Source of the DNA: Candidatus Peribacteria bacterium
GTDB lineage: Bacteria > Patescibacteriota > Gracilibacteria > UBA1369 > LOWO2-01-FULL-3
Length of the DNA stretch: 64,000 nt
Assembly: GCA_943356465.1 (NCBI GenBank)
Contig: CALREX010000001.1
Coordinates: 1 to 64,000 of the forward strand
Direction: 5' to 3'
Shown here: positions 1-64,000 of the stretch, piece after piece
Numbering within the stretch: the first letter of the stretch is position 1
Layout of the letters: each line of letters starts with the position of its first letter
Notes under the pieces: model-generated
Told to the model about the DNA's origin: nothing
Database searches by the model: none
Seen by the model: the letters and a program-made list of their open reading frames with translations, nothing else
Position numbers and translations under genes: made by a program

Positions 1-69
1 TGAACATTGCTCTCTCGACGGATTATCACCTAACCAAGCCCTCAGCCTAAAAGTGCAAAATGTCCGTAC

Positions 70-810
70 CTAAAACAGTTGCGTAGGACTAAAGCCTTCT
101 TTCACTTTTGAACTACGTCTTCCTTCTACATACGCACCAATAACATAAGCAGAAGCCATATCCATAATCCTTCCATCCGTAGAAAAATCATTTCTGGCAC
201 GATAGAGCCTGCTCATGACTGTTCCGATAGGAATTCCGAAAATTTGTGCAACTTCTTGATAGGAAAATTCCAATAAATCCACTAAAGCAAAAACAACACG
301 ATAATTCGCATTCACATGACGATAAGATTCAACAAATGAACTACTAAATTTTACTTCTAAAATTCTTCGAACAGAAATATCCACATCTGAAAAATCTAAA
401 ATATAACCATTATCAAGCGCAGCCCTGCATTCACTAACAAAAGTTTGAATTCGTATATTATAAATTTGATCATCAACCTCATCACACCGATAATTATTAG
501 CAATATTATCGGCCTCTCTAGCCAAAAGCTCACTTCTTCTACGCTCTTCCCTCTTTTGATTAAGAAAGAGATTACTTAATATTCTATACAACCATGCTTT
601 CAGGTTAGTGCCAGGTTGAAATTGATGCATATGCTCAATAGCCTTAAGAATCGTAGTATCAACAAGATCCTCAGCATTTCCATTTGAACCACCTGCAAAT
701 AAACGTCTCGCATAAACAAAGAGTTCACCTTTGAATTTATAGCAATCTAAAGAAAATCTATAAGCCTCCCTGTCATTATGGCTTACAACGTCACCACATG
801 GCTCTACCAC
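70..810 (-). CDS. ECF-type sigma-70 family RNA polymerase sigma factor
   Basis: Region 2-like AEDLVDTTILKAIEHMHQFQPGTNLKAWLYRILSNLFLNQKR and region 4-like LLEFSYQEVAQIFGIPIGTVMSRLYRAR; apparent GTG start. Confidence 0.85.
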   Translation of the reverse strand: MVEPCGDVVSHNDREAYRFSLDCYKFKGELFVYARRLFAGGSNGNAEDLVDTTILKAIEHMHQFQPGTNLKAWLYRILSNLFLNQKREERRRSELLAREADNIANNYRCDEVDDQIYNIRIQTFVSECRAALDNGYILDFSDVDISVRRILEVKFSSSFVESYRHVNANYRVVFALVDLLEFSYQEVAQIFGIPIGTVMSRLYRARNDFSTDGRIMDMASAYVIGAYVEGRRSSKVKEGFSPTQLF

Positions 811-1008
811 ATGGCTCTACCACTTGAGCTTCTTCAGTTTTTCCAACATCTCCATGCGGCACCATACTTTGATTTAAATTTATAGTCCACGATTTTAGAC
901 TTTTTTTATTCTTTGTCAATAATTTGAACAAAGACATATTCTCTCTTCTCTATGACAAAAAAAATCTCTTGACTACCCAATTTTCGATCTGTATATTCTC
1001 TCCAGCAA

Positions 1009-1037
1009 TTGACCAAGCAAGTTAATAAAGTTTTAAA
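1009..1037 (+). promoter_or_regulatory. possible promoter for the ribosomal operon (TTGACC-17-TTTAAA)
   Basis: TTGACC at 1009-1014, TTTAAA at 1032-1037, about 60 bp upstream of rplC. Confidence 0.35.
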
Positions 1038-1096
1038 GGGTTTATATCGAAAATCTTTTAAAGCTTCCCTAAAAAAGGGATTAACCAATACAAATT

Positions 1097-1675
1097 ATGT
1101 CAGGAATTATCGGTAAAAAAATAGGAATGACCCGTGTCATGCAAGACGACGGCCGCGTGATCCCAATAACTGTTATCCACTGCGAACCAAATGAAATCGC
1201 ACAAGTGAAAACAGTTGAAAAAGATGGATATCCGGCGATAGTCCTAGGTTTTTCCAAATTGAAAAAGCCTACAAAGACAAAGAAATTCGCTCATTTAAAA
1301 GAATTCAGAATTGAAGCTTCAGAAACTTTCAACAAAGGAGACGCAGTAACATGCGAATCTCTAAAAGACACAGAGTTGGTAACAGTAATGGGAGTTTCAA
1401 AAGGAAAAGGTTTTCAGGGTGTAATCAAGAGACACAATTTCTCACGTGGACCAATGAGTCACGGATCACACCACCACAGAGAACCTGGATCAATCGGAGC
1501 AAGAGCAAAACCAGGAAGAGTTGAAAAAGGAAAGAAATTACCTGGACATATGGGAACAGGACAAATCACATTAAACAAAGTAAAAGTCGCATATCTGGAC
1601 GTAGAAAAGAATCTAGTCGGGCTAAAAGGGGCAATCCCTGGAGCACGTGGCGGACTGATAATAATAACGAAATAA
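1097..1675 (+). CDS. rplC: 50S ribosomal protein L3
   Basis: GIIGKKIGMTRVMQDDG and GHMGTGQITLNKVKVAYLDVEKNL motifs. Confidence 0.97.
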   Translation: MSGIIGKKIGMTRVMQDDGRVIPITVIHCEPNEIAQVKTVEKDGYPAIVLGFSKLKKPTKTKKFAHLKEFRIEASETFNKGDAVTCESLKDTELVTVMGVSKGKGFQGVIKRHNFSRGPMSHGSHHHREPGSIGARAKPGRVEKGKKLPGHMGTGQITLNKVKVAYLDVEKNLVGLKGAIPGARGGLIIITK

Positions 1676-1682
1676 TAAAATC

Positions 1683-2312
1683 ATGAACGTAGATTTATAC
1701 AAACAATCAGGAGCAAAAGCTGGAACGCTTGAACTTCCGAAAGAAATGTTCGAAGCTGCGTTCAATAAAGATCTTATTCACCAAGCTCTTGTGATGCAAG
1801 CGGCAAACAGAAGGGTAAACCTTGCCAACACAAAAACAAGAGAATTTATTCGTGGGGGAGGAATCAAGCCACGTCCACAGAAACACTCAGGACGTTCAAG
1901 GCAAGGATCAATCAGATCTCCACAATGGAGAGGAGGTGCGGTCTTGTTTGGACCTCTTGCGATAAGAAATTTCTCTAAAGCTATGCCAAAGAAACAAAGA
2001 AAAGCCGCTTTATTCTCAGCTCTATCTGATAAAGCAAGAGAAAACAGCGTAATCGGACTTGAAGGATTTGAATCAAAAGACATGAAGACAAAAGTATTCG
2101 CAGAAATGGTAAAAAAATTACCTATCGAAAGAAACGCACTATTCATTCTTGCAGAAAAAGACGAATCAATCATGAGATCAAGCAATAACATTCCGGAAGT
2201 AAAAACAATCTTAGCGCCATACGTAAATATTCAAGATCTACAAAAATACAAAACTATCGTTATACTGAAAGACGCTGTAGATAAACTAAAAGAAACATTC
2301 TTAAAAAAGTAA
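1683..2312 (+). CDS. rplD: 50S ribosomal protein L4
   Basis: RPQKHSGRSRQGSIRSPQWRGGAVLFGP motif; operon position. Confidence 0.96.
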   Translation: MNVDLYKQSGAKAGTLELPKEMFEAAFNKDLIHQALVMQAANRRVNLANTKTREFIRGGGIKPRPQKHSGRSRQGSIRSPQWRGGAVLFGPLAIRNFSKAMPKKQRKAALFSALSDKARENSVIGLEGFESKDMKTKVFAEMVKKLPIERNALFILAEKDESIMRSSNNIPEVKTILAPYVNIQDLQKYKTIVILKDAVDKLKETFLKK

Positions 2313-2315
2313 ACA

Positions 2316-2621
2316 ATGCAAGGACTAAGCCCAATCATCGGACCGGTAATGACAGAAAAGAGCTCACGCCAACAAGAGGCAAAAAGATATGTGTTCAAAG
2401 TGCAAAGAGACGCTACTAAAATCAGCATCAAAAAAGAAATCAAGAATCTTTACGGAGTAGACGTAGCTGAAGTAAAAATAATGGTTGTACCAAAAAAAGA
2501 ACGTTTGGTGAAAAGAGGATATCCGATGACAAAGAGACCAATGCATAAGAAAGCTACAATAAGCCTAAAAGGAAATAAAACATTTGATCCAAGTAAATTT
2601 AAAGAAGCTAAGCCAAAATAA
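2316..2621 (+). CDS. rplW: 50S ribosomal protein L23
   Basis: PVMTEKSSRQQEAKRYVFKVQRDATK; operon position. Confidence 0.96.
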   Translation: MQGLSPIIGPVMTEKSSRQQEAKRYVFKVQRDATKISIKKEIKNLYGVDVAEVKIMVVPKKERLVKRGYPMTKRPMHKKATISLKGNKTFDPSKFKEAKPK

Positions 2622-2636
2622 TAGCACAAATAACCA

Positions 2637-3470
2637 ATGGCACTAAAAAAATACAAACCAACCACACCCGGACGAAGACAGATGACTATGTCTTCATTCG
2701 AAGAGATCACAAGATCAAAACCTGAAAAAAATCTTACGTTTACGTTAAAGAAAAATTCAGGAAGAAACAATCTTGGAAGAATCACTGTTCGTCACAGAGG
2801 AGGTGGAACACGCACAAGATATCGAATGGTAGACTTCAACAGAACTGACAAACTAGACATTGAAGGAACAATAGCCTCTGTAGAGTACGATCCAAATCGC
2901 ACAGCGAGAATAATGCTTGTACAATACGTTGATGGAGAAAAGAGATATCATCTTGCACCAGACACGGCAAAAGTTGGAGAAAAAGTCGTTTGTAAAGAAA
3001 AAGCAAAAATCACAGAAGGAAACAGAATGATGATCAAAAACATTCCGGTTGGATATAGCATTTATGAAGTAGAGCTTAGAGAAGGAATGGGTGGACAGCT
3101 TGGAAGAAGCGCAGGAGCTATGATTAAGCTTGTTTCTCTAGAGGGCACACACGCACAAATACAAATGCCTTCAGGAGAGATAAGACTAACAGGAAAAACA
3201 TGTTACGCAACACTTGGAACAGTAGGAAATCTTGAACACAGCAATATCGTAATAGGAAAAGCGGGAAGAAGAAGAAATATGGGATGGAGACCTACAGTAA
3301 GAGGTAAAGCGATGAACCCATGTGATCATCCACACGGAGGAGGAGAAGGAGGAACATCAATCGGTCTGAAATATCCGAAAACTCCATGGGGAATGCACGC
3401 ATTAGGATTTAAAACACGAAAACGCAAGTTTACAAATAACATGATCATAAAAGATCGAAGAAGAAAATAA
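2637..3470 (+). CDS. rplB: 50S ribosomal protein L2
   Basis: KKYKPTTPGRRQMT and NPCDHPHGGGEGGT. Confidence 0.98.
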   Translation: MALKKYKPTTPGRRQMTMSSFEEITRSKPEKNLTFTLKKNSGRNNLGRITVRHRGGGTRTRYRMVDFNRTDKLDIEGTIASVEYDPNRTARIMLVQYVDGEKRYHLAPDTAKVGEKVVCKEKAKITEGNRMMIKNIPVGYSIYEVELREGMGGQLGRSAGAMIKLVSLEGTHAQIQMPSGEIRLTGKTCYATLGTVGNLEHSNIVIGKAGRRRNMGWRPTVRGKAMNPCDHPHGGGEGGTSIGLKYPKTPWGMHALGFKTRKRKFTNNMIIKDRRRK

Positions 3471-3484
3471 TTAATTAAAAAACC

Positions 3485-3763
3485 ATGTCCAGAAGTTCAA
3501 AAAAAGGACCATATATAGACCCTAAACTAACAAAGAAAATTGAAAAGTTAGACACAAGCGGACAAAAACGCCCTGTCAAAACATGGTCACGCGACTGTAG
3601 TATTTCTCCGGACTTCGTAGGTCACACATTCGCGGTACACAACGGAAATCAATTTATCCCGGTATACGTAACAGAAAACATGGTCGGACACAAACTTGGT
3701 GAATTCTCCCCTACTACAAAATTCAAGGTTCACGGAGGTAAACTGGCTAAGACAGAAGCATAA
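3485..3763 (+). CDS. rpsS: 30S ribosomal protein S19
   Basis: [43 protein letters not shown]. Confidence 0.97.
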
Positions 3764-3775
3764 TAATTCAAAAAA

Positions 3776-4105
3776 ATGAAAGCAATTATAAGACAAATAA
3801 GGATAACATCGAAGAAACTAAACCTGGTTGCTGAACTAGTAAGAGGAAAAATGGTTCAGGAAGCACTAGATGTTCTAAGATTTACACCAAAGAAAGGAGC
3901 AAAAATCCTTTCAAAGGCGATCAAATCAGCAGCATCAAACGCAGTCGAGAATAACAAGCAAAAATTGGAAGACTTGAAGGTGAAAGAAATCATAGTAACG
4001 GAAGGAACAACATTCAAAAGAAGCGTTCCAATCTCACGAGGCAGAATGCATCCGATTTTAAAAAGAAACGCTCACGTAACTATCAAAGTAGAAGCTAAAA
4101 AATAA
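3776..4105 (+). CDS. rplV: 50S ribosomal protein L22
   Basis: KLNLVAELVRGKMVQEALDVLRFTPKK; operon position. Confidence 0.96.
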   Translation: MKAIIRQIRITSKKLNLVAELVRGKMVQEALDVLRFTPKKGAKILSKAIKSAASNAVENNKQKLEDLKVKEIIVTEGTTFKRSVPISRGRMHPILKRNAHVTIKVEAKK

Positions 4106-4109
4106 ACCA

Positions 4110-4793
4110 ATGGGACACAAAGTAAATCCAAAAATCATTAGAATGGGAATCACCCGAGACTGGGACAGCAAATGGTTTGCGGAGAAAAAAGAGTTCAAAA
4201 AACTATTCATGCAAGATGTAGAGCTTGAAAAGTTAATCATAAAGAATCTTCCGGAAGCTGAAGGTATGGGAAGAATCGAAATAATGAGAACCCAGGGTAA
4301 AGTTATAATCAATATTCACACAGCGAAACCAGGACTTATCATCGGAAGAGGAGGAGAAATAATCGAAAAACTAAAGGACATTCTTGTCAAAAAGTTCAAA
4401 GAGTCATTCATGATAAACATCAAAGAGATCAAAAAACCAATGCTTGACGCAAAAGTTGTTGCAGAATCAATAGCAAAACAAATCGAAAAAAGAGTTTCAT
4501 ACAGAAGAGCTACAAAAATGGCAGTGGAAAAAGCAATGGAAGCGGGAGCACTTGGAGCAAAAGTGTACGTAGGAGGACGTCTAAACGGAGTTGAAATTTC
4601 ACGAAGTGAATTCTTCTCAAGAGGAAAAATTCCTCTACATACATTCAGAGCTGATATCGATTATGCTTCATTACCGGCTTACACAACATACGGAAAAATC
4701 GGAATCAAAGTATGGATTTACAGAGGAGATGTCTTCAAGAAAGATTTGGCATCAAAACTTTATCAACAAATAGAAGAACTTAAACAGGCTTAA
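4110..4793 (+). CDS. rpsC: 30S ribosomal protein S3
   Basis: [24 protein letters not shown] motif [14 protein letters not shown]. Confidence 0.97.
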
Positions 4794-4794
4794 T

Positions 4795-5214
4795 ATGTTA
4801 GCACCAAGAAAGCAAAAACACAGGAAAGCGCAAAGAGGAAGATCTGACACGAAAGGTATTGCTATGCGTGGAAACAGACTTTCATTCGGGACATACGGAT
4901 TGAAATCAATGGAAGCAAAAGAAATAACATCAAGACAGATAGAGGCAGCCAGACGTTCAATGACAAGATTCGTAAAAAGAGGAGGAAAGATCTGGATTAC
5001 AGTATTCCCACACAAACCGTTAACAAAGAAAGCTCAAGAGGTGCCGATGGGAAGTGGAAAAGGAGCACCGGAATTATTCGTTTGCCCTATACTACCTGGA
5101 AGAATTCTGTTTGAGATGGAAGGTGTAGACGAAGCAACAGCAAGAGAAGCAATGAAATTGGCGGCATACAAACTACCTATAAAATGTAAATTCATAAGCG
5201 CAAACATAAAATAA
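4795..5214 (+). CDS. rplP: 50S ribosomal protein L16
   Basis: [25 protein letters not shown]. Confidence 0.97.
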
Positions 5215-5215
5215 T

Positions 5216-5404
5216 ATGAGAACAATAGAAGAACTAAAAAAATTAGAATCGAAAGAGCTTCAAAAAGAGCTTGAAGTAGCGAGAAAAGAACTAGTTGAAC
5301 AAAGATTCAACGTGAAAAATAATCAAGCGAAAGACTCACATGGAATCAAAAAATCAAAAAAATATATCGCACAAATCCTAACTGTACTAAACAATGAGGC
5401 ATAA
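5216..5404 (+). CDS. rpmC: 50S ribosomal protein L29
   Basis: 62 aa helical L29-like; between rplP and rpsQ. Confidence 0.9.
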   Translation: MRTIEELKKLESKELQKELEVARKELVEQRFNVKNNQAKDSHGIKKSKKYIAQILTVLNNEA

Positions 5405-5630
5405 AAAAGGACAAGTAGTAAGCACAAAACAGCAAAAAACACTTGTCGTAAAAGTGGACAATTATAAGACGCATCCAAAATATAAAAAGAGATTTAAGAT
5501 TTCAAAGAAATTCCACGTGGATAATCCTGAAAGCAAAGCATTTGAAATCGGAGAAACAATAGAAATTTTTGAGACAAAACCGTTAAGCAAGCTAAAAAGA
5601 TGGACTATCGTTAAACCACCACAACAATGA
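5394..5630 (+). CDS. rpsQ: 30S ribosomal protein S17
   Basis: [29 protein letters not shown]; ends in TGA overlapping rplN ATG. Confidence 0.94.
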
Positions 5631-5995
5631 TTCAACAGGAAACAAAAGTAAAAGTAGCGGACAACACAGGCGCAAAAATCGCTGAATGCATCAAAGTTCT
5701 TGGAGGAACAAGAAAAAGATATGCAAGAATCGGAGATATAATCGTAGTCTCAATCAAAGAAGCAAATCCAAAAGGAGTAGTGAAGAAAAAGGCGGTTGAG
5801 AAAGCGGTAGTAATCAGACAGATAAAGGCATTCAAAAGAAAAGACGGTTCAGCAATAAGATTCGATGACAATGCAGTGGTAATCATAGACAAAGAAGGAC
5901 AGCCAAAAGGCACACGTCTTTTCGGCCCGGTAGCGCGAGAACTTCGTGAAAAAGGATTTCAAAAAATTATATCATTAGCAACTGAAGTACTATAA
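5627..5995 (+). CDS. rplN: 50S ribosomal protein L14
   Basis: [55 protein letters not shown]. Confidence 0.98.
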
Positions 5996-5997
5996 AC

Positions 5998-6318
5998 ATG
6001 AAAGTAAAAACTAACGATCAGGTGGTCGTCATCGCAGGGAAAGACAAAGGAAAGAAAGGCAAAGTCATGCGTATTGTTTCAAAAAACAACAGAGTCGTGG
6101 TGGAGAAAGTAAACATACGTACAAAGCACGTCAAAAAAACCGCTCAAAAAGCAGGAGAAAGAATCAAATTTGAAGGATCAATTGACGCGTCAAACGTAAT
6201 GGTAATCTGCCCAAGCTGCGATAAACCTGCAAGAGTGGGATTCAAGAAGCTTGAAAACGGCAAGAAACAGAGAATTTGCAAAAAATGTAAAGATTCTATA
6301 GATAAAACAATCCAATAA
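5998..6318 (+). CDS. rplX: 50S ribosomal protein L24 with C-terminal zinc ribbon
   Basis: DQVVVIAGKDKGKKGKV KOW motif; CPSC...CKKC. Confidence 0.96.
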   Translation: MKVKTNDQVVVIAGKDKGKKGKVMRIVSKNNRVVVEKVNIRTKHVKKTAQKAGERIKFEGSIDASNVMVICPSCDKPARVGFKKLENGKKQRICKKCKDSIDKTIQ

Positions 6319-6320
6319 TC

Positions 6321-6878
6321 ATGACAAAATTAGTAGACCTAAAAACCAGATTCAATAAAGAAATAGCGCCTGAATTAAAGAAAACGCTAAGGCTTAAAAA
6401 TGTTATGGCTGTGCCAAAAATCACAAAGGTAACATTAAATGTCGGACTTGGAACATATCTAAAAACACACAACAAAGATTATTCAAACGTTGTCGATACT
6501 CTTACAAAAATTACAGGACAAAAACCTGTGCTTACAAAAGCAAAAAAAGCTATTTCAAATTTCAAAACAAGAAAAGATGAAATCATCGGAATCAAAGTAA
6601 CAATAAGAGGAAACAGAATGTACGACTTCCTAAACAAGCTTATAAACATAACTTTCCCTCGTGTAAGAGATTTCCGTGGAATATCTCCAAAGGCATTCGA
6701 CGGTCAAGGAAATTATTCAGTTGGATTCAAAGAACACATGGTATTTCCTGAAATCAGCCCTGACGATGTTATGAAAATACATGGAGTTGAAGTATGTATC
6801 GCAACAACAGCTAAAGACAATGAACAAGGATTTGAATTACTAAAAGCATTCGGATTTCCATTTAAAACATCTAAATAA
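6321..6878 (+). CDS. rplE: 50S ribosomal protein L5
   Basis: ITFPRVRDFRGISPKAFDGQGNYSVGFKEHMVFPEI. Confidence 0.97.
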   Translation: MTKLVDLKTRFNKEIAPELKKTLRLKNVMAVPKITKVTLNVGLGTYLKTHNKDYSNVVDTLTKITGQKPVLTKAKKAISNFKTRKDEIIGIKVTIRGNRMYDFLNKLINITFPRVRDFRGISPKAFDGQGNYSVGFKEHMVFPEISPDDVMKIHGVEVCIATTAKDNEQGFELLKAFGFPFKTSK

Positions 6879-6884
6879 CAAACA

Positions 6885-7109
6885 ATGGCAAAGACATCGC
6901 TCATAAATAAATGTAACGACAAAAAAGCTCTAGCTTCAAAGCAAAGAGCCGCAGGTCAAAAGATTGAATATCCTACAAGAGTATATAACAGATGTGAATT
7001 ATGTGGAAAAACACGAGGCTTCATGCGCAAATTCGGAACTTGCAGAATTTGTTTCAGAGAATTGGCAAGAAATGGAAAAATAATGGGAGTTACAAAATCA
7101 TCTTGGTAA
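6885..7109 (+). CDS. rpsN: 30S ribosomal protein S14 (zinc type)
   Basis: [27 protein letters not shown]-terminal VTKSSW. Confidence 0.96.
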
Positions 7110-7126
7110 AATATAAGTAAATTAAA

Positions 7127-7510
7127 ATGAATACAGATCCAATAGCAGATTTGCTCACTAGAATCAGAAACGCTCTAAATGCTCATCACGAGACTTTAAG
7201 CGTACCGCACTCAAAAATCAAAGAAAGCATTTTGAAAATTTTGAAAGACAAAAAATTCATCATGGGGTACGAAGTTCAAGAAGAAGGTGGAATGAAAGTT
7301 CTTGAAATACAATTACAGGAAGGAATGACCGAACTAACACTAAAAAGAATTTCAAAACCTGGACAAAGAATTTACATCAAAACTGACGAACTAAAATCAA
7401 TAAAGAGCGGACTTGGAATTCAAATCATCTCAACTTCAAAAGGTCTGATGGACGGATCATCAGCAAGAAAACAGAAGTTGGGGGGAGAACTAATCTGCGA
7501 AGTATACTAA
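7127..7510 (+). CDS. rpsH: 30S ribosomal protein S8
   Basis: NTDPIADLLTRIRNALNAHHETLSVPHSKIK, GELICEVY. Confidence 0.97.
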   Translation: MNTDPIADLLTRIRNALNAHHETLSVPHSKIKESILKILKDKKFIMGYEVQEEGGMKVLEIQLQEGMTELTLKRISKPGQRIYIKTDELKSIKSGLGIQIISTSKGLMDGSSARKQKLGGELICEVY

Positions 7511-7522
7511 CCTACAAAAACA

Positions 7523-8074
7523 ATGTCACGAATAGGAAACAAACCAGTAGAAATTATCAGCGGCGCACAAGTCGAAATGAAAGACAATGCTGCGACTGTA
7601 AAAGGACCTAAGGGAACACTACAAAGAGAATTTTCAAAAGAACTAAACATAGAAGTAGTTGAAAATAAAGTTGTAGTTACAAGAAAAAATGACCTTAAGA
7701 CAACACGAGCATTGCATGGTCTTACAAGAAATCTACTTTCAAATATGATCGAAGGCGTGACAAAAGGATTCGAGAAAAAACTTGAAATCATCGGAGTAGG
7801 TTACAGAGCACAGCCAAACAAGAACAAAATAAGCTTAACACTTGGTTTCTCACATCCTGTAGAATATACAGCACCTGCCGGAATTGAATTCAAAATGGAC
7901 CCTGATCTAAAAAACGTTATAGTTGTATCAGGAATCGATAATCAAGTCGTTGGAGAAGTTGCAGCAAAAATCAGATCATACAGAAAACCTGAACCATACA
8001 AAGGAAAAGGTATCAGATACCTTGGAGAACACGTTGTAAGGAAGGCAGGAAAAGCGGCAGCATCTGCTAAATAA
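7523..8074 (+). CDS. rplF: 50S ribosomal protein L6
   Basis: MSRIGNKPVEI, VGYRAQ, RKPEPYKGKGIRYLGEHVVRKAGK. Confidence 0.97.
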   Translation: MSRIGNKPVEIISGAQVEMKDNAATVKGPKGTLQREFSKELNIEVVENKVVVTRKNDLKTTRALHGLTRNLLSNMIEGVTKGFEKKLEIIGVGYRAQPNKNKISLTLGFSHPVEYTAPAGIEFKMDPDLKNVIVVSGIDNQVVGEVAAKIRSYRKPEPYKGKGIRYLGEHVVRKAGKAAASAK

Positions 8075-8133
8075 CACGCCGACGAAGTCGGCCGGTATTC
8101 TACTAAAAACTAACTGATTAATATCTCAAAACA

Positions 8134-8472
8134 ATGAACAAATCATCATCAAGAGCTAGGAGACACGCAAAAATACGCGCAAGAATGCGTAATAATGACA
8201 AACCAAGACTTATCGTTTTCAAAAGCGTAAAATATAATTATGTACAACTTTTTGACGATAAGACAGGAAAAGTCATTGCGGCAAGCTCAGACATCAAAGA
8301 TAATTCAAAAGCAAACAAAGTTGATAAAGCAAAAAATGTAGGAACAGACATAGCAAAGAAAGCACTTGAAAAAAATATCACAGAAGTAGCATTCGACAGA
8401 AACGGCTACAAATATCACGGTCGCGTAAAATCTTTGGCGGATGGCGCACGTGAAGGAGGATTAAAATTTTAA
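8134..8472 (+). CDS. rplR: 50S ribosomal protein L18
   Basis: RARRHAKIRARM, KPRLIVFKSVKYNYVQLFDD, ADGAREGGLKF. Confidence 0.96.
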   Translation: MNKSSSRARRHAKIRARMRNNDKPRLIVFKSVKYNYVQLFDDKTGKVIAASSDIKDNSKANKVDKAKNVGTDIAKKALEKNITEVAFDRNGYKYHGRVKSLADGAREGGLKF

Positions 8473-8489
8473 AAAATTAATTTAAAGCC

Positions 8490-9098
8490 ATGACAAAAAG
8501 ACCGCATTCAAAAGGGGAAGTACACAAAGAGCAAAAGGAATATGATGAGCAAGTCATAGAAATAAGCCGTGTAGTTAAAGTAGTAAAAGGAGGACGCAGA
8601 CTTAGATTCAGAGCAACTGTTGTCATTGGAAACAGAAAAGGAAAAGTTGGCATGGGAATCGGAAAATCAAACGAAGTAACAGGTGCTATTCAAAAAGCTA
8701 TTTCACAAGCAAAGAAAAATACAATTCAAGTTTTAATGGATCAGGGAACAATTCCTCATGATATTGAAATCGGACTAAAATCGTCACACATTAAATTCAT
8801 GAGAGCAAAACCTGGTACAGGTATAATCGCCGGAAACACAATCCGTAAGCTTCTTGAATTAGCCGGACTAAAAGATATCTATACGAAATCACTAGGCACA
8901 ACAAACAAAATCAACAACACAAAAGCTACATTTGAAGCTCTAAAAAAACTACGCACAACTCCTGGAATGGAAGCACGCGGAAGAAAAAATGCTCAAGAAC
9001 GAGAACAAAAAGCCAAGGAAATAGCAGCAAAAACACAAGCTAAATCAACAGAAAAGCCTGTAGCACCAAAAGAACAACCTAAAGCAGATAACAACTAA
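8490..9098 (+). CDS. rpsE: 30S ribosomal protein S5 with C-terminal Lys/Ala-rich extension
   Basis: RVVKVVKGGRRLRFRATVVIGNRKGKVGMGIGKSNEV. Confidence 0.97.
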   Translation: MTKRPHSKGEVHKEQKEYDEQVIEISRVVKVVKGGRRLRFRATVVIGNRKGKVGMGIGKSNEVTGAIQKAISQAKKNTIQVLMDQGTIPHDIEIGLKSSHIKFMRAKPGTGIIAGNTIRKLLELAGLKDIYTKSLGTTNKINNTKATFEALKKLRTTPGMEARGRKNAQEREQKAKEIAAKTQAKSTEKPVAPKEQPKADNN

Positions 9099-9101
9099 AA
9101 C

Positions 9102-9560
9102 ATGTCATTACAAGATTTACGCAGCAAAGTACCAAAGAAAAAAAGAAAACTTCTTGGTCGTGGAACAGCATCAGGTCACGGAAAATCTTCAACAAGAGGA
9201 GGAAAAGGACAGACAGCACGTGCAGGATCAAGCCGCAAACCTGGATTTGAAGGAGGTCAAACTCCCCTACTTCGCAAGATGCCTAAATTAAGAGGATTCA
9301 AAAATCCATGCAAAGTAATTTTCAGAATTGCATTCACAGGAGATTTAAATACATTTGAAGAAGGCACAGAAGTAAACGAAAAAGCATTAATCGAGAAACA
9401 ACTTATCTCAAAAAAAGACAACCCAATAAAACTTCTTTCAGGTAAAGGCAAACTTGAGAAAAAATTGAATATCGTAGTGAATAAAGCATCAAAAGGTGCT
9501 ATAACTGAAGTGGAAAGCGCAAAAGGAAAAGTAGAATTAAAAGAAAAATTCCCAAAGTAA
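9102..9560 (+). CDS. rplO: 50S ribosomal protein L15
   Basis: GRGTASGHGKSSTRGGKGQTARAG...GFEGGQTPLLRKMPKLRGF. Confidence 0.96.
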   Translation: MSLQDLRSKVPKKKRKLLGRGTASGHGKSSTRGGKGQTARAGSSRKPGFEGGQTPLLRKMPKLRGFKNPCKVIFRIAFTGDLNTFEEGTEVNEKALIEKQLISKKDNPIKLLSGKGKLEKKLNIVVNKASKGAITEVESAKGKVELKEKFPK

Positions 9561-9561
9561 A

Positions 9562-10860
9562 ATGTTCTCATACCTACAACAAATTTGGAACTCAAAGGAT
9601 CTACGAACAAAAATCCTTTTCACAGTTGGAATGATTGTCTTGGCAAGATTTCTTGGCCATATTACAGTTCCAGGAGCAAACATGGATGCAATCAGGGCTG
9701 TAACAAATAAAAATGAACTACTACAGATGTTCAGTCTGCTTACAGGTGGAAGCATGGACAATTTCTCAATCATTTTGATGGGAATTTCCCCATATATTAA
9801 TGCATCTATCATCATTCAGCTGCTTACAGTAATCGTCCCAAAACTTGAAACACTTTCAAAAGAAGGAGAACAAGGAAGAAAAAAGTTAAACGCATACACT
9901 CGTTGGCTTACATTCCCTCTCGCATTTTTTCAATCATACGGAATGATTCTTCTTTTAAATTCACAATCACAAATCCCATTAATCACAAATGTAACAGACC
10001 CATCGATTGTACTACCAATAATGCTTACAATCACAGCAGGTTCAATCCTTCTTGTATGGCTTGGTGAACAAATCACAGAAAGCGGAATCGGAAATGGAAT
10101 CTCTGTTCTTATCTTCGCAGGAATCGTTTCAAACATTCCGGAAATGATAGGAAAAGGACTTTTCCTTGCAAGCGAAGACGATACAAAACTTATTCCATTT
10201 ATCACAATGATACTTGTTACAGTCATATTGATAACAATAGTTGTCTTGGTAAATGAAGCGCAAAGAAAAATCCCGATCACATACGCAGGAAGAGGAATTC
10301 GTTCAAAAAGCGATCAATCATTTCTTCCAATCAGAATCAATCAAGCGGGAATGGTACCTATCATTTTCGCAGTCGCTCTAGCAAGCTTCCCTGGCCTTAT
10401 GTCACAATTCTTACTTGGGGCAAAATCATCTTGGCTTAGAGACATTGGAACTTACATGAAAGACATGTTGGTCCCGGGATCTCTAACTTACATAATAGTA
10501 TATTTCCTACTTGTAATAGGCTTCACATATTTCTACGTTTCAATCACATTCAAACCTGAAGAAATAGCTGAAAGCATTCAAAAAAGAGGTGGATACGTCC
10601 CTGGAATTCGACCGGGCAAACAAACAGAGGATTATATCACAGACATTTCAAACAAAATGACATTGTTCGGAGCATTATTCATTGGAATTATCGCAATCCT
10701 TCCAATGGTCACACAAATCTTCTTCCAATCAAGCGGAATCGGCTCTATCCCACTTCTTATGACAGGTTCAGGAATCATCATCATCGTTGGTGTAGTCCTT
10801 GAACTTATCAGACAAGTGAACGCACAGCTTGTAATGCACGACTACAAAAAGTTCTACTAA
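9562..10860 (+). CDS. secY: preprotein translocase subunit SecY
   Basis: Multi-TM; GISPYINASIIIQLLTV, VNEAQRKIPITYAGR, QKRGGYVPGIRPGKQTEDYI. Confidence 0.97.
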   Translation: MFSYLQQIWNSKDLRTKILFTVGMIVLARFLGHITVPGANMDAIRAVTNKNELLQMFSLLTGGSMDNFSIILMGISPYINASIIIQLLTVIVPKLETLSKEGEQGRKKLNAYTRWLTFPLAFFQSYGMILLLNSQSQIPLITNVTDPSIVLPIMLTITAGSILLVWLGEQITESGIGNGISVLIFAGIVSNIPEMIGKGLFLASEDDTKLIPFITMILVTVILITIVVLVNEAQRKIPITYAGRGIRSKSDQSFLPIRINQAGMVPIIFAVALASFPGLMSQFLLGAKSSWLRDIGTYMKDMLVPGSLTYIIVYFLLVIGFTYFYVSITFKPEEIAESIQKRGGYVPGIRPGKQTEDYITDISNKMTLFGALFIGIIAILPMVTQIFFQSSGIGSIPLLMTGSGIIIIVGVVLELIRQVNAQLVMHDYKKFY

Positions 10861-10944
10861 CATGCGATAAAATCGCAATTGTATTCTTGCATTCCTCTTT
10901 TATTATATTTACAATCCATATCGATAAATTTAACAATTTTCTAA

Positions 10945-11577
10945 ATGGACTTAATATTTTTTGGAATGCAGGGAGCAGGAAAAGGAACACTCGGAAAACA
11001 ACTTGCTGAAAAATACGGATTTCAAATTTTTGAAACGGGAGGCGAACTTCGCAAACTTTCAAGTGAAGACACTGAACTTGGCAAAAAAGTAAAATCAATA
11101 ATCGACGCAGGACATTTGGTTTCAAATGAAGTCGTCATGGAAATTGTTGAAAATTTCCTGAAAACTTTGCCGACAAATACAAATGTTTTATTCGACGGAA
11201 TTCCAAGAAAAATCGAGCAGGCAAATTCACTAAACGCACTTTTGGAAAAAAACGGCAGAGAATACAAAGCGGTTTTAATCGACATAAAAAAAGAAACAGC
11301 ACTAAAAAGATTAACAACACGAAGAATATGCGGAAAATGTAAGGCTGTCTATCCGGCGGATTACAAAGAACAAAATTGCGCATCTTGTGGCGGCGAATTG
11401 ACTACTCGGGCAGACGACAATCCGGAAGCGATAAAAACACGACTTGATGCTTTCGAAAACGAAACACTTCCTGCAATAAATCTATACAACGACAAATTAA
11501 TAAAAATTGACGGAGAACCGACAATCGACGAAGTTTTCAAAATCGCAGTCCAAACACTCGATCCGATTCTAAAATAA
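10945..11577 (+). CDS. adk: adenylate kinase with zinc lid
   Basis: FFGMQGAGKGTLGKQLAEKY, FDGIPRK, CGKC...CASC lid. Confidence 0.93.
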   Translation: MDLIFFGMQGAGKGTLGKQLAEKYGFQIFETGGELRKLSSEDTELGKKVKSIIDAGHLVSNEVVMEIVENFLKTLPTNTNVLFDGIPRKIEQANSLNALLEKNGREYKAVLIDIKKETALKRLTTRRICGKCKAVYPADYKEQNCASCGGELTTRADDNPEAIKTRLDAFENETLPAINLYNDKLIKIDGEPTIDEVFKIAVQTLDPILK

Positions 11578-11581
11578 CAAA

Positions 11582-12334
11582 ATGCAAATCTCAATCAAAA
11601 CTCCGGAAGAAATAGAAATCATGCGTGCATGCGGAAAAGTCTTGGCGCAAACTCTTGAAGAAGTTATCAAATATTCAAAAGCAGGAGTTTCAACAGCAGA
11701 ATTGGATACAATAGCAGAAAATTTCATTCGTTCAAAAGGCATGATTCCGGCATTCAAAGGTTTTCACGGATTCCCCGCAACTCTTTGCACAGCAATAAAC
11801 GAAGTTGTCGTACACGGAATTCCAAGAAAAGATGAATTTTTGAAAGATGGAGACTTGTTCACAGCTGATTGCGGAGTGATTTATAAAGGATTTTACACTG
11901 ATGCTGCAAGATCCATCACCATAGGAAACGCATCAAATGAAAAAATCCGACTTATCAAAACAGCAAAATTGGCATTGGACAGAGGAATAATGATGGCACA
12001 ACCAGGTAATCATGTAAGCGAAATCAGCATAGTAATAGAAAAAACAATACAAGACGCAGGATTCAAGGTAATTCACGACCTTACAGGACATGGAATAGGA
12101 AAAGGTCTGCACGAAGACCCAAATGTCCTAAATTATTGGGACGGAAGCAAAGGTCCGATACTAAAACCAGGCATGACAATAGCAATAGAACCTATTTTCT
12201 CGGTCGGCGCAAGCGAAATTGTCACCTTAAAGGACAATTGGACCATAATTACCAAAGATAGATCTTGCGCAGTACAAGAGGAAAACACTATATTAATCAC
12301 CGAAAGCGGTAACGAAATTTTAACAGTACAATAG
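11582..12334 (+). CDS. map: type I methionine aminopeptidase
   Basis: IKTPEEIEIMRACGKVLAQTL, NEVVVHGIP, DLTGHGIGKGLHEDP, IAIEPIFS. Confidence 0.96.
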   Translation: MQISIKTPEEIEIMRACGKVLAQTLEEVIKYSKAGVSTAELDTIAENFIRSKGMIPAFKGFHGFPATLCTAINEVVVHGIPRKDEFLKDGDLFTADCGVIYKGFYTDAARSITIGNASNEKIRLIKTAKLALDRGIMMAQPGNHVSEISIVIEKTIQDAGFKVIHDLTGHGIGKGLHEDPNVLNYWDGSKGPILKPGMTIAIEPIFSVGASEIVTLKDNWTIITKDRSCAVQEENTILITESGNEILTVQ

Positions 12335-12432
12335 ATTTACAGTTTTGCCACAAATTCTATTGCATAGATAAATTTTCTCATGTAAAATCCTACCGCTTTG
12401 CACGAAAAAAAGTATAAAAAAAGGGCATACAC

Positions 12433-12663
12433 ATGAGCAAAGAGGATACAATAGAAGTAATGGGAAGGGTCATAGAGTCCCTTCCAAATACTGTATTCAA
12501 AGTTGAATTGATAGACGAGATGTATAAAGGGATGATGATAAATGCTCATCTGGCAGGGAAAATGCGAATGAATTTCATAAAAATTCTCCCTGGAGACAAA
12601 GTAACTATTGAATTAAGCACTTACGACCTTACAAAAGGTAGAATAACTTACAGACATAAATAA
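12433..12663 (+). CDS. infA: translation initiation factor IF-1
   Basis: [19 protein letters not shown]...[35 protein letters not shown]. Confidence 0.96.
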
Positions 12664-12671
12664 CTAAAAAC

Positions 12672-12785
12672 ATGAAAGTACGATCATCGGTAAAAAAGAT
12701 ATGTCAGAAATGTCAGGTAATACGAAGAAAAGGGGTTGTTAGGGTTATTTGCGAACTAAAAAAACATAAGCAAAGACAAGGATAA
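12672..12785 (+). CDS. rpmJ: 50S ribosomal protein L36 (not in supplied ORF track)
   Basis: Manual translation [38 protein letters not shown]36 zinc pattern C-x2-C...C...H; between infA and rpsM. Confidence 0.96.
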
Positions 12786-12801
12786 TTAACTTAAAACACA
12801 T

Positions 12802-13176
12802 ATGGCACGTATAGCAGGTGTAAATTTACCTAAAGACAAAAGAATCGAAGCGGGACTTACTGCAATTTACGGAGTAGGTCGAAGTCTTAGCGCAAAAATT
12901 CTTGAAGAGGCAAATGTAGACAAGAATACAAAAGTTGATGAGGTTTCAGAGCCACAGTTGGCAAAGATCAGAGACATTCTTGCAAAATCTGTAGTTGAAG
13001 GAGATCTTCGAAGAAAAATCGCAATGGATGTTAAGCACATGCAGGAAATCGGATCTTACAAAGGATTCAGACATAAAAAAGGACTTCCTGTAAGAGGTCA
13101 ACACACAAAATACAACTGCAGAACAAGAAAAGGAAAGAAGAAGACAGTTGCAAACAAGAAAGTAGTAACTAAGTAA
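12802..13176 (+). CDS. rpsM: 30S ribosomal protein S13
   Basis: [36 protein letters not shown]-like [27 protein letters not shown]. Confidence 0.97.
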
Positions 13177-13203
13177 TAAAATATCAAGTAATAATCTAGT
13201 ATA

Positions 13204-13692
13204 ATGGCAGACACAAAAGAAAAGAAAGCAGATGTCGCTAAAGAGGCGACAAAAGATGTTTCAAAAGAAACTCCAAAAGACGTTACTAAGGACGCTTCAA
13301 AAGAAGCCGCTAAGCCGGTAAAAAAATCAAAGGCAAAACGAAGACTTGTTCAAGTTGGACATGCTTACGTACAAGCCTCATACAACAACACTATCATCAC
13401 AATCACAGAAGAAAACGGAAATGTATTGGCTTGGGCGTCATCAGGTTCATCAGGATTTAAAGGAGCAAGAAAAGCAACTCCATACGCAGCACAAGTAGCA
13501 GCAGAAAGCGCAACAGACAAAGCAAAAGCTTTCGGACTTGAACGTATTCGTGTTTTTGTAAAAGGAGTTGGAACAGGAAGAGATCAAGCGGTAAGAGGAC
13601 TTGTAAACAAAGGACTTGAATTAATTTCGATAAACGATACAACACCATTCGCTCACAACGGATGCAGAAAGAAGAAAGCTAGAAGAGTATAA
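13204..13692 (+). CDS. rpsK: 30S ribosomal protein S11 with repetitive N-terminal extension
   Basis: HAYVQASYNNTIITITEENGNVLAWASSGSSGFKGARKATPYAAQVAAE; TPFAHNGCRKKKARRV. Confidence 0.97.
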   Translation: MADTKEKKADVAKEATKDVSKETPKDVTKDASKEAAKPVKKSKAKRRLVQVGHAYVQASYNNTIITITEENGNVLAWASSGSSGFKGARKATPYAAQVAAESATDKAKAFGLERIRVFVKGVGTGRDQAVRGLVNKGLELISINDTTPFAHNGCRKKKARRV

Positions 13693-13728
13693 TCACACAT
13701 TAATATATTTCGTTAATAATCTATTTCT

Positions 13729-14343
13729 ATGTCACGATACACAGGTGCCGTAACCAGACTATCAAGAAGACTTGGAACAATGCTTTTCACTAATGCAGGA
13801 AGCAAACTAAAAGCGTTTCAGAAAAAAAGCTATAAACCTGGGCAACACGGACAAAAACGTTTCGCTCAAATATCAGAATACAACAAGCATCTTCAGGAAA
13901 AACAGAAAGCAAGATTTATGTATGGAGTAAGCGAAAAACAATTTTCAAATTATTTCAAAGTAGCATCAAAGAGCGGTGAAGTAACAGGTGTAAAATTCAT
14001 GCAACTTCTTGAACAAAGATTGGATAATGTCTTGTTCAGAGCCGGAATTGCAACTACACGTCCACAAGGAAGACAACTTGCAGCTCACGGACTTATAAGA
14101 CTTAACGGGAAAAAAGTTACAGTACCTTCAATTCAAATAAAAATCGGAGACAAATTTGAAGTCTCAGACAATAAAAAAAGTTCAAAACTTTTTGAAAATC
14201 TCGACAAGAGAAAATGGAAACCTGCAAAATGGATTAAAATGGATGCAAAAGGGCTAAGCGGAGAAATCATCGCATTGCCTGACAAAGACGATATCGAGCA
14301 TGCAATAGATAACCAATTAATCACAGAGTTTTACTCAAAATAA
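13729..14343 (+). CDS. rpsD: 30S ribosomal protein S4
   Basis: MSRYTGAVTRLSRRLG, QLLEQRLDNVLFRAGIATTRPQGRQLAAHGLIRLNGKKV. Confidence 0.97.
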   Translation: MSRYTGAVTRLSRRLGTMLFTNAGSKLKAFQKKSYKPGQHGQKRFAQISEYNKHLQEKQKARFMYGVSEKQFSNYFKVASKSGEVTGVKFMQLLEQRLDNVLFRAGIATTRPQGRQLAAHGLIRLNGKKVTVPSIQIKIGDKFEVSDNKKSSKLFENLDKRKWKPAKWIKMDAKGLSGEIIALPDKDDIEHAIDNQLITEFYSK

Positions 14344-14360
14344 AACATAACATATAAAAA

Positions 14361-15335
14361 ATGCACATCATCCAAGAAGAAATCGGTATTCCGAAGATAA
14401 AAACTGAGAATATCGGTGATAATCACACAGTTTTCGTGGTTGGACCGCTACCTACGGGCTATGGAGTTACACTTGGAAATGCTTTGAGAAGAGCTCTTTT
14501 GTCATCTCTTCCTGGAGCATGCGTTACAGGAGTTAAGATTTCAGGAGTAAGTCACGAATACACAGCCATCAAAGGCGTGAAAGAAAGTGTTATGGATATA
14601 ACTCTAAATCTAAAACTTCTAGACCTTAGCAAAACATCAAAAGAACCTACAGTTATTACTTTAGATACAAATAAAGCAGGGGCAATTCACGCAAAAGACA
14701 TCAAATGTCCTTCAGATGTAGAAATTCTAAATCCAGATCTATACATAGGAACACTTGAAAAAGGATCAAGCCTTAAAATCGAAATGGTTGTTGAAAAAGG
14801 AGTTGGATACAGCCCTGCAACAACAAGACAAAAAACAGAAACAGATGCGCAGATGGTTTTGGTTGACGCTATGTTCTCCCCTGTTAAGAAAGTTCGTTAC
14901 GATGTAGAAGCTACTCGTGTCGGACAAATGACAAACTTGGACAAATTAACTCTTGAAATCAAGACTAACGGATCAATCTCTCCTGAAGATGCTCTAAAGT
15001 TTTCTTCAAATCTTCTACAATCATATTTCAATTTATTCAATATTGAAAATATCATGGTGGAAGGAGAATATCTTTCAGACATCAAGTCAATTCTTGAGAA
15101 AGAAAAACAAGAAGAAGCAAACAAACCAACTCAGGAATCATACACTCCGATAGAAATTCTTGGATTTTCTCCAAGAACTCTAAATGCACTTATCAACGGA
15201 GGAATCGGATCTATAGAACAATTATCCAGATGCACTGAAAGCAAACTTACAAATCTAAGAGGTTTCGGGAAAAAAGCTTTGACTGAAGTTGCCGACGCAC
15301 TTGAGAAAAAAGGACTTGCTCTTGCAGAAGAATAA
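14361..15335 (+). CDS. rpoA: DNA-directed RNA polymerase subunit alpha
   Basis: GPLPTGYGVTLGNALRRALLSSLPGACVTGVKI; alpha-CTD LGFSPRTLNALINGGIGSIEQL. Confidence 0.97.
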   Translation: MHIIQEEIGIPKIKTENIGDNHTVFVVGPLPTGYGVTLGNALRRALLSSLPGACVTGVKISGVSHEYTAIKGVKESVMDITLNLKLLDLSKTSKEPTVITLDTNKAGAIHAKDIKCPSDVEILNPDLYIGTLEKGSSLKIEMVVEKGVGYSPATTRQKTETDAQMVLVDAMFSPVKKVRYDVEATRVGQMTNLDKLTLEIKTNGSISPEDALKFSSNLLQSYFNLFNIENIMVEGEYLSDIKSILEKEKQEEANKPTQESYTPIEILGFSPRTLNALINGGIGSIEQLSRCTESKLTNLRGFGKKALTEVADALEKKGLALAEE

Positions 15336-15371
15336 ATTTGATACTAATATAATCGCCCAACTAACACTAAT

Positions 15372-15725
15372 ATGAGGCACAACGTTAAAAAAGTAAAACT
15401 AGGTACAGACAAAGATCACACGACAGCACTTGTAAGAAACCTTGCAATGTCAGTAATAATCTACGATAAGATTAAAACAACATCAGCAAAAGCAAAAGCT
15501 GTTCAACCATTCGTGGAAAGATTGATCGAAATAGCTAAAAAAGGTCCTAAGATGCAAGCAATAAGACAAATCGAATCAATGCTTCAACATGAAAACAGCT
15601 CAAGAAAAATTTTCGATGTACTTGTAGATAAATACAAAGAAAAAACAGGAGGATACACAAGACTTGTACATTTAGGATATAGAAGCGGAGATAATGCTCC
15701 TGTAGTTCAATTAGAATTAGTATAA
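15372..15725 (+). CDS. rplQ: 50S ribosomal protein L17
   Basis: MRHNVKKVKLGTDKDHTTALVRNLAMSVI; GGYTRLVHLGYRSGDNAPVVQLELV. Confidence 0.97.
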   Translation: MRHNVKKVKLGTDKDHTTALVRNLAMSVIIYDKIKTTSAKAKAVQPFVERLIEIAKKGPKMQAIRQIESMLQHENSSRKIFDVLVDKYKEKTGGYTRLVHLGYRSGDNAPVVQLELV

Positions 15726-15737
15726 ACTTTAGAAACA

Positions 15738-16175
15738 ATGATCACACAAAAAACACATATAGCAAAAGAAGCCGAGATACAAAGAAAATGGTACATCGTT
15801 GATGCAAATGGTAAAATTCCAGGGAGAATTGCAACAAAAATCGCGGACGTACTACGAGGCAAGAATAAGCCAATCTTCTCACCACACATGGACACAGGAG
15901 ATTTCGTAATAGTCATTAATGCGGGAAAAATTGCATTCACAGGAGGAAAAGAAAACAAGAAAAATTATTACAAACATTCAGGATTTCCTGGAGGACTTAA
16001 AACAATCGTTGCAAAAGACTTGCTTGTCAAAAAACCTACTGAAATTTTGAAACTTGCAATAAGAGGAATGCTTCCGGTAAACAAATTAAGAGATGTAGTC
16101 ATCAAAAAATTAAAACTTTACGCTGACGAAAATCATCCACATGCTTCACAGCAACCAATAACTTTAGACGTCTAA
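15738..16175 (+). CDS. rplM: 50S ribosomal protein L13
   Basis: KWYIVDANGKIPGRIATKIADVLRGKNKPIFSPHMDTGDFVIVINAGKI. Confidence 0.97.
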   Translation: MITQKTHIAKEAEIQRKWYIVDANGKIPGRIATKIADVLRGKNKPIFSPHMDTGDFVIVINAGKIAFTGGKENKKNYYKHSGFPGGLKTIVAKDLLVKKPTEILKLAIRGMLPVNKLRDVVIKKLKLYADENHPHASQQPITLDV

Positions 16176-16187
16176 AAACAATAATTC

Positions 16188-16706
16188 ATGCCAACAACAA
16201 AGAAAACAACAATCAAAAAAGAAAAAACATCTGTACCAAAAAAGGTAACACAGAAAAAACCTGCTTCAATAAAAAAAGTGGTTGAGGATGCTATGGATAT
16301 GGCACCTGCAACACCGGGTGGAAAATATTTTTATGCAAACGGAAAAAGAAAAACATCAATCGCAAGAGTTCGTTTATATAACGGTGCGGGAGCAATTACA
16401 GTAAATGACAAGAAGGCAAATGAATACTTTGTTGTAAAAACACTTATCGGACTAATAAAATCTCCATTCAAATTAGTAGGATTAGATAATAAATTTGATG
16501 TCATAGCGGTTATCACAGGAGGAGGAATAAACTCACAAGCTGAAGCCCTAAGACACGGCATCGCAAAAGCTCTACTAGTTGCCGATGCATCTTTACGCCC
16601 TACCCTAAAAAAAGTAGGAATGCTTACTCGAGATGCGAGAATGAAAGAAAGAAAGAAATTTGGTCTTAAGAGAGCTCGTAAAGGACCACAGTTCAGCAAA
16701 CGTTAA
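16188..16706 (+). CDS. rpsI: 30S ribosomal protein S9 with N-terminal extension
   Basis: YANGKRKTSIARVRLYNGAGAITVN; LTRDARMKERKKFGLKRARKGPQFSKR. Confidence 0.97.
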   Translation: MPTTKKTTIKKEKTSVPKKVTQKKPASIKKVVEDAMDMAPATPGGKYFYANGKRKTSIARVRLYNGAGAITVNDKKANEYFVVKTLIGLIKSPFKLVGLDNKFDVIAVITGGGINSQAEALRHGIAKALLVADASLRPTLKKVGMLTRDARMKERKKFGLKRARKGPQFSKR

Positions 16707-16719
16707 GACAATTACATTC

Positions 16720-16754
16720 AAACACAGTTTGTTCATTCATTCTGTGTTTTTTTG
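16720..16754 (+). terminator. intrinsic terminator of the ribosomal operon
   Basis: AAACACAG (16720-16727) ... CTGTGTTT (16742-16749) followed by T-run, 14 bp after rpsI stop. Confidence 0.75.
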
Positions 16755-16759
16755 TTCAA

Positions 16760-17028
16760 ATGTCGAATCGCATGTGCATTGTGTTTATTGTTTGGGAAAT
16801 ATCTCAACAAAACTCGTGCTTCTTTTTATTATATTCTCGGGTTGATACAATAGTATACAACTTGAAAACGATTTGAGTTCAATTTAGATATACTATGGAA
16901 TTAGACAAAAGAAACACGAGTTTTTAAGTTGTATACTATTGTATCAACTAAGATTAAATAGAACGCAAATCGTTTTGTTGAGATATTTTCTAAACAATCT
17001 GCTAAAATATGCACATGCGATTCGACAT
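16760..17028. repeat. complex nested inverted-repeat region between rpsI and trmD, including the trmD start
   Basis: Perfect 20-bp outer arms 16760-16779 and 17009-17028 (ATGTCGAATCGCATGTGCAT/ATGCACATGCGATTCGACAT); further inner inverted pairs, including GTTGATACAATAGTATACAACTT and its complement. Confidence 0.9.
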
Positions 17029-17698
17029 TCTTACAATTTTTCCTAAAATCTTTGATTCCTATTTGGATCAAAGTATTTTGAAAAGGGCACAGGCAAAAAA
17101 AATTATTGAAATACATGTTCACGATATAAGAACTTATTCAAAACAGTCACACAAAAAAGTGGACGATATACCATACGGAGGAGGCGCAGGCATGGTCATG
17201 ACACCGGAACCCATCTACGACGCAATTAAAGCGGTCAAGAAGCTGAATAAAGGTCGCGTGATATACTTCTCCCCTCGTGGAGACCTGTTAACGCAGCAGG
17301 GGGCGGAAAAATACGCAGAGGAGCTTGTTGGAAAATCAGGAAAAAAATTTTCAACTTCAAAAAAAGGATTTATTTTACTTTGCGGTAGATATGAAGGAAT
17401 AGACGAACGAATAATCGATCTGGTTGTAGACGAGGAACTTTCGATCGGAAAATATGTTTTAACAGGAGGAGAAATTCCGGCAATGACATTTGTAGACTGT
17501 GTTTCACGGCTTATCCCGGGCGTTTTAGGAAAAGAAGAATCTCATTTAAATGATTCATTTTCAAAAGCATTAAAAAGAAAAAAAGAATATCCTCACTACA
17601 CACGTCCACGAGTATTTAAAAATAAAAAAGTCCCGGATGTACTTTTTTCCGGCAATCATAAAGACATAGAACAATGGAGAAACCAACACTTGAAATAA
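17009..17698 (+). CDS. trmD: tRNA (guanine-N1-)-methyltransferase
   Basis: MRFDILTIFPKIF, DDIPYGGGAGMVM, CGRYEGIDERIIDLVVDEELSIGKYVLTGGE; conserved start may be the second Met (17015). Confidence 0.97.
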   Translation: MHMRFDILTIFPKIFDSYLDQSILKRAQAKKIIEIHVHDIRTYSKQSHKKVDDIPYGGGAGMVMTPEPIYDAIKAVKKLNKGRVIYFSPRGDLLTQQGAEKYAEELVGKSGKKFSTSKKGFILLCGRYEGIDERIIDLVVDEELSIGKYVLTGGEIPAMTFVDCVSRLIPGVLGKEESHLNDSFSKALKRKKEYPHYTRPRVFKNKKVPDVLFSGNHKDIEQWRNQHLK

Positions 17699-19416
17699 TA
17701 CTTGCGCTGATTTTTGCATCACTTCCACTAAGTATTATTGCACTGGCAAAGGTCGCAAACATCTTCGCAACACACAACAAAAAACTAGGAAATATAACAA
17801 CAATTCTAATAAATATTTTGGGGGTTTTAACACGTACTGATTTAAAAATCAGAACAATATATTTCGATAAATACAAAATAAATCCCGCTGAAAATGAAGA
17901 CTTTGCAAAAATGGAAGACATCGAAACACATGAAGAAACACTTATAAAAAGGCTGGAGCTAAAGGAAAATCCGGTTGTTCAACAAATGGCTATTGCAATA
18001 AATTTCTGCCATTTCGAATATCTGCACAATATGGAAACACTGATCAGCCATTATTTTTTCATGGCCGGATTAAACAAAGAAAGATTTAGAAGTGAATATG
18101 ATTTGGTTCAAAGAATAAAAAATCATCCTGAAAAAAAGATTTCCACGGCAATACTTCAATCAGTAAAAACAAAAGAGATTTTTGCATTCTCTAAAGGAAA
18201 TGCATGGAAAATTTTGGAGAAATGCACTCGTCTTTACGAAAACGGAAAAAAGATAGAAATGTCGCAAAACGACAGAAGAAGAATAAGGAAAAAAATCGAA
18301 GCATTATACAAAAACGGACAAAAAGTAATAGCATTCGCATCAAAGGCACTTCCAATAAAAAGACTTACGAATTACGAAGAAAATTTTGTCGAAAGAGAAC
18401 TAACATTCCTTGGATTGATAGGGCTTACAGAACCGCTAAACAAAGAGATAATTCCGGCATTGGAAGAAACGCAAAAACTCAGAATCAAAACATATATTCT
18501 GACAGAAATAAAAGATAAAAAAGCAATCGCGATCGGAAAAGAAATGGGACTGATAAATCCGGCATACTTCGAATCAATTCCGGGATCGTATCTAAAACAA
18601 CTTCAAGACGCAAAGATAACAAAGATGATTGAGAACAAAGAAAAAGATTTTATTTTCACAGAATTAGATAAAGATGACAAAGAAAGGCTGGCAAGGATTT
18701 TCGCAGAGGCAGGGGAAAAAACAGCAATCATTGAAGATACAAATGCAGAATTACTAAAAGAAATCCCACTACAAATACAAAAAGGAAAATCATTAAATAA
18801 AAATTATTCAAGATTTTTGAAACACGCGCTTTCATGCAAAATAGCGGAATTCATCGCAATAACAATGGCTGTAGTTTTAAACACACAGTCCCCTGTTTCA
18901 TTTTCAGGAATAATTTTACTCGACCTGACAATAAATCTACTTCTGGAATTATCAATTCTTTCTGAAAAATCAGAAGAACAAAAAGAAAAAACATTCAAAA
19001 AAATACTTCAATCTGCTGTTATACAAGGCATTTTGACAGGCATAATAATCTCTGGAGTATACGTGATAAACTTAATGCGGGACGGTTGGACATTTTTTGA
19101 AGGCATACCTCCGACATCAAAGTCACACATAAGAGCTTCAACAGTAACATTCACTTTACTCGCAATAATTCAAATAATCAGCGCATTCAATTTTGAAAAT
19201 CCAAAGAAAAAACTTTATCTGATTTTATCCTCAGTGGTTTCTTGCATGATTTTATATATCGTTATTTTCTTTCCACCATTTGCAGATCTTTTCAAATTCA
19301 CGGAAATTTTTGAATTGGATATAAGCATTGTTTTATTCGCAATTACGGTATATATAGTCTTCACAGGATCATGGAAAATCTTCAATAATAAGCCAAAAAT
19401 TAAAGATCAGTTGTAA
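17674..19416 (+). CDS. P-type-ATPase-like membrane protein lacking catalytic motifs (probable pseudoenzyme)
   Basis: FSKGNAWKILEKCTRLYENGKKIEM resembles KGAPE..L..C; ELTFLGLIGLTEPLNKEIIPALEETQKLRIKTYILTEIKDKKAIAIGKEMGLI resembles the P-domain segment around TGD; multiple TM helices; DKTGT, TGD and GDGxNDA absent. Confidence 0.75.
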   Translation: MEKPTLEIILALIFASLPLSIIALAKVANIFATHNKKLGNITTILINILGVLTRTDLKIRTIYFDKYKINPAENEDFAKMEDIETHEETLIKRLELKENPVVQQMAIAINFCHFEYLHNMETLISHYFFMAGLNKERFRSEYDLVQRIKNHPEKKISTAILQSVKTKEIFAFSKGNAWKILEKCTRLYENGKKIEMSQNDRRRIRKKIEALYKNGQKVIAFASKALPIKRLTNYEENFVERELTFLGLIGLTEPLNKEIIPALEETQKLRIKTYILTEIKDKKAIAIGKEMGLINPAYFESIPGSYLKQLQDAKITKMIENKEKDFIFTELDKDDKERLARIFAEAGEKTAIIEDTNAELLKEIPLQIQKGKSLNKNYSRFLKHALSCKIAEFIAITMAVVLNTQSPVSFSGIILLDLTINLLLELSILSEKSEEQKEKTFKKILQSAVIQGILTGIIISGVYVINLMRDGWTFFEGIPPTSKSHIRASTVTFTLLAIIQIISAFNFENPKKKLYLILSSVVSCMILYIVIFFPPFADLFKFTEIFELDISIVLFAITVYIVFTGSWKIFNNKPKIKDQL

Positions 19417-19700
19417 TGACACCAATCGACAAAAAAAACATCCAGATCGAAATTTCATCCTCAGGTTATTTGCGAATAAAAGTAATTCCAAAAAGTGCAA
19501 AAAATTGTGTAACAGAAATTTTGGACGACAAAGAAAATGGAAAAACATATAAAATAAAGATCGCAGCACCGGCAGAAAAAGGAAAAGCAAACACAGCACT
19601 AATAAAATTTCTAAGCAAAGAATTAAACATATCTACAGAAAGAATATCTATAATAAGCGGAAAAACAGAACATTTGAAACTGGTTAAAATTTTATTCTGA
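19416..19700 (+). CDS. DUF167/YggU family protein
   Basis: LRIKVIPKSAKN...IKIAAPAEKGKANTALIKFLSKELNIS...GKTEHLKLVKI. Confidence 0.85.
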   Translation: MTPIDKKNIQIEISSSGYLRIKVIPKSAKNCVTEILDDKENGKTYKIKIAAPAEKGKANTALIKFLSKELNISTERISIISGKTEHLKLVKILF

Positions 19701-19711
19701 CATAAGAAAAT

Positions 19712-20569
19712 ATGGACCTCACAAACATAAAAATCATAAAAGAAATTCTCGAAAAAAATCAAACTTTTGCAAAGAAACATTTCGGACAAAACTTTCTTGT
19801 AGACAAAAATATTCTAAATAGAATTACAGAAACAGCTGAAATTACACCGGAAGACAATATCATAGAAATCGGCCCGGGACTTGGCATTTTAACACAAGAA
19901 CTAGCCCAAAAAGCACACTGCGTCAAGACCATAGAAATCGATAGAAACATCATTCCGATTCTCGAAGAAAATTTACAAACACTTACAAAAGAAGAATACA
20001 AAAAAATCGAAATCATAAATCAAGACGCACTAAAATACGAACCAACATTTGAAAATTACAAAATCGTCGCAAATATTCCATACAACATCACTTCCCCACT
20101 CATCACACATTTTCTTACACAAAAAAACGCGCCATCATCACTTACATTACTTGTCCAAAAAGAAGTCGCGGAAAAACTCACAACACTCGAGCCAGACATG
20201 AGCGTATTATCCCTACAAACAGCCCTGTACGCCGACGCAAAATATATTAAAAAAGTTCCACCATCATGTTTTTATCCATCTCCAAAAGTCGATTCTGCAA
20301 TAATAAAAATCACACTTCGCTTACCGCAAGATAAAAATTTCATCACAGAAGAAACAGCAAAAAAAATCCTACAAATCGCAAAAACAGCCTTCTCAAATAA
20401 AAGAAAAAAACTTTCAAACACACTAAAAAATTTAAAAAACTCAAAAACAAATTTAGAAATAACTTCAGAAGAATTAGCAAAAGCTTCTGAAAAATCACAC
20501 ATCAATCTATCAAGAAGACCGGAAACCTTGTCAGTCAAAGAATGGCAAGCCTTAGCAGAGAACCTTTAG
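19712..20569 (+). CDS. rsmA: 16S rRNA dimethyladenosine transferase
   Basis: KKHFGQNFLVDKNIL, IIEIGPGLGILTQELA, VANIPYNITSPLI. Confidence 0.95.
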   Translation: MDLTNIKIIKEILEKNQTFAKKHFGQNFLVDKNILNRITETAEITPEDNIIEIGPGLGILTQELAQKAHCVKTIEIDRNIIPILEENLQTLTKEEYKKIEIINQDALKYEPTFENYKIVANIPYNITSPLITHFLTQKNAPSSLTLLVQKEVAEKLTTLEPDMSVLSLQTALYADAKYIKKVPPSCFYPSPKVDSAIIKITLRLPQDKNFITEETAKKILQIAKTAFSNKRKKLSNTLKNLKNSKTNLEITSEELAKASEKSHINLSRRPETLSVKEWQALAENL

Positions 20570-20579
20570 GAAACAAAAC

Positions 20580-21140
20580 TTACCTACAAATAGAATCCTC
20601 ATCACAATGACGATCAATCCACCTTTGAGTAAGAGGTTTGCCATAGTGATCAAAAAGGCATTTATCTTTAAAATCCCTGCCACCATCGCTAAGAGATTTA
20701 TCAGGAATTCTTATAACCTTTCCGCATGCGGCTATCTCCCTTTTAATTGCATCTCGCGCAAATCTAACAACCTCATCACGAATTTTGTTTTCTTCAACTC
20801 GTTGTTCATCATAAGTCATACATCTCTTACGCACAATTTTAGAATCAAAAAATGATTTTCTTAAAAACTCAGCTTCTTTTAAGAAACCGCATTTCGCCCC
20901 AGTCGGGTCAACAAGATCATCCAAAAAATGCAATACTCTAGACGAAACTTCCTGAGAGATTATATCACCCAAAGAAAGTTTTTGTTCATGAACCTCAACA
21001 CCACCATCTACATCAAGAGAAATACCATTGCCATGAATTAATAATGGTTTTTTCATCTTCGCCTCAGCATTTCCACCATCTATACCTCCACCAGCAATCG
21101 TCGCTGCCAAAAATGAACCTACAACACCTAATTTATTCAT
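20580..21140 (-). CDS. hypothetical protein with possible N-terminal signal/anchor (start moved to MNKLGVVG)
   Basis: ORF 20580..21188; a consensus promoter at 21171-21198 lies inside the longer ORF, so the internal ATG at 21140 is preferred. Confidence 0.6.
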   Translation of the reverse strand: MNKLGVVGSFLAATIAGGGIDGGNAEAKMKKPLLIHGNGISLDVDGGVEVHEQKLSLGDIISQEVSSRVLHFLDDLVDPTGAKCGFLKEAEFLRKSFFDSKIVRKRCMTYDEQRVEENKIRDEVVRFARDAIKREIAACGKVIRIPDKSLSDGGRDFKDKCLFDHYGKPLTQRWIDRHCDEDSICR

Positions 21141-21170
21141 AAAATTAAGTTTTACAATGACAAGAACAAG

Positions 21171-21198
21171 ATTATACGGAAAATCCACGTCTTGTCAA
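21171..21198 (-). promoter_or_regulatory. consensus promoter TTGACA-16-TATAAT
   Basis: Minus strand TTGACA (21193-21198) and TATAAT (21171-21176). Confidence 0.8.
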
Positions 21199-21236
21199 GC
21201 AAATAGACACTCTTGCAATCCACAAGTCAAATATTT

Positions 21237-22226
21237 CTACATCACTCCAGCCAAATCCATTTTCATTTTCATAACAGCTTCTCTCGCCGCCTCGGCATAT
21301 TTCGATTCATCATATCCCAAAATTTCATAGGCATTTGTGATTCCACGACTGTTGTTTACGATGGCACCAAGGCCTTTTTCACCCAGCCCTGCGGAACCAC
21401 CACCGAAACACACAGCAACATCAGAAGCCTTCCCACCCTGCGCACCATATCCAGGAACCAAGAAATATGCATTTGGCATAATTTCACGAAGTCTCTTCGC
21501 CTGTTCAGGAAAAGTCGCCCCGACAACAGCTCCGACAAAACTATATCCATTTTCTCCTATATCATTTGCACCCCAACTGTCGATCAAATGTCCGACAATT
21601 TCATAAAGTGCCTTACCTGTTTTTTTCTCTATTGCACCATCTCTTTCCATAACTTCCAAATCCTGTAAATCACTACTCGATGGATTTGATGTCTTATCCA
21701 AGATGAAAATTCCCTTTCCATATTTTTTACATTCCTCGATAAAAGGCTTGATTCCATCCCATCCCAAATACGGTGTAACAGTCACGGCATCCGCATCAAA
21801 AGCCGGCATAATAACTTCTTCATCTCCTTCAAATAAAACAGTCTCACCTAAAAAAGCTTGAGCATAAGCCTCAGCCGTAGATCCAATATCATTTCTTTTT
21901 GCATCGGCAATAGTCAAAAGTCCCTGCAATTTCGCATATTTCAAAGTTTCCTCATAACATCTTATTCCTTCATGTCCGAAAATTTCATAGAACGCAATTT
22001 GCGGTTTTACCACAGGAACAAGATCTTTCACAGCATCGATAATTCCCTTATTGAATTCAAGAATAGCACTTGCCGCCGCTCCAAAAGGAGTTTTATCTCC
22101 ATCTTCAATCGCCTTCATTTTCAAAAATTTCGGAATTTTATCAAGCCTCGGATCCAAGCCCACACAAATCGAAGATCCCTTCATCTTCACAGCTTCCACC
22201 AATTTATCTGCAAAATTCTTAACCAT
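21237..22226 (-). CDS. pyrF: orotidine 5'-phosphate decarboxylase
   Basis: SICVGLDPRLDKIP, IADAKRNDIGSTAEAYA, VPGYGAQGG, NNSRGI. Confidence 0.94.
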   Translation of the reverse strand: MVKNFADKLVEAVKMKGSSICVGLDPRLDKIPKFLKMKAIEDGDKTPFGAAASAILEFNKGIIDAVKDLVPVVKPQIAFYEIFGHEGIRCYEETLKYAKLQGLLTIADAKRNDIGSTAEAYAQAFLGETVLFEGDEEVIMPAFDADAVTVTPYLGWDGIKPFIEECKKYGKGIFILDKTSNPSSSDLQDLEVMERDGAIEKKTGKALYEIVGHLIDSWGANDIGENGYSFVGAVVGATFPEQAKRLREIMPNAYFLVPGYGAQGGKASDVAVCFGGGSAGLGEKGLGAIVNNSRGITNAYEILGYDESKYAEAAREAVMKMKMDLAGVM

Positions 22227-22259
22227 AATAATTTTATTAAATTCTATTTAGATTATACA

Positions 22260-22928
22260 TTACGCACCATATTGCTCCCTATATTTTTTAATCAACTCCA
22301 TTTTTTCATCATCGATATAAGTAACTCCATCAACTTCCTGACCGTATAAAACCTCAACAACATCATCCAAATTCACAATTGAATACACAGGAACATTAAA
22401 CATTTCTTCGACAGACTTCACAGCAGAAACTCCGTCATTGTTCTTTTCCATTCGATCCATCGCAATCAAAATTCCGCTTACTTTAGGGTTTCCATTCGCT
22501 TTCAAAATTTCCATACTTTCGCGAACAGCAGTTCCGGCAGTCATGACATCATCAATCAATAAAACTTTTGTATCCTCATTTAATGGCGCACCGACAAGCA
22601 AATTTCCCTCTCCATGATCCTTGGCTTCCTTCCTGTTAAAACAATATGAAACATTTTTCTTAAATTCTTTATAAAGCACTTCAACGGTGCTGACTGCCAA
22701 GGGAATTCCCTTATATGCAGGCCCGAAAATCACATCGCTGTCAATTCCTTTATCCAAAAAAGCCCCTGCATAAGCCTTGGAAAGTTCATGAATAAGCTCT
22801 CCTGTAAAAAAACTTCCGGCATTAAAAAAATATGGAGCGATCCTTCCACTTTTCAAAGTAAATTCACCAAATTGTAGAGCCTTTGCTTTTACCAAAAGTT
22901 TTATGAAATCGATTTTGTATTGTTGCAT
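22260..22928 (-). CDS. pyrE: orotate phosphoribosyltransferase
   Basis: LQFGEFTLKSGRIAPYFFNAG, VLLIDDVMTAGTAVRESMEIL. Confidence 0.95.
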   Translation of the reverse strand: MQQYKIDFIKLLVKAKALQFGEFTLKSGRIAPYFFNAGSFFTGELIHELSKAYAGAFLDKGIDSDVIFGPAYKGIPLAVSTVEVLYKEFKKNVSYCFNRKEAKDHGEGNLLVGAPLNEDTKVLLIDDVMTAGTAVRESMEILKANGNPKVSGILIAMDRMEKNNDGVSAVKSVEEMFNVPVYSIVNLDDVVEVLYGQEVDGVTYIDDEKMELIKKYREQYGA

Positions 22929-22964
22929 GTTTTTATAATTAATTTATTTTTTAAAATTGCACGA

Positions 22965-23804
22965 TTATTTTTTCTCACCGAAATAAATCTTTTTTCCCTG
23001 AGCATCTCTATGATATTTTCCAAATTCACTTAGAGTTCTGACATAATTATACTTCATCACCGAGCCCTGCCTACAGGCCAAAACACCACTCGGGTCAACT
23101 GCACATTGTCCGCAAACTCCGACTCCGCATTTCATATATTTTTCAACAGAAACATAACAATCTATTCCACTTTTCCATGCGATGTCACCGACAAATTTCA
23201 TCATTATTTCAGGCCCGCACGTAAAAACTTTATCAATTTTTTCATTTTTTTTCTCAACTTCTTCTATCACACTATCAAGTAAATTCGTAACAAATCCTTG
23301 CATTCCCATAGATCCATCATTCGTAGAAATATGCAAATTCACACCATGTAATCCCAAAATTTTGTTAGTATAAAGGACTAAATCCTTACTTCTCGCACCT
23401 ATCAAAAATTCAATTTTACAATTTTTTTTAAGAGCCTCAATCGCAACAAAATACATAGGCGCCGCCCCATATCCACCTGCCACAAGGGCCAAATGATCAC
23501 CTTCTTCAAAATGATAATGCGTCCCAAAAGGACCTCTGATTCCGACATAGTCCCCCTCTTTCATTTTGAAAAGCGCATTACTTGCAGGCCCTACATCACA
23601 GACAGTAACCCAAAATTCCTTGCCATCATCATAAGCCACAGACATGGGTTTTTCATCAACACCGGGAATCCACATCATCACAAATTGCCCTGGCTTCGAC
23701 TCAAGCGCATAATCAAAAATATAGGTATTCACAGTATCAGTTTCTTTTACAATTTTTTTTATCCTCAGCGTAACCGGTTTTGTATCAAATTTATGACCTT
23801 CCAT
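22965..23804 (-). CDS. pyrK: dihydroorotate dehydrogenase electron transfer subunit
   Basis: GQFVMMWIPGVDEKPMSV, VGIRGPFGTHY, CGVGVCGQCAVDPSGVLACRQG. Confidence 0.92.
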   Translation of the reverse strand: MEGHKFDTKPVTLRIKKIVKETDTVNTYIFDYALESKPGQFVMMWIPGVDEKPMSVAYDDGKEFWVTVCDVGPASNALFKMKEGDYVGIRGPFGTHYHFEEGDHLALVAGGYGAAPMYFVAIEALKKNCKIEFLIGARSKDLVLYTNKILGLHGVNLHISTNDGSMGMQGFVTNLLDSVIEEVEKKNEKIDKVFTCGPEIMMKFVGDIAWKSGIDCYVSVEKYMKCGVGVCGQCAVDPSGVLACRQGSVMKYNYVRTLSEFGKYHRDAQGKKIYFGEKK

Positions 23805-23816
23805 TTTTCTTTAAAA

Positions 23817-24767
23817 TTAAATTTTTACAGTCCCGATAATTTCTTCCAAATTACTTACACCGTTTTTTTCGCACCACTCTTTCACCTCTGAAACAATCTT
23901 TCGAAAACCATCAGTACCACGATAATAAACCATCGTCCCAATCCCTACCAATCTCGCTCCACACATCATCATTTCAATCACATCTTCCCCGGTAATCACT
24001 CCTCCGGTCCCGACAATAGGCTTACCTGTAGCCTTAAAAACGTCATATACACATTTAAGTGCAAGTGGTTTTATTCCGGGTCCGGACACTCCTCCAAATT
24101 TATTTGCCAAAATAGGCATCCTGGTATTTATGTCTATAGCAAGCCCTGGACCAAAAGTATTCACAGCACAAAACCCATCAGCACCGGCCGCTACGCATGA
24201 CTTCGCAATCTCTCCGATATTCATGACATTCGGCGAAAGTTTTATAATTACAGGAATATTTTTTTTGCCACCGGACAAAGCTTTTTTCACAACAGAAGTC
24301 ACTTTTGCCGCATCACCGGCAACACACGCAAACGGCTTACCAAACTCATCTTCCACATTCGGACAGGAAATATTTACCTCGATAATATCAGGATTACACT
24401 CCGAAATTTTCTCAGCCAAAAGGCCAAAATCCTCGATCTTCGCGGCCACGATATTTGCAATTATCGGCGCAGGTTTTTCATCATTATATTCAGGAAAAGT
24501 TTCACTTACAGCTTTCTCGATACCTGCATCGGAAAGCCCGACAGCATTTATAAAATAATTCTCCGTACCGAACATTGTGGGATTCCTATGCCCTTTATGC
24601 TCATTAAGCCAAATGGATTTCGTAGTCACTCCACCTGCACCATTTCTGATCACATTTTTCAAACTCGAAGCAGTTACCCCCAAAATCCCCGACGCAAGAA
24701 CCGTCGGATTTGCAAACTCTACTCCACAAAATTTTATGCCCAAATCCACCATAACCAACCATTTCAA
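23817..24767 (-). CDS. pyrD: dihydroorotate dehydrogenase (class 1B-like)
   Basis: GIKFCGVEFANPTVLASGILG, NISCPNVED, PVIIKLSPNV, GVSGPGIKPLALKCVYDV, PIVGTGGV. Confidence 0.94.
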   Translation of the reverse strand: MKWLVMVDLGIKFCGVEFANPTVLASGILGVTASSLKNVIRNGAGGVTTKSIWLNEHKGHRNPTMFGTENYFINAVGLSDAGIEKAVSETFPEYNDEKPAPIIANIVAAKIEDFGLLAEKISECNPDIIEVNISCPNVEDEFGKPFACVAGDAAKVTSVVKKALSGGKKNIPVIIKLSPNVMNIGEIAKSCVAAGADGFCAVNTFGPGLAIDINTRMPILANKFGGVSGPGIKPLALKCVYDVFKATGKPIVGTGGVITGEDVIEMMMCGARLVGIGTMVYYRGTDGFRKIVSEVKEWCEKNGVSNLEEIIGTVKI

Positions 24768-24858
24768 ATTTTTATCAAAAAAACTTTACCACAAAAACCT
24801 GTCGTGGCAAAACTTCATCAACATCAATAAAAATAAACAACATTTTTCTAACACATCA

Positions 24859-26184
24859 CTAATCAAACTTTACCTCTTTCCCCTGGGGTTTTCCGACAAT
24901 CTTGCCGTTTTTAAAAACCAATTCGCCGCCAACAAAAGTCATCACAGGCCAACCTTTCAATTTAACACCAGTATATGGAGACCATCCACATTTTGTAAAT
25001 AAATTTTTCGCATCAACTTTTTTCTCAAGATCCATATCAACAACAACCAAATCCGCATCAAAACCAGGCTCAACCTGCCCCTTCTCAGCAAGCCCGAAAA
25101 CCTTGGCAGGATTTTCACAACACAATTTTACAATTTCACTTATTTCCAAAGCCTCATCGTTTACAGCATTTAGAAGAACAGGAAGAAACGTATCAAGTTC
25201 CGGCACTCCGGCAGGCGCTTTTCTGTATTCCTGCTCTTTTTCCACCACCGAATGAGGCGCATGATCAGTCGCAATCATATCAATATCACCAAACTTTAAC
25301 GCCTTCCACATCGCAAAAACATCCTCCCGACTACGCACAGGCGGATTCACTTTGATAAAATTTCCGGGATTTTCATAATCACCATCGCACAAAAGCAGAT
25401 GGTGCGGAGTAACCTCGCAAGTCACACCAAAATCACGATATTTATTTATCACATCAATTTCGCCTTCACATGAAACATGAGCAATATGGAGCTTTTTATG
25501 TCCTGTTTTTTTTGCAGACTCACAAACAGATTTTACTGCAGCAATAGCACACTTCGGTGACCTGATTTTAGAATGAATGGAAAATTCAGCGTCACGATCT
25601 GCAAATTCAGCCAGATATTTTTCGGAATTTTCACGTACACAAGCCGAATCCTCCGCATGCACAACAACCATTCCTTTGTACTTTTTCAAAAGTTTTTCTA
25701 TAACTTTCATATTTACTCCCATATCTCCGGTCGAATTTGCAGAATAAATTTTTACGCCTACGACACCTTTCATCTTTGCAATCTCGGAAAAATTTTCCCC
25801 ATCAAACCCCGTATACAAGCCATAATTACAATACGATCTTCCAGAAATCAATTTCCTTTTTGCCTTCAAATCTTTAACAGATAAAATAGGTGGCTTATTA
25901 TTCGGCATATCAAAAACAGTGGTAACTCCGCTTGAAACAGCCGCTTTCGAACCGGTCTCCCATGTTTCTTTATAAGACTCCCCAGGCTCGCGAAAATGCA
26001 CATGCACATCTATAAGACCCGGCAAAATCAGCTTACCCTTGCAGTCTATCACCTTATCAGCCTTGATTTTTTTACCCCAATCATAAGTATCGACAATTTT
26101 CCCGTCCGCCCCGATCAAAACATCGGCATCATAAATACCAAGATGATGCCCGACCTGTCCGTCTTTTAGTAAAATTGTTTTCAT
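24859..26184 (-). CDS. pyrC: dihydroorotase
   Basis: LILPGLIDVHVHFREPGESYKETWETGSKAAVSSGVTTVFDMPN; MIATDHAPH. Confidence 0.95.
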   Translation of the reverse strand: MKTILLKDGQVGHHLGIYDADVLIGADGKIVDTYDWGKKIKADKVIDCKGKLILPGLIDVHVHFREPGESYKETWETGSKAAVSSGVTTVFDMPNNKPPILSVKDLKAKRKLISGRSYCNYGLYTGFDGENFSEIAKMKGVVGVKIYSANSTGDMGVNMKVIEKLLKKYKGMVVVHAEDSACVRENSEKYLAEFADRDAEFSIHSKIRSPKCAIAAVKSVCESAKKTGHKKLHIAHVSCEGEIDVINKYRDFGVTCEVTPHHLLLCDGDYENPGNFIKVNPPVRSREDVFAMWKALKFGDIDMIATDHAPHSVVEKEQEYRKAPAGVPELDTFLPVLLNAVNDEALEISEIVKLCCENPAKVFGLAEKGQVEPGFDADLVVVDMDLEKKVDAKNLFTKCGWSPYTGVKLKGWPVMTFVGGELVFKNGKIVGKPQGKEVKFD

Positions 26185-26201
26185 AAATTTTGCACTTACA
26201 A

Positions 26202-27179
26202 CTAAACAGTAACACCAAAAATCTCACAAAACAAAGCCATTCTTACACAAACTCCATTTTTTATCTGTTCGAAATATTTTGCCCTCGGATCATTGTCAAT
26301 TTCCATCGGCAATTCCTCTCTTCTAGGCAACGGGCAAAGAATAATCGCATCCTTTTTTGCCTTTTTCATGATCGATGAAGACACAACAAATTTTCCTCTG
26401 AATTTTTCCGCTTCTTTTTCACTTTGAAACCTTTCCGTTTGAATCCTGTTTACAGAAATAACATCCAAATCATCAATAACCTTAGACAAATCCTCCACTT
26501 CAACGAATTTACCGATTTCTTTTTTAAATTTATCAGGCAAAGACAAAGCTTTTGGAGAAATCAACACAAAATTAACATTAAAAAATTTCAAAATTTCACA
26601 TTGTGAATGAAAAACTCTGCTGTGTTTTAAGTCTCCGATAATCCCTACAGTAAGACCATTAAGCTTTCTTTTCTCCTTCCAAATTGTATAAACATCCAGC
26701 AACCCCTGAGTTGGATGATCGCCGCTTCCATCTCCGGCATTTATCACAGGAACATCACTGAATCTGGCCAACTCAGCCACACTTCCGACTTCAGGATGCC
26801 TCATCGCAATTACATCAGCCATCTGCGAAACAACTTTTCCTGTATCAAAAAGTGTCTCCATTTTTACAGCGGATGAAGTTTTTAGCATATCAAAATTTGA
26901 AATAACCCTTCCTCCAAGCCTTAGCATAGCCGTTTCAAAACTAAATCTCGTCCTTGTCGAAGGTTCATAAAAAAGAGTAGCAAGAATTTTTCCTTCACAA
27001 AGTTTCGATTGCTTCCCATGAATAACAGCGTCCTCAAGTACTTTTTCCATTTTTTTAACAACCTCAAAAAACGCCAGAAGTCCATTTTTATCAAACTGCT
27101 TCGTGGACAAAATGTGTTGACCTTTAAATTTCATACTTTTTTTATTCTTGGGAACACTGTAAAATAAATTCGCGAACAT
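26202..27179 (-). CDS. pyrB: aspartate carbamoyltransferase catalytic subunit
   Basis: ATLFYEPSTRTRFSFETAMLRLGG, INAGDGSGDHPTQGLLDVYTI. Confidence 0.94.
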   Translation of the reverse strand: MFANLFYSVPKNKKSMKFKGQHILSTKQFDKNGLLAFFEVVKKMEKVLEDAVIHGKQSKLCEGKILATLFYEPSTRTRFSFETAMLRLGGRVISNFDMLKTSSAVKMETLFDTGKVVSQMADVIAMRHPEVGSVAELARFSDVPVINAGDGSGDHPTQGLLDVYTIWKEKRKLNGLTVGIIGDLKHSRVFHSQCEILKFFNVNFVLISPKALSLPDKFKKEIGKFVEVEDLSKVIDDLDVISVNRIQTERFQSEKEAEKFRGKFVVSSSIMKKAKKDAIILCPLPRREELPMEIDNDPRAKYFEQIKNGVCVRMALFCEIFGVTV

Positions 27180-27200
27180 GTAAAGCTAACAAATAAAAAT

Positions 27201-27479
27201 ATGCAACTAAACAACTTCGACGATTTCATGAATTTCATCGCAAGTTTATTTACAACATACTACTATCCTGTGTTAATTGGAGTCATTGTTATCACCGCAA
27301 TCATCATCTTTTTTGCGCTAAAATCAAAACTTAGCGCTATAAACAAAGGACCGGGAACAGACAAAGATAAGAGGTCAGAAATGTTGCTAAACCTGATAAT
27401 GGGAGACAAACCCGAGATGATCAAAAAAATCAAAGAAGAAGCAAAAAGACGTGAAGCTGAAAAAAATAAATCAAAATAA
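27201..27479 (+). CDS. small single-TM protein of unknown function
   Basis: One TM helix (YYYPVLIGVIVITAIIIFFAL) and a charged C-terminus. Confidence 0.55.
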   Translation: MQLNNFDDFMNFIASLFTTYYYPVLIGVIVITAIIIFFALKSKLSAINKGPGTDKDKRSEMLLNLIMGDKPEMIKKIKEEAKRREAEKNKSK

Positions 27480-27482
27480 AAC

Positions 27483-27812
27483 CTATTTCTGTTTGATATC
27501 GCCTGCACGACTTGAAACAGCATTCGTGATATCAATAATATTGCCCTCCTGCATGGCAATATAAGTTGGATTTAGAAGAAGAACTCTTGCAACACCTGGA
27601 TCAAAGTCTCTCTCCAAAATATCGACCGCATCTTTCCCTATAAAGTGATTTCCTGCAACAGCCGCCCTGAGCATACAATTCTCATGTCGGGCAAGCCTTG
27701 CCAAAACCGCAACATTGCGAGAATATTCAGCCAATTTCAACAAAAAAACTTCATCAAACACTCCTCGTTCCAAAACCTCAACTCCAATTTGTACAACATC
27801 AACCTCACTCAT
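27483..27812 (-). CDS. small helical-repeat-like hypothetical protein
   Basis: YSRNVAVLARLARHENCMLRAAVAGNHFIGKDAVDILERD resembles leucine-rich-variant/HEAT-like repeats. Confidence 0.5.
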   Translation of the reverse strand: MSEVDVVQIGVEVLERGVFDEVFLLKLAEYSRNVAVLARLARHENCMLRAAVAGNHFIGKDAVDILERDFDPGVARVLLLNPTYIAMQEGNIIDITNAVSSRAGDIKQK

Positions 27813-27816
27813 AGAA

Positions 27817-28515
27817 TTAAGTTAAAATTACAAATCCACTTCCAAAAGTTTCATTATAACCATTCGCAAGAACACTCAAAGGAACAGCATTATTCGCCAA
27901 TTCATCCATAATCGCTCTAATCCATAAGCCATCATGTCCGGAATACGATCCAACTTTTTTACGATTAAGATAAATACCCATATGTCCGCCTTTCCCAGAA
28001 TCTTCAATAATTGTAAAGCCACACGCCCTAAAAAATTGTAAAATCTGCCTTCTATCTAAAACTCTATTGATACAAGAATATTTCCTTACGCCTTCAACTT
28101 TTTTCGTACCATTACTGGCACTATCAGCTTTAACCTGACTAGTAAGATTTTTCTCTTCAATAACTATATCAAATTTGTCACGAAAAAAATCCGAAAAGAA
28201 AGGCCACAAAACTTTATTTTGAGACAAAAAACCAGCAATTTCTCTTACAATATTTGAGGCATTTTCCCTATATTTACCATACAATTTAGCCTGTTCAGGG
28301 AAAAAATAATCCTTAAACCAACATTCGAGCAATTCCCTCACATCATTCTTTATCCTAACAACATCTTCCTGCCTAAGAAATTCAATAGGGTATTCACGCA
28401 CACCTTCAAGCACAATATTAAATCCATCAGCAGCCCTTGGCATGAGATCCGAAAGCGATAAAATCGAAGATTCAAGATCAATCGGCGCTAGTTGTTCAGG
28501 TTGATTTGCAAGCAT
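27817..28515 (-). CDS. hypothetical protein with C-terminal HicA-like domain
   Basis: C-terminal RRQILQFFRACGFTIIEDSGKGGHMGIYLNRKKVGSYSGHDGLWIRAIMDEL resembles HicA/YcfA-like proteins. Confidence 0.55.
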   Translation of the reverse strand: MLANQPEQLAPIDLESSILSLSDLMPRAADGFNIVLEGVREYPIEFLRQEDVVRIKNDVRELLECWFKDYFFPEQAKLYGKYRENASNIVREIAGFLSQNKVLWPFFSDFFRDKFDIVIEEKNLTSQVKADSASNGTKKVEGVRKYSCINRVLDRRQILQFFRACGFTIIEDSGKGGHMGIYLNRKKVGSYSGHDGLWIRAIMDELANNAVPLSVLANGYNETFGSGFVILT

Positions 28516-28616
28516 AAATTATAAAACAAGATGTGTTATTATAGCATAATTTCACAAAGATGACAACGCCTCAAATCTTCTTGCCACTCCTCTCTCCTCC
28601 ATATAGAATCAAACAA

Positions 28617-29732
28617 ATGCAAGCAAAACTTATCCTAAAAGACGGCACAATTTTTGAAGGAAAATCATTCGGGGCACCTGTCTCAGCAGCTGGAGAAGTT
28701 GTTTTCAATACATCAATGGTTGGCTATCCTGAGAGCTTTACGGACCCTTCTTACACAGGCCAAATTTTAGTTTTGACATCGCCACTCGTCGGAAATTATG
28801 GCATCCCCGAGGACAAAAAAGACAAAGACCAAATCGAGAAAATTTTTGAAGGAAACAAGGCAAGCCTCACAGGATTAATCGTAAACGAATACAGCGAAAA
28901 TTTCAGTCACTGGAATGCAAAAAAATCACTCGGAAAATGGCTTAAAGAAAACAAAATTCCAGCAATCACAGGAATCGACACAAGAGAGCTGACTAAAAAA
29001 CTGAGAACTCACGGAGTAATGCTAGGAAAAATCGTCGTAGAAAAATCTGCCACAAAAAACACCACAAAATCATCAAAAAAAATCGAATTTGAAGATCCAA
29101 ATTCAGAAAACCTAGTCGATAAAGTTGGAGTCAAAAAACCAAAAATTTATAAACGTGGCAAAAAAACAATCATCTGTATCGACTGCGGCATGAAAAACAA
29201 CATCATCAGAAACTTCCTAAACCGCGACATTACGGTCATAAGAGTCCCTTGGAATTATGATTTCATAGAAGAAAAAATTAATGGCAAAAAAATAAAATTT
29301 GATGGAATTTTTCTTTCAAACGGCCCGGGCGATCCTGCAATCCTCTATCCTCTACACGAAATCATCAAAAAAGCATTCGCACTCAAAAAACCGATTTTCG
29401 GAATCTGCCTAGGCTGCCAAATCATGGCGATAGCATCAGGGGCTTTAACTTACAAACTAAAATTCGGTCATCGTTCCCAAAACCAGCCATGCATCGACCT
29501 AGACACAAATCCACAAAAATGCTACATCACAAGCCAAAATCACGGCTTTGCAGTAGACGAAAAATCTCTTAAATCGGGATGGAAAGTTTGGCTGAAAAAC
29601 GCAAATGATCAAACAGTCGAAGGCATCCGCCACAAAACTCTTCCATTTTTTTCATGCCAATTCCATCCGGAAGCCGCTCCAGGTCCACTTGATACAGTTC
29701 ACTTCTTCGACGACTTCATAAAAATGTTGTAA
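28617..29732 (+). CDS. carA: carbamoyl-phosphate synthase small subunit (start at MQAKLILKDG; longer ORF from 28560)
   Basis: LILKDGTIFEGKSFGAPVSAAGEVVFNTSMVGYPESFTDPSYTGQ; GICLGCQIMAIASGALTYKLKFGHR; SQNHGFAVD. Confidence 0.93.
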   Translation: MQAKLILKDGTIFEGKSFGAPVSAAGEVVFNTSMVGYPESFTDPSYTGQILVLTSPLVGNYGIPEDKKDKDQIEKIFEGNKASLTGLIVNEYSENFSHWNAKKSLGKWLKENKIPAITGIDTRELTKKLRTHGVMLGKIVVEKSATKNTTKSSKKIEFEDPNSENLVDKVGVKKPKIYKRGKKTIICIDCGMKNNIIRNFLNRDITVIRVPWNYDFIEEKINGKKIKFDGIFLSNGPGDPAILYPLHEIIKKAFALKKPIFGICLGCQIMAIASGALTYKLKFGHRSQNQPCIDLDTNPQKCYITSQNHGFAVDEKSLKSGWKVWLKNANDQTVEGIRHKTLPFFSCQFHPEAAPGPLDTVHFFDDFIKML

Positions 29733-29850
29733 AAGCCTCAAAGGACCATACAAATGATTTTTTGTCTACAAAAACTGGCAAAAACCCATTTTCAAGGTTT
29801 GACAAGTATCAACATAAGAAATACCTTACTCTCCATATTTTAAAATCAAA

Positions 29851-32800
29851 ATGGCACAAGAACGACAGGGTATGGAAATTGATGACCAAATAGGTACTCA
29901 GGGAGAATCAGGAAGAACACAACCCAACACAGAATCAGCAGCAAGCTCAGGCACAATCCAAAGACCAGCCACGCATACAGCAAGACATGAAACAACCACA
30001 ACGGCAGAAACCCGAGAATTAAGCATACGACAAAAATTGGAGCAAATAAAAGCCGAGATAGAAGCAAGAAAAACCAATAAACAATCAAAAGTATCAGGAA
30101 TAGTAGAATACCTTCTTTCGCATAATACAGACACAATCTCGGCGGCAAAAATAGCCGAAATAATGGGAGAAGGAAAAGTAAGCCCTGAAAACAGATTACA
30201 AATCATGGGACTACAAAATCAAAACTTCGTAAGGCACAACTTATCGTTAACCAGAAGTAGAGATGGATCAATGAGAATAATCCAAGGCAATCCAAGTCAC
30301 GAAAAAAATGAGTTACAAGAAAAAAGCGATCCAGCTGAAGAACCAGACACAAAAACTCCAACAATTCCACAACCTCAAGAACCACAACCAGACCAAAGAG
30401 CCCCATACTCAGCACCAATCATAGAATCGCAGGCCATAAAAGACATAAACACAAAAGCTCGTCTTGCACAGTTAAATATAGAGACCGTAGATCAACTATG
30501 GAAAGTAGCACTCGCAACACGCGAAGAAGTTAACGCAGCATTGATAGACGCAATTAAAAATCCACACATAAAAAATAACACGTCAGGAAGAGTAAAAAGA
30601 CAAGACGGAAACCCTGTAAACACACAAGTATATTTATTGGAAAATTTTTTAGAAACAAGAACGGCAACACAAGGAAAATTGGCAATAGGATTTCCGGACA
30701 CACAAGCACTAAAGATAGCACGCAACAATGCAAACAATAGTAAAAACAATATCTTTAAAAAACACAAACTAAGAATAGAATTCGTCAAAGACACAAAAGA
30801 GCCTGAAAAAAGCAAATGGATATTAGAATCAGAAAGAGTTAAATACGTTCAAGAACTTGGGAATAAAACCCCAAATATCTACGCTTCAGCAAAAGAAATA
30901 AAAGAAAATGATACGCTTTTCACAGACGCACCACGATTCTCACAATTTATTTTAGGTGCACTGTCAGACCTTACCATGGGTGCGACATTGGAAGAATTTT
31001 CTTTCGTAACAGGGCTTACAGAAAAAGAAATTTTAAAAGCAGTAGCTTATATAAACACATCTGTAATTCCACAAACAAGGAGAGACATAAAAATCCACAA
31101 CAGAAACGGAGTCTTAATACTCGGGACAAAAGACTCAGCGGTACAAATAGAAACACTGGAAACACGCACAGCAACAATTAACTGGAAAACAGTAGTTTTT
31201 GAAATAAGAGAAAGAATAGGAAATACACAAGCAATCGAAATAGAGGTGATCATAGAGCCTGAAGATACAGTTGTTCCGGCTGAGGCTCTTCCAACCGAGG
31301 CAGTCCATGCTGAACAAATCGAACCTGCGGGAGAAGAAATCCAAGATATACAAACAAAATTGTCCACAGTTTTAGCAAACCATAAAACAGGAGGTGCTCA
31401 GGAAACATTACTAAAAGCATTAGTAGGAACTACAGGAGAAATACCACTAGCCAAAGTAGCACAAATAATCGAGGAATCAGGACTAAGACGTAATCTCCAA
31501 AAATTCGTAGCCAACACAAGAAGACCACTCATAAAAGTCGGACTAACACTGGAAATAGATAAAGAAAAACAGGTAGTAAGACTTACAGCAGACACATCAA
31601 TACCAAAAGCCTCAGAAGAAAAACCTGCAGACACCAAAGACACATCAGCATCGAAAGCTTCAGAAGAACACGAAGAACCAGTCACATGGGAAACCGAACC
31701 AACTCAAAAAACATCATTCGGAGCAAAACTGGAAAAAGCCATCGCCTCAGGTGAATTTCATCTAAAGTCACAAACTCGCGACGTCGCAATTCAAATACTT
31801 TCAGCAATGACAAAAGAATTTGATAAACACGGCAAACCATTATCACCAGAAGAAATAGTCAGTTTAACAAAACTTTCCGACAACGAGACACACATTTCCA
31901 ATCACACCGTAGGCCACATTCTTGCAAGTGCAAAAACAAAAGCAGCACTAGAAGAAATAGGAATCTACATTGAGGTAAGAAGAATACGAAAACCTTCAAT
32001 GACAACACTATATTCATTCACAACCACACCACAGGAAAACATAGAAACAAACCCTGACGAGATAAAACAAATATTCGAAACAACCCAAAAAGAAGGCAAG
32101 ATCAAACTCGATGAAAATTTATTTGCAATATTTAAAGTATTACTTGATACAGGAAACACAGCACTTTTCGTACGAGACATAGCAGAAAAACTACCAAAAA
32201 TTACAGTACAAGCAATTGGATATAATCTTAATGTATTAAAAGAAGAATTGGAAAAAATAGGCCTCACAATAATCATAGCGGCAAAAAATATAAAACAGGC
32301 ATCAGGTGTAAACTTTAGATATAACGCATTCAGACTCGCAAAAGTACAAGTAGAAGAACCGGCCGCTCAAGCCGTAGATTCAATAGACGCAGACCAAGAA
32401 GCTACTAAACCTGATACTACAAATCCGATAGGATTATCAGAAAAAACAAAAGCAACACTCTCTAAACTTGCAGAAAATGCTTACGTCGCACCACCATTAA
32501 AAAAATTGATTACAGCATTATTAAGTAATAATGGAGTGGTAAAAAAAACCGAAGTACACACAATAATGCAAGAATCAGGGATACAGTCTGCTTTAAATGA
32601 ATTCATATCACATTCAAGAAGAACATTCAGAAAATATGGCCTAACATTAACAATCGACAGACCATTTATAAGAATTGAAGAAATAGAAAAAGAAGAAGCC
32701 GACGACATCATAGACATAAGTCCACAAGCCATATTCAAGCTAGCCGAAGGAATGGAAAAAGAAATTGAAAAAAGACTAGAAGCACTAAGAGAAGAATTGG

Positions 32801-34557
32801 CAAGAACACAAGCACAGCTGACAACAACACAAGCACAACTGGCTGAACTACAAGACCAAGCCACTAAAGCCATCGGACATGGACTCCAAAGAGCTGAAAC
32901 AATCAGAAATCTAGAAATAGAAACAGCATCCGCAAGAACACATGCTGCAGGATTAGAATCACGCCTCAAAAGTGCAGAAGCACGTGCTGCAGGCCTAGAG
33001 CTACGCGCAACTGCAGCAGAAGCCGAATCAGCACAACTCAAGCAAACCGCTCCACCATCTGCACTCCTAGCCAAAACAAAAACACTTGAAGCGACAATTC
33101 TAGAAAAAGACGCAAGAATAACAGCACTCGAAGTAGATCTCACAACAGCAAGACAAACACTAACCCAAGTACGCGCAACAGTAGCAAGAAATGCAAGCCA
33201 CGACACAAGAATAGAAGTAACAGCAGAATTTGCCAAACAAATTCAAAAACTGGAAAGCAAAATCTCAGATCTGGAAAAAGAACTAAGGCAGCTAAATGCA
33301 GCACAAACAAGAACACTTAGATTATTACAACAACAAAACCTGGATTCTCCTCAAGCTGTCGCAGATATCTCAGAGTTAACAAATGAAGCGACAAAGCTAA
33401 GAAGACGAAATATAGAACTAAAAAGATTAGCAGCCGAAGCAGAGGCACGAGCAGAAATAGCAGAAGCAAAAGCACAACCTGCAGACGTACTTCAACTCCA
33501 GGCAGAAGTTGCAAGACTTGTAGCAGAATTAGCTGCTTCTAAAGCGGAAACTCTAGCCGCAAAAGCACAACCAGCTCCATCACCGGAAGACAAAGCCACA
33601 ATTTCTCTACTTGAAAGAAAGATTGCAGAAATGCAAAGATTTATGGATCGAAAAGACAGAGAATACCAGGCAGAACTAGCGGCTAAAGAAGGAACAATAG
33701 CAACCTTAAGAAAGCAACAAAAAGCCCAAGCGCCGACAACAAATACCCCATCATCAGTAAACACAGAAGCATCCAAAAAACTCGGAGAACTACAAAGAGA
33801 ACTTGCAAAAGAAAGAGACACTACATACAACCTAAGAGAAGAACTTGCAGCAACAACTGCACAATTGCAAGACATGAAAAAAGCTCTACAGGGACAAAAT
33901 AGTAGAGTCGTAAAAATGGAGAAAAAAGGACTTGTAGATCAACTACGAGAAGAACTAGTAGAACTTAAAGCAGAGAACTTAAGACTACGACGAACAGGTG
34001 ATTCAACAGAGAGAGCAAACTTATTAGCTCTTGTACAAAGCGCTCAAGAAAAAATAGCCATACTAGAACAAAAAATCAAAGATGGAACAGAAAGAGAGAC
34101 AAAATTAAGAGACCGCCTAAGTCTTGCTCCTAAAACACCGGACGAACTTGCCGCAGAAGAGTTAAGAACAAGACGAGCACTTGCAGAAAAAGTCGGATTA
34201 GGCATTCCAAGATTAAGAGAATTAAGCAATTTAATAGATTTCACTCAAAAAGCAAGAAACACAGCACTGCCAATGGGGGCAACCAGAACAATTTTAGGGG
34301 AATTAAATGGTCTAAACTCAGAAGAAAACTTTACAAAAACAGCCTTAACTGCATTTAGAGATAAATTACAAGAATTAGAAACAGCAATCACAGAAAATAC
34401 AGCAATATCAAAATCACCAAGAACACAACCCGTAAAAGACGCAATTCGATCAGTTATAAGCTATCTATCCAGCATCCTAAATACAAACAACATAACATTC
34501 AACTCAGAAAAAAGAACCGAAATAGTAAATCAAGTTAAAAATCTTCTACAACTATAA
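29851..34557 (+). CDS. 1568-aa protein: repeated wHTH-like modules plus long coiled coil
   Basis: Single uninterrupted ORF; internal repeats ending KVGLTLEID / KYGLTLTID; Ala/Gln/Glu/Lys heptad-like region over about 32.7-34.2 kb. Confidence 0.85.
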   Translation: MAQERQGMEIDDQIGTQGESGRTQPNTESAASSGTIQRPATHTARHETTTTAETRELSIRQKLEQIKAEIEARKTNKQSKVSGIVEYLLSHNTDTISAAKIAEIMGEGKVSPENRLQIMGLQNQNFVRHNLSLTRSRDGSMRIIQGNPSHEKNELQEKSDPAEEPDTKTPTIPQPQEPQPDQRAPYSAPIIESQAIKDINTKARLAQLNIETVDQLWKVALATREEVNAALIDAIKNPHIKNNTSGRVKRQDGNPVNTQVYLLENFLETRTATQGKLAIGFPDTQALKIARNNANNSKNNIFKKHKLRIEFVKDTKEPEKSKWILESERVKYVQELGNKTPNIYASAKEIKENDTLFTDAPRFSQFILGALSDLTMGATLEEFSFVTGLTEKEILKAVAYINTSVIPQTRRDIKIHNRNGVLILGTKDSAVQIETLETRTATINWKTVVFEIRERIGNTQAIEIEVIIEPEDTVVPAEALPTEAVHAEQIEPAGEEIQDIQTKLSTVLANHKTGGAQETLLKALVGTTGEIPLAKVAQIIEESGLRRNLQKFVANTRRPLIKVGLTLEIDKEKQVVRLTADTSIPKASEEKPADTKDTSASKASEEHEEPVTWETEPTQKTSFGAKLEKAIASGEFHLKSQTRDVAIQILSAMTKEFDKHGKPLSPEEIVSLTKLSDNETHISNHTVGHILASAKTKAALEEIGIYIEVRRIRKPSMTTLYSFTTTPQENIETNPDEIKQIFETTQKEGKIKLDENLFAIFKVLLDTGNTALFVRDIAEKLPKITVQAIGYNLNVLKEELEKIGLTIIIAAKNIKQASGVNFRYNAFRLAKVQVEEPAAQAVDSIDADQEATKPDTTNPIGLSEKTKATLSKLAENAYVAPPLKKLITALLSNNGVVKKTEVHTIMQESGIQSALNEFISHSRRTFRKYGLTLTIDRPFIRIEEIEKEEADDIIDISPQAIFKLAEGMEKEIEKRLEALREELARTQAQLTTTQAQLAELQDQATKAIGHGLQRAETIRNLEIETASARTHAAGLESRLKSAEARAAGLELRATAAEAESAQLKQTAPPSALLAKTKTLEATILEKDARITALEVDLTTARQTLTQVRATVARNASHDTRIEVTAEFAKQIQKLESKISDLEKELRQLNAAQTRTLRLLQQQNLDSPQAVADISELTNEATKLRRRNIELKRLAAEAEARAEIAEAKAQPADVLQLQAEVARLVAELAASKAETLAAKAQPAPSPEDKATISLLERKIAEMQRFMDRKDREYQAELAAKEGTIATLRKQQKAQAPTTNTPSSVNTEASKKLGELQRELAKERDTTYNLREELAATTAQLQDMKKALQGQNSRVVKMEKKGLVDQLREELVELKAENLRLRRTGDSTERANLLALVQSAQEKIAILEQKIKDGTERETKLRDRLSLAPKTPDELAAEELRTRRALAEKVGLGIPRLRELSNLIDFTQKARNTALPMGATRTILGELNGLNSEENFTKTALTAFRDKLQELETAITENTAISKSPRTQPVKDAIRSVISYLSSILNTNNITFNSEKRTEIVNQVKNLLQL

Positions 34558-34580
34558 ACAAAAACTACAATCACAATCAA

Positions 34581-35021
34581 ATGGCACACGAAAAAAAATC
34601 CAAGGATAAACCAGGTAAACAAAGTGAAGCCGCAACTCCAGCCTCAAATAAGGCTGAAGCATCAACAATTCCGGAATTACTGGATTTGCCTACAAAAACA
34701 ATTTTTTCTATCAGAAGTGCTGTAAGAAAAATTATCCAAGAAACTTTAGCAAGAGCAAACAACATAGAACGTCAGGCATATTTCAGCCTAAGAGATCCGG
34801 AAAGCATCCCAAAAGCAAAGGCCAAAACAGAAACACTAATCACCACAACTCTCCAAAATCTATTAAATACACTGGATATTTTGAGCGAGCAAAATCCTCA
34901 AATAGCCACAACAATAGCATTAACACACGACAAAATTGCAAAAATTCTCAAAAGACACAAAGATTCAGGCGCAAAAGAATTTCCAAAATCACTACGCGGA
35001 TTATTAGGAATAGTCGCATAG
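34581..35021 (+). CDS. hypothetical helical protein downstream of the giant gene
   Basis: 146-aa ORF, 23 bp after the giant gene on the same strand. Confidence 0.6.
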   Translation: MAHEKKSKDKPGKQSEAATPASNKAEASTIPELLDLPTKTIFSIRSAVRKIIQETLARANNIERQAYFSLRDPESIPKAKAKTETLITTTLQNLLNTLDILSEQNPQIATTIALTHDKIAKILKRHKDSGAKEFPKSLRGLLGIVA

Positions 35022-35080
35022 AGCTTGAACACATGACACACACATGGACTACGTACAGAGTTAAAAAGGATTTAGAAAAT

Positions 35081-35701
35081 TTAGATATTCATCTCTTCTC
35101 TAAGTTTTCCAATAGATAATGTTTCTATTTGCCGAACAGCATCGCGCGTCAGATTCAGTGTTTTTCCAACTTCTTCAAGAGTAAGACCATCGCACTCCGC
35201 AACATCCAAAGCACAGGAAGAGTTGGGATCCATTTCATCAGGCTCAAGTTCAGGAAAATTCATAGTAATATGACCATTATCCGGATTCACATGCAAATAC
35301 AAATTATGACTACATCCAACATGCGGACAGGGCCTGATTCCACCCTCACAATCACCACGGGTTTTTGGTCGAACAGCATCTGTAAAAGCCAAATCATTCT
35401 CATAAGTATTCATAGCCGCTTCATACACAGCCATATCCTTCCAATATTGTTCAACAGCCAACCTGAATGATTTCATTTTTCCTTTATTTCGTGCCGTTCC
35501 GGGATATACAGGTTTTTTTGGCATAACAGGCTTGTCCAAGGCAATAGCCGCACGAATTTTAGTAGAATCAAGAACGACATTTCTTCTGGAACTAACAGTT
35601 TTTCGAACGACTAAGGAAACAGGCGTATTCACAACATCCAAAACATCGCTATCCACCTCATCAATTAGACCTAATTTTTCTGCTGATCCATCCATTTTCA
35701 T
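35081..35701 (-). CDS. protein with Cys motif and C-terminal sigma-70 region-4-like HTH (start moved to MKMDG)
   Basis: RPKTRGDCEGGIRPCPHVGCSHNLYLHVNPDNGHITMNFPELEP; LTLEEVGKTLNLTRDAVRQIETLSIGKLREEM; promoter at 35718-35746 and the upstream terminator exclude the longer start at 35857. Confidence 0.75.
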   Translation of the reverse strand: MKMDGSAEKLGLIDEVDSDVLDVVNTPVSLVVRKTVSSRRNVVLDSTKIRAAIALDKPVMPKKPVYPGTARNKGKMKSFRLAVEQYWKDMAVYEAAMNTYENDLAFTDAVRPKTRGDCEGGIRPCPHVGCSHNLYLHVNPDNGHITMNFPELEPDEMDPNSSCALDVAECDGLTLEEVGKTLNLTRDAVRQIETLSIGKLREEMNI

Positions 35702-35717
35702 TTGTAAAGAGTAGATC

Positions 35718-35746
35718 ACTATAACATCACTTTGCAAGGAGGTCAA
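35718..35746 (-). promoter_or_regulatory. promoter TTGACC-17-TATAGT
   Basis: Minus strand TTGACC (35741-35746), TATAGT (35718-35723); about 10-nt predicted 5' UTR. Confidence 0.7.
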
Positions 35747-35796
35747 TAAGGATATATCACCACGTGCAGGCATCTTCCACTTATTGAATTTTTTGT

Positions 35797-35824
35797 AAAA
35801 AAAAACCCGCCGAAGCGGGGGAAA
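35797..35824 (-). terminator. intrinsic terminator of putative ncRNA
   Basis: Minus strand CCCGC-TTCG-GCGGG followed by TTTTTTTTT. Confidence 0.85.
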
Positions 35825-36368
35825 AAGTTTTAAACTGGCTGCATATAATAGAGCCATTAAACTTTGTTTTTGTTTTAAATCCTACCAAGACTTTGGTGTT
35901 AATTTCAGTTGCACCACCAACCGCCTGTTCTCCCTTAACACGAAACCGTAGCTAGGCCATAGAGCTTGGATAAGGGCAGGACCGCACCCAGAAAGGTCTG
36001 GGCATCTCCGGGATTACAAAGCGAACTTCGCAATACCATCACCTCAGTGAGGACAGAGAGAAAAGTAAATTGACGGTCCTTTTACAGGAAGATTGGGAGC
36101 TCCTCGTTGAGCCAACAATCTTTAACGCTTTTTGTTTGTATTTTTATTTTTGTGCGTTTCCGCTATTTGCTTTCCTCATCTCTCCACTCTTAGAAGAGAA
36201 GAAAATTTTTATTTTTGTTTTTATATTTTTATGGAGTTGAAGTCTTTTAAACTACTTCTCCGTTTTATATTCTGTGATTTTAATGTACAAGTGCTTTTCT
36301 AGGGCGTTTGATTTTTTCAGTGTAAGTGTTCTGTATTTTTTGTGAACGTTTTTCTTATCTGTAAAAAT
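35806..36368 (-). ncRNA. putative structured non-coding RNA of about 560 nt, family unidentified
   Basis: No ORF of 60 aa or more between 35857 and 36489 on either strand; consensus promoter upstream; tetraloop terminator; several self-complementary hairpins; GC-rich core in AT-rich surroundings. Confidence 0.75.
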
Positions 36369-36374
36369 CATACT

Positions 36375-36402
36375 AGTATATCCAATGTAGAAAAATTGTC
36401 AA
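36375..36402 (-). promoter_or_regulatory. consensus promoter TTGACA-16-TATACT for the ncRNA
   Basis: Minus strand TTGACA (36397-36402), TATACT (36375-36380). Confidence 0.8.
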
Positions 36403-36597
36403 AATTCTAATGTAGACACATCGATAAGAATATTATGAAATAAAAATCAGCGTGGCTCAAGAAGCCATAAAACGGCACATACAGAGATTTATATTTTTAA
36501 AGAAATTCTTTTTTTATTCTTCCACTCTTGTAAAGCATTCCAACATTGATATAGGATAAACCCATTAAGAAAAATGACATTTCTCAAAGAATAAACC

Positions 36598-39093
36598 ATG
36601 TTCGTATCTCTAGATCTCGAAACCACAGGAATAGATCCACTGAAAAACAAAATAATAGAATTCGGTGCCGTAAAATTTGATTTAAACGGACAAAAAGAAA
36701 CTCTACAAATTTTAGTAAACCCTGGAATAGCGCTTCCAGACATCATAAAGCACATCACGCATATAACTGATGACGAACTGAAAAATGCACCAAAATTTGA
36801 AGACAAAGCACAGGAAATAAAAGACTTCATAGGAGACTTGCCTATCATAGGCCACAATATTCAATTCGATATTTCATTCCTAAACGCAAACGGATTTAAA
36901 ATAACAAATCCGTTATACGACACATTTCCATTTTCAAGCATAATCTTCCCGAATTTGCCTACATACAGCCTGGAAGTACTTTCTGAAATATTAAATCTTT
37001 CGCACGAAGAAAAACATCGCGCACTCGAAGATTCGATCGCCGCAATGGAATTATTCATGAAATTGTCTCAAAAATTTCAAGAACTTCCAACAGAAACAGT
37101 CAAAAAAATTCACAAACTTTGCAAAAAAACTTCAAATCCATTAGGGGCATTTTTACTGACACTAGAGCCAAAATCGACACACAAAAAATCAAAATCCGAA
37201 GAAAATCAACTCTCAATTTTTTCAGAACCTTTGGAACGAACAACAAAAACAACCGACATCTCACTCCCAAACCAACTTATAGAAAAAATCTCTACAAAGA
37301 TTCTCGAATCAAAAGAAAACCTACTCATAGAACTCTCTCCTCCTTACGAAGATCTGATAAAAAATCTCATCAAACAAATAGACAAAGATTCTTACATAGC
37401 GGTTTCTTCAGAAATTTTCCAAAGCATATCATCGGAAATTCCTGATACTATAGCCAAAATCGAATCACCAAAAAAATACGTATCAATAAAAAGACTTGAG
37501 AAATTACTGGAAAAATCTGAAATCCAAGATCACGAATTCACAGCATTTTCCAAAACAATAATATGGCTCACTGAAACAAAAACAGGACTTTTGCATGAAC
37601 TTTCATTTCTAAATCAGGAAAAACAACTGATTCACGAATTAAACATAGATGAAAACTTGATTGATCCGCTTTCTGAAGCCTTTTTCCTGAAAGGAATAGA
37701 GAAAGATATAGCTAGTCCATCAATTTGTTCACACAACTACCTTGGAGACATCACCACACACTTAAGCACAGATAAAAGCCATTTTCCGCCGCTCAAGCCA
37801 AAAAATCTTATCATAATAGACTTCGATAAATTTGTAAAAACACTACATTTTCAGTCTTCACATTATTTGAAACTTGAAATTTTATTAAATCAAATAAAAA
37901 GGCTTGAAGAAGACCAAACACTCATCGAATCACTTTCCTCAAAAGCAACCATGCTTTTCGGACTGATAAGCATGGTCATGGAACGCTTTACAGACGACAA
38001 TCAATTCATAGAAAGATGCACGATTTCTCAAGAAATCATGGAGGCAAAACAATGGGAAAAAGCGCTACACTCAGCCGAAAGCTTAATTCAGATGCTAAAC
38101 GAAACAAAAGATCCGCTTCTTGCAAAATCAGCAATAATATTATCAGAATTTTTCATCACGCCAAACCTAGAATCAAACCTTTTGCTCATAGAAAAAGACA
38201 TGGATGGAAACGCTGTAATCAAAAAATCACCATTTGAAGTAAAACCACAAATCGAAAAAATCCTAAAAAATTGTGAATTATATAAAGTCATAAGCGAAAA
38301 TGTGGACCTAAACGACAACGGACATTTCATAAAACATCTTTTTGGGCTACCGGAAAACCTTAAAACAATCAAGGAAAACGAACTTCTTCAGTCTTATTCC
38401 GACACAAAAATAGATTTATCCATATCAAACTCAGAACCTACAACTAAAAAATCTGCACCTGAAACAACTACTTCTTCATTCGAAATTTTCATAGCAGACA
38501 AGCCAAATTATTATTCAAGAGAAGACAAAGACCTCATGAAAAATATCGCAAAATATGCAGAAAGTCGCGAAGGAGCAGTCGCAATAATAGCAAATTCACG
38601 CCAACAAATAGAATTTTTCACATTGGAATTAGGCAAACTGCACACTTCACGACAAATCATCTCACTCCTTACAGGAAGCATAGGCAAAATTTCAGAACAA
38701 TTTAGAGCAAATCACAAAAATGCTATCCTCATAATTACTCCAAACGCATGGAATTATTTCAAATACGCAAATCTGGTAAATTCGCTTATCATAACCAAAA
38801 TTCCATTCGATCCACCAAGCGATCCATACCTTATAGCCGCAAGTAAAAACTTCGAAAATCCATTTGATGAATTACAAATTCCACTAGCTGTTTTTGCATT
38901 AAAAAGAATAATAAATCGCATAAAACAGCCAATATCAACACCATCAAACAACTCCGGCCAACAGCAAAATATTACTCCTGTTAACAAAGAAGTAATCATC
39001 TTAGACGACAGACTTTCCACAAAAAACTACGGAAAAGCTTTCATCGAAAACCTCAAAAATATCGCACAAATATCTCCATTTTTACCAATGTAG
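36598..39093 (+). CDS. DinG-like protein: DEDDh 3'-5' exonuclease domain plus degenerate helicase domain
   Basis: FVSLDLETTGIDPLKNKIIEFGAVKF, IGHNIQFDISFL, HRALEDSIAAMELF; C-terminal KIPFDPPSDPYLIAASKNFENPFDELQIPLAVFALKRIINRI...VIILDDRLSTKNYGKAFIENL resembles the DinG C-terminus. Confidence 0.8.
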   Translation: MFVSLDLETTGIDPLKNKIIEFGAVKFDLNGQKETLQILVNPGIALPDIIKHITHITDDELKNAPKFEDKAQEIKDFIGDLPIIGHNIQFDISFLNANGFKITNPLYDTFPFSSIIFPNLPTYSLEVLSEILNLSHEEKHRALEDSIAAMELFMKLSQKFQELPTETVKKIHKLCKKTSNPLGAFLLTLEPKSTHKKSKSEENQLSIFSEPLERTTKTTDISLPNQLIEKISTKILESKENLLIELSPPYEDLIKNLIKQIDKDSYIAVSSEIFQSISSEIPDTIAKIESPKKYVSIKRLEKLLEKSEIQDHEFTAFSKTIIWLTETKTGLLHELSFLNQEKQLIHELNIDENLIDPLSEAFFLKGIEKDIASPSICSHNYLGDITTHLSTDKSHFPPLKPKNLIIIDFDKFVKTLHFQSSHYLKLEILLNQIKRLEEDQTLIESLSSKATMLFGLISMVMERFTDDNQFIERCTISQEIMEAKQWEKALHSAESLIQMLNETKDPLLAKSAIILSEFFITPNLESNLLLIEKDMDGNAVIKKSPFEVKPQIEKILKNCELYKVISENVDLNDNGHFIKHLFGLPENLKTIKENELLQSYSDTKIDLSISNSEPTTKKSAPETTTSSFEIFIADKPNYYSREDKDLMKNIAKYAESREGAVAIIANSRQQIEFFTLELGKLHTSRQIISLLTGSIGKISEQFRANHKNAILIITPNAWNYFKYANLVNSLIITKIPFDPPSDPYLIAASKNFENPFDELQIPLAVFALKRIINRIKQPISTPSNNSGQQQNITPVNKEVIILDDRLSTKNYGKAFIENLKNIAQISPFLPM

Positions 39094-39169
39094 AAATAGA
39101 CTGGAAAGTTATTAAAAAACCAGTTACTCTTCCTCACGTACACATCTTAAACATTAACAAACCTTAAAA

Positions 39170-39799
39170 ATGGCTCACCTATTACCAAAACTTCCTTACG
39201 CATACGATGCATTGGAACCATATATCGATGCAAAAACAATGGAAATCCACCATTCAAAACATCACCAAACATATACAGACAAATTCAATGCCGGACTGGA
39301 AAAACATCCAGAATTATTCGAAAAAACACCAGAGGATCTGCTAAAAGACCTTTCACAAGTTCCTGAAGACATTCGCCAAATAGTCATAAATCACGGTGGA
39401 GGATACGTAAATCACAACCTTTTTTGGGAACTTCTTCGTCCGGGACAGGAAAACAATGCACCATCCGGAACTCTTCTTGAAGCCATAAACAAATCATTCA
39501 CTTCATTTGAAGCATTCAAAACAGCATTCACAACTGAAGCGTCAGCAAAATTCGGAAGCGGCTGGACATGGCTTTGCATAGATCATACTGACAAACAAAG
39601 TGACACAAAAAAACTCATAATCATATCAACTTCAAATCAGGATTCCCCACTATCAAAAGGCTTAACCCCAATCATGGCACTGGACATTTGGGAACACGCA
39701 TACTACCTAAAACACCAAAATCGCAGACCCGAATACATTGAAAACTGGTGGAAAGTTGCAAATTGGTCAAAAGCAGAAGAATTGCTACAACAAGCCTAA
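39170..39799 (+). CDS. superoxide dismutase (Fe/Mn family)
   Basis: LPYAYDALEPYIDAKTMEIHHSKHHQTYTDKFN; GGGYVNHNLFWELL; ALDIWEHAYYLKHQNRRPEYIENWW. Confidence 0.96.
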   Translation: MAHLLPKLPYAYDALEPYIDAKTMEIHHSKHHQTYTDKFNAGLEKHPELFEKTPEDLLKDLSQVPEDIRQIVINHGGGYVNHNLFWELLRPGQENNAPSGTLLEAINKSFTSFEAFKTAFTTEASAKFGSGWTWLCIDHTDKQSDTKKLIIISTSNQDSPLSKGLTPIMALDIWEHAYYLKHQNRRPEYIENWWKVANWSKAEELLQQA

Positions 39800-39836
39800 A
39801 ACTTCACAATAACAGGGTAGTAAAAATCACATCGTC

Positions 39837-39864
39837 TTGACAAATTTTAGAAATAGCGTAAAAT
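39837..39864 (+). promoter_or_regulatory. promoter TTGACA-16-TAAAAT
   Basis: TTGACA 39837-39842, TAAAAT 39859-39864; precedes ORF 39893. Confidence 0.7.
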
Positions 39865-39892
39865 CCACATCCTACTTTTAAAAACACTAAAA

Positions 39893-40522
39893 ATGTCACA
39901 CGAAGGAAGACAACATGGAGCAACACCTGGCAATCATACATCAGAAGCAGATAGAGCATATATTAGAAGATTGGAAACAACGTTAAATCCTCAAAGACAA
40001 CCAAAAGGCCCAAGTTTAGGATCAAGAATAGCAAGATACGCAACAATTACAGCTTTAGCAACAGGAGCAGTATTAGGAATAAAAAAATGCTCTGATTACA
40101 CTGCTACAGCACCAGGAGAAAAAGCCAGACTAGATCTCGCATCAGAATTACCCGAAGATTTAAATTTACCAGGAAAAGACAGATTAAAACTCGACTGTAT
40201 TACAGGCCGTATAGCCCTAAGATGCCAAGGCATACAAACAGGAGCACTGAGAGGCGAAGATGGATTTGAATCAGCAAATTGTGACACATTAGCTTTAGAT
40301 CAAATAGAAGAAAGCAAAGGTCCAAACAGAAAAATATCATCTCTTGCATCGGCAGCAAAGGCACTTACATCAAATACAGGGATAGAGCCAACTTTTTTAT
40401 GTAGTGGATCGGGAGCAGATCGAGTCTTAAAGATAGACGTACTAACAAATCCAAGCAAAACCATTACCCCACAAAGCCTGAATACACCAATCGGCGATCA
40501 AGGCTACACACTACATCCATAA
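39893..40522 (+). CDS. hypothetical protein with one predicted TM segment
   Basis: 209-aa ORF behind a good promoter; ATITALATGAVLGI hydrophobic segment. Confidence 0.65.
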   Translation: MSHEGRQHGATPGNHTSEADRAYIRRLETTLNPQRQPKGPSLGSRIARYATITALATGAVLGIKKCSDYTATAPGEKARLDLASELPEDLNLPGKDRLKLDCITGRIALRCQGIQTGALRGEDGFESANCDTLALDQIEESKGPNRKISSLASAAKALTSNTGIEPTFLCSGSGADRVLKIDVLTNPSKTITPQSLNTPIGDQGYTLHP

Positions 40523-40581
40523 AACAATTTGCCTAAAAACAAAAATCCCAGTAAAATCTACAAAGGTTTTAACAAAACTTT

Positions 40582-41142
40582 ATGATATATGCATTATTGA
40601 TTCTGGCAGTAGTAGCAATTTTAATTGTAGGTCTTTATAACAGCGTAATAAGCCTGAAAAACAAATGTGACGAGGCTTGGTCAGACATAGACACACAACT
40701 AAAACGCAGATATGACCTTATTCCAAACGTAGTTGAAACAGTAAAAGGCTATGCACAACACGAATCAGCAACACTCGAAAAACTCACAGAACTTCGCTCG
40801 CAAGCCATGCAGGCAAAAGATATCGAGGATAAAGAAAAATCAGAAAACATGCTTTCAAGCACATTAAAATCACTTTTTGCAGTAGCTGAAAATTATCCGG
40901 AATTAAAAGCAAATCAAAACTTTCTTGATCTTCAAAACAAACTTGCTGAAGTGGAAGACAATCTTCAGCTCTCACGCCGTTATTACAACGCAGTGGTGCG
41001 TGACTTCAACACAAAGATTCAAGTCTTCCCAAACAACATCCTAGCCCAAATGCTAGGCTTCACATCACGTATCTTCTTCGAAGCATCTGGTGCTGAGAAA
41101 GAAAATGTGAAAGTGGATTTCAAGGAAGAGGAGAAGAAGTAA
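40582..41142 (+). CDS. lemA: LemA family protein
   Basis: YNSVISLKNKCDEAWSDIDTQLKRRYDLIPNVVETVKGYAQHE; RRYYNAVVRDFNTKIQVFPNNILAQMLGF. Confidence 0.95.
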   Translation: MIYALLILAVVAILIVGLYNSVISLKNKCDEAWSDIDTQLKRRYDLIPNVVETVKGYAQHESATLEKLTELRSQAMQAKDIEDKEKSENMLSSTLKSLFAVAENYPELKANQNFLDLQNKLAEVEDNLQLSRRYYNAVVRDFNTKIQVFPNNILAQMLGFTSRIFFEASGAEKENVKVDFKEEEKK

Positions 41143-43122
41143 TTACACCCCATACTCTTCTCTTAGAGCCTCTATTTCATCCCTGATCTCAGCCGCTTTT
41201 TCGAAGTTTAGATTTTCACTTTCAATATCCATTTTATCTTCAAGAACTTTGATCAACCGACCAACCTCATCCTTCGGCACTTTTTCACCGTTAAACCTTC
41301 CCTTATCTTTCTTTTTGCCTCCCAGATGAGAAATATCACGAATCGCCTTTTTGATGGTTTCAGGAGTGATTCCATGTTCTTTATTGTAAGCCACCTGTTT
41401 TTCGCGACGTCGATTTGTCTCTTTTATTGCCCCTTTTATCGCAGGGGTTTCAACGTCTGCATACATAATCACATTTCCATTTACATTTCTGGCACATCTT
41501 CCGGTCGTCTGGATTAAAGCGCTTTCACTGCGCAAAAATCCTTGTTTATCTGCATCCAAAATCGCCACAAGACTAACCTCAGGCAAATCCAAACCTTCTC
41601 TAAGCAGATTTATACCGACCAAAACATCAAACTTTCCAAGACGTAAATCTCTCAAAATCTCAATTCTTTCAATAGTCTCAATGTCAGAATGCAAGTACCT
41701 TACACGAATATCGGCATCCGACAAAAATTCCGTCAAATCTTCGGCACTTCTTTTTGTCAAAGTCGTGATAAGCACTCTTTCGCTTCTATCAGTCACAACT
41801 TTTATCTCCTTAAGCAAATCTTCTATCTGTCCTTTCGAAGGACGCACCGAAATTGGCGGATCCACCAGCCCTGTAGGACGCACAACCTGCTCTACAATCG
41901 CAGCTTCTTTAGTATGTTCAATCTCATACTTTCCTGGAGTTGCAGAAACAAAAACAGTATTTTTCATATAATCTTCAAACTCCTCGAACTTAAGAGGCCT
42001 ATTATCATGCGCTGAAGGAAGCCTAAAACCATGTTCTATCAAAGTTGTTTTTCTCGAAAAATTTCCATTGTGCATTCCACCAATTTGCGGAACCGTCATA
42101 TGAGATTCATCAATAAAAAGAAGAAAATCTTCAGGCAAATAATCCATCAAAGTCGTCGTCCTTTCTCCAGCCGCTTTTCCGCTAAGATAACGCGTATAAT
42201 TCTCAATTCCACTGCAATATCCGGTCTCAAGCAAAATTTCGATATCGTATTCAGTTCTTGTTTTTATCCTTTCCGCTTCAATATCACGACCTTGTTTTTT
42301 TAGCTCATTGTAGCGCAAATCAAGGTCTTTTCTTATTCCATCTACAGCCCTCGCGACTTTTTCCTCTGTAGTTACATCATGCTTCGCAGGGAAAATCGTA
42401 ATCTCATCCATCTTGCGAACAAGTTCTCCTGTAAAAGATTCAACCTCAGAAATCGCATCAATATCATCACCAAAAAACTCGATCCTGTAGACATTATCTC
42501 GATCTGGTGGGTAAATTTCAACAGTATCTCCAAGTACATGAAACATTCCATTTTTAAATTCCATCGCACTTCTGGAATACTGCATGTCCGTAAGTTGTCT
42601 CAAAAGTTTATCTCTGGGAATCACGTCGCCGACTTTTATAGTTCGCGCCATCGCCTTGTAATCTTCAACAGAACCAAGACCGTAAATACATGATACAGAA
42701 GCCACGATAATCACATCGCGACGAGTCAGCAAATTCGCAGTTGCAGCATGTCTGAATTTCTCAATTTCTTCATTTATCGCCGCATCTTTTTCAATATAAG
42801 TATCCGTCGAAGGCAAATACGCTTCCGGTTGATAATAATCATAATAAGAAACGAAATAACTCACGGCATTATCAGGAAAAAATTCCTGAAACTCACTGCA
42901 AAGTTGCGCCGCCAAAGTCTTGTTATGCGCCAGCACAAGGGCAGGACGCTGCAGCTTCTCAATCACTTTTGCCATCGTAAAAGTCTTTCCCGATCCGGTG
43001 ACTCCAAGCAAAGTTTGAAACCTTTCTTTCTTATCCAGCCCTGCAGTAAGCGCTTTTATAGCTGTCGGCTGATCTCCGGCCGGCGTCATTTCTGATTTTA
43101 AAACAAACTTCTTATCAATCAT
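41143..43122 (-). CDS. uvrB: excinuclease ABC subunit B (start at MIDKKF; longer ORF to 43155)
   Basis: PAGDQPTAIKALTAGL, LLGVTGSGKTFTMA, SYYDYYQPEAYLPSTDTYIEKD, C-terminal UVR motif. Confidence 0.97.
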   Translation of the reverse strand: MIDKKFVLKSEMTPAGDQPTAIKALTAGLDKKERFQTLLGVTGSGKTFTMAKVIEKLQRPALVLAHNKTLAAQLCSEFQEFFPDNAVSYFVSYYDYYQPEAYLPSTDTYIEKDAAINEEIEKFRHAATANLLTRRDVIIVASVSCIYGLGSVEDYKAMARTIKVGDVIPRDKLLRQLTDMQYSRSAMEFKNGMFHVLGDTVEIYPPDRDNVYRIEFFGDDIDAISEVESFTGELVRKMDEITIFPAKHDVTTEEKVARAVDGIRKDLDLRYNELKKQGRDIEAERIKTRTEYDIEILLETGYCSGIENYTRYLSGKAAGERTTTLMDYLPEDFLLFIDESHMTVPQIGGMHNGNFSRKTTLIEHGFRLPSAHDNRPLKFEEFEDYMKNTVFVSATPGKYEIEHTKEAAIVEQVVRPTGLVDPPISVRPSKGQIEDLLKEIKVVTDRSERVLITTLTKRSAEDLTEFLSDADIRVRYLHSDIETIERIEILRDLRLGKFDVLVGINLLREGLDLPEVSLVAILDADKQGFLRSESALIQTTGRCARNVNGNVIMYADVETPAIKGAIKETNRRREKQVAYNKEHGITPETIKKAIRDISHLGGKKKDKGRFNGEKVPKDEVGRLIKVLEDKMDIESENLNFEKAAEIRDEIEALREEYGV

Positions 43123-43197
43123 TTTGCGTATTTTAAAGCCAAAAGAGCATATCACATCTTCAAATTCTTGGACAGTGATTGTTTACACACCAAGCTT

Positions 43198-46125
43198 TTA
43201 TTCAACCAAATCCTGCAACATTTCCATAATTTCCTGATTTCCACGAACAAAATTAAGCAAACCAAGCTCAATCTTCCTAACTTTTTCCAAAGGAATACCC
43301 AACTTTTTAGAAAGCTCCGCTAAAGTCAGATTTTTACCGTCAACTCCAGATCCAAACCTGTGAATAAAAACATCAAAATCACGATCCTTCCGACTTGAAC
43401 CCGAATATCCAGCAAAAAACTTAGATTTCAGCGAAGCTAAAACATTTTTTTTATCTACAATAGCAGGATTAACAGACAAACCAACAACATCCTCATAAAC
43501 TTTCTTAACCATTGCATCTCCGTAGACTACCAATAACTCAGCAACATTTGAATATTTATCATGTTTTCTTATTTTATCAAAAAAATCATCATCAAAATCA
43601 CCTGCAAGCATTTGATTCTTGGCTAGGTCCAGCATCTTTTGAGTTACGACTCCATTTCCAATAGTTTTAGTCAATCCATGCAAAACACCAACCATAAGCT
43701 GTATATACAAAACTTTAAGCTGCGGCTCAATATTCATACCATCAACTTTCGAACAAATTTGATCAATAAATTCCGTGATTCCCTTCAAAGAATATTTGCT
43801 ATAACCAGCCACAAGCTCGGCAACAATAGCACTCCTATCTTTAAGCGCACCATCTTGCAAGAACTGTAATTTTTGAAACATTGTAGCAGGACTGGTTCTG
43901 GTACTTCTCCAGCCGGTGATTGCAAAAGCTCCATCACCCAAAGCTTCACCAAGGCGTTCACGCGCAAATCTATTTTTAATAGCATTCCTAAGCCTCGTAA
44001 TCCATATACGCTTTATGGAGGGAAGCGACTTATCCAAAAGATCTTCATAATCACTGAAATCTAAAGAACTTTTACCACAATCTTCCACGCTAAGCTCCAC
44101 TCCTCTAAAAAAAGTAACTTTTGCCCTAAAGTCCTCAACAGTTTCACCGCCGGCAACAAGCCTTTTCGCCAATAAATCATCACATCCGACATTTTTCAAA
44201 TAAATAACAATATCTCGTTGTTCCGGTGTTAAATTGTCAGCGTTCTCGCAAGCCACAAGCCCATCAAGACCAGCATACATAACATCTCTTGTTACAGGCA
44301 TTTTCAGCCTATTCAATTCTTCTATTTTTGCAAAGGCATACTCAACTCTCTCCATATTTTCACAAAAATAATCCATATCCTTATAACCAAATCTATATCT
44401 TCTAAACACAGCTTCAAGCTCTTTTTTCCTTTGCACACGCAAAACAACACTTTTCAAAATTGCCATGTAATCGGCATCTTCATCGGAAAGTGCTGTAACT
44501 TCAGCATCATCAGCCTCTTCAAGAACAACTTCAATGTCAATTTTATCAATTTTTGCACCAACCGTAGGTTTAAGTCTCTCAGCCAGATTTATTCTTAAAG
44601 TCCATTTTTCCGCATTCTCATCTGAATCATCGACCAATTTATCTCTTACAAAATACCTGAATTTTGCAATTGGAAATCTATTTGACCAAGACCATTGATA
44701 ACGCCCGTCATATCCAGCCGCTTTCAAAACTTTACAATATTGCCGTATATTATCAGGCTCGGCATCAACAGCGGTCCTATACATAGCGGCAACATCAAAA
44801 CCATAAATTTCAGCCAACTCATTTCTTCTATCATTTTTCGATAACTTTCTCCATGTCTCCTCTATCTGAGCATCCCGCTGGGCGGCAGCACCATTCAACC
44901 ACCACCAATATTCAGATTTAAAAGGCACACCTCTAGCCTCAATCCCTTCAATATGTTCAAGAATTCTTGCAGAACCGCTCTTCATAAGATAAGAAGGGGG
45001 CAGATCTATATTTCTCTCGGCAAGAAAATTTGAAAGTTTTTCATCAGCAGCATTTTTATCCAATTTTCCTCTTTGAAATTTCTTTGCAAATGACCTGATT
45101 ATATCGGTCGTTCTCATAAGCAAACTGATTTTTACTTCTCCAAACAACTCAATCATAAGCTCTGCTCTCTCAAGCAAAACAGAAGGCTTACATTTTTTTA
45201 ACTGAGTCGACAACCCATCAAAAGGATGGCCAAATTCAGCTAATTTTGCCATCGCCTGCCTTTCATTTTCATCAAATTTTCTCTCACGTTTTTTACGAAC
45301 TTTCGGTATCACATCATCATTTTTTGGACTGGATTCAATCACATCGTCACCATCCTGTCCAACATCAGAATCATCAGCAACCTTAGCCTCAAAATCAATT
45401 TCCTCACCCAAAATAATTTCCTTCACAGCATTTGAAAAACTTCCATAACAGGCTATAAAACCACGAGAATAGTGGATAACTTCACGAAAAACAGGCAAAT
45501 TTGAATCAGGTTTATACTCTCTATTTACATGAGAAAATCCATTCTTTTTGTTATACACACGCCAAAGATCAGCGGAAATTCTCATTTTCACATCCTGTAT
45601 ATCTTTTAGATCAACGATCAAAGGAAATCCCATATCACGAACAAGCTCATCAAAACCGGAATCAAAGGATTCTCTAATCCTTTTATTAAAAGTAATTGGA
45701 TGAACACTATACTGAGGATTTCTAAACATAAAAAGAGTAGCTTCCAAATATGCAAATTTTTCTCCTGCATCATACCGCACTTTAAAATTCTTAAACTGAT
45801 CGTCAAAAATATCTTTCAAAAAAGTTAATTTTCTTCTTACCTCAACAACTTTTTCAGCCACGGAAGAAGCCATCATCCTAAGCTCATCATCTGCAGAAAG
45901 CCTCAAACTTTCCAAAACTTTATCAATAGCACCAGAAACACCGGACAAAATAAAATCGATATTAAAATTTCCATTGATATTCAAAATCCTGTCACGCACT
46001 TTACTGAAAACAGCGACAATTGCAGGAAATTTCTGAACTTCGGTGGAAGCGGCAACTTTATCAACAATTTGCAAAGCCTGCTCACCGCATGACATCTCAA
46101 AATTGGCATCTACCGTTTTATACAT
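43198..46125 (-). CDS. 975-aa hypothetical protein with C-terminal sigma-region-4-like HTH
   Basis: Long ORF; C-terminal KNLTLAELSKKLGIPLEKVRKIELGLLNFVR. Confidence 0.75.
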   Translation of the reverse strand: MYKTVDANFEMSCGEQALQIVDKVAASTEVQKFPAIVAVFSKVRDRILNINGNFNIDFILSGVSGAIDKVLESLRLSADDELRMMASSVAEKVVEVRRKLTFLKDIFDDQFKNFKVRYDAGEKFAYLEATLFMFRNPQYSVHPITFNKRIRESFDSGFDELVRDMGFPLIVDLKDIQDVKMRISADLWRVYNKKNGFSHVNREYKPDSNLPVFREVIHYSRGFIACYGSFSNAVKEIILGEEIDFEAKVADDSDVGQDGDDVIESSPKNDDVIPKVRKKRERKFDENERQAMAKLAEFGHPFDGLSTQLKKCKPSVLLERAELMIELFGEVKISLLMRTTDIIRSFAKKFQRGKLDKNAADEKLSNFLAERNIDLPPSYLMKSGSARILEHIEGIEARGVPFKSEYWWWLNGAAAQRDAQIEETWRKLSKNDRRNELAEIYGFDVAAMYRTAVDAEPDNIRQYCKVLKAAGYDGRYQWSWSNRFPIAKFRYFVRDKLVDDSDENAEKWTLRINLAERLKPTVGAKIDKIDIEVVLEEADDAEVTALSDEDADYMAILKSVVLRVQRKKELEAVFRRYRFGYKDMDYFCENMERVEYAFAKIEELNRLKMPVTRDVMYAGLDGLVACENADNLTPEQRDIVIYLKNVGCDDLLAKRLVAGGETVEDFRAKVTFFRGVELSVEDCGKSSLDFSDYEDLLDKSLPSIKRIWITRLRNAIKNRFARERLGEALGDGAFAITGWRSTRTSPATMFQKLQFLQDGALKDRSAIVAELVAGYSKYSLKGITEFIDQICSKVDGMNIEPQLKVLYIQLMVGVLHGLTKTIGNGVVTQKMLDLAKNQMLAGDFDDDFFDKIRKHDKYSNVAELLVVYGDAMVKKVYEDVVGLSVNPAIVDKKNVLASLKSKFFAGYSGSSRKDRDFDVFIHRFGSGVDGKNLTLAELSKKLGIPLEKVRKIELGLLNFVRGNQEIMEMLQDLVE

Positions 46126-46197
46126 AGCGTAAATTAAGACACAACTTTAGCTAAAAACAAGATTACATTCAAGGCAAAAGAATAGTAAAATACAAAC

Positions 46198-47007
46198 ATG
46201 AAATTACTCTCCTTCGCAATCGACCTCGCAGAAAAAGCCGGAAAAATAATTTTAGCTACAGAGAAAAATCGCATCAAGATAACAAAAAAAGCCAGATACG
46301 ATCTCGTTACAAATGCAGATAAAGCCTCGGAGAAATTTATCATGGAACAGATAAAAAAATATTATCCGGAACATGAAATCTTGTCGGAAGAAGACTTTTT
46401 CAAAAATAAAAAAATTCCAAATGCGGAATATGTCTGGATAGTTGATCCACTCGACGGCACAACGAATTTTGCCCATGGATTACCTATTTTTTCGATATCA
46501 ATCGCACTGGTTCACATGAAAAAAATAAAATCCTCAAAAAGTTTTCAGTACATGCACGGAGAAATAATAGTCGGAGTGGTTTACGCTCCAAAAATGAATG
46601 AGATTTTTTATGCAGAAAAAGACAAAGGCGCTTATCTAAACGGAAAACGCATTCGCACATCGGCTGTAAAAACACTTGAAGATTCACTAATAGTCACAGG
46701 ATTTCCTGTCGCACACAAAGAAGTAAATGTCCCATATTTCACAAAAATGCTGCCAAGGTGCCAAGCACTTAGACGGCTTGGTTCAGCCGCAATCGACCTT
46801 TGCTATATCGCCTGTGGAAGATTTGACAGCTATTGGGAATTTAGACTCAAGGCTTGGGATATAGCAGCAGGAAGCCTAATCGTAGAAGAAGCAGGAGGCA
46901 TAGTCACAGACACAAATGGAAAAACTCTCGACCTTTTCGGCCAAGACATCCTCGCCACAAACGGCTTTCTTCACAAAGAAGTTGTAAAAATCTTTTCAAA
47001 GCTTTAA
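46198..47007 (+). CDS. suhB: inositol monophosphatase family protein
   Basis: ILSEEDFF, WIVDPLDGTTNFAHGLPIFSISIAL, KAWDIAAGSLIVEEAGG. Confidence 0.93.
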   Translation: MKLLSFAIDLAEKAGKIILATEKNRIKITKKARYDLVTNADKASEKFIMEQIKKYYPEHEILSEEDFFKNKKIPNAEYVWIVDPLDGTTNFAHGLPIFSISIALVHMKKIKSSKSFQYMHGEIIVGVVYAPKMNEIFYAEKDKGAYLNGKRIRTSAVKTLEDSLIVTGFPVAHKEVNVPYFTKMLPRCQALRRLGSAAIDLCYIACGRFDSYWEFRLKAWDIAAGSLIVEEAGGIVTDTNGKTLDLFGQDILATNGFLHKEVVKIFSKL

Positions 47008-47063
47008 AAATACATCCATCTTGCCCTTTTTTAGCATTTCTACTACTATTTCGTCCGTCAAAT

Positions 47064-47140
47064 GCGTTCGTAGCTCAGTTGGATAGAGCGTTGGCTTGCG
47101 GAGCCAAAGGTCGCAGGTTCGATTCCTGCCGGACGCACCA
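47064..47140 (+). tRNA. tRNA-Arg (anticodon GCG), CCA encoded
   Basis: Full cloverleaf read by eye: acceptor GCGTTCG/CGGACGC, D arm AGCTCAGTTGGATAGAGC, anticodon stem TTGGC/GCCAA with loop TTGCGGA, T arm GCAGGTTCGATTCCTGC. Confidence 0.95.
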
Positions 47141-47172
47141 TATGCCACTCCGCCTTACATTATAAAAGAAAT

Positions 47173-47200
47173 TTGAAAAATTTTCGAAAAGTGCTAAAAT
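47173..47200 (+). promoter_or_regulatory. promoter TTGAAA-16-TAAAAT
   Basis: TTGAAA 47173-47178, TAAAAT 47195-47200; predicted start near 47207. Confidence 0.6.
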
Positions 47201-47206
47201 AGATAC

Positions 47207-47264
47207 ATTCGCAGTTAGTTGATGTGACTTGTCATAAAAGGCCTCCTTTTGGAGGCCTTTTGCA
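47207..47264 (+). ncRNA. putative small RNA ending at a bidirectional terminator
   Basis: Promoter at 47173-47200, terminator hairpin at 47236-47261; starts with ATTCGCAGTTAGTT, complementary to the tRNA-like RNA on the opposite strand. Confidence 0.5.
47236..47264. terminator. bidirectional intrinsic terminator
   Basis: AAAAGGCCTCC-TTTT-GGAGGCCTTTT, T-rich in both directions. Confidence 0.85.
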
Positions 47265-47271
47265 TAATTGA

Positions 47272-47341
47272 TGGTGGAGATGTCGGGAATCGAACCCGTG
47301 TCAACTAATTCGCAGTTAGTTAACGCAAACCTGCCATCCCC
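47272..47341 (-). tRNA. atypical 70-nt tRNA-like / tmRNA-TLD-like RNA with G3-U70, CCA encoded
   Basis: Minus strand GGGGATGGCAGGTTTGCGTTAACTAACTGCGAATTAGTTGACACGGGTTCGATTCCCGACATCTCCACCA: acceptor GGGGATG/CATCTCC, arm AACTAA-CTGCGAA-TTAGTT, T-loop TTCGATT, CCA. Confidence 0.7.
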
Positions 47342-47455
47342 ACCCCAAAATGCATACTGGTTATATCAGATGGATATTAAATTTTCGTTAAAAAAACTTA
47401 ATATTTTTCTAAAATAATGTAATATAAAAAACGCAATATATTAATCATATTCAAT

Positions 47456-47914
47456 ATGGCAATGTCAGAAAAACCTCGTTCCATACCAGCAGAATCAGAA
47501 CAATTGAAAAACGATCTTGAATCGGTAAAAAAAGAGAATCTGGCAAATTATCCGAAAACGGAAGAATTACGCAAAAAAGATCCTGAAAAATTTGACAACT
47601 ATTATAAAGACTTATGGAAACAGGAAAAACCTGGCAATAAACGTCGCATAGAGACATTGAAAACACTGGAAAACCTCCTTCAATGGTGGACAGAACTTGA
47701 TGAAGTAAACAAAGAAAATTTGATAAATTATCCGGCAACAGAGAAATTACGAAAATATAATCCATCAGAATTTGCACATCAATACAACAAATATTGGACA
47801 AAATTCGCAAAACTTCCGGAAGGCGAACGCCGCTTCAAGGCTCTACAAGGACTGGAAAACAATTTACAAAAAAATAAAATTGTAGAATCCATGAACAAGA
47901 GACTTCGCAAATAA
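47456..47914 (+). CDS. small hypothetical protein with two tandem ~50-aa repeats
   Basis: NLANYPKTEELRKKDPEKFDNYYKDLWKQ... repeated as NLINYPATEKLRKYNPSEFAHQYNKYWTKF... Confidence 0.65.
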   Translation: MAMSEKPRSIPAESEQLKNDLESVKKENLANYPKTEELRKKDPEKFDNYYKDLWKQEKPGNKRRIETLKTLENLLQWWTELDEVNKENLINYPATEKLRKYNPSEFAHQYNKYWTKFAKLPEGERRFKALQGLENNLQKNKIVESMNKRLRK

Positions 47915-47995
47915 AAACAACATCCATCGTAACAAATCTCCTCCACACACGTTTCTATTTGTGCTACAATACAAACACGATTTAACCCACTTATC

Positions 47996-48547
47996 ATGAA
48001 AAAATTCATGCCATATATGTTGGCGATAGCAATCGGTCTATCGACAATAGCAATGCCTGTTTTCGCTGAAGACAGCACAGGAACAACAGGAACTACAGAT
48101 ACAACTGTAAAAGCAGACGACAAAAAAAGCGACAAAGCACACGAGAAAGAAAACAAAAAAGAGAACAAAGATAAAAAAGATGCAAAAGAAAAGGCTGTTC
48201 TTTCAGCAGAAACCCTAGCCTGTATACAAACAGCGGTAGACACACGAGATACAGCTATAATGTCAGCTTTCGACGCATACTACACATCAGTAAAAGCCGC
48301 TCTTGATGCCAGAAAAACAGCACTAAAAGCAGCATGGGCACTTTCAAGTTCAAAAGATAGAAAAGAAGCCATAAAAAAAGCATGGAAAGACTACAACTCA
48401 GCATCAAAGATAGCAAAAGATACTATTAAAAAAGCCAGAAAAGCAGCATGGGGCAAATTCAAAGATGATTTCAAAGCATGCAAAGGAGTCACAGATTCAG
48501 AGCTAAACTCAGACACAACATCTGAAGGAGCGGACGTACAATTGTAA
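47996..48547 (+). CDS. secreted Lys/Ala-rich hypothetical protein with signal peptide
   Basis: MKKFMPYMLAIAIGLSTIAMPVFAED; charged helical remainder. Confidence 0.75.
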   Translation: MKKFMPYMLAIAIGLSTIAMPVFAEDSTGTTGTTDTTVKADDKKSDKAHEKENKKENKDKKDAKEKAVLSAETLACIQTAVDTRDTAIMSAFDAYYTSVKAALDARKTALKAAWALSSSKDRKEAIKKAWKDYNSASKIAKDTIKKARKAAWGKFKDDFKACKGVTDSELNSDTTSEGADVQL

Positions 48548-48566
48548 AAATCTCACAAAAAATAAA

Positions 48567-48600
48567 AAGCACTGTCTTATCTTAAAGGCAGTGCTTTTTT
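48567..48600 (+). terminator. intrinsic terminator
   Basis: AAAGCACTG...CAGTGCTTTTTTT. Confidence 0.85.
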
Positions 48601-48605
48601 TGAAA

Positions 48606-49265
48606 CTAAAAGCCCTTAATCTTCTGTGCGGCCTCTTTTTTATCAGCGGCCTTAAAGAAATAACTTCCGGAAATAAGTAAATTCGCACCAGCATCTATAC
48701 AAATAGGCGCAGTTTTATCATTTATTCCGCCATCCACACCTATATCTCCATCATATCCCAAAGATCTAAGTTCTCGAATTTTTGGAACCATATCTTCCAT
48801 AAATTTTTGTCCGCCAAAGCCCGGCTCAACAGTCATAACCAAAACTTCATCGACTAAATCCAAAACATTTTTTACAGCATCAACACTTGTTCCAGGCTTG
48901 ATAGAAACACCGCATTCACACCCAAAACTTTTTATCATCAGCAAAACAGATCTCAAATTTTCACCGCATGCTTCACTATGAACAACAATCCTCTTAACAC
49001 CAGCCTCAACAAAATCTTTCACAAATTTTTCAGGATTTTCAATCATCAAATGAGCATCCAGTGGTAATTTACTTTTTATAAACTTCACAACAGGTGCTCC
49101 AAGTGTAATATTTGGCACAAAATGCCCATCCATGACATCTACATGAATAAGATCGACGAATTCTTCCACTGAAGCAATTTCTTCATTCAATTTACCGAAA
49201 TCAGCCGACAAAATCGACGGTGCAAGTTTTATTTTTCTACCGTTATTTTTTATTTCGTCGTTCAT
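48606..49265 (-). CDS. rpe: ribulose-phosphate 3-epimerase
   Basis: KLAPSILSADFGKLNEE, HVDVMDGHFVPNITLG, VEPGFGGQKFM, DGGIN. Confidence 0.96.
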   Translation of the reverse strand: MNDEIKNNGRKIKLAPSILSADFGKLNEEIASVEEFVDLIHVDVMDGHFVPNITLGAPVVKFIKSKLPLDAHLMIENPEKFVKDFVEAGVKRIVVHSEACGENLRSVLLMIKSFGCECGVSIKPGTSVDAVKNVLDLVDEVLVMTVEPGFGGQKFMEDMVPKIRELRSLGYDGDIGVDGGINDKTAPICIDAGANLLISGSYFFKAADKKEAAQKIKGF

Positions 49266-49291
49266 TTTATTTTAAATTATTTGCACTCAGT

Positions 49292-49786
49292 CTAACAACT
49301 CGCACCTTCATTTGTAGATGCATTAGCGATTTCATCCATTTTTTCAACTCTCCTGACATGCCTTTCTGCATTTTCAAAAGGAGTCGTCAAAAATTTCTCT
49401 GTAATTTTTTTCATCACATCAACATTTGTAGTTCTCGCTCCCATTGTCAAAACATTGGCATCATTATGCTGTCTGGACATATATGCAAGATTTTCATCTG
49501 TAGCAAGAACCGCACGAACTCCTTTAAGCCTATTCGCAGCCATCGACATTCCAATTCCTGTTCCACAAATCAAAATTCCCTTCGCATTTTCAGCTGCATG
49601 TTCAATAACTTTTTCAGAAACTTCTCTCGCGACATCAGGATAATCGATAGGATTAGCATCAAAAGCACCCAAATCCGTCACAGCAAACCCAAGAGACTCA
49701 ATAAACGGTTTTAGAGCCGCCTTAGCCTCATATCCGGCATGGTCACTACCTATAAAAACTATAGTCTTATCTTTTTCGTCAAACAT
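49292..49786 (-). CDS. rpiB: ribose 5-phosphate isomerase B
   Basis: IGSDHAGYEAK, GILICGTGIGMSMAANRLKGVRA, HNDANVLTMGAR. Confidence 0.95.
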   Translation of the reverse strand: MFDEKDKTIVFIGSDHAGYEAKAALKPFIESLGFAVTDLGAFDANPIDYPDVAREVSEKVIEHAAENAKGILICGTGIGMSMAANRLKGVRAVLATDENLAYMSRQHNDANVLTMGARTTNVDVMKKITEKFLTTPFENAERHVRRVEKMDEIANASTNEGASC

Positions 49787-49807
49787 TTTTGTAAAATTAA
49801 GGGTTAA

Positions 49808-50749
49808 TTAAAAAGCACCTGTCACAGATCTATCATCATGAACATTTTGAATAATCTTGGACAGAAACGACGCAATTGAAATTATTTTAAGTCCTTCAAA
49901 TTTTTTATCCTCAGAAATCGGAATAGAATTTGTCACCACAACTTCCTTAAATCCTGCTTCTGCAAGCCTTTTAGGTGCAGGATCAGAAAACACGGCATGA
50001 GTAGCCGCAAGATACATATCTTTATTTGCTCCTCTGGCCTTTAGCGCATTCATCGCATTCACAACACTTCCTCCAGTATCAATCATATCGTCATAAATCA
50101 AACAAGTTTTGCCATCTACCTCTCCAACAACATGCATGACCTCAGATTCGTTATGCGTAGGCCGTGTTTTATGAATAATCGCAAGGCTCGCACCAAGCAA
50201 ATCCGCAAATTTCTTCGCATCTTTAGCACCACCGGCATCAGGCGAAACGACAACCAAATCTTTTATGTTTTTTTCAAGAAAATATTGTGCAAAAAGTTTA
50301 TCAGGATTCAAATTATCAACAGGGAAATTGAAAAATCCCTGTTCCTGATCGCTGTGCAGTTTCATCGTAATCATGTGATCTGCTCCGGCAGTTGAGATCA
50401 AATCAGCAACAAGTTTCGCTGAAATAGGCTCACGTGGAGTCGCAACGCGATCTTGCCTTGCATAAGCATAATGCGGCATCACAACATGAATTTTACCTGA
50501 AAAAGATCTTTTCAAAGAATCCAAAATCACAAAAAGTTCCATCAAATCTTCATTCACATTGTGAGAAGCAGTTTGAAGTACAAAAACATCACATCCACGA
50601 ACAGAATCTTTCGGCTTTGCATAGATCTCGTTACACGCAAAACGCGTAATCACAAGATCCTCAAGCGCTATTCCCAAACACTCCGCAACTTCCTTTGCAA
50701 GCGCAGGATGAGATGACCCTGAAAAAAGTTTTATCGGATGAGCGTTCAT
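49808..50749 (-). CDS. prs: ribose-phosphate pyrophosphokinase
   Basis: LFSGSSHPALAKEVAECLG, PHYAYARQDR, CLIYDDMIDTGGSVVNA. Confidence 0.96.
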   Translation of the reverse strand: MNAHPIKLFSGSSHPALAKEVAECLGIALEDLVITRFACNEIYAKPKDSVRGCDVFVLQTASHNVNEDLMELFVILDSLKRSFSGKIHVVMPHYAYARQDRVATPREPISAKLVADLISTAGADHMITMKLHSDQEQGFFNFPVDNLNPDKLFAQYFLEKNIKDLVVVSPDAGGAKDAKKFADLLGASLAIIHKTRPTHNESEVMHVVGEVDGKTCLIYDDMIDTGGSVVNAMNALKARGANKDMYLAATHAVFSDPAPKRLAEAGFKEVVVTNSIPISEDKKFEGLKIISIASFLSKIIQNVHDDRSVTGAF

Positions 50750-50806
50750 GTTTATATTTATTCTGCCTTAATTATAGCACAATTTTGAGGCGGAATAAAC
50801 AGGTTA

Positions 50807-51751
50807 TTAGCAACTTATCTCCTTCAATATTCCCTCCGCATTAAGCCCGTACTTCTTATAAAGATCTTCCTCCCTCGCAGATTCAGCAAATTTTTCATCA
50901 ATTCCAATTTTTTTCAAAACAGCAAGCGTCATATGCGCGCCTCCAAGGCCTTCCGCCAAAATCTCAGCAATGGCAGAGTAAAGCCCAGATGTGCCATGAT
51001 CCTCCACAATAAAAACTTTTTTATATTTTGCCAAAATTTCCAAAACAACTTTCTTATCCAAAGGTTTTATAAATGGAAAATTATAAAGTCCGCATGATTT
51101 TCCATTTTTTTCTAATTCCTTTACCGCAATCAAACACTCGGAAAAAAGCCTTCCGTGAGACAAAATTGCCACTTCACCACGATTCAAAACATCTCCACAC
51201 TCACTTATTCTATCAACATCCTTAAGTTCATATTTTTCATCAAAAATATCATCAACCTCACCATCAAAAAGTCGAACATACGAAGGCCCGAAATCTTCAG
51301 CAATAAAATCAAAAACCTTCACAGCCTGATAAAAGTCCGCAGGACAAAAAACTTTCATATTTGGAATACTTCGCATAAGTGCAATATCGGAAGTACTATG
51401 CATTCCAACACCTCCCTGACCAGCAGAAAGTCCGCTTCCAAAGCCAATAATCTTCACATTCAAATTTGGATAACAAATCATATCTTTTATCTGCTCCCAT
51501 CCTTTTCCAGTCAAAAAAGAAGAAGAACCAATCACAAAAGGAAGTTTTCCACACACCGTACTTCCAGCCGCAGCCGCCAAAAGATTAGCTTCAGCAAGGC
51601 CAAAATTAAAGACCCTGTCATGAAAAAATCTCGCAAAATTTGCAGGCTCAAAAACTTTAGGAAAAGCACCAATAAAAACCATGGAATTTCCATGTTTTTT
51701 CAAAATCCTGATCATTGCATCATCAAAAGCTTTATACAGATTATTTTTCAT
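50807..51751 (-). CDS. transketolase, C-terminal subunit
   Basis: NFGLAEANLLAAAAGSTVCGKLPFV; GVGMHSTSDIALMRSIPNMKVFCPAD; VEDHGTSGLYSAIAEIL. Confidence 0.93.
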   Translation of the reverse strand: MKNNLYKAFDDAMIRILKKHGNSMVFIGAFPKVFEPANFARFFHDRVFNFGLAEANLLAAAAGSTVCGKLPFVIGSSSFLTGKGWEQIKDMICYPNLNVKIIGFGSGLSAGQGGVGMHSTSDIALMRSIPNMKVFCPADFYQAVKVFDFIAEDFGPSYVRLFDGEVDDIFDEKYELKDVDRISECGDVLNRGEVAILSHGRLFSECLIAVKELEKNGKSCGLYNFPFIKPLDKKVVLEILAKYKKVFIVEDHGTSGLYSAIAEILAEGLGGAHMTLAVLKKIGIDEKFAESAREEDLYKKYGLNAEGILKEISC

Positions 51752-52592
51752 AAATTTCTTTTAATTTTTGAGCCACATCACTCATTTCATTTTCACTCAA
51801 AGAAACTCCTTGATAAGAAACTTTACCTTCGGCAAATTCAATTCCTTTTCCGCAAACAGTATGACACCAAATCACGCTAGGCCTTCTATTAGACGTAAAA
51901 GCCCTCTCTATAGCGTCCAGAATTTGTTCAAAATTATGTCCATCGGTAACTTGAATCACATTCCATCCAAACGCTTCAAATTTATCCTGAAGCGGATAAA
52001 TATCCATAGCCCACGCCGATGAAGTCGGCCCTCCACCAGACTGCACCTTGTTATTATCCAGAACAACAATCAGATTATTCAATCTGAAATTTCCCGCAGC
52101 CATAGCCGCTTCCCAGACTTGTCCTTCCTGAAGCTCTCCATCTCCCAAAACCGCAAAAACTTTATTCGACCTTCTGTCAGATTTTAATGCAAGCGCAGTA
52201 CCAACAGCAAAACTAAGCCCGTTCCCCTGAGAAACTCCGGAAGAAAAAACTCCGGGAATCTTCGGATTCGGCCGTGTAGTCAAAACACCTCCGATTTGGC
52301 CAAAAAAACCAAGTTCATGCCTATCAAAAAAACCTAAATCAGCCAAAATCGCATAAAGAATTCCTGCACTATGTCCCTTTGATAAAACCAAATAATCCTG
52401 TCCGTCCCACTGAGGTTTTTTAGGATCAAAATTCATCACTTTCTGCCTCCCAAGATCTCCATAATAAAGCGCAACCAAAATATCAGCCACAGACATCATA
52501 CTTCCGGTATATCCATATCCAGCTTTCGATGTCATCTCAAGACAATCCAAGCGGACACGTGCCGCCTTCTTTTTTAATTCTTCAATTGTCAT
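51741..52592 (-). CDS. transketolase, N-terminal subunit
   Basis: LSKGHSAGILYAIL, VSQGNGLSFAVGTAL, LGDGELQEGQVWEAAM, VLDNNKVQSGG. Confidence 0.94.
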   Translation of the reverse strand: MTIEELKKKAARVRLDCLEMTSKAGYGYTGSMMSVADILVALYYGDLGRQKVMNFDPKKPQWDGQDYLVLSKGHSAGILYAILADLGFFDRHELGFFGQIGGVLTTRPNPKIPGVFSSGVSQGNGLSFAVGTALALKSDRRSNKVFAVLGDGELQEGQVWEAAMAAGNFRLNNLIVVLDNNKVQSGGGPTSSAWAMDIYPLQDKFEAFGWNVIQVTDGHNFEQILDAIERAFTSNRRPSVIWCHTVCGKGIEFAEGKVSYQGVSLSENEMSDVAQKLKEIYEK

Positions 52593-52601
52593 AAAAACCT
52601 A

Positions 52602-53081
52602 TTAAACTGCTCTTTCGTCGTCCGCATATACATGCATATATTCAGACTTATCATAGCTATGAATTTCGTCAGGCTTAAAAAATCTTTTCACTTCTTTTTC
52701 TGCATTTTCTACAGTGTCAGACGCATGTATGACATTACAAGCAACACTCATCGCGTAATCTCCACGAATAGATCCACCTTCAGCTTCACGAGCTTTCGTA
52801 ATTCCAGTAATTTTTCGCACAGCATCCACAACACCAAGTCCTTCCCAGCACATAGCGACTACAGGAGTGGATTGCATAAACTTAGCAACTCCAGGAAAAA
52901 ATGGCTTATCAGCAATATGCGCATAGTGCTCACGAAGTACCGCCTCATCAAGAGCCATCATTTTCATTCCTACAAGTTTTAGTCCTTTACGTTCAAATCT
53001 CTCAGTAATAGTTCCTACAAGACCTCTTTGAATAGCATCAGGCTTGACCAATACTAAAGTTTTTTCTGTTACATTTGCCAT
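52602..53081 (-). CDS. ndk: nucleoside diphosphate kinase (start at MANVTEK; longer ORF to 53135)
   Basis: EKTLVLVKPDAIQRGLVGTITERFERKGLKLVGMKM; RGDYAMSVACNVIHASDTVENAEKEVKRFF. Confidence 0.96.
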   Translation of the reverse strand: MANVTEKTLVLVKPDAIQRGLVGTITERFERKGLKLVGMKMMALDEAVLREHYAHIADKPFFPGVAKFMQSTPVVAMCWEGLGVVDAVRKITGITKAREAEGGSIRGDYAMSVACNVIHASDTVENAEKEVKRFFKPDEIHSYDKSEYMHVYADDERAV

Positions 53082-53152
53082 AATATTTTGGTTAAAAAGC
53101 AGTGGCATTCTACTAGCTAAAAAGCCTCGAAACAAGACAAAAACCGTTTAAT

Positions 53153-54214
53153 TTATTTTCGATCAATCTCGCCAAGAAGCATAGCTAAATCATCGTCACC
53201 AAATTGAGGGATTCCATTATGTGCGCCATCTCTTGTACCATCTATAACTTTTACATAATCAGGATGTTCCTTCAAGAACTGATTTATTTTTGCATTTAAA
53301 GCACAAAACACACCGGCTGGATAAGCAGATAGCGGCGCAAGATTCAAAGAATTTTCATCACCTCTCGGCAAAACAACGGCAAAATGACCAAACCCTTTCA
53401 CCAAAACTTTATACCCATGTCTTCCATTTTCACGTGCACGAATAAGATCTGCTTGTGTATGCGGAATTCCAAACAAGTCACAAAGATTTAAAGTTTTCAT
53501 TTTATAATGCCTCAAATCACCCCTGTCCCATCCATCAACAGCAACAGGATATCTTGAAAATATAGCCATTGTTTGCAAAACAGGCTCTGCCTCTGTTCCC
53601 TCTCCGGTAGGAACTTTTTTGGAAGAAACATGTATGTCATTTCTCCACGGATGAACGTGTTCAAAACAACCAATTTTATCAATGTCAAGCCGTCCAAGAT
53701 AATCCACAGTTTGCGGAGTTTCTCCGGCATAAATAAATCGTTCACCGGAATCAAGACTTCTTACTTTCGGAGTTTTTGGCGATACTCTGCCGTATTCAAG
53801 GCCAGTCATTTCATCTTGAGCTTTACTTAAGGTCAAAAAATCTCCATTTTTTTGAACAACCAGCGAACTGGAACCAAAAACAATTTCAATTGTTCGTTTA
53901 ATATCAGCAACAACATCTAAAACTTCACCTGAAGGATTAAGGTCAGGTTCAAGCCTTAAAACAGGAGACACTCCACTCCACGCCGTAATCACTTTTATTC
54001 CTCCAATGTTAGATAGAAGTCTCCTTACATGTTGCTCAACAAGAGCAACTACAGCATCATCCTGTTGCATGTCTTCATTGGCCTGACGTCCGACTCTTGG
54101 AACTACAGAAACACGTCTTTGGCCGGAAATGACCCTCAAACGAGGAGGTTTTTCACCACCTCTAGAAGCACCTTCGCGTTCTTCTCCAGAAGTCTCTCTA
54201 CGACGATTTGCCAT
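53153..54214 (-). CDS. hypothetical protein (353 aa)
   Basis: Long ORF; no family recognised. Confidence 0.65.
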   Translation of the reverse strand: MANRRRETSGEEREGASRGGEKPPRLRVISGQRRVSVVPRVGRQANEDMQQDDAVVALVEQHVRRLLSNIGGIKVITAWSGVSPVLRLEPDLNPSGEVLDVVADIKRTIEIVFGSSSLVVQKNGDFLTLSKAQDEMTGLEYGRVSPKTPKVRSLDSGERFIYAGETPQTVDYLGRLDIDKIGCFEHVHPWRNDIHVSSKKVPTGEGTEAEPVLQTMAIFSRYPVAVDGWDRGDLRHYKMKTLNLCDLFGIPHTQADLIRARENGRHGYKVLVKGFGHFAVVLPRGDENSLNLAPLSAYPAGVFCALNAKINQFLKEHPDYVKVIDGTRDGAHNGIPQFGDDDLAMLLGEIDRK

Positions 54215-54273
54215 ATAAATTTAAGTTCAGAAAACAATACTACATTGTTTTTTGAAAAAAAGTCAAGAAAGGT

Positions 54274-54903
54274 CTATTTCCTCTCCTCAATTATGTCAGC
54301 AAACTCACGTCTTGTCTTTTTCGGCTGTTCCATATTTCTATATCCAAGCGGGATAATCAAGCTCGGAACAAGGTCTTCAGAAAGCCCCAAAACCTCTGAT
54401 ACTTTTGCAGGTTCAAATCCCTCCATCGGACAGGAATCTACTCCTTTTTCCGCGGCAATAATCATCAAGCTCATTCCGGCAAGATAAACCTGTTTTTGAG
54501 ACCAAGCCTTTATCTCCTGAGAAGACCTCGAAAGAAGAGAAGTGGAAATCATATTTTCAAAAGCTGCACTTTTTTCATCACTATTACCAAAATCCTCTTT
54601 CGACTTTAGAACATGCTGATGAATAGCTCCATTATCTCCGGCCAAATCAGTTCTTGCACACATTACAACTACACAACATGCCTCAGTAATCTGTGGCTGA
54701 TTGTAGCAGGCTGGAGCAAGTGCCTTTTTCAGATCCTCGGTTTCTACGACAATAAATTTCCAAGGCTGAACTCCATAAGAACTTGGACTAAGCCTTGTTA
54801 GATCAAGAATCTCATGCAAAACATCTACATCTATTTTTTTCTCGGTATCAAAATGTTTACATGCAAATCTGAACTCCATAACTTCCCTCATTGATTTATC
54901 CAT
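54274..54903 (-). CDS. nitroreductase family protein
   Basis: EFRFACKHFDTEKKIDVDVLHEILDLTRLSPSSYGVQPWKFIVVE; CPMEGFEPAKVSEVLGLSE. Confidence 0.92.
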   Translation of the reverse strand: MDKSMREVMEFRFACKHFDTEKKIDVDVLHEILDLTRLSPSSYGVQPWKFIVVETEDLKKALAPACYNQPQITEACCVVVMCARTDLAGDNGAIHQHVLKSKEDFGNSDEKSAAFENMISTSLLSRSSQEIKAWSQKQVYLAGMSLMIIAAEKGVDSCPMEGFEPAKVSEVLGLSEDLVPSLIIPLGYRNMEQPKKTRREFADIIEERK

Positions 54904-54937
54904 AAAAATTTATTAAAAAATCAGTCTTGATCTTACA

Positions 54938-55732
54938 CTACAAAGCCTTAAACACATATCCCAATTTTTGAAGCTTTGGAACAAGTAATTTTATGGCAGC
55001 CGTAGTCGCAGGAGTATTTTTTGTCCCCATATGAAAAACTATCACATGAATTTTATTGATATTTTTCAAAACATTATAAAAGACATCTATAGCTTTTTTC
55101 ATATATGCATCGCCGGAACTAAATTCATCTTTGATTATAGACAATCCCTCCTCCGCAACAATCGCATCATCATGCGCATTATGACAAAGCCCAGGATAAC
55201 GAAAATACGTGGGCGCTTTACCTGAAACTAATTTTATCGCACTTTGCGCTTTCTCTATTTCCTCCCGTCTTTCCTTATCAGAATTATCAGCCGCCAAACC
55301 ATAACAGTCTTCGTCAAATGCAAGATGACTGTAAGAATGATTTTGAATCGAAAAATTCGAATTTGCCGCAAGCTTTTTTACTAAATCCGGGTACATTTCC
55401 GTAAACATTCCGGTAAGAAAAAATGTAGAAGGAATATTATTTTTCTCCAAATACGAAATCAATTCAGGATCATACCATTGCTTTACCTTACCGGTTTCCT
55501 GCTCTTTTTTCATGTAAGGAGTCATATCGGCATCAAAAGTCAGAAATATATTTTTACCGGAAAATTCTGGAGCAGATTTTGGAACAACCTCAGTAACAGC
55601 ATTCGTAAGGGGTTTTTCAGTCCACATCTCAAACCAAGCCCTCTCAAAAGAAGACGCAAACTCAAAAAACACAAAAGCACAAAGCGTAATCACTGCAACA
55701 ATCAGAAACAAAATTTTAAAAACTTTTTTCAT
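54938..55732 (-). CDS. polysaccharide deacetylase (NodB-like) family protein
   Basis: IFLTFDADMTPY, IPSTFFLTGMFTEMYPDLV, IQNHSYSHLAFDED, TYFRYPG. Confidence 0.88.
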   Translation of the reverse strand: MKKVFKILFLIVAVITLCAFVFFEFASSFERAWFEMWTEKPLTNAVTEVVPKSAPEFSGKNIFLTFDADMTPYMKKEQETGKVKQWYDPELISYLEKNNIPSTFFLTGMFTEMYPDLVKKLAANSNFSIQNHSYSHLAFDEDCYGLAADNSDKERREEIEKAQSAIKLVSGKAPTYFRYPGLCHNAHDDAIVAEEGLSIIKDEFSSGDAYMKKAIDVFYNVLKNINKIHVIVFHMGTKNTPATTAAIKLLVPKLQKLGYVFKAL

Positions 55733-55738
55733 ATATCA

Positions 55739-55860
55739 CTAACGATTTTGAGACCTACTAGTCCCCTTTGGCAGGCTTTAGAAGGATTCTAGAACCCTCA
55801 CTAACGGTTTTGGAGACCTACTAGTCCCCTTTGGCAGGCCCAGAAGGATTCGAACCCTCA
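55739..55860. repeat. two tandem copies of the tRNA-Trp 3' half plus spacer
   Basis: 62-bp and 60-bp copies of CTAACGGTTTTGGAGACCTACTAGTCCCCTTTGGCAGGCCCAGAAGGATTCGAACCCTCA directly 3' of the intact tRNA-Trp. Confidence 0.92.
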
Positions 55861-55906
55861 CTAACGGTTTTGGAGACCGGTGTGCTACCATTAACACTAT
55901 GAGCCT
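55832..55906 (-). tRNA. tRNA-Trp (CCA)
   Basis: Minus strand AGGCTCATAGTGTTAATGGTAGCACACCGGTCTCCAAAACCGTTAGTGAGGGTTCGAATCCTTCTGGGCCTGCCA; anticodon loop CTCCAAA. Confidence 0.93.
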
Positions 55907-55925
55907 ATGGTACTTTCAAACTTTT

Positions 55926-56001
55926 TGGAGGCGCCACTCGGATTCGAACCGAGGAATAACGGTTTTGCAAACCGCTGCCTTAACCACTTGGCCATGGCGC
56001 C
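55926..56001 (-). tRNA. tRNA-Cys (GCA)
   Basis: Minus strand GGCGCCATGGCCAAGTGGTTAAGGCAGCGGTTTTGCAAAACCGTTATTCCTCGGTTCGAATCCGAGTGGCGCCTCCA. Confidence 0.94.
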
Positions 56002-56069
56002 ATACTTTGCGGGAGAAACTATAGCAAAACAGGCCTATTTCGCCAAACCATTTTATTCCTATATAAAAA

Positions 56070-57518
56070 CTACTTCGCAGGCATAGCCGCAACTGCTTCG
56101 GCAACAACCACCTTCTCCTCCGAAAGTTTACAAGTTTTTGTAAATACAACTCCGGCAGGAATAACTCCCGTCAAAACTGCAATTCCATTTTTTGACTTTA
56201 TTTCAGCATCAGCAGTATCCTTTCCGAGACGTACAAATTTTCCACTTTCTACAGGAACATCTTTTCCATTCACAACCAATTTCACACCTGCAGCACCTCC
56301 ATCTACTACTATTTCACCACCTGCGCTCAAATCAACTTTCAAATTTTTTGGCTTATCTCCTTCACCAAGTTTAAGCTCCTTATCAACTCTAATTCCATCC
56401 TTCGCAGGATCGATGGCTTCACCTTTTTTGACTTTTTTATCCAAAAACTTCGCCTCATCAAAAGCTTCATAGTCTGGAGCTTTTACTTCACCAAGTTTTA
56501 ATTTGCTTTCATCAACACCAGCAACTCCAAATTTTGGATTTTTCTTGGCCTGTTCATGCATTTTCACCAAATTCGCTTTAAGCCCTCCGACATCAGGAAG
56601 TGACCCAACCAATTCATCAAAACTTCCAAGTCCAAGTTTTTCCCCAAATCCAAGAAAAACCAAAAGCCCACCAACAAAAGGATCCCCACCTTCAAAAATT
56701 TTCTTAAATCCGGCATTTCCGTCTTTTCCATACCCAAACAATTTCAAAATTTTACCGATCGGACTGGCAGAAATATACGCCACCTTATCATCGACAGACT
56801 TAAGCTCCAAAGACTTAGCTTCTGCAGGTTTTTCCGGCTCCGCAGGCTGAGTCTTTGCAAATGCAGCATAAGCGTCATCCAAACCGGCAGCAGGAACAAA
56901 CTCAACCAACATACCTTTCGCATCATCATATTTAAAAGTCACATCAATCTTCCCATCCTTAAAAGGCTTTCCAGACTCAGTTTCCAAAAATTTATTCAAA
57001 TTTTTATATTTAGAAGCAAAATCAGCCTTCGCTTTTTTCACAAAACTATTCGCAAGTGAAATAGAAACAATAGCCATAAAATTCTTTTCCAATGTTTTGG
57101 GATCTTCTGTATCTATTCCAACAATTTTTGCAAAACTCGAAAAATCAGCTGAAGCCTTGCCGTATGCGGCATAAATCAGAGCATATAACGCCTTATCGTT
57201 TCCATTTGCAAGTAAGCTAAAATCAGGATTTAAAACATCAACAGTCTTCTTCGCTTCAAATCCAGCAATTTTTTTAACTTCACTTAAATATTTTTGCAAA
57301 AGGCCTTTATCTCCAGATTTTTCCAATCCGGCAGCAAGCTCAGTCTGCAAGGCGACCATATCTCCTTTTTTTCTATCCACAATTTCAGCAGCCTTGTCTG
57401 CTTTTGCACCTTCTTCAGGCTTTGCGGGCACAACAGGACCACCTTCAGGTCCCTTACCATCATACAAAAATCTCTTCTCCTTAAAACTGAATTTTTCTAC
57501 AAAGTGCAACTTACGCAT
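56070..57518 (-). CDS. hypothetical protein (482 aa)
   Basis: Long ORF; no family recognised; C-terminal beta-rich glycine segment. Confidence 0.65.
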   Translation of the reverse strand: MRKLHFVEKFSFKEKRFLYDGKGPEGGPVVPAKPEEGAKADKAAEIVDRKKGDMVALQTELAAGLEKSGDKGLLQKYLSEVKKIAGFEAKKTVDVLNPDFSLLANGNDKALYALIYAAYGKASADFSSFAKIVGIDTEDPKTLEKNFMAIVSISLANSFVKKAKADFASKYKNLNKFLETESGKPFKDGKIDVTFKYDDAKGMLVEFVPAAGLDDAYAAFAKTQPAEPEKPAEAKSLELKSVDDKVAYISASPIGKILKLFGYGKDGNAGFKKIFEGGDPFVGGLLVFLGFGEKLGLGSFDELVGSLPDVGGLKANLVKMHEQAKKNPKFGVAGVDESKLKLGEVKAPDYEAFDEAKFLDKKVKKGEAIDPAKDGIRVDKELKLGEGDKPKNLKVDLSAGGEIVVDGGAAGVKLVVNGKDVPVESGKFVRLGKDTADAEIKSKNGIAVLTGVIPAGVVFTKTCKLSEEKVVVAEAVAAMPAK

Positions 57519-57564
57519 ATTTTGTTTTTATCTGACAATTATACCATAAATTTTAACAAAATAA

Positions 57565-57594
57565 AAGCGATACAAGGAGATATTTGTATCGCTT
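57565..57594 (-). terminator. intrinsic terminator after the M16 peptidase gene
   Basis: Minus strand AAGCGATACAA...TTGTATCGCTTTTATTTT. Confidence 0.75.
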
Positions 57595-57608
57595 CATTGT
57601 ATAGAATT

Positions 57609-58874
57609 TTACAATCCACCCATCAATTTCTCAAATCTCGCCTTGTCATCATAAGGCCCAATTACACAAATCTTCATCTTTTCCGCTTTAAACAAATCTT
57701 TGGCAACCCTCATAACATCATCGATCGTAACAGCATCAACAGCTTTTGCGATTTCTTCAGGAGATTTTGCATCATTATGCAAAAGTTCATACTTCCCTAG
57801 CAAATGCGCAAATTCCTCACTATCTTCAAGACTCAAAACCATTTTTCCTTTCACATAAGATTTTGCTTTTTGAAGTTCAGGCTCAAGAACTCCTTCATCA
57901 CGCAACTTTCTATATTCTTCAATAATTCCACTCACAGCATCATCAATTCTTTTCAAATCCACACCGGCATTCGTCACAATCGCACCGGCATCCATATAAT
58001 CATCTGTAGTGGTGTGAATATAATAAGCCAACCCCTTCGCTTCACGCACACCCAAAAACATACGACTACTCATATTTCCACCCAAAATCACAGACAAAAC
58101 TTTTAAAGCCCAGTGATCTTTGTGCATTTCATCATATCCAGGAAAACCTATAGCCACATGCGCTTGTTCAGTCTTTTTTTCTCTCAAAAAAATCTTTTCT
58201 CCATCCATTTTTTTGACAGGCAAAAATTCAAAAGCCTTTTTTCCGTCAGTCATAACAAAATATTTTTTCACCATTTCAAGGATTTTTTCTTCATCAATAT
58301 TCCCGACAACAGCAATAATCGTATTTTCAGGCGTATAAAGCTGCTTATTATAATCCACGAAATCCTTGTTCATGACTTTTCCAATCACCTCTTTAGTCCC
58401 AATTTGATCCCATCCTAGCGGTTGATCACCAAAAATCAATCTCTCAAAATCCCATCCGATTTGATACATCGGCGTATCCTGATACATATTATATTCTTCC
58501 AAAATCACACCTCTCTCCTTCTCGATTTCCTCTTGTTTGAAAGTTGCGTGAATCATCATGTCAGATAAAACATCACATGCAATCTCCACATTTTCCACAC
58601 CAACTTTCACGTAATATCCAGCATATTCCTTTCCGGTAAACGCGTTAAATTCGCCGCCAACACTATCAATCGCCTCAGAAACCTCTTTCGTATCCTTATA
58701 TTTTTTCGCCCCCTTAAAAAACATATGCTCAAGAAAGTGAGAAAGCCCACGTTGCTCAGTTGTTTCATAGCGACTCCCGGCACCGACAAGAACAAGCACA
58801 GTCGCGGATGCCGTACCAGAGAGCTTATTTGTAATAATTCTAAGCCCGTTCTCAAGTTTTGTTTTTTTGTACAT
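57609..58874 (-). CDS. M16 family zinc peptidase
   Basis: GLSHFLEHMFFKG (HxxEH), ILEEYNMYQDTP, GGNMSSRMF. Confidence 0.94.
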   Translation of the reverse strand: MYKKTKLENGLRIITNKLSGTASATVLVLVGAGSRYETTEQRGLSHFLEHMFFKGAKKYKDTKEVSEAIDSVGGEFNAFTGKEYAGYYVKVGVENVEIACDVLSDMMIHATFKQEEIEKERGVILEEYNMYQDTPMYQIGWDFERLIFGDQPLGWDQIGTKEVIGKVMNKDFVDYNKQLYTPENTIIAVVGNIDEEKILEMVKKYFVMTDGKKAFEFLPVKKMDGEKIFLREKKTEQAHVAIGFPGYDEMHKDHWALKVLSVILGGNMSSRMFLGVREAKGLAYYIHTTTDDYMDAGAIVTNAGVDLKRIDDAVSGIIEEYRKLRDEGVLEPELQKAKSYVKGKMVLSLEDSEEFAHLLGKYELLHNDAKSPEEIAKAVDAVTIDDVMRVAKDLFKAEKMKICVIGPYDDKARFEKLMGGL

Positions 58875-58950
58875 CTTTATAATTTTTTAATGATGAAAAT
58901 ATTAAAATTGCTATGCTATAATACCCGCACAAAAATAAAAAAAGAAGCCA

Positions 58951-61215
58951 ATGTACCAAAGAACGTCAAAGCGCAATCCAATCAACAAAATCACTATCTT
59001 CATAATTTTCAGCACTGTCACGATGACAATTTTAGTGCTGAGATTATTCCAACTTCAGATTTTCGACAACGCATATTACCAAAATCTGGCTACACAAGAG
59101 CAATCCGGATCACTCGAACTTCCGGCGCAACGCGGAGAAATCCTCATAAAAGACAGCAGCTCAAAAGAAGAATTTGCACTTGCAACAAACACAACACTAA
59201 ACCTTATTTATGCAGACCCAACACTAATAAAAGATCCGGCATTAATTGCAGAAAAATTTGTTCCGCTACTATATAACGTAGAAGATGAAAGAGCCTCAGA
59301 CAATGAAAGAATAGAAAAATTATCCAGAAAATTACCGCCTGACATAACAGAAGAAGACAAAGCAAAATTACTAAAACCGCTTACAGATGAGGAGCTTTCA
59401 AAACAATACAAAGACGAATTCTTGGCAAAAATTTCAGCAAAAAAAAGATCTCAAATTTTACTTGCAGAAAATCTCGATCAGGAAAATCTTGATAAATTAA
59501 AAACCATCGGGATCTCAGGAATAGAAATAAAAAACAAGAACGTTTACGCATATCCGCCGCAAATCGGAAATTCGGAAGTCGTAGCAGAACAAATCGGACA
59601 ATACGTGCAAATTCCAACAAAACGCCTGTCAACACTACTAAAAGGCTCAAACAGATATGTTATCCTAAAAAGAAAACTTTCCCCAGACACCTCAGACAAA
59701 ATCAAAAAGATGATGAAAGAGGACAAAGACAAGCATTTCACCGGACTTGGCATGCAACAGGAATCATTTAGATATTATCCGGAAGGAACATTGGCAGCGA
59801 GTTTACTCGGTTACGTAAATCACGAAAATCAGGGGGAATACGGAATAGAAAGCACATTTGATACGGAACTCAGCGGAGTTGCAGGAAAATTTCAATCAAA
59901 AAAAGATTCAATGGGGCGGCAAATCACAGTCGGAGACAGTATTCTTAGCCCAGCAATTGACGGAGATACGATAGTTTTAACAATAGACAGATCTATTCAA
60001 TCAAAAGCCGAAAAATTGCTTGAAGAAGGCACAAAAGAGTACGATGCAGAAAGCGCACAAGCCATAGTCATAGAACCAAAAACAGGAAAAATCATGGCAA
60101 TGGCAACTTATCCGACTTTCGATCCAAATAATTATGGACAAATTTTCAAAAAGAAGGAAATTCAGTTCACTCCTCAAGACATGCCAAATTTGAAACCGAC
60201 ACAAACACCTGGAATTTACTATTACTACACACAAAAAACAGAATTAGACAGATTCATAGTCTTTGAAGAAAAAGACGAAAAAGGTGACGTGCATTATTAC
60301 AAATATGAAAACTTGGTAGGCCCGGAAGTCTATCACAACAAAATCGTTTCCTGGCCGTACGAACCAGGATCGGCATTCAAACCAATAGTTATGTCATCGG
60401 CTATAGATGATGGCGACATAACTCCAAATACAACATTCAATGACGTAGGCCCGTTAAAAGTCGACTTCAATAAATACACAGGAAAATATGATTTCGAAAT
60501 AAAAAATTCGACAGGATATTACGGACTCGTAAACATGAGCGTGGTCCTCGAAAAATCACTAAATACAGGAATGTCATTTATCGCTCAAAAAATCGGCGGA
60601 GCACTTCTTTACAGCTATTTGAAAAAATTCGGATTCATGGATCGAACAGACATAGAAATGGACTCGGAAGCAGTTGGAAAAATAGCATATTATGACAAAT
60701 GGACACAGTCGGAACTTTGTACACATGCATTCGGACAAGGACTAACAGTAACAATGATACAAATGGCTCAGGCATACGCAGCACTCTCAAATGGAGGAAC
60801 AATAATGAAACCATATTTGGTCGAAGAAATTCGCCATCCGGACGGCACAAAAACAACATTTGAACCGCAAGAAGTACGCAGAGTAATTTCAGAAGATACG
60901 TCATCAAAAATCATAACAATGCTCGTCAATTCCACAGAACGAGGATTCGCAAACAAAGGACAAGTCAAAGACCATTTTGTCTCAGGAAAAACAGGAACAG
61001 CACAGACATATAAAGGCGGCCGCGCACTCTTCGGTAAAGGAACAACCATCGGAACATACGCCGGATTCGGCCCGATAGAAGACCCTAAATTCGTCATAAT
61101 AGTAAAATACGATTACGCAAAACAAAGCGAATGGGGCTCAGACACAGCCGGCCCAACCTTCTCCAAACTCGCAGGATTTATTTTTGATTATTTGAATATC
61201 CCACCTGATAAGTAA
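58951..61215 (+). CDS. ftsI: penicillin-binding transpeptidase (PBP2/FtsI type)
   Basis: GSAFKP (SxxK), SLNTGM (SxN), SGKTGTAQ (KTG); N-terminal TM and PBP dimer domain. Confidence 0.9.
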   Translation: MYQRTSKRNPINKITIFIIFSTVTMTILVLRLFQLQIFDNAYYQNLATQEQSGSLELPAQRGEILIKDSSSKEEFALATNTTLNLIYADPTLIKDPALIAEKFVPLLYNVEDERASDNERIEKLSRKLPPDITEEDKAKLLKPLTDEELSKQYKDEFLAKISAKKRSQILLAENLDQENLDKLKTIGISGIEIKNKNVYAYPPQIGNSEVVAEQIGQYVQIPTKRLSTLLKGSNRYVILKRKLSPDTSDKIKKMMKEDKDKHFTGLGMQQESFRYYPEGTLAASLLGYVNHENQGEYGIESTFDTELSGVAGKFQSKKDSMGRQITVGDSILSPAIDGDTIVLTIDRSIQSKAEKLLEEGTKEYDAESAQAIVIEPKTGKIMAMATYPTFDPNNYGQIFKKKEIQFTPQDMPNLKPTQTPGIYYYYTQKTELDRFIVFEEKDEKGDVHYYKYENLVGPEVYHNKIVSWPYEPGSAFKPIVMSSAIDDGDITPNTTFNDVGPLKVDFNKYTGKYDFEIKNSTGYYGLVNMSVVLEKSLNTGMSFIAQKIGGALLYSYLKKFGFMDRTDIEMDSEAVGKIAYYDKWTQSELCTHAFGQGLTVTMIQMAQAYAALSNGGTIMKPYLVEEIRHPDGTKTTFEPQEVRRVISEDTSSKIITMLVNSTERGFANKGQVKDHFVSGKTGTAQTYKGGRALFGKGTTIGTYAGFGPIEDPKFVIIVKYDYAKQSEWGSDTAGPTFSKLAGFIFDYLNIPPDK

Positions 61216-61277
61216 GATGCATTTCCTTATTTCCTACAAATATGGTATAATATCCGGATATAAATAAAAACAAAAAT

Positions 61278-61823
61278 ATGTCTGGTCACGGACACGCAGC
61301 ACCACAAGGAGCAGGAGGAGAAAGCTCGTTAGGGAAATATCTGGCACCTTTTGCAAATCCATTCAAAGCCGGCGGCGACAGAGCAGGAGTATTAAACGCA
61401 AACGAATCATCATCTCCATGGAACACAAAACGACTATCCGAAGCCAAAAAAGAGATGTCCCCAGAAATAGGAACAACAATAAACTTAGTAAAAGAATCAA
61501 TTGCAAAAGTAATTCTGGGAATAAAAACAGCAGTAAAAATGCCTCTGAAAATCACAAATGAAATTGCAACAAACATCGCAGCATTACCTTTAAATATTGG
61601 TAGATGGGCACTCGATATTCTCCGTATGCCTCCGAGAATGCTCGTAATAGGAACAGATGTATTAGCAGAAAAAACCTTCGGAAAAGCATCTCAAGCAGTT
61701 GCAAACATAAGAAGCGGTATACACAAACAAATCGACAAAATAGACACACTAAACTTCTCAGACATATTCTCATCTTCAGGAGGTGGCCACGGCGGACATG
61801 CCGCCGCAGCACACGCTCACTAA
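61278..61823 (+). CDS. hypothetical protein with His-rich termini
   Basis: MSGHGHAAPQG...GGGHGGHAAAAHAH; TATAAT at 61246-61251 upstream. Confidence 0.65.
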   Translation: MSGHGHAAPQGAGGESSLGKYLAPFANPFKAGGDRAGVLNANESSSPWNTKRLSEAKKEMSPEIGTTINLVKESIAKVILGIKTAVKMPLKITNEIATNIAALPLNIGRWALDILRMPPRMLVIGTDVLAEKTFGKASQAVANIRSGIHKQIDKIDTLNFSDIFSSSGGGHGGHAAAAHAH

Positions 61824-61835
61824 TTTTACAAAAAC

Positions 61836-64000
61836 TTACTCTCCAAGAGTCACTTGATTCACTTCGCTCAAATCGCTCATCTTATTTGCCTGAACAACTT
61901 TTGGCGAAGTCGTATAGTAATATTCTCCAATATACATTGCCCTATCAATATCCTTATCTCCACACCAATAACTTCCGCCAACCATCAAATCCGCCGCACC
62001 CATCCAGTCATAATGACACATAAATGTCTTGGCCTTATATTCCGCATCAGTATAATGAGAAATTTTTCCTTTAAGCTCAATACCGGTTAAGCTGATATTA
62101 TAGACATAAACTCCTTGGTAAGTTTCATCTCCATAAGTACCCGGCGAAGTCTTTGGATCATCTTTCATACTTTGTGGAATTTCATAAAAACTCACAGGGA
62201 AAGCCAAAATTCCTTTATCTTTATCAAACAAAAGAGCTTTATGATCATAAAGTAAAGGACTTGTTGTACCCCTGTCGCCTATCGTTGTTTTAAACATTTC
62301 TTTAGGATTTTCAACATCTGAAACATCAAACATCGCCACTTTCATTCCTTGATACCACGCAAAATTATCTCCTCCCCATCCCTGTCCATTTTCACTGTTT
62401 ACAGCTTCTTTTCCAAATCCGATCAAATGATTTTCATCATAAGGATGCAGGTAATCGCTATATCCAGGGATTTTCAACTTTCCAATAATTCTTGGACTTT
62501 TTGGATCAGCCAAATTTATTACAAACAATGGATCTGTATTTTTGAAAGTAACCATATAAAGTCTATTGCCGGCAAACCTCGTAGAATAAATTCTTTCGCC
62601 CTTTGCAAGTCCCGTAAGAGCACCGACAGTATTCATGTCATTATCCAAAACATATACATTATTTTGAGCTTTATTATTTTCACTCCACATGTCTCCTTTT
62701 GTCGTTGCAATACGGAAATACCCGCCACTTTCATCCATCGAAAATTGATTCAAAACCGTTCCATCAACAGTTCCGGATCCCTGATATTTTACAAGAGATC
62801 CGCTCAATGCAAATTTATAAATATAAGTTTGTTCATCACTAACACTATCAAGCCACCAACCATGATAACTATATCTTGGCTCAGCCAAATACAGATTATC
62901 GGTAGACGCATAAATATTCTGGCTGGATCCCATGATTACCTGTTTTGAAATACTTTTTGTCGCATCATCGATAGGAATTCCTGCAACAATTGCATAATTT
63001 ATATTGTTATGACCTGGAACGACATAAACATCGCTACATCCTGTCACAGGTTTGATTTTTCCATCTTTTGAATCAGCGTAATACGGCACAATTCCTTCAT
63101 TTTTCGGATTTTCACCATTTCCCCATGGCAAATAATACATATATTGATTTGAAACAAGATAAACATTATTTCCGATTTTTCTTGAAGAATTATAATTTCC
63201 CTCAAAAGAAAGCTCACGAATCTGTTTTACTTTTGTCTTGTCAGCGATGTCAAAAATATAAATTTTTGTAAGACTTCCAGAAAGAGTCACAGCATCGGAA
63301 ATAAATGTACCTCCATTTTTGCCCTCAAGGAAGACATTTCCATTGTAAGAATTTCCAACTACAACAAGCCTGTTTTCATCAACATACATTTCGGAAGGAT
63401 AAAAATTATCATCCGCAAAAGTCACTTTTGTAAGTTCCTTCATTGTCGAAGGCGGATAAGCATTCACAATTCTTACCGTGTTTCCTTTCAAAGTATAAAC
63501 ATATTGGCCGTCATTTTTCACAATATCAGCCTCATCAACACCTTCAACCTGCACATTTGTTTCAGAATGTTCAACTCCCTTTGCCGCACCCATTTCGGCA
63601 CCACCGGGCACAGAGGCACCGGTAGTGGAAGGAACAACTGTCGTAGCCTGATCAGCATTCGGAGCGGATTCTTTAACAGTATCAAGATAATAAACATCAG
63701 GACCACGATTATAGCTATTATCCTCCATGTATTTTCTCATTTCCGAACAAGATGCAAATTTTTGAAGACCTGCATTTGCCTCAGAAACAAGCTTTCCATT
63801 TGCAATAGATTCGTAAGTATTTGAAACTTTATAAGTCACATTATCTGAAGCTCTCCAGATAATCTCAGCCATATCGCCTCTCTTAAGTTTGTAATCAAAA
63901 GCAATTACAGTGGAAGGAATAGCTTTTTTTAAAGAAAGCGCATTTACATAACCTTCATACCAATTTCCACTTGCACCGGCAGAAACACTAAGAGCAAGAA
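61836..64000 (-). CDS. beta-propeller domain protein (COG4880-like) with upstream SLH-like segment, truncated by the window edge
   Basis: VQVEGVDEADIVKNDGQYVYTLKGNTVRIVNAYPP; frame stays open from 63872 to the window edge and encodes NWYEGYVNALSLKKAIPSTVIAFDYKLKRGDMAEIIWRA (SLH-like). Confidence 0.85.
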   Translation of the reverse strand, partial: LALSVSAGASGNWYEGYVNALSLKKAIPSTVIAFDYKLKRGDMAEIIWRASDNVTYKVSNTYESIANGKLVSEANAGLQKFASCSEMRKYMEDNSYNRGPDVYYLDTVKESAPNADQATTVVPSTTGASVPGGAEMGAAKGVEHSETNVQVEGVDEADIVKNDGQYVYTLKGNTVRIVNAYPPSTMKELTKVTFADDNFYPSEMYVDENRLVVVGNSYNGNVFLEGKNGGTFISDAVTLSGSLTKIYIFDIADKTKVKQIRELSFEGNYNSSRKIGNNVYLVSNQYMYYLPWGNGENPKNEGIVPYYADSKDGKIKPVTGCSDVYVVPGHNNINYAIVAGIPIDDATKSISKQVIMGSSQNIYASTDNLYLAEPRYSYHGWWLDSVSDEQTYIYKFALSGSLVKYQGSGTVDGTVLNQFSMDESGGYFRIATTKGDMWSENNKAQNNVYVLDNDMNTVGALTGLAKGERIYSTRFAGNRLYMVTFKNTDPLFVINLADPKSPRIIGKLKIPGYSDYLHPYDENHLIGFGKEAVNSENGQGWGGDNFAWYQGMKVAMFDVSDVENPKEMFKTTIGDRGTTSPLLYDHKALLFDKDKGILAFPVSFYEIPQSMKDDPKTSPGTYGDETYQGVYVYNISLTGIELKGKISHYTDAEYKAKTFMCHYDWMGAADLMVGGSYWCGDKDIDRAMYIGEYYYTTSPKVVQANKMSDLSEVNQVTLGE

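Follow-up and report, generated by a model that had tools for sequence, protein, structure and literature searches.

Here we show that a giant protein of 1,568 residues, encoded in a 64,000-nucleotide stretch of DNA (the window) from an uncultured Peregrinibacteria cell (G000), combines tandem modules of predicted winged-helix fold with a long coiled coil. Judged by comparison of genomes, its gene is fast-changing, dispensable and accessory in this genus. In the reading that we prefer, and to which we assign a probability of roughly 0.4, the giant is an accessory protein without enzymatic activity, encoded on an island, that binds and bridges DNA. This reading is based on the homology between modules, the winged-helix model, the combination of basic modules with acidic linkers, and the periodicity and conserved core of the coiled coil. 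It is also based on the lack of a catalytic domain, the varying number of modules, a gene fusion in the relative G021, and the joint absence of the giant and its island neighbours from the corresponding locus of the congener G001. Candidate-phyla genomes encode many giant proteins without any family; the one described here, which likewise belongs to no family, resolves into modules of known fold whose number varies between close relatives.

The open reading frame of the giant (positions 29851-34557, plus strand) starts with ATG and is present in one copy in the seven-contig, 1.08-Mb genome, so that the frame proposed by the initial annotation is genuine and single-copy. Among the congeners, G002 alone carries an ortholog, which lies in the same place, has 1082 residues and differs in its number of modules. 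The G002 record was also the sole match in the genome contig collection, and the two sequences are the only full-length ones within reach of our searches (n = 2). A match in G016, antisense to a solute-binding-protein-like gene, was dismissed as chance. In Pfam, no family scored above the cut-off, the top match (E 0.047) being a coiled coil. The single NCBIfam match, to the SMC coiled-coil model TIGR02168, was likewise confined to the coiled coil and reached 25.8 bits, the cut-off being 567. The giant had no match in PHROGs, in the viral contig collection or in PADLOC, by which it does not qualify as a known anti-phage defence protein, and none above the cut-off among PDB sequences. Pfam, NCBIfam, PHROGs and PADLOC revealed no catalytic domain in it, and a literature search of incomplete coverage found no description of the protein.

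Two modules for which homology had been proposed are indeed homologous: m4 (31360-31587, residues 504-579) and m7 (32458-32676, residues 870-942) align with a local score of 102, compared with a shuffle mean of 23.6 +/- 4.4 (z 17.6), and none of 500 shuffles scored as high. The family extends to the G002 ortholog, which contributes two modules (z 8.8-18.3). Module m1 (30004-30291, residues 52-147; VEYLLSHNTDTISAAKIAEIM; pI 9.8; AF2 pLDDT 54-81) is linked to the m4/m7 family profile over 66 columns (E 0.0013, score 19.7), 20 column shuffles giving scores of at most 12.8. When m7 was modelled by AF2 with a four-row family alignment, pLDDT reached 84.9 and pTM 0.76, with a core above 90 and the element order H-H-E-H-H-E-E, and the neighbours found by Foldseek in the PDB are winged helices. 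The AF2 model of residues 1-960, made from a two-sequence alignment, is poor overall (pLDDT 40) and gave no significant Foldseek match; within it, m1, m4 (pLDDT 53-65) and m7 are partially confident and have the winged-helix element order, m1 as helices followed by two strands. The three-helix core and two-stranded wing that define the fold are thus seen in the m7 family and, more weakly, in m1 and m4. Taken together, the m7-family model, the partial confidence of m1 and m4, and the links between modules support a winged-helix fold for these three, whose prediction we consider secure. A tandem array, that is, at least two homologous modules in one chain, is provided by m4 and m7, with m1 linked to them. 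The architecture of tandem winged-helix modules plus a coiled coil suggested by the initial annotation therefore holds for at least three modules, and neither the m7-family model nor its PDB neighbours point to a fold other than the winged helix.

Three to five other modules had also been put forward, and these fared unevenly. Module m1 joins the array by profile and structure, but m2 (30496-30846, residues 216-332), m3 (30868-31155, residues 340-435), m5 (31762-32025, residues 638-725) and m6 (32119-32340, residues 757-830; FKVLLDTGNTALFVRDIAEKL) are not secure: they have a winged-helix-like secondary structure of low confidence, and their homology to m4/m7 was unsupported against column shuffles in the profile comparison. 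Region m2 is tentatively predicted as three helices followed by two strands (pLDDT <50; pI 9.9, net charge +9). Both m5, which is known from its secondary structure only, and m6 are absent from G002; m6 resembles the G002 module b4 pairwise (z 5.0), and the profile comparison gives no link. The best match of the m3 profile in the PDB, a chloroplast ribosomal protein (E 0.022), was dismissed.

Six of the seven modules are basic (pI 9.0-9.9) and m3 is acidic (pI 5.3); the linkers between modules are acidic (pI 4.1-4.5). Predicted fold and charge together suggest that the giant binds DNA. Winged helices also serve protein-protein contacts, as in KITE proteins, cullins and ESCRT-II, and this counts against the bridging reading, as do the acidic m3 and the insecure status of m2, m3, m5 and m6. 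The same versatility would suit a scaffold whose winged helices and coiled coil have proteins, not DNA, as their partners, and so would the fact that the core of the coiled coil is the most conserved part of the giant. Such a role is nevertheless very improbable, given that the modules are basic and that the giant is associated with a sigma-like DNA-binding domain.

The coiled-coil region (32686-34230, residues 946-1460) is rich in A, E, Q and L. The coiled coil of about 500 residues, described earlier as Ala/Gln/Glu-rich, is genuine by its periodicity but patchy: a significant hydrophobic period of 3.4-3.75 residues is present in roughly one in two 70-residue windows, and the region is interrupted by gaps and dispersed prolines. 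It includes the most conserved stretch of the protein (33151-33450, residues 1101-1200), with 64-68% identity between G000 and G002. The conserved-looking C-terminal domain of the initial annotation, on the other hand, did not stand up. The C-terminal helical segment (34231-34554, residues 1461-1568) is poorly conserved: conservation is among the lowest in residues 1501-1568 (18-29% identity to G002), and residues 1451-1500 do not align with the G002 ortholog. Homology of the C-terminus to slot proteins of G015, G024 and G020 was plausible by eye and failed our tests. If the giant bridges DNA, its basic winged-helix modules, of which three are secure and up to seven may exist, would be strung on flexible acidic linkers and bind DNA at several points, and the long coiled coil would self-associate via its conserved middle, and one oligomer would thereby hold several DNA segments together. 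We infer such oligomerisation and bridging, together with a partnership with the adjacent Cys-rich, sigma-region-4-like protein, through which the two would probably compact or silence part of the chromosome or incoming DNA, or control its transcription.

The giant lies in an island of about 6.0 kb that holds two further genes. The first (34581-35021, plus strand) encodes a protein of 146 residues with relatives in G003 only. The second, convergent to the giant (35081-35857, minus strand), encodes a Cys-rich protein with a sigma-70 region-4-like domain (PF04545, E 3.2e-7). A promoter-like site at 35746-35718 falls inside this long frame, whose true start is probably near 35701. Its four cysteines are invariant across six relatives, and its domain had no match in the phage and plasmid collections. 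The neighbour lends itself to another explanation, namely that the giant is a large transcription factor acting with this protein on RNA polymerase, the coiled coil serving as an oligomerisation arm. Besides the convergent arrangement, the fusion in G021, where the slot protein joins an m4-like module to the Cys-rich/sigma-like domain, which G000 encodes as a gene of its own, would be in line with this. However, only region 4 is matched in Pfam, where a sigma-70 factor would show regions 2 and 4, and in G015 and G024 a related slot protein is present at a locus that lacks the sigma-like domain. We therefore consider this explanation unlikely, although the very large regulator that had been offered as one reading is possible by way of the sigma-like neighbour.

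Comparison with congeners shows how readily the island is gained or lost. In G001, the segment corresponding to 29735-35770 is absent as a single block, all three genes being gone together, so that only about 130 bases separate the end of carA from the RNA region described below. This is a sharp empty site, and no match to the giant was found anywhere in G001. In G003, the island is mostly deleted and short remnants are left: the start region of the giant is retained (by protein similarity, which 0 of 1000 shuffles reach), and the end of the 146-aa gene follows it closely (73% match at the DNA level). After these remnants, the G003 slot encodes a different protein of 350 residues whose C-terminal domain is related to the 146-aa protein (E 1.6e-16). 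None of the three island genes encodes an integrase or recombinase, by which an integrative mobile element would be recognised. Because G001 has neither island nor giant and G003 has only short remnants, the giant is accessory in the genus, and the role of an essential organiser is unlikely. Of the earlier proposal of a tandem DNA-binding, nucleoid- or replication-organising protein, the tandem winged-helix array is supported and the organising role is putative. The clean empty site and the varying number of modules make gain, loss and function testable. Module number varies even between congeners, as the region from m4 to m7 in G000 corresponds to two m4-like modules in G002.

The slot that holds the island is bounded by carA on one side and by a structured RNA, itself upstream of dinG, on the other; it contains different genes in other genera, and the carA-dinG interval is variable throughout the taxonomic family. 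In another genus, G015 and G024 have slot proteins of 706 and 710 residues. With an HMM built from m3 of G000 and G002, the two best-ranked of 1095 frames from relatives are the G024 and G015 proteins (E 2.9e-4 and 9.5e-4), and the reverse HMM weakly places the giant first among 1006 open reading frames of G000 (E 0.013); hhalign of the m3 region with proteins of this type gives a probability of 91.6 (E 8e-7). They resemble the giant in the m3-like domain, the long coiled coil and the position between carA and the RNA, but they have far fewer N-terminal modules, and their C-terminal domain is not demonstrably related. The top match of an HMM of m4/m7 is the slot protein of G021 (E 5e-4). A 406-aa slot protein of G004 looked alike by eye, and a search with it does not recover the giant.

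Other occupants of the slot would fit an island in a defence-type hotspot, where the giant would be a defence or counter-mobile-element protein that recognises foreign DNA and the fast turnover of modules would reflect conflict. In G007 the slot is taken up by a type II restriction-modification pair, accompanied by PD-T7-like and HNH genes, and in G006 by a ResIII helicase; HNH-like proteins adjoin the RNA in G001, G002, G003 and G013; and the giant is present or absent between congeners and diverges rapidly. However, non-defence genes also occupy the slot (an S-layer protein in G009 and a peptidase in G018), and the giant has neither a PADLOC match nor an effector domain, so that we give a defence role a low probability. 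In some further relatives, the slot contains nothing long.

The slot is bounded by a conserved structured non-coding RNA (35797-36370, minus strand), a strong side finding recognised by its promoter, terminator, covariation and covariance-model matches. The region 35771-36476, between the sigma-like gene and dinG, is non-coding, yet its identity in G001 and G002 amounts to 80-91%. The RNA, whose core model match spans 35880-36195, is preceded by TTGACA-16-TATACT (36402-36375, minus strand, 11/12), which matches a promoter better than any other site in the region, and the same strand carries a strong terminator (35819-35806). An alignment of 14 copies has 56 predicted pairs, of which 33 show compensatory changes. 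Of 353 genomes of the class, 39 gave covariance-model matches: 25 are among the 30 members of this taxonomic family, and the other 14, none of which had been used in the model, come from further families of the order (E 1.6e-20 to 1.7e-7). In G036 and G078, two genomes from outside the family, the RNA again precedes dinG. G015, G024 and G005 have two direct copies in the carA-dinG interval; in G015 and G024 these flank the slot gene, and copies at the same position are 97.7-98.6% identical between the two. Rfam gave no match to the window copy at E up to 0.1, and only sub-threshold matches in four other RNA-bearing loci. CrcZ was rejected as the identity of one copy (29 bits, cut-off 95; probably A-rich composition), and so were tmRNA and RNase P RNA, both of which are located elsewhere in the genome. 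A literature search of incomplete coverage yielded no description of this RNA, which is absent from Rfam and matches no described RNA family. It provides a landmark shared by several families of the order, and is itself a second unknown open to testing.

Among known systems, the OmpR/PhoB-type DNA-binding domains (Trans_reg_C) also have helices followed by a strand-turn-strand wing; the giant differs from them in having no such Pfam match even at E 1 and no receiver domain. With SMC proteins (TIGR02168), it shares a long coiled coil of similar composition, and it has neither ATPase heads nor a family score near the cut-off. The KITE proteins (ScpB, MukE, Nse1/Nse3 and JetB) are likewise built of tandem winged helices. 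JetB of Wadjet, MAGE-G1/NSE1 and Nse1/3/4 head the Foldseek matches of m7, the top five of which are all KITE winged helices (probability 0.77-1.00), with E values of only 0.014-0.1. KITE proteins are therefore structurally nearest to the m7 model, and the resemblance, at E 0.014, is a weak lead. KITEs are small subunits of SMC-kleisin complexes. The giant, in contrast, is a chain of 1568 residues that carries its own coiled coil, matches neither PF04079 nor a related family in the Pfam scan, and is not encoded with or near SMC and kleisin genes. It could nonetheless be imagined as acting like a KITE, either alongside an SMC complex or in place of one, and organising the chromosome of a cell without SMC-ScpAB: its coiled coil resembles SMC coils (below threshold), and ScpB, a ParB relative and, by motif scan of the 98%-complete assembly, SMC were not found in the G000 genome. 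This is improbable, as the E values are modest and winged helices common, and the island encodes neither an ATPase nor a kleisin; moreover, an essential substitute role is disfavoured because G001 lives without the giant. Extending the preferred bridging reading, the Peregrinibacteria carA-dinG slot, anchored on an undescribed structured RNA, might encode a new, fast-evolving, modular class of tandem-winged-helix/coiled-coil proteins that work together with a Cys-rich sigma-region-4 protein to bridge or silence DNA, using no ATPase, in cells lacking SMC-ScpAB. This wider proposal is doubtful; if true, ATPase-free DNA bridging in such a cell would represent a novel mode of DNA organisation or silencing.

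A conserved, structured non-coding RNA lies beside dinG on the minus strand of the window (35797-36402), with a near-consensus promoter, a terminator and covariation, compensatory changes being seen in 33 of its 56 pairs. Rfam yields no family for this RNA, which is spread over several families of the order and is located upstream of dinG wherever this was checked. Two copies are present within the slot, the variable interval between carA and dinG, in three relatives (G015, G024 and G005). Inspection by eye also points to a possible pseudoknot between a GGTGGTG loop and a downstream CAACACC.

In three congeners, the RNA is directly preceded, in the same orientation, by a gene from one protein family whose members look HNH-like at the C-terminus by eye, and this arrangement apparently also holds in G013. 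The family members concerned are located at L029:8945-10246 (-), L030:4829-6277 (+), L184:995-1777 (-) and L097:1616-2491 (-), and Pfam and PADLOC searches with them gave no match. The window's own genome encodes a homolog away from the RNA (C4:57295-58422).

The RNA also bears on the convergent neighbour of the giant, the sigma-like ORF. Because its codons 1-52 (35702-35857, minus strand) overlap the conserved RNA terminator and contain a promoter-like site (35746-35718, minus strand), its true start is probably near 35701. Elsewhere in the window, two convergent tRNA-Arg(gcg) genes (47064-47140, +; 47272-47347, -) are spaced by ~130 bases.

The chromosome-segregation set of the window's 98%-complete genome is bare: ScpB was not found by Pfam profile, nor SMC by a Walker/signature motif scan, which only UvrA fits, and neither a ParB relative nor a ParA motif was found.

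Other candidate multi-winged-helix loci occur in relatives. In G004 (L031:7196-13235), close to genes resembling rnpA, yidC and jag, a gene of the Cys-rich/sigma-region-4-like type and a ParB-like gene are arranged divergently; next comes a 938-aa protein that may likewise contain several winged helices. In G021 (L107:6875-8536), a 553-aa protein neighboured by rplK, rplA and nusG has about four winged-helix-like stretches, and weakly matches (E 0.002) the profile of m3, a tentative winged-helix region of the giant.

Follow-up and report, generated by a model that had tools for sequence, protein, structure and literature searches.

What kind of RNA gene begins and ends like an alanine-accepting tRNA or a tmRNA, yet presents a loop that could be read as an arginine anticodon? 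The question is raised by a short element in a member of Candidatus Peribacteria whose genome is 1.08 Mb in size and 98% complete (relatives are recorded as Candidatus Peribacteria or Peregrinibacteria). The stretch of this genome that was analyzed, 64,000 nt in length, is referred to as the window, and positions below are those of the window unless a locus is named. An initial annotation, made from the letters alone, had considered a tmRNA stripped of the mRNA-like domain, an alanine tRNA that reads arginine codons, and a decayed tRNA fragment.

Anatomy of the element

Read on the minus strand from 47341 to 47272, the element is GGGGATG.GCA.GGTT.TGC.GTTAACTAA.CTGCGAA.TTAGTTGAC.A.CGGG.TTCGATT.CCCG.A.CATCTCC.ACCA, exactly the sequence and coordinates first assigned to it. 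The minimum free energy (MFE) fold is an uninterrupted cloverleaf, with a 7-bp acceptor, a D stem of 3 bp closed by a GGUU loop, a T arm, A73, and an encoded CCA (Table 1). The stem at the anticodon position was originally given as 6 bp, but it is in fact 9 bp, it covaries across homologs, and it closes a 7-nt loop, CUGCGAA. The computed MFE is −25.3 kcal/mol (z = −3.0; z = −3.7 for the 67-nt form). When a 76-nt form is folded the helix grows to 10 bp, and the pairing of leader with trailer is seen again in relatives.

Parts of the surrounding gene recur as well. A box of the TGATATAAC type occupies the equivalent place in close homologs, the AT-rich upstream tract is found again ahead of other copies of the family, and the terminator hairpin is kept in position in homologs while its sequence changes. 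Among the protein-coding neighbors, a 152-aa ORF upstream of the module (47456–47914, plus strand) contains two diverged repeats of ∼50 aa (..ENLANYPKTEELRKKDPEKF.. and ..ENLINYPATEKLRKYNPSEF..) and has no Pfam match; the C terminus of a 975-aa ORF (43198–46125, minus strand) weakly resembles sigma-70 region 4 (22.8 bits, below the cut-off).

Table 1. Features of the tRNA-like RNA and its antisense partner in the window
Feature	Position	Strand	Basis or remark
Ala-type tRNA-like RNA	47272..47341	-	70 nt; sequence, fold, homologs, covariation
Acceptor helix of the tRNA-like RNA	47341-47335/47282-47276	-	7 bp
5' leader, TGCATTTTGGGGT region	47342..47357	-	GGUG:CCACC pairing lengthens the acceptor helix
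Predicted extended -10 of the tRNA-like RNA, TGATATAAC	47360..47368	-	Sequence match
AT-rich tract upstream of the tRNA-like RNA, TTTAGAAAAATATTAAG...AAAATTTAAT	47369..47432	-	UP-element-like; putative function
Predicted bidirectional terminator hairpin, AAAAGGCCTCC-TTTT-GGAGGCCTTTT	47236..47261	.	Common to both convergent transcripts
Predicted antisense sRNA, AUUCGCAGUUAGUUGAUGUGACUUGUCAUAAAAGGCCUCCUUUUGGAGGCCUUUU	47207..47261	+	∼55 nt; hybrid energy; antisense homologs in relatives
Predicted sRNA promoter, TTGAAA-16-TAAAAT, TG before -10	47173..47200	+	Sequence match
Primary antisense target, loop and 5' strand of stem	47308..47321	-	Perfect 14-nt complement of sRNA 47207-47220
Secondary antisense target, AUGGCAGGU (acceptor/D arm)	47329..47337	-	sRNA 47227-47235, ACUUGUCAU, with G-U pairs; by eye

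Fit to tRNA and tmRNA categories

Annotation pipelines label copies of this family tRNA-Arg, tRNA-Leu, tmRNA, or nothing. ARAGORN, one of the programs that the initial annotation had proposed running, does call tRNA-Arg(GCG) at the window locus, with the 5′ end placed differently, at 47347. We rejected a canonical tRNA-Arg(GCG): the RNA has the 7-bp acceptor, the 5-bp T arm with its TTCRANT loop, and the D-loop GG of canonical tRNAs, but it has neither a 5-bp anticodon stem nor a conserved anticodon. The proposed alanine tRNA for arginine codons fails for a related reason, as the GCG triplet varies among the loops of relatives. GCG is thus a lineage variant, and its agreement with the neighboring tRNA-Arg is coincidental.

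The Rfam tmRNA model (RF00023) aligns to the whole length of the element, the mRNA-like domain appearing as a deletion. The match scores 43.0 bits (E = 9.8e-15), short of the gathering score of 47, and other copies score 25.8–41.8 bits. At 70 nt in all, the element has no mRNA-like domain with a tag reading frame (the model match skips that domain). The suggestion that it stands in for ssrA does not survive inspection of the host genome, which contains a full ssrA (C1:112898–113296, 106.8 bits, tag ANLDNLAKRLALREALVLA) as well as smpB; the element is therefore neither a relic nor a replacement tmRNA. Full ssrA genes occur in 73 of 89 genomes of the order, so the tRNA-like element coexists with ssrA.

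A two-piece or permuted tmRNA was also considered and rejected, given that a single 70-nt RNA includes both GGGG and CCA and that its partner is an antisense RNA (see below), not a coding piece. BLAST matches in phages were mostly to Stenotrophomonas phages, and the two inspected (L184, L185) are permuted tmRNAs outside the tRNA-like family. Viral contigs searched for the tRNA-like pattern gave no match, and no plasmid homolog of the element was found.

A patchily distributed family with alanine identity

Judged by sequence and covariance models, the window element is a member of an RNA family that is conserved and multicopy in Candidatus Peribacteria and scattered among other Patescibacteria. 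Starting homologs came from BLAST of 79 relatives, with matches in the genus and the family, and covariance models were built from these. Copies were recovered in 16 of 30 genomes of the family, 49 of 90 genomes of the order (up to six per genome), and 43 of 292 genomes of the class; in a phylum sample of 389 genomes they occur in 21 using model R2 and in 33 using model R3. Family members score 52–84 bits with R2, whose three matches at ∼40 bits are ordinary tRNAs except for L142:673–747. The weakest listed R3 matches include ordinary tRNAs (e.g., the host tRNA-Thr, 57.6 bits), and 33 of 389 is thus an upper figure. Under this partial sampling of genomes the distribution is patchy, with zero to six copies per genome.

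Covariation supports the fold. A simple MAFFT alignment of 11 homologs is 92.4% paired, with a score (0.379 versus 0.191 shuffled; 0/500) well above both controls. For 61 homologs, 96.2% of cells pair (score 0.837 versus 0.197) and two-sided changes number 473 cells versus 130 in shuffles, in an alignment that, like some others used, was model-fitted, which favors it. The idea of a decayed fragment had coupled a normal ssrA with an absence of conservation; the normal ssrA is there, but conservation and covariation are both strong, and the element is therefore not decayed.

The acceptor is constrained in a specific way. Of 103 distinct copies, 102 have G3:U70 and every one has A73; the pair at 4:69 may be GC, CG, AU, or UA, and the pairs at 5:68, 6:67, and 7:66 vary freely. 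Conservation of this kind is the hallmark of recognition by alanyl-tRNA synthetase. The original description of a tRNA-like RNA with the alanine element G3:U70 is borne out, and the element is kept, along with A73 and G2:C71, across more than 100 homologs. G3:U70 is invariant in tmRNA, for which recognition by alanyl-tRNA synthetase has been stated (PMC3985003).

Two sets of outliers deserve mention. Seven single matches with G3:U70 (L154, L156, L160, L163, L164, L165, L168; 52–65 bits) come from records of Chloroflexi, Thermoleophilia, Proteobacteria, and Verrucomicrobia. Because none has a credible antisense partner and the folds of several are poor, we left them out of the family; perhaps they represent another family of mini tRNA-like RNAs. 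The exceptional R2 match noted above, L142:673–747 (minus strand), has a complete D arm as in tRNA-Ala, a loop of 8 nt (CUCGUCAU), and a predicted antisense RNA. It is a possible intermediate between tRNA-Ala and the tRNA-like family.

A predicted matched antisense partner

The initial annotation overlooked a 14-nt direct repeat, ATTCGCAGTTAGTT, at 47207–47220 and 47308–47321 (101 bp apart), and with it the dedicated antisense RNA predicted on the plus strand adjoining the element. The predicted −10 box of this sRNA ends 6 nt ahead of the repeat at 47207, and its hybrid with the tRNA-like RNA is computed at −16.1 kcal/mol net. Tandem relatives have a segment analogous to the second one listed in Table 1, in which, by eye, GCUGC faces GCAGC.

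We scanned 300 bp on each side of 113 copies, a set that includes the seven look-alikes from outside Patescibacteria, and found an antisense partner (score of at least 10) in 99, compared with 3.9% when tRNA-like RNAs were swapped between loci. Two of the 99 are doubtful: L086, an acceptor-only match, and L168, one of the look-alikes. The 14 copies scoring below 10 comprise six look-alikes outside Patescibacteria; L051, L100, and L047, which run off a contig or are interrupted; L080, L084, L146, and L177, which score 8–9 at the same place; and L098, for which no partner was found within 300 bp on either side. Only one of 22 ordinary tRNAs in the same loci has a partner, and that one is the aberrant tRNA-Ala-like copy L142. 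Among R3 copies that had not been used for pattern discovery, L188, L189, L190, L193, L195, and L197 have a partner and L191 a weaker one (score 9); in the same follow-up set, two ordinary tRNAs have none, and L194 is a tandemly duplicated tRNA-Ala that matches its own duplicate.

The 99 partners lie convergently downstream (53), in tandem downstream (27, with their own promoter and terminator by sequence match), divergently upstream (17), or in tandem upstream (two). A TATAAT-like box (at least four of six positions) precedes the complement in 93%, mostly ending 5–7 nt before it, a figure that is the best of a 12-nt search without null comparison. Coverage by the complement peaks at nt 26–32, which is the loop, and the median net hybrid energy is −17.0 kcal/mol for cognate pairs and −2.0 kcal/mol after swapping. 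The stem differs in sequence from copy to copy, and the antisense changes along with it. That it does so whether the gene is convergent, tandem, or divergent argues for pairing between RNAs rather than a DNA repeat.

Several individual loci add detail. The downstream antisense regions of L059, L060, L089, and L091 also copy the 3′ acceptor strand plus CCA, and that of L086 the 5′ acceptor strand; by their sequences, such sRNAs could also mask the charging end. Near a cobalamin riboswitch, L170 (WY4.bin85) has two tandem-type copies ∼230 bp apart, both with an antisense of their own. In the genus of the window, a few copies have lost acceptor features and kept the antisense: L046 has G3.A70, L044 is altered in the acceptor and T stem, and L112 has lost CCA. 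The last of these is a second copy in the host genome (L112:2670–2740; C7:16669–16739) that seems decayed, with an A4.C69 mismatch and CAT for CCA; its antisense retains a TATAAT promoter.

The loop

Loops of relatives include CUACGAA, CAGCGAA, UUGAGAC, CUGAUAC, CUUGUCA, and CUCGUCAA, among others. They are 7–8 nt long (many are 8 nt) and mostly of the form U33-N-R. The 7-nt loops have U33 in 32 of 39 cases and A38 in 34 of 39; position 37 is often C, and the triplets vary without codon preference. A core resembling YU(U/C)G(U/A)CA recurs in distant families, so the loop is not free to vary and may have a reader besides the antisense. YUNR U-turn loops, which these resemble, are known entry points that speed antisense pairing (PMC6562991).

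Cassette behavior

In three other species of the genus (G001, G002, and G003), rfbD- and rfbA-like genes flank a copy of the module, whereas the orthologous intergenic region in the genome of the window is 60 bp long and empty. The ∼265-bp two-RNA module is thus present or absent as a unit. In G003, DNA encoding a large serine recombinase (PF07508/PF00239) interrupts the copy at the CCA end. This recombinase element (L047:1338–2774 and L048:1–160) apparently inserted exactly at the CCA end, as if at an attachment site.

Proposed function and alternatives

The fold, the alanine identity marks, the antisense complementarity, the promoter and terminator sequences, and the cassette behavior make up an anatomy that is strongly supported by comparison of sequences, and we consider it very probable that the element is an Ala-type tRNA mimic under antisense control. 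One RNA would be the mimic, ∼70 nt long, with alanine identity (G3:U70, A73, G1:C72, G2:C71), a T arm, the D-loop GG, and CCA; in place of the Ala anticodon it presents a non-Ala loop on a long stem. The other would be an antisense of ∼50–60 nt whose 5′ end pairs with the exposed 7–8-nt loop and then with the 5′ strand of the stem; a second segment, in the cases inspected, would reach the D arm or acceptor. Both RNAs are predicted to be transcribed, given the sequence matches to promoters and terminators. The sRNA would nucleate on the loop, invade the stem by displacing its 5′ strand, proceed to the D arm, and thereby destroy the fold and block charging. Free mimic would be charged with alanine and bind EF-Tu. 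At the toxic step, which we guess, charged mimic would interfere with translation at EF-Tu or the ribosome, the antisense serving to keep it off. The module would come and go as a cassette, with a matched antisense accompanying each copy.

Our best explanation, with about an even chance of being correct, is that the mimic is kept inactive by its dedicated antisense RNA in an RNA–RNA arrangement like a toxin–antitoxin system (type VIII-like). Granted the antisense-controlled mimic, a toxin–antitoxin-like role could equally well turn out right or wrong, and toxicity itself is a guess. A matched, promoter-driven antisense for every copy, in combination with the patchy multicopy distribution and the cassette behavior, suggests an RNA that is harmful if unrestrained; a regulated but useful tRNA-like RNA would show a similar pattern. 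The recurring loop core and the few copies with damaged acceptors but a retained antisense also count against our explanation.

The main rival to the toxin reading, which we regard as unlikely though still worth serious attention, is such a useful effector, switched on when the antisense falls. It could be a mini-tmRNA that works with EF-Tu and SmpB at stalled ribosomes, or a non-ribosomal alanine donor. The tmRNA-like ends, the alanine identity, and the co-occurrence with ssrA and, in the host genome, SmpB are consistent with this, as is the G3:U70 that is likewise invariant in tmRNA (PMC3985003). However, the mimic can make no template or tag, its distribution is patchy at zero to six copies per genome, and one antisense per copy exceeds the need of a single switch. 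Alanine tailing in RQC was rejected specifically: no NFACT of the RqcH type was found above the cut-off in 89 genomes of the order, leaving the effector no RQC alanine-tailing partner.

It is improbable that the roles are reversed, with the sRNA regulating mRNAs in trans and the tRNA mimic serving as a sponge that titrates it. The 5′ end of the sRNA would make an accessible seed, and it has its own strong predicted promoter, but a sponge has no need for the G3:U70, A73, T arm, and CCA that more than 100 copies retain, and the sRNA seeds vary between copies within one genome, tracking the mimic. There is similarly little to expect from a mistranslating tRNA, a broader form of the arginine-codon idea, in which the loop is a true anticodon and alanine is inserted at other codons (possibly this is the toxic step). 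Alanine identity is independent of the anticodon, which suits this idea, as do the frequent U33 and A38 of the 7-nt loops. Allo-tRNAs with mismatched anticodons are known (PMC7609411). The 8-nt loops, the frequent C37, the absence of codon preference, and a stem of 9 bp rather than 5 bp all count against it. Finally, a role at the DNA level, in which no RNAs pair and the repeated stem-loop serves a mobile element as a signal for attachment or transposition, would suit the cassette-like module and the serine-recombinase element at the CCA end in G003, but it is very improbable indeed, because the stem-loop copy may be direct or inverted, upstream or downstream, yet its orientation always gives an antisense after a −10 box, a constancy that no DNA rule predicts.

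Returning to the antisense-restrained toxin, we suggest tentatively, and at somewhat less than an even chance, that the family represents a new class of RNA–RNA toxin–antitoxin or phage-defense system in Patescibacteria, in which an alanine-charged mimic derived from tRNA-Ala poisons translation and a rapidly co-evolving antisense unfolds it, starting at the loop. In the open-licence literature that we searched, no tRNA-like RNA was reported to have an antisense gene of its own, and no Rfam family covers the pair; the family is previously undescribed. If confirmed, the mechanism would be a new way of controlling or weaponizing a tRNA mimic, in discrete cassettes that occur in a huge, mostly uncultured bacterial radiation with tiny genomes.

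Comparison with known systems

In type VIII toxin–antitoxin systems both partners are RNAs, one antagonizing the other (PMC10767807). Like SdsR/RyeA and creTA, the present family has two RNA genes on the same or opposite strands, adjacent and with complementary regions (in the 99 of 113 copies with a partner, against the swapped null of 3.9%). SdsR and RyeA, however, overlap and are not tRNA-like (PMC6610125), CreT, which CreA represses together with CRISPR-Cas, acts by sequestering a tRNA (PMC8501985), and toxicity of the mimic is, in the present family, a guess only.

Allo-tRNAs share the unusual cloverleaf, the acceptor-based identity, and the diverse anticodons, and some non-canonical tRNA forms have been speculated to be linked to toxin–antitoxin systems or transposons (PMC7609411). 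Their acceptor branch is 8/4 or 9/3 and their identity Ser, whereas the family described here combines a 7-bp acceptor and a 5-bp T stem (7/5) with Ala identity and a dedicated antisense.

Among Rfam families, tmRNA matches the window element best, and the likeness to the tRNA-like domain of tmRNA is extensive: GGGGNUG/CANCUCCACCA ends, invariant G3:U70, a T arm, CCA, and a helix that replaces the normal anticodon arm. The family differs in having no mRNA-like domain, tag, or pseudoknots, in its paired D stem, in being multicopy and patchy, in coexisting with a normal ssrA, and in having its own antisense RNA.

With tRNA-Ala, the family shares the acceptor identity (G3:U70 and A73), the T arm, and the D-loop GG. 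It differs in the absence of an Ala anticodon and of a linker before the D stem, and in its stem of ∼9 bp, loop of 7–8 nt, and matched antisense gene. L142:673–747 retains a tRNA-Ala-like 5′ half (GGGGCTGTAG), as in the host tRNA-Ala, which suggests that the family descends from tRNA-Ala.
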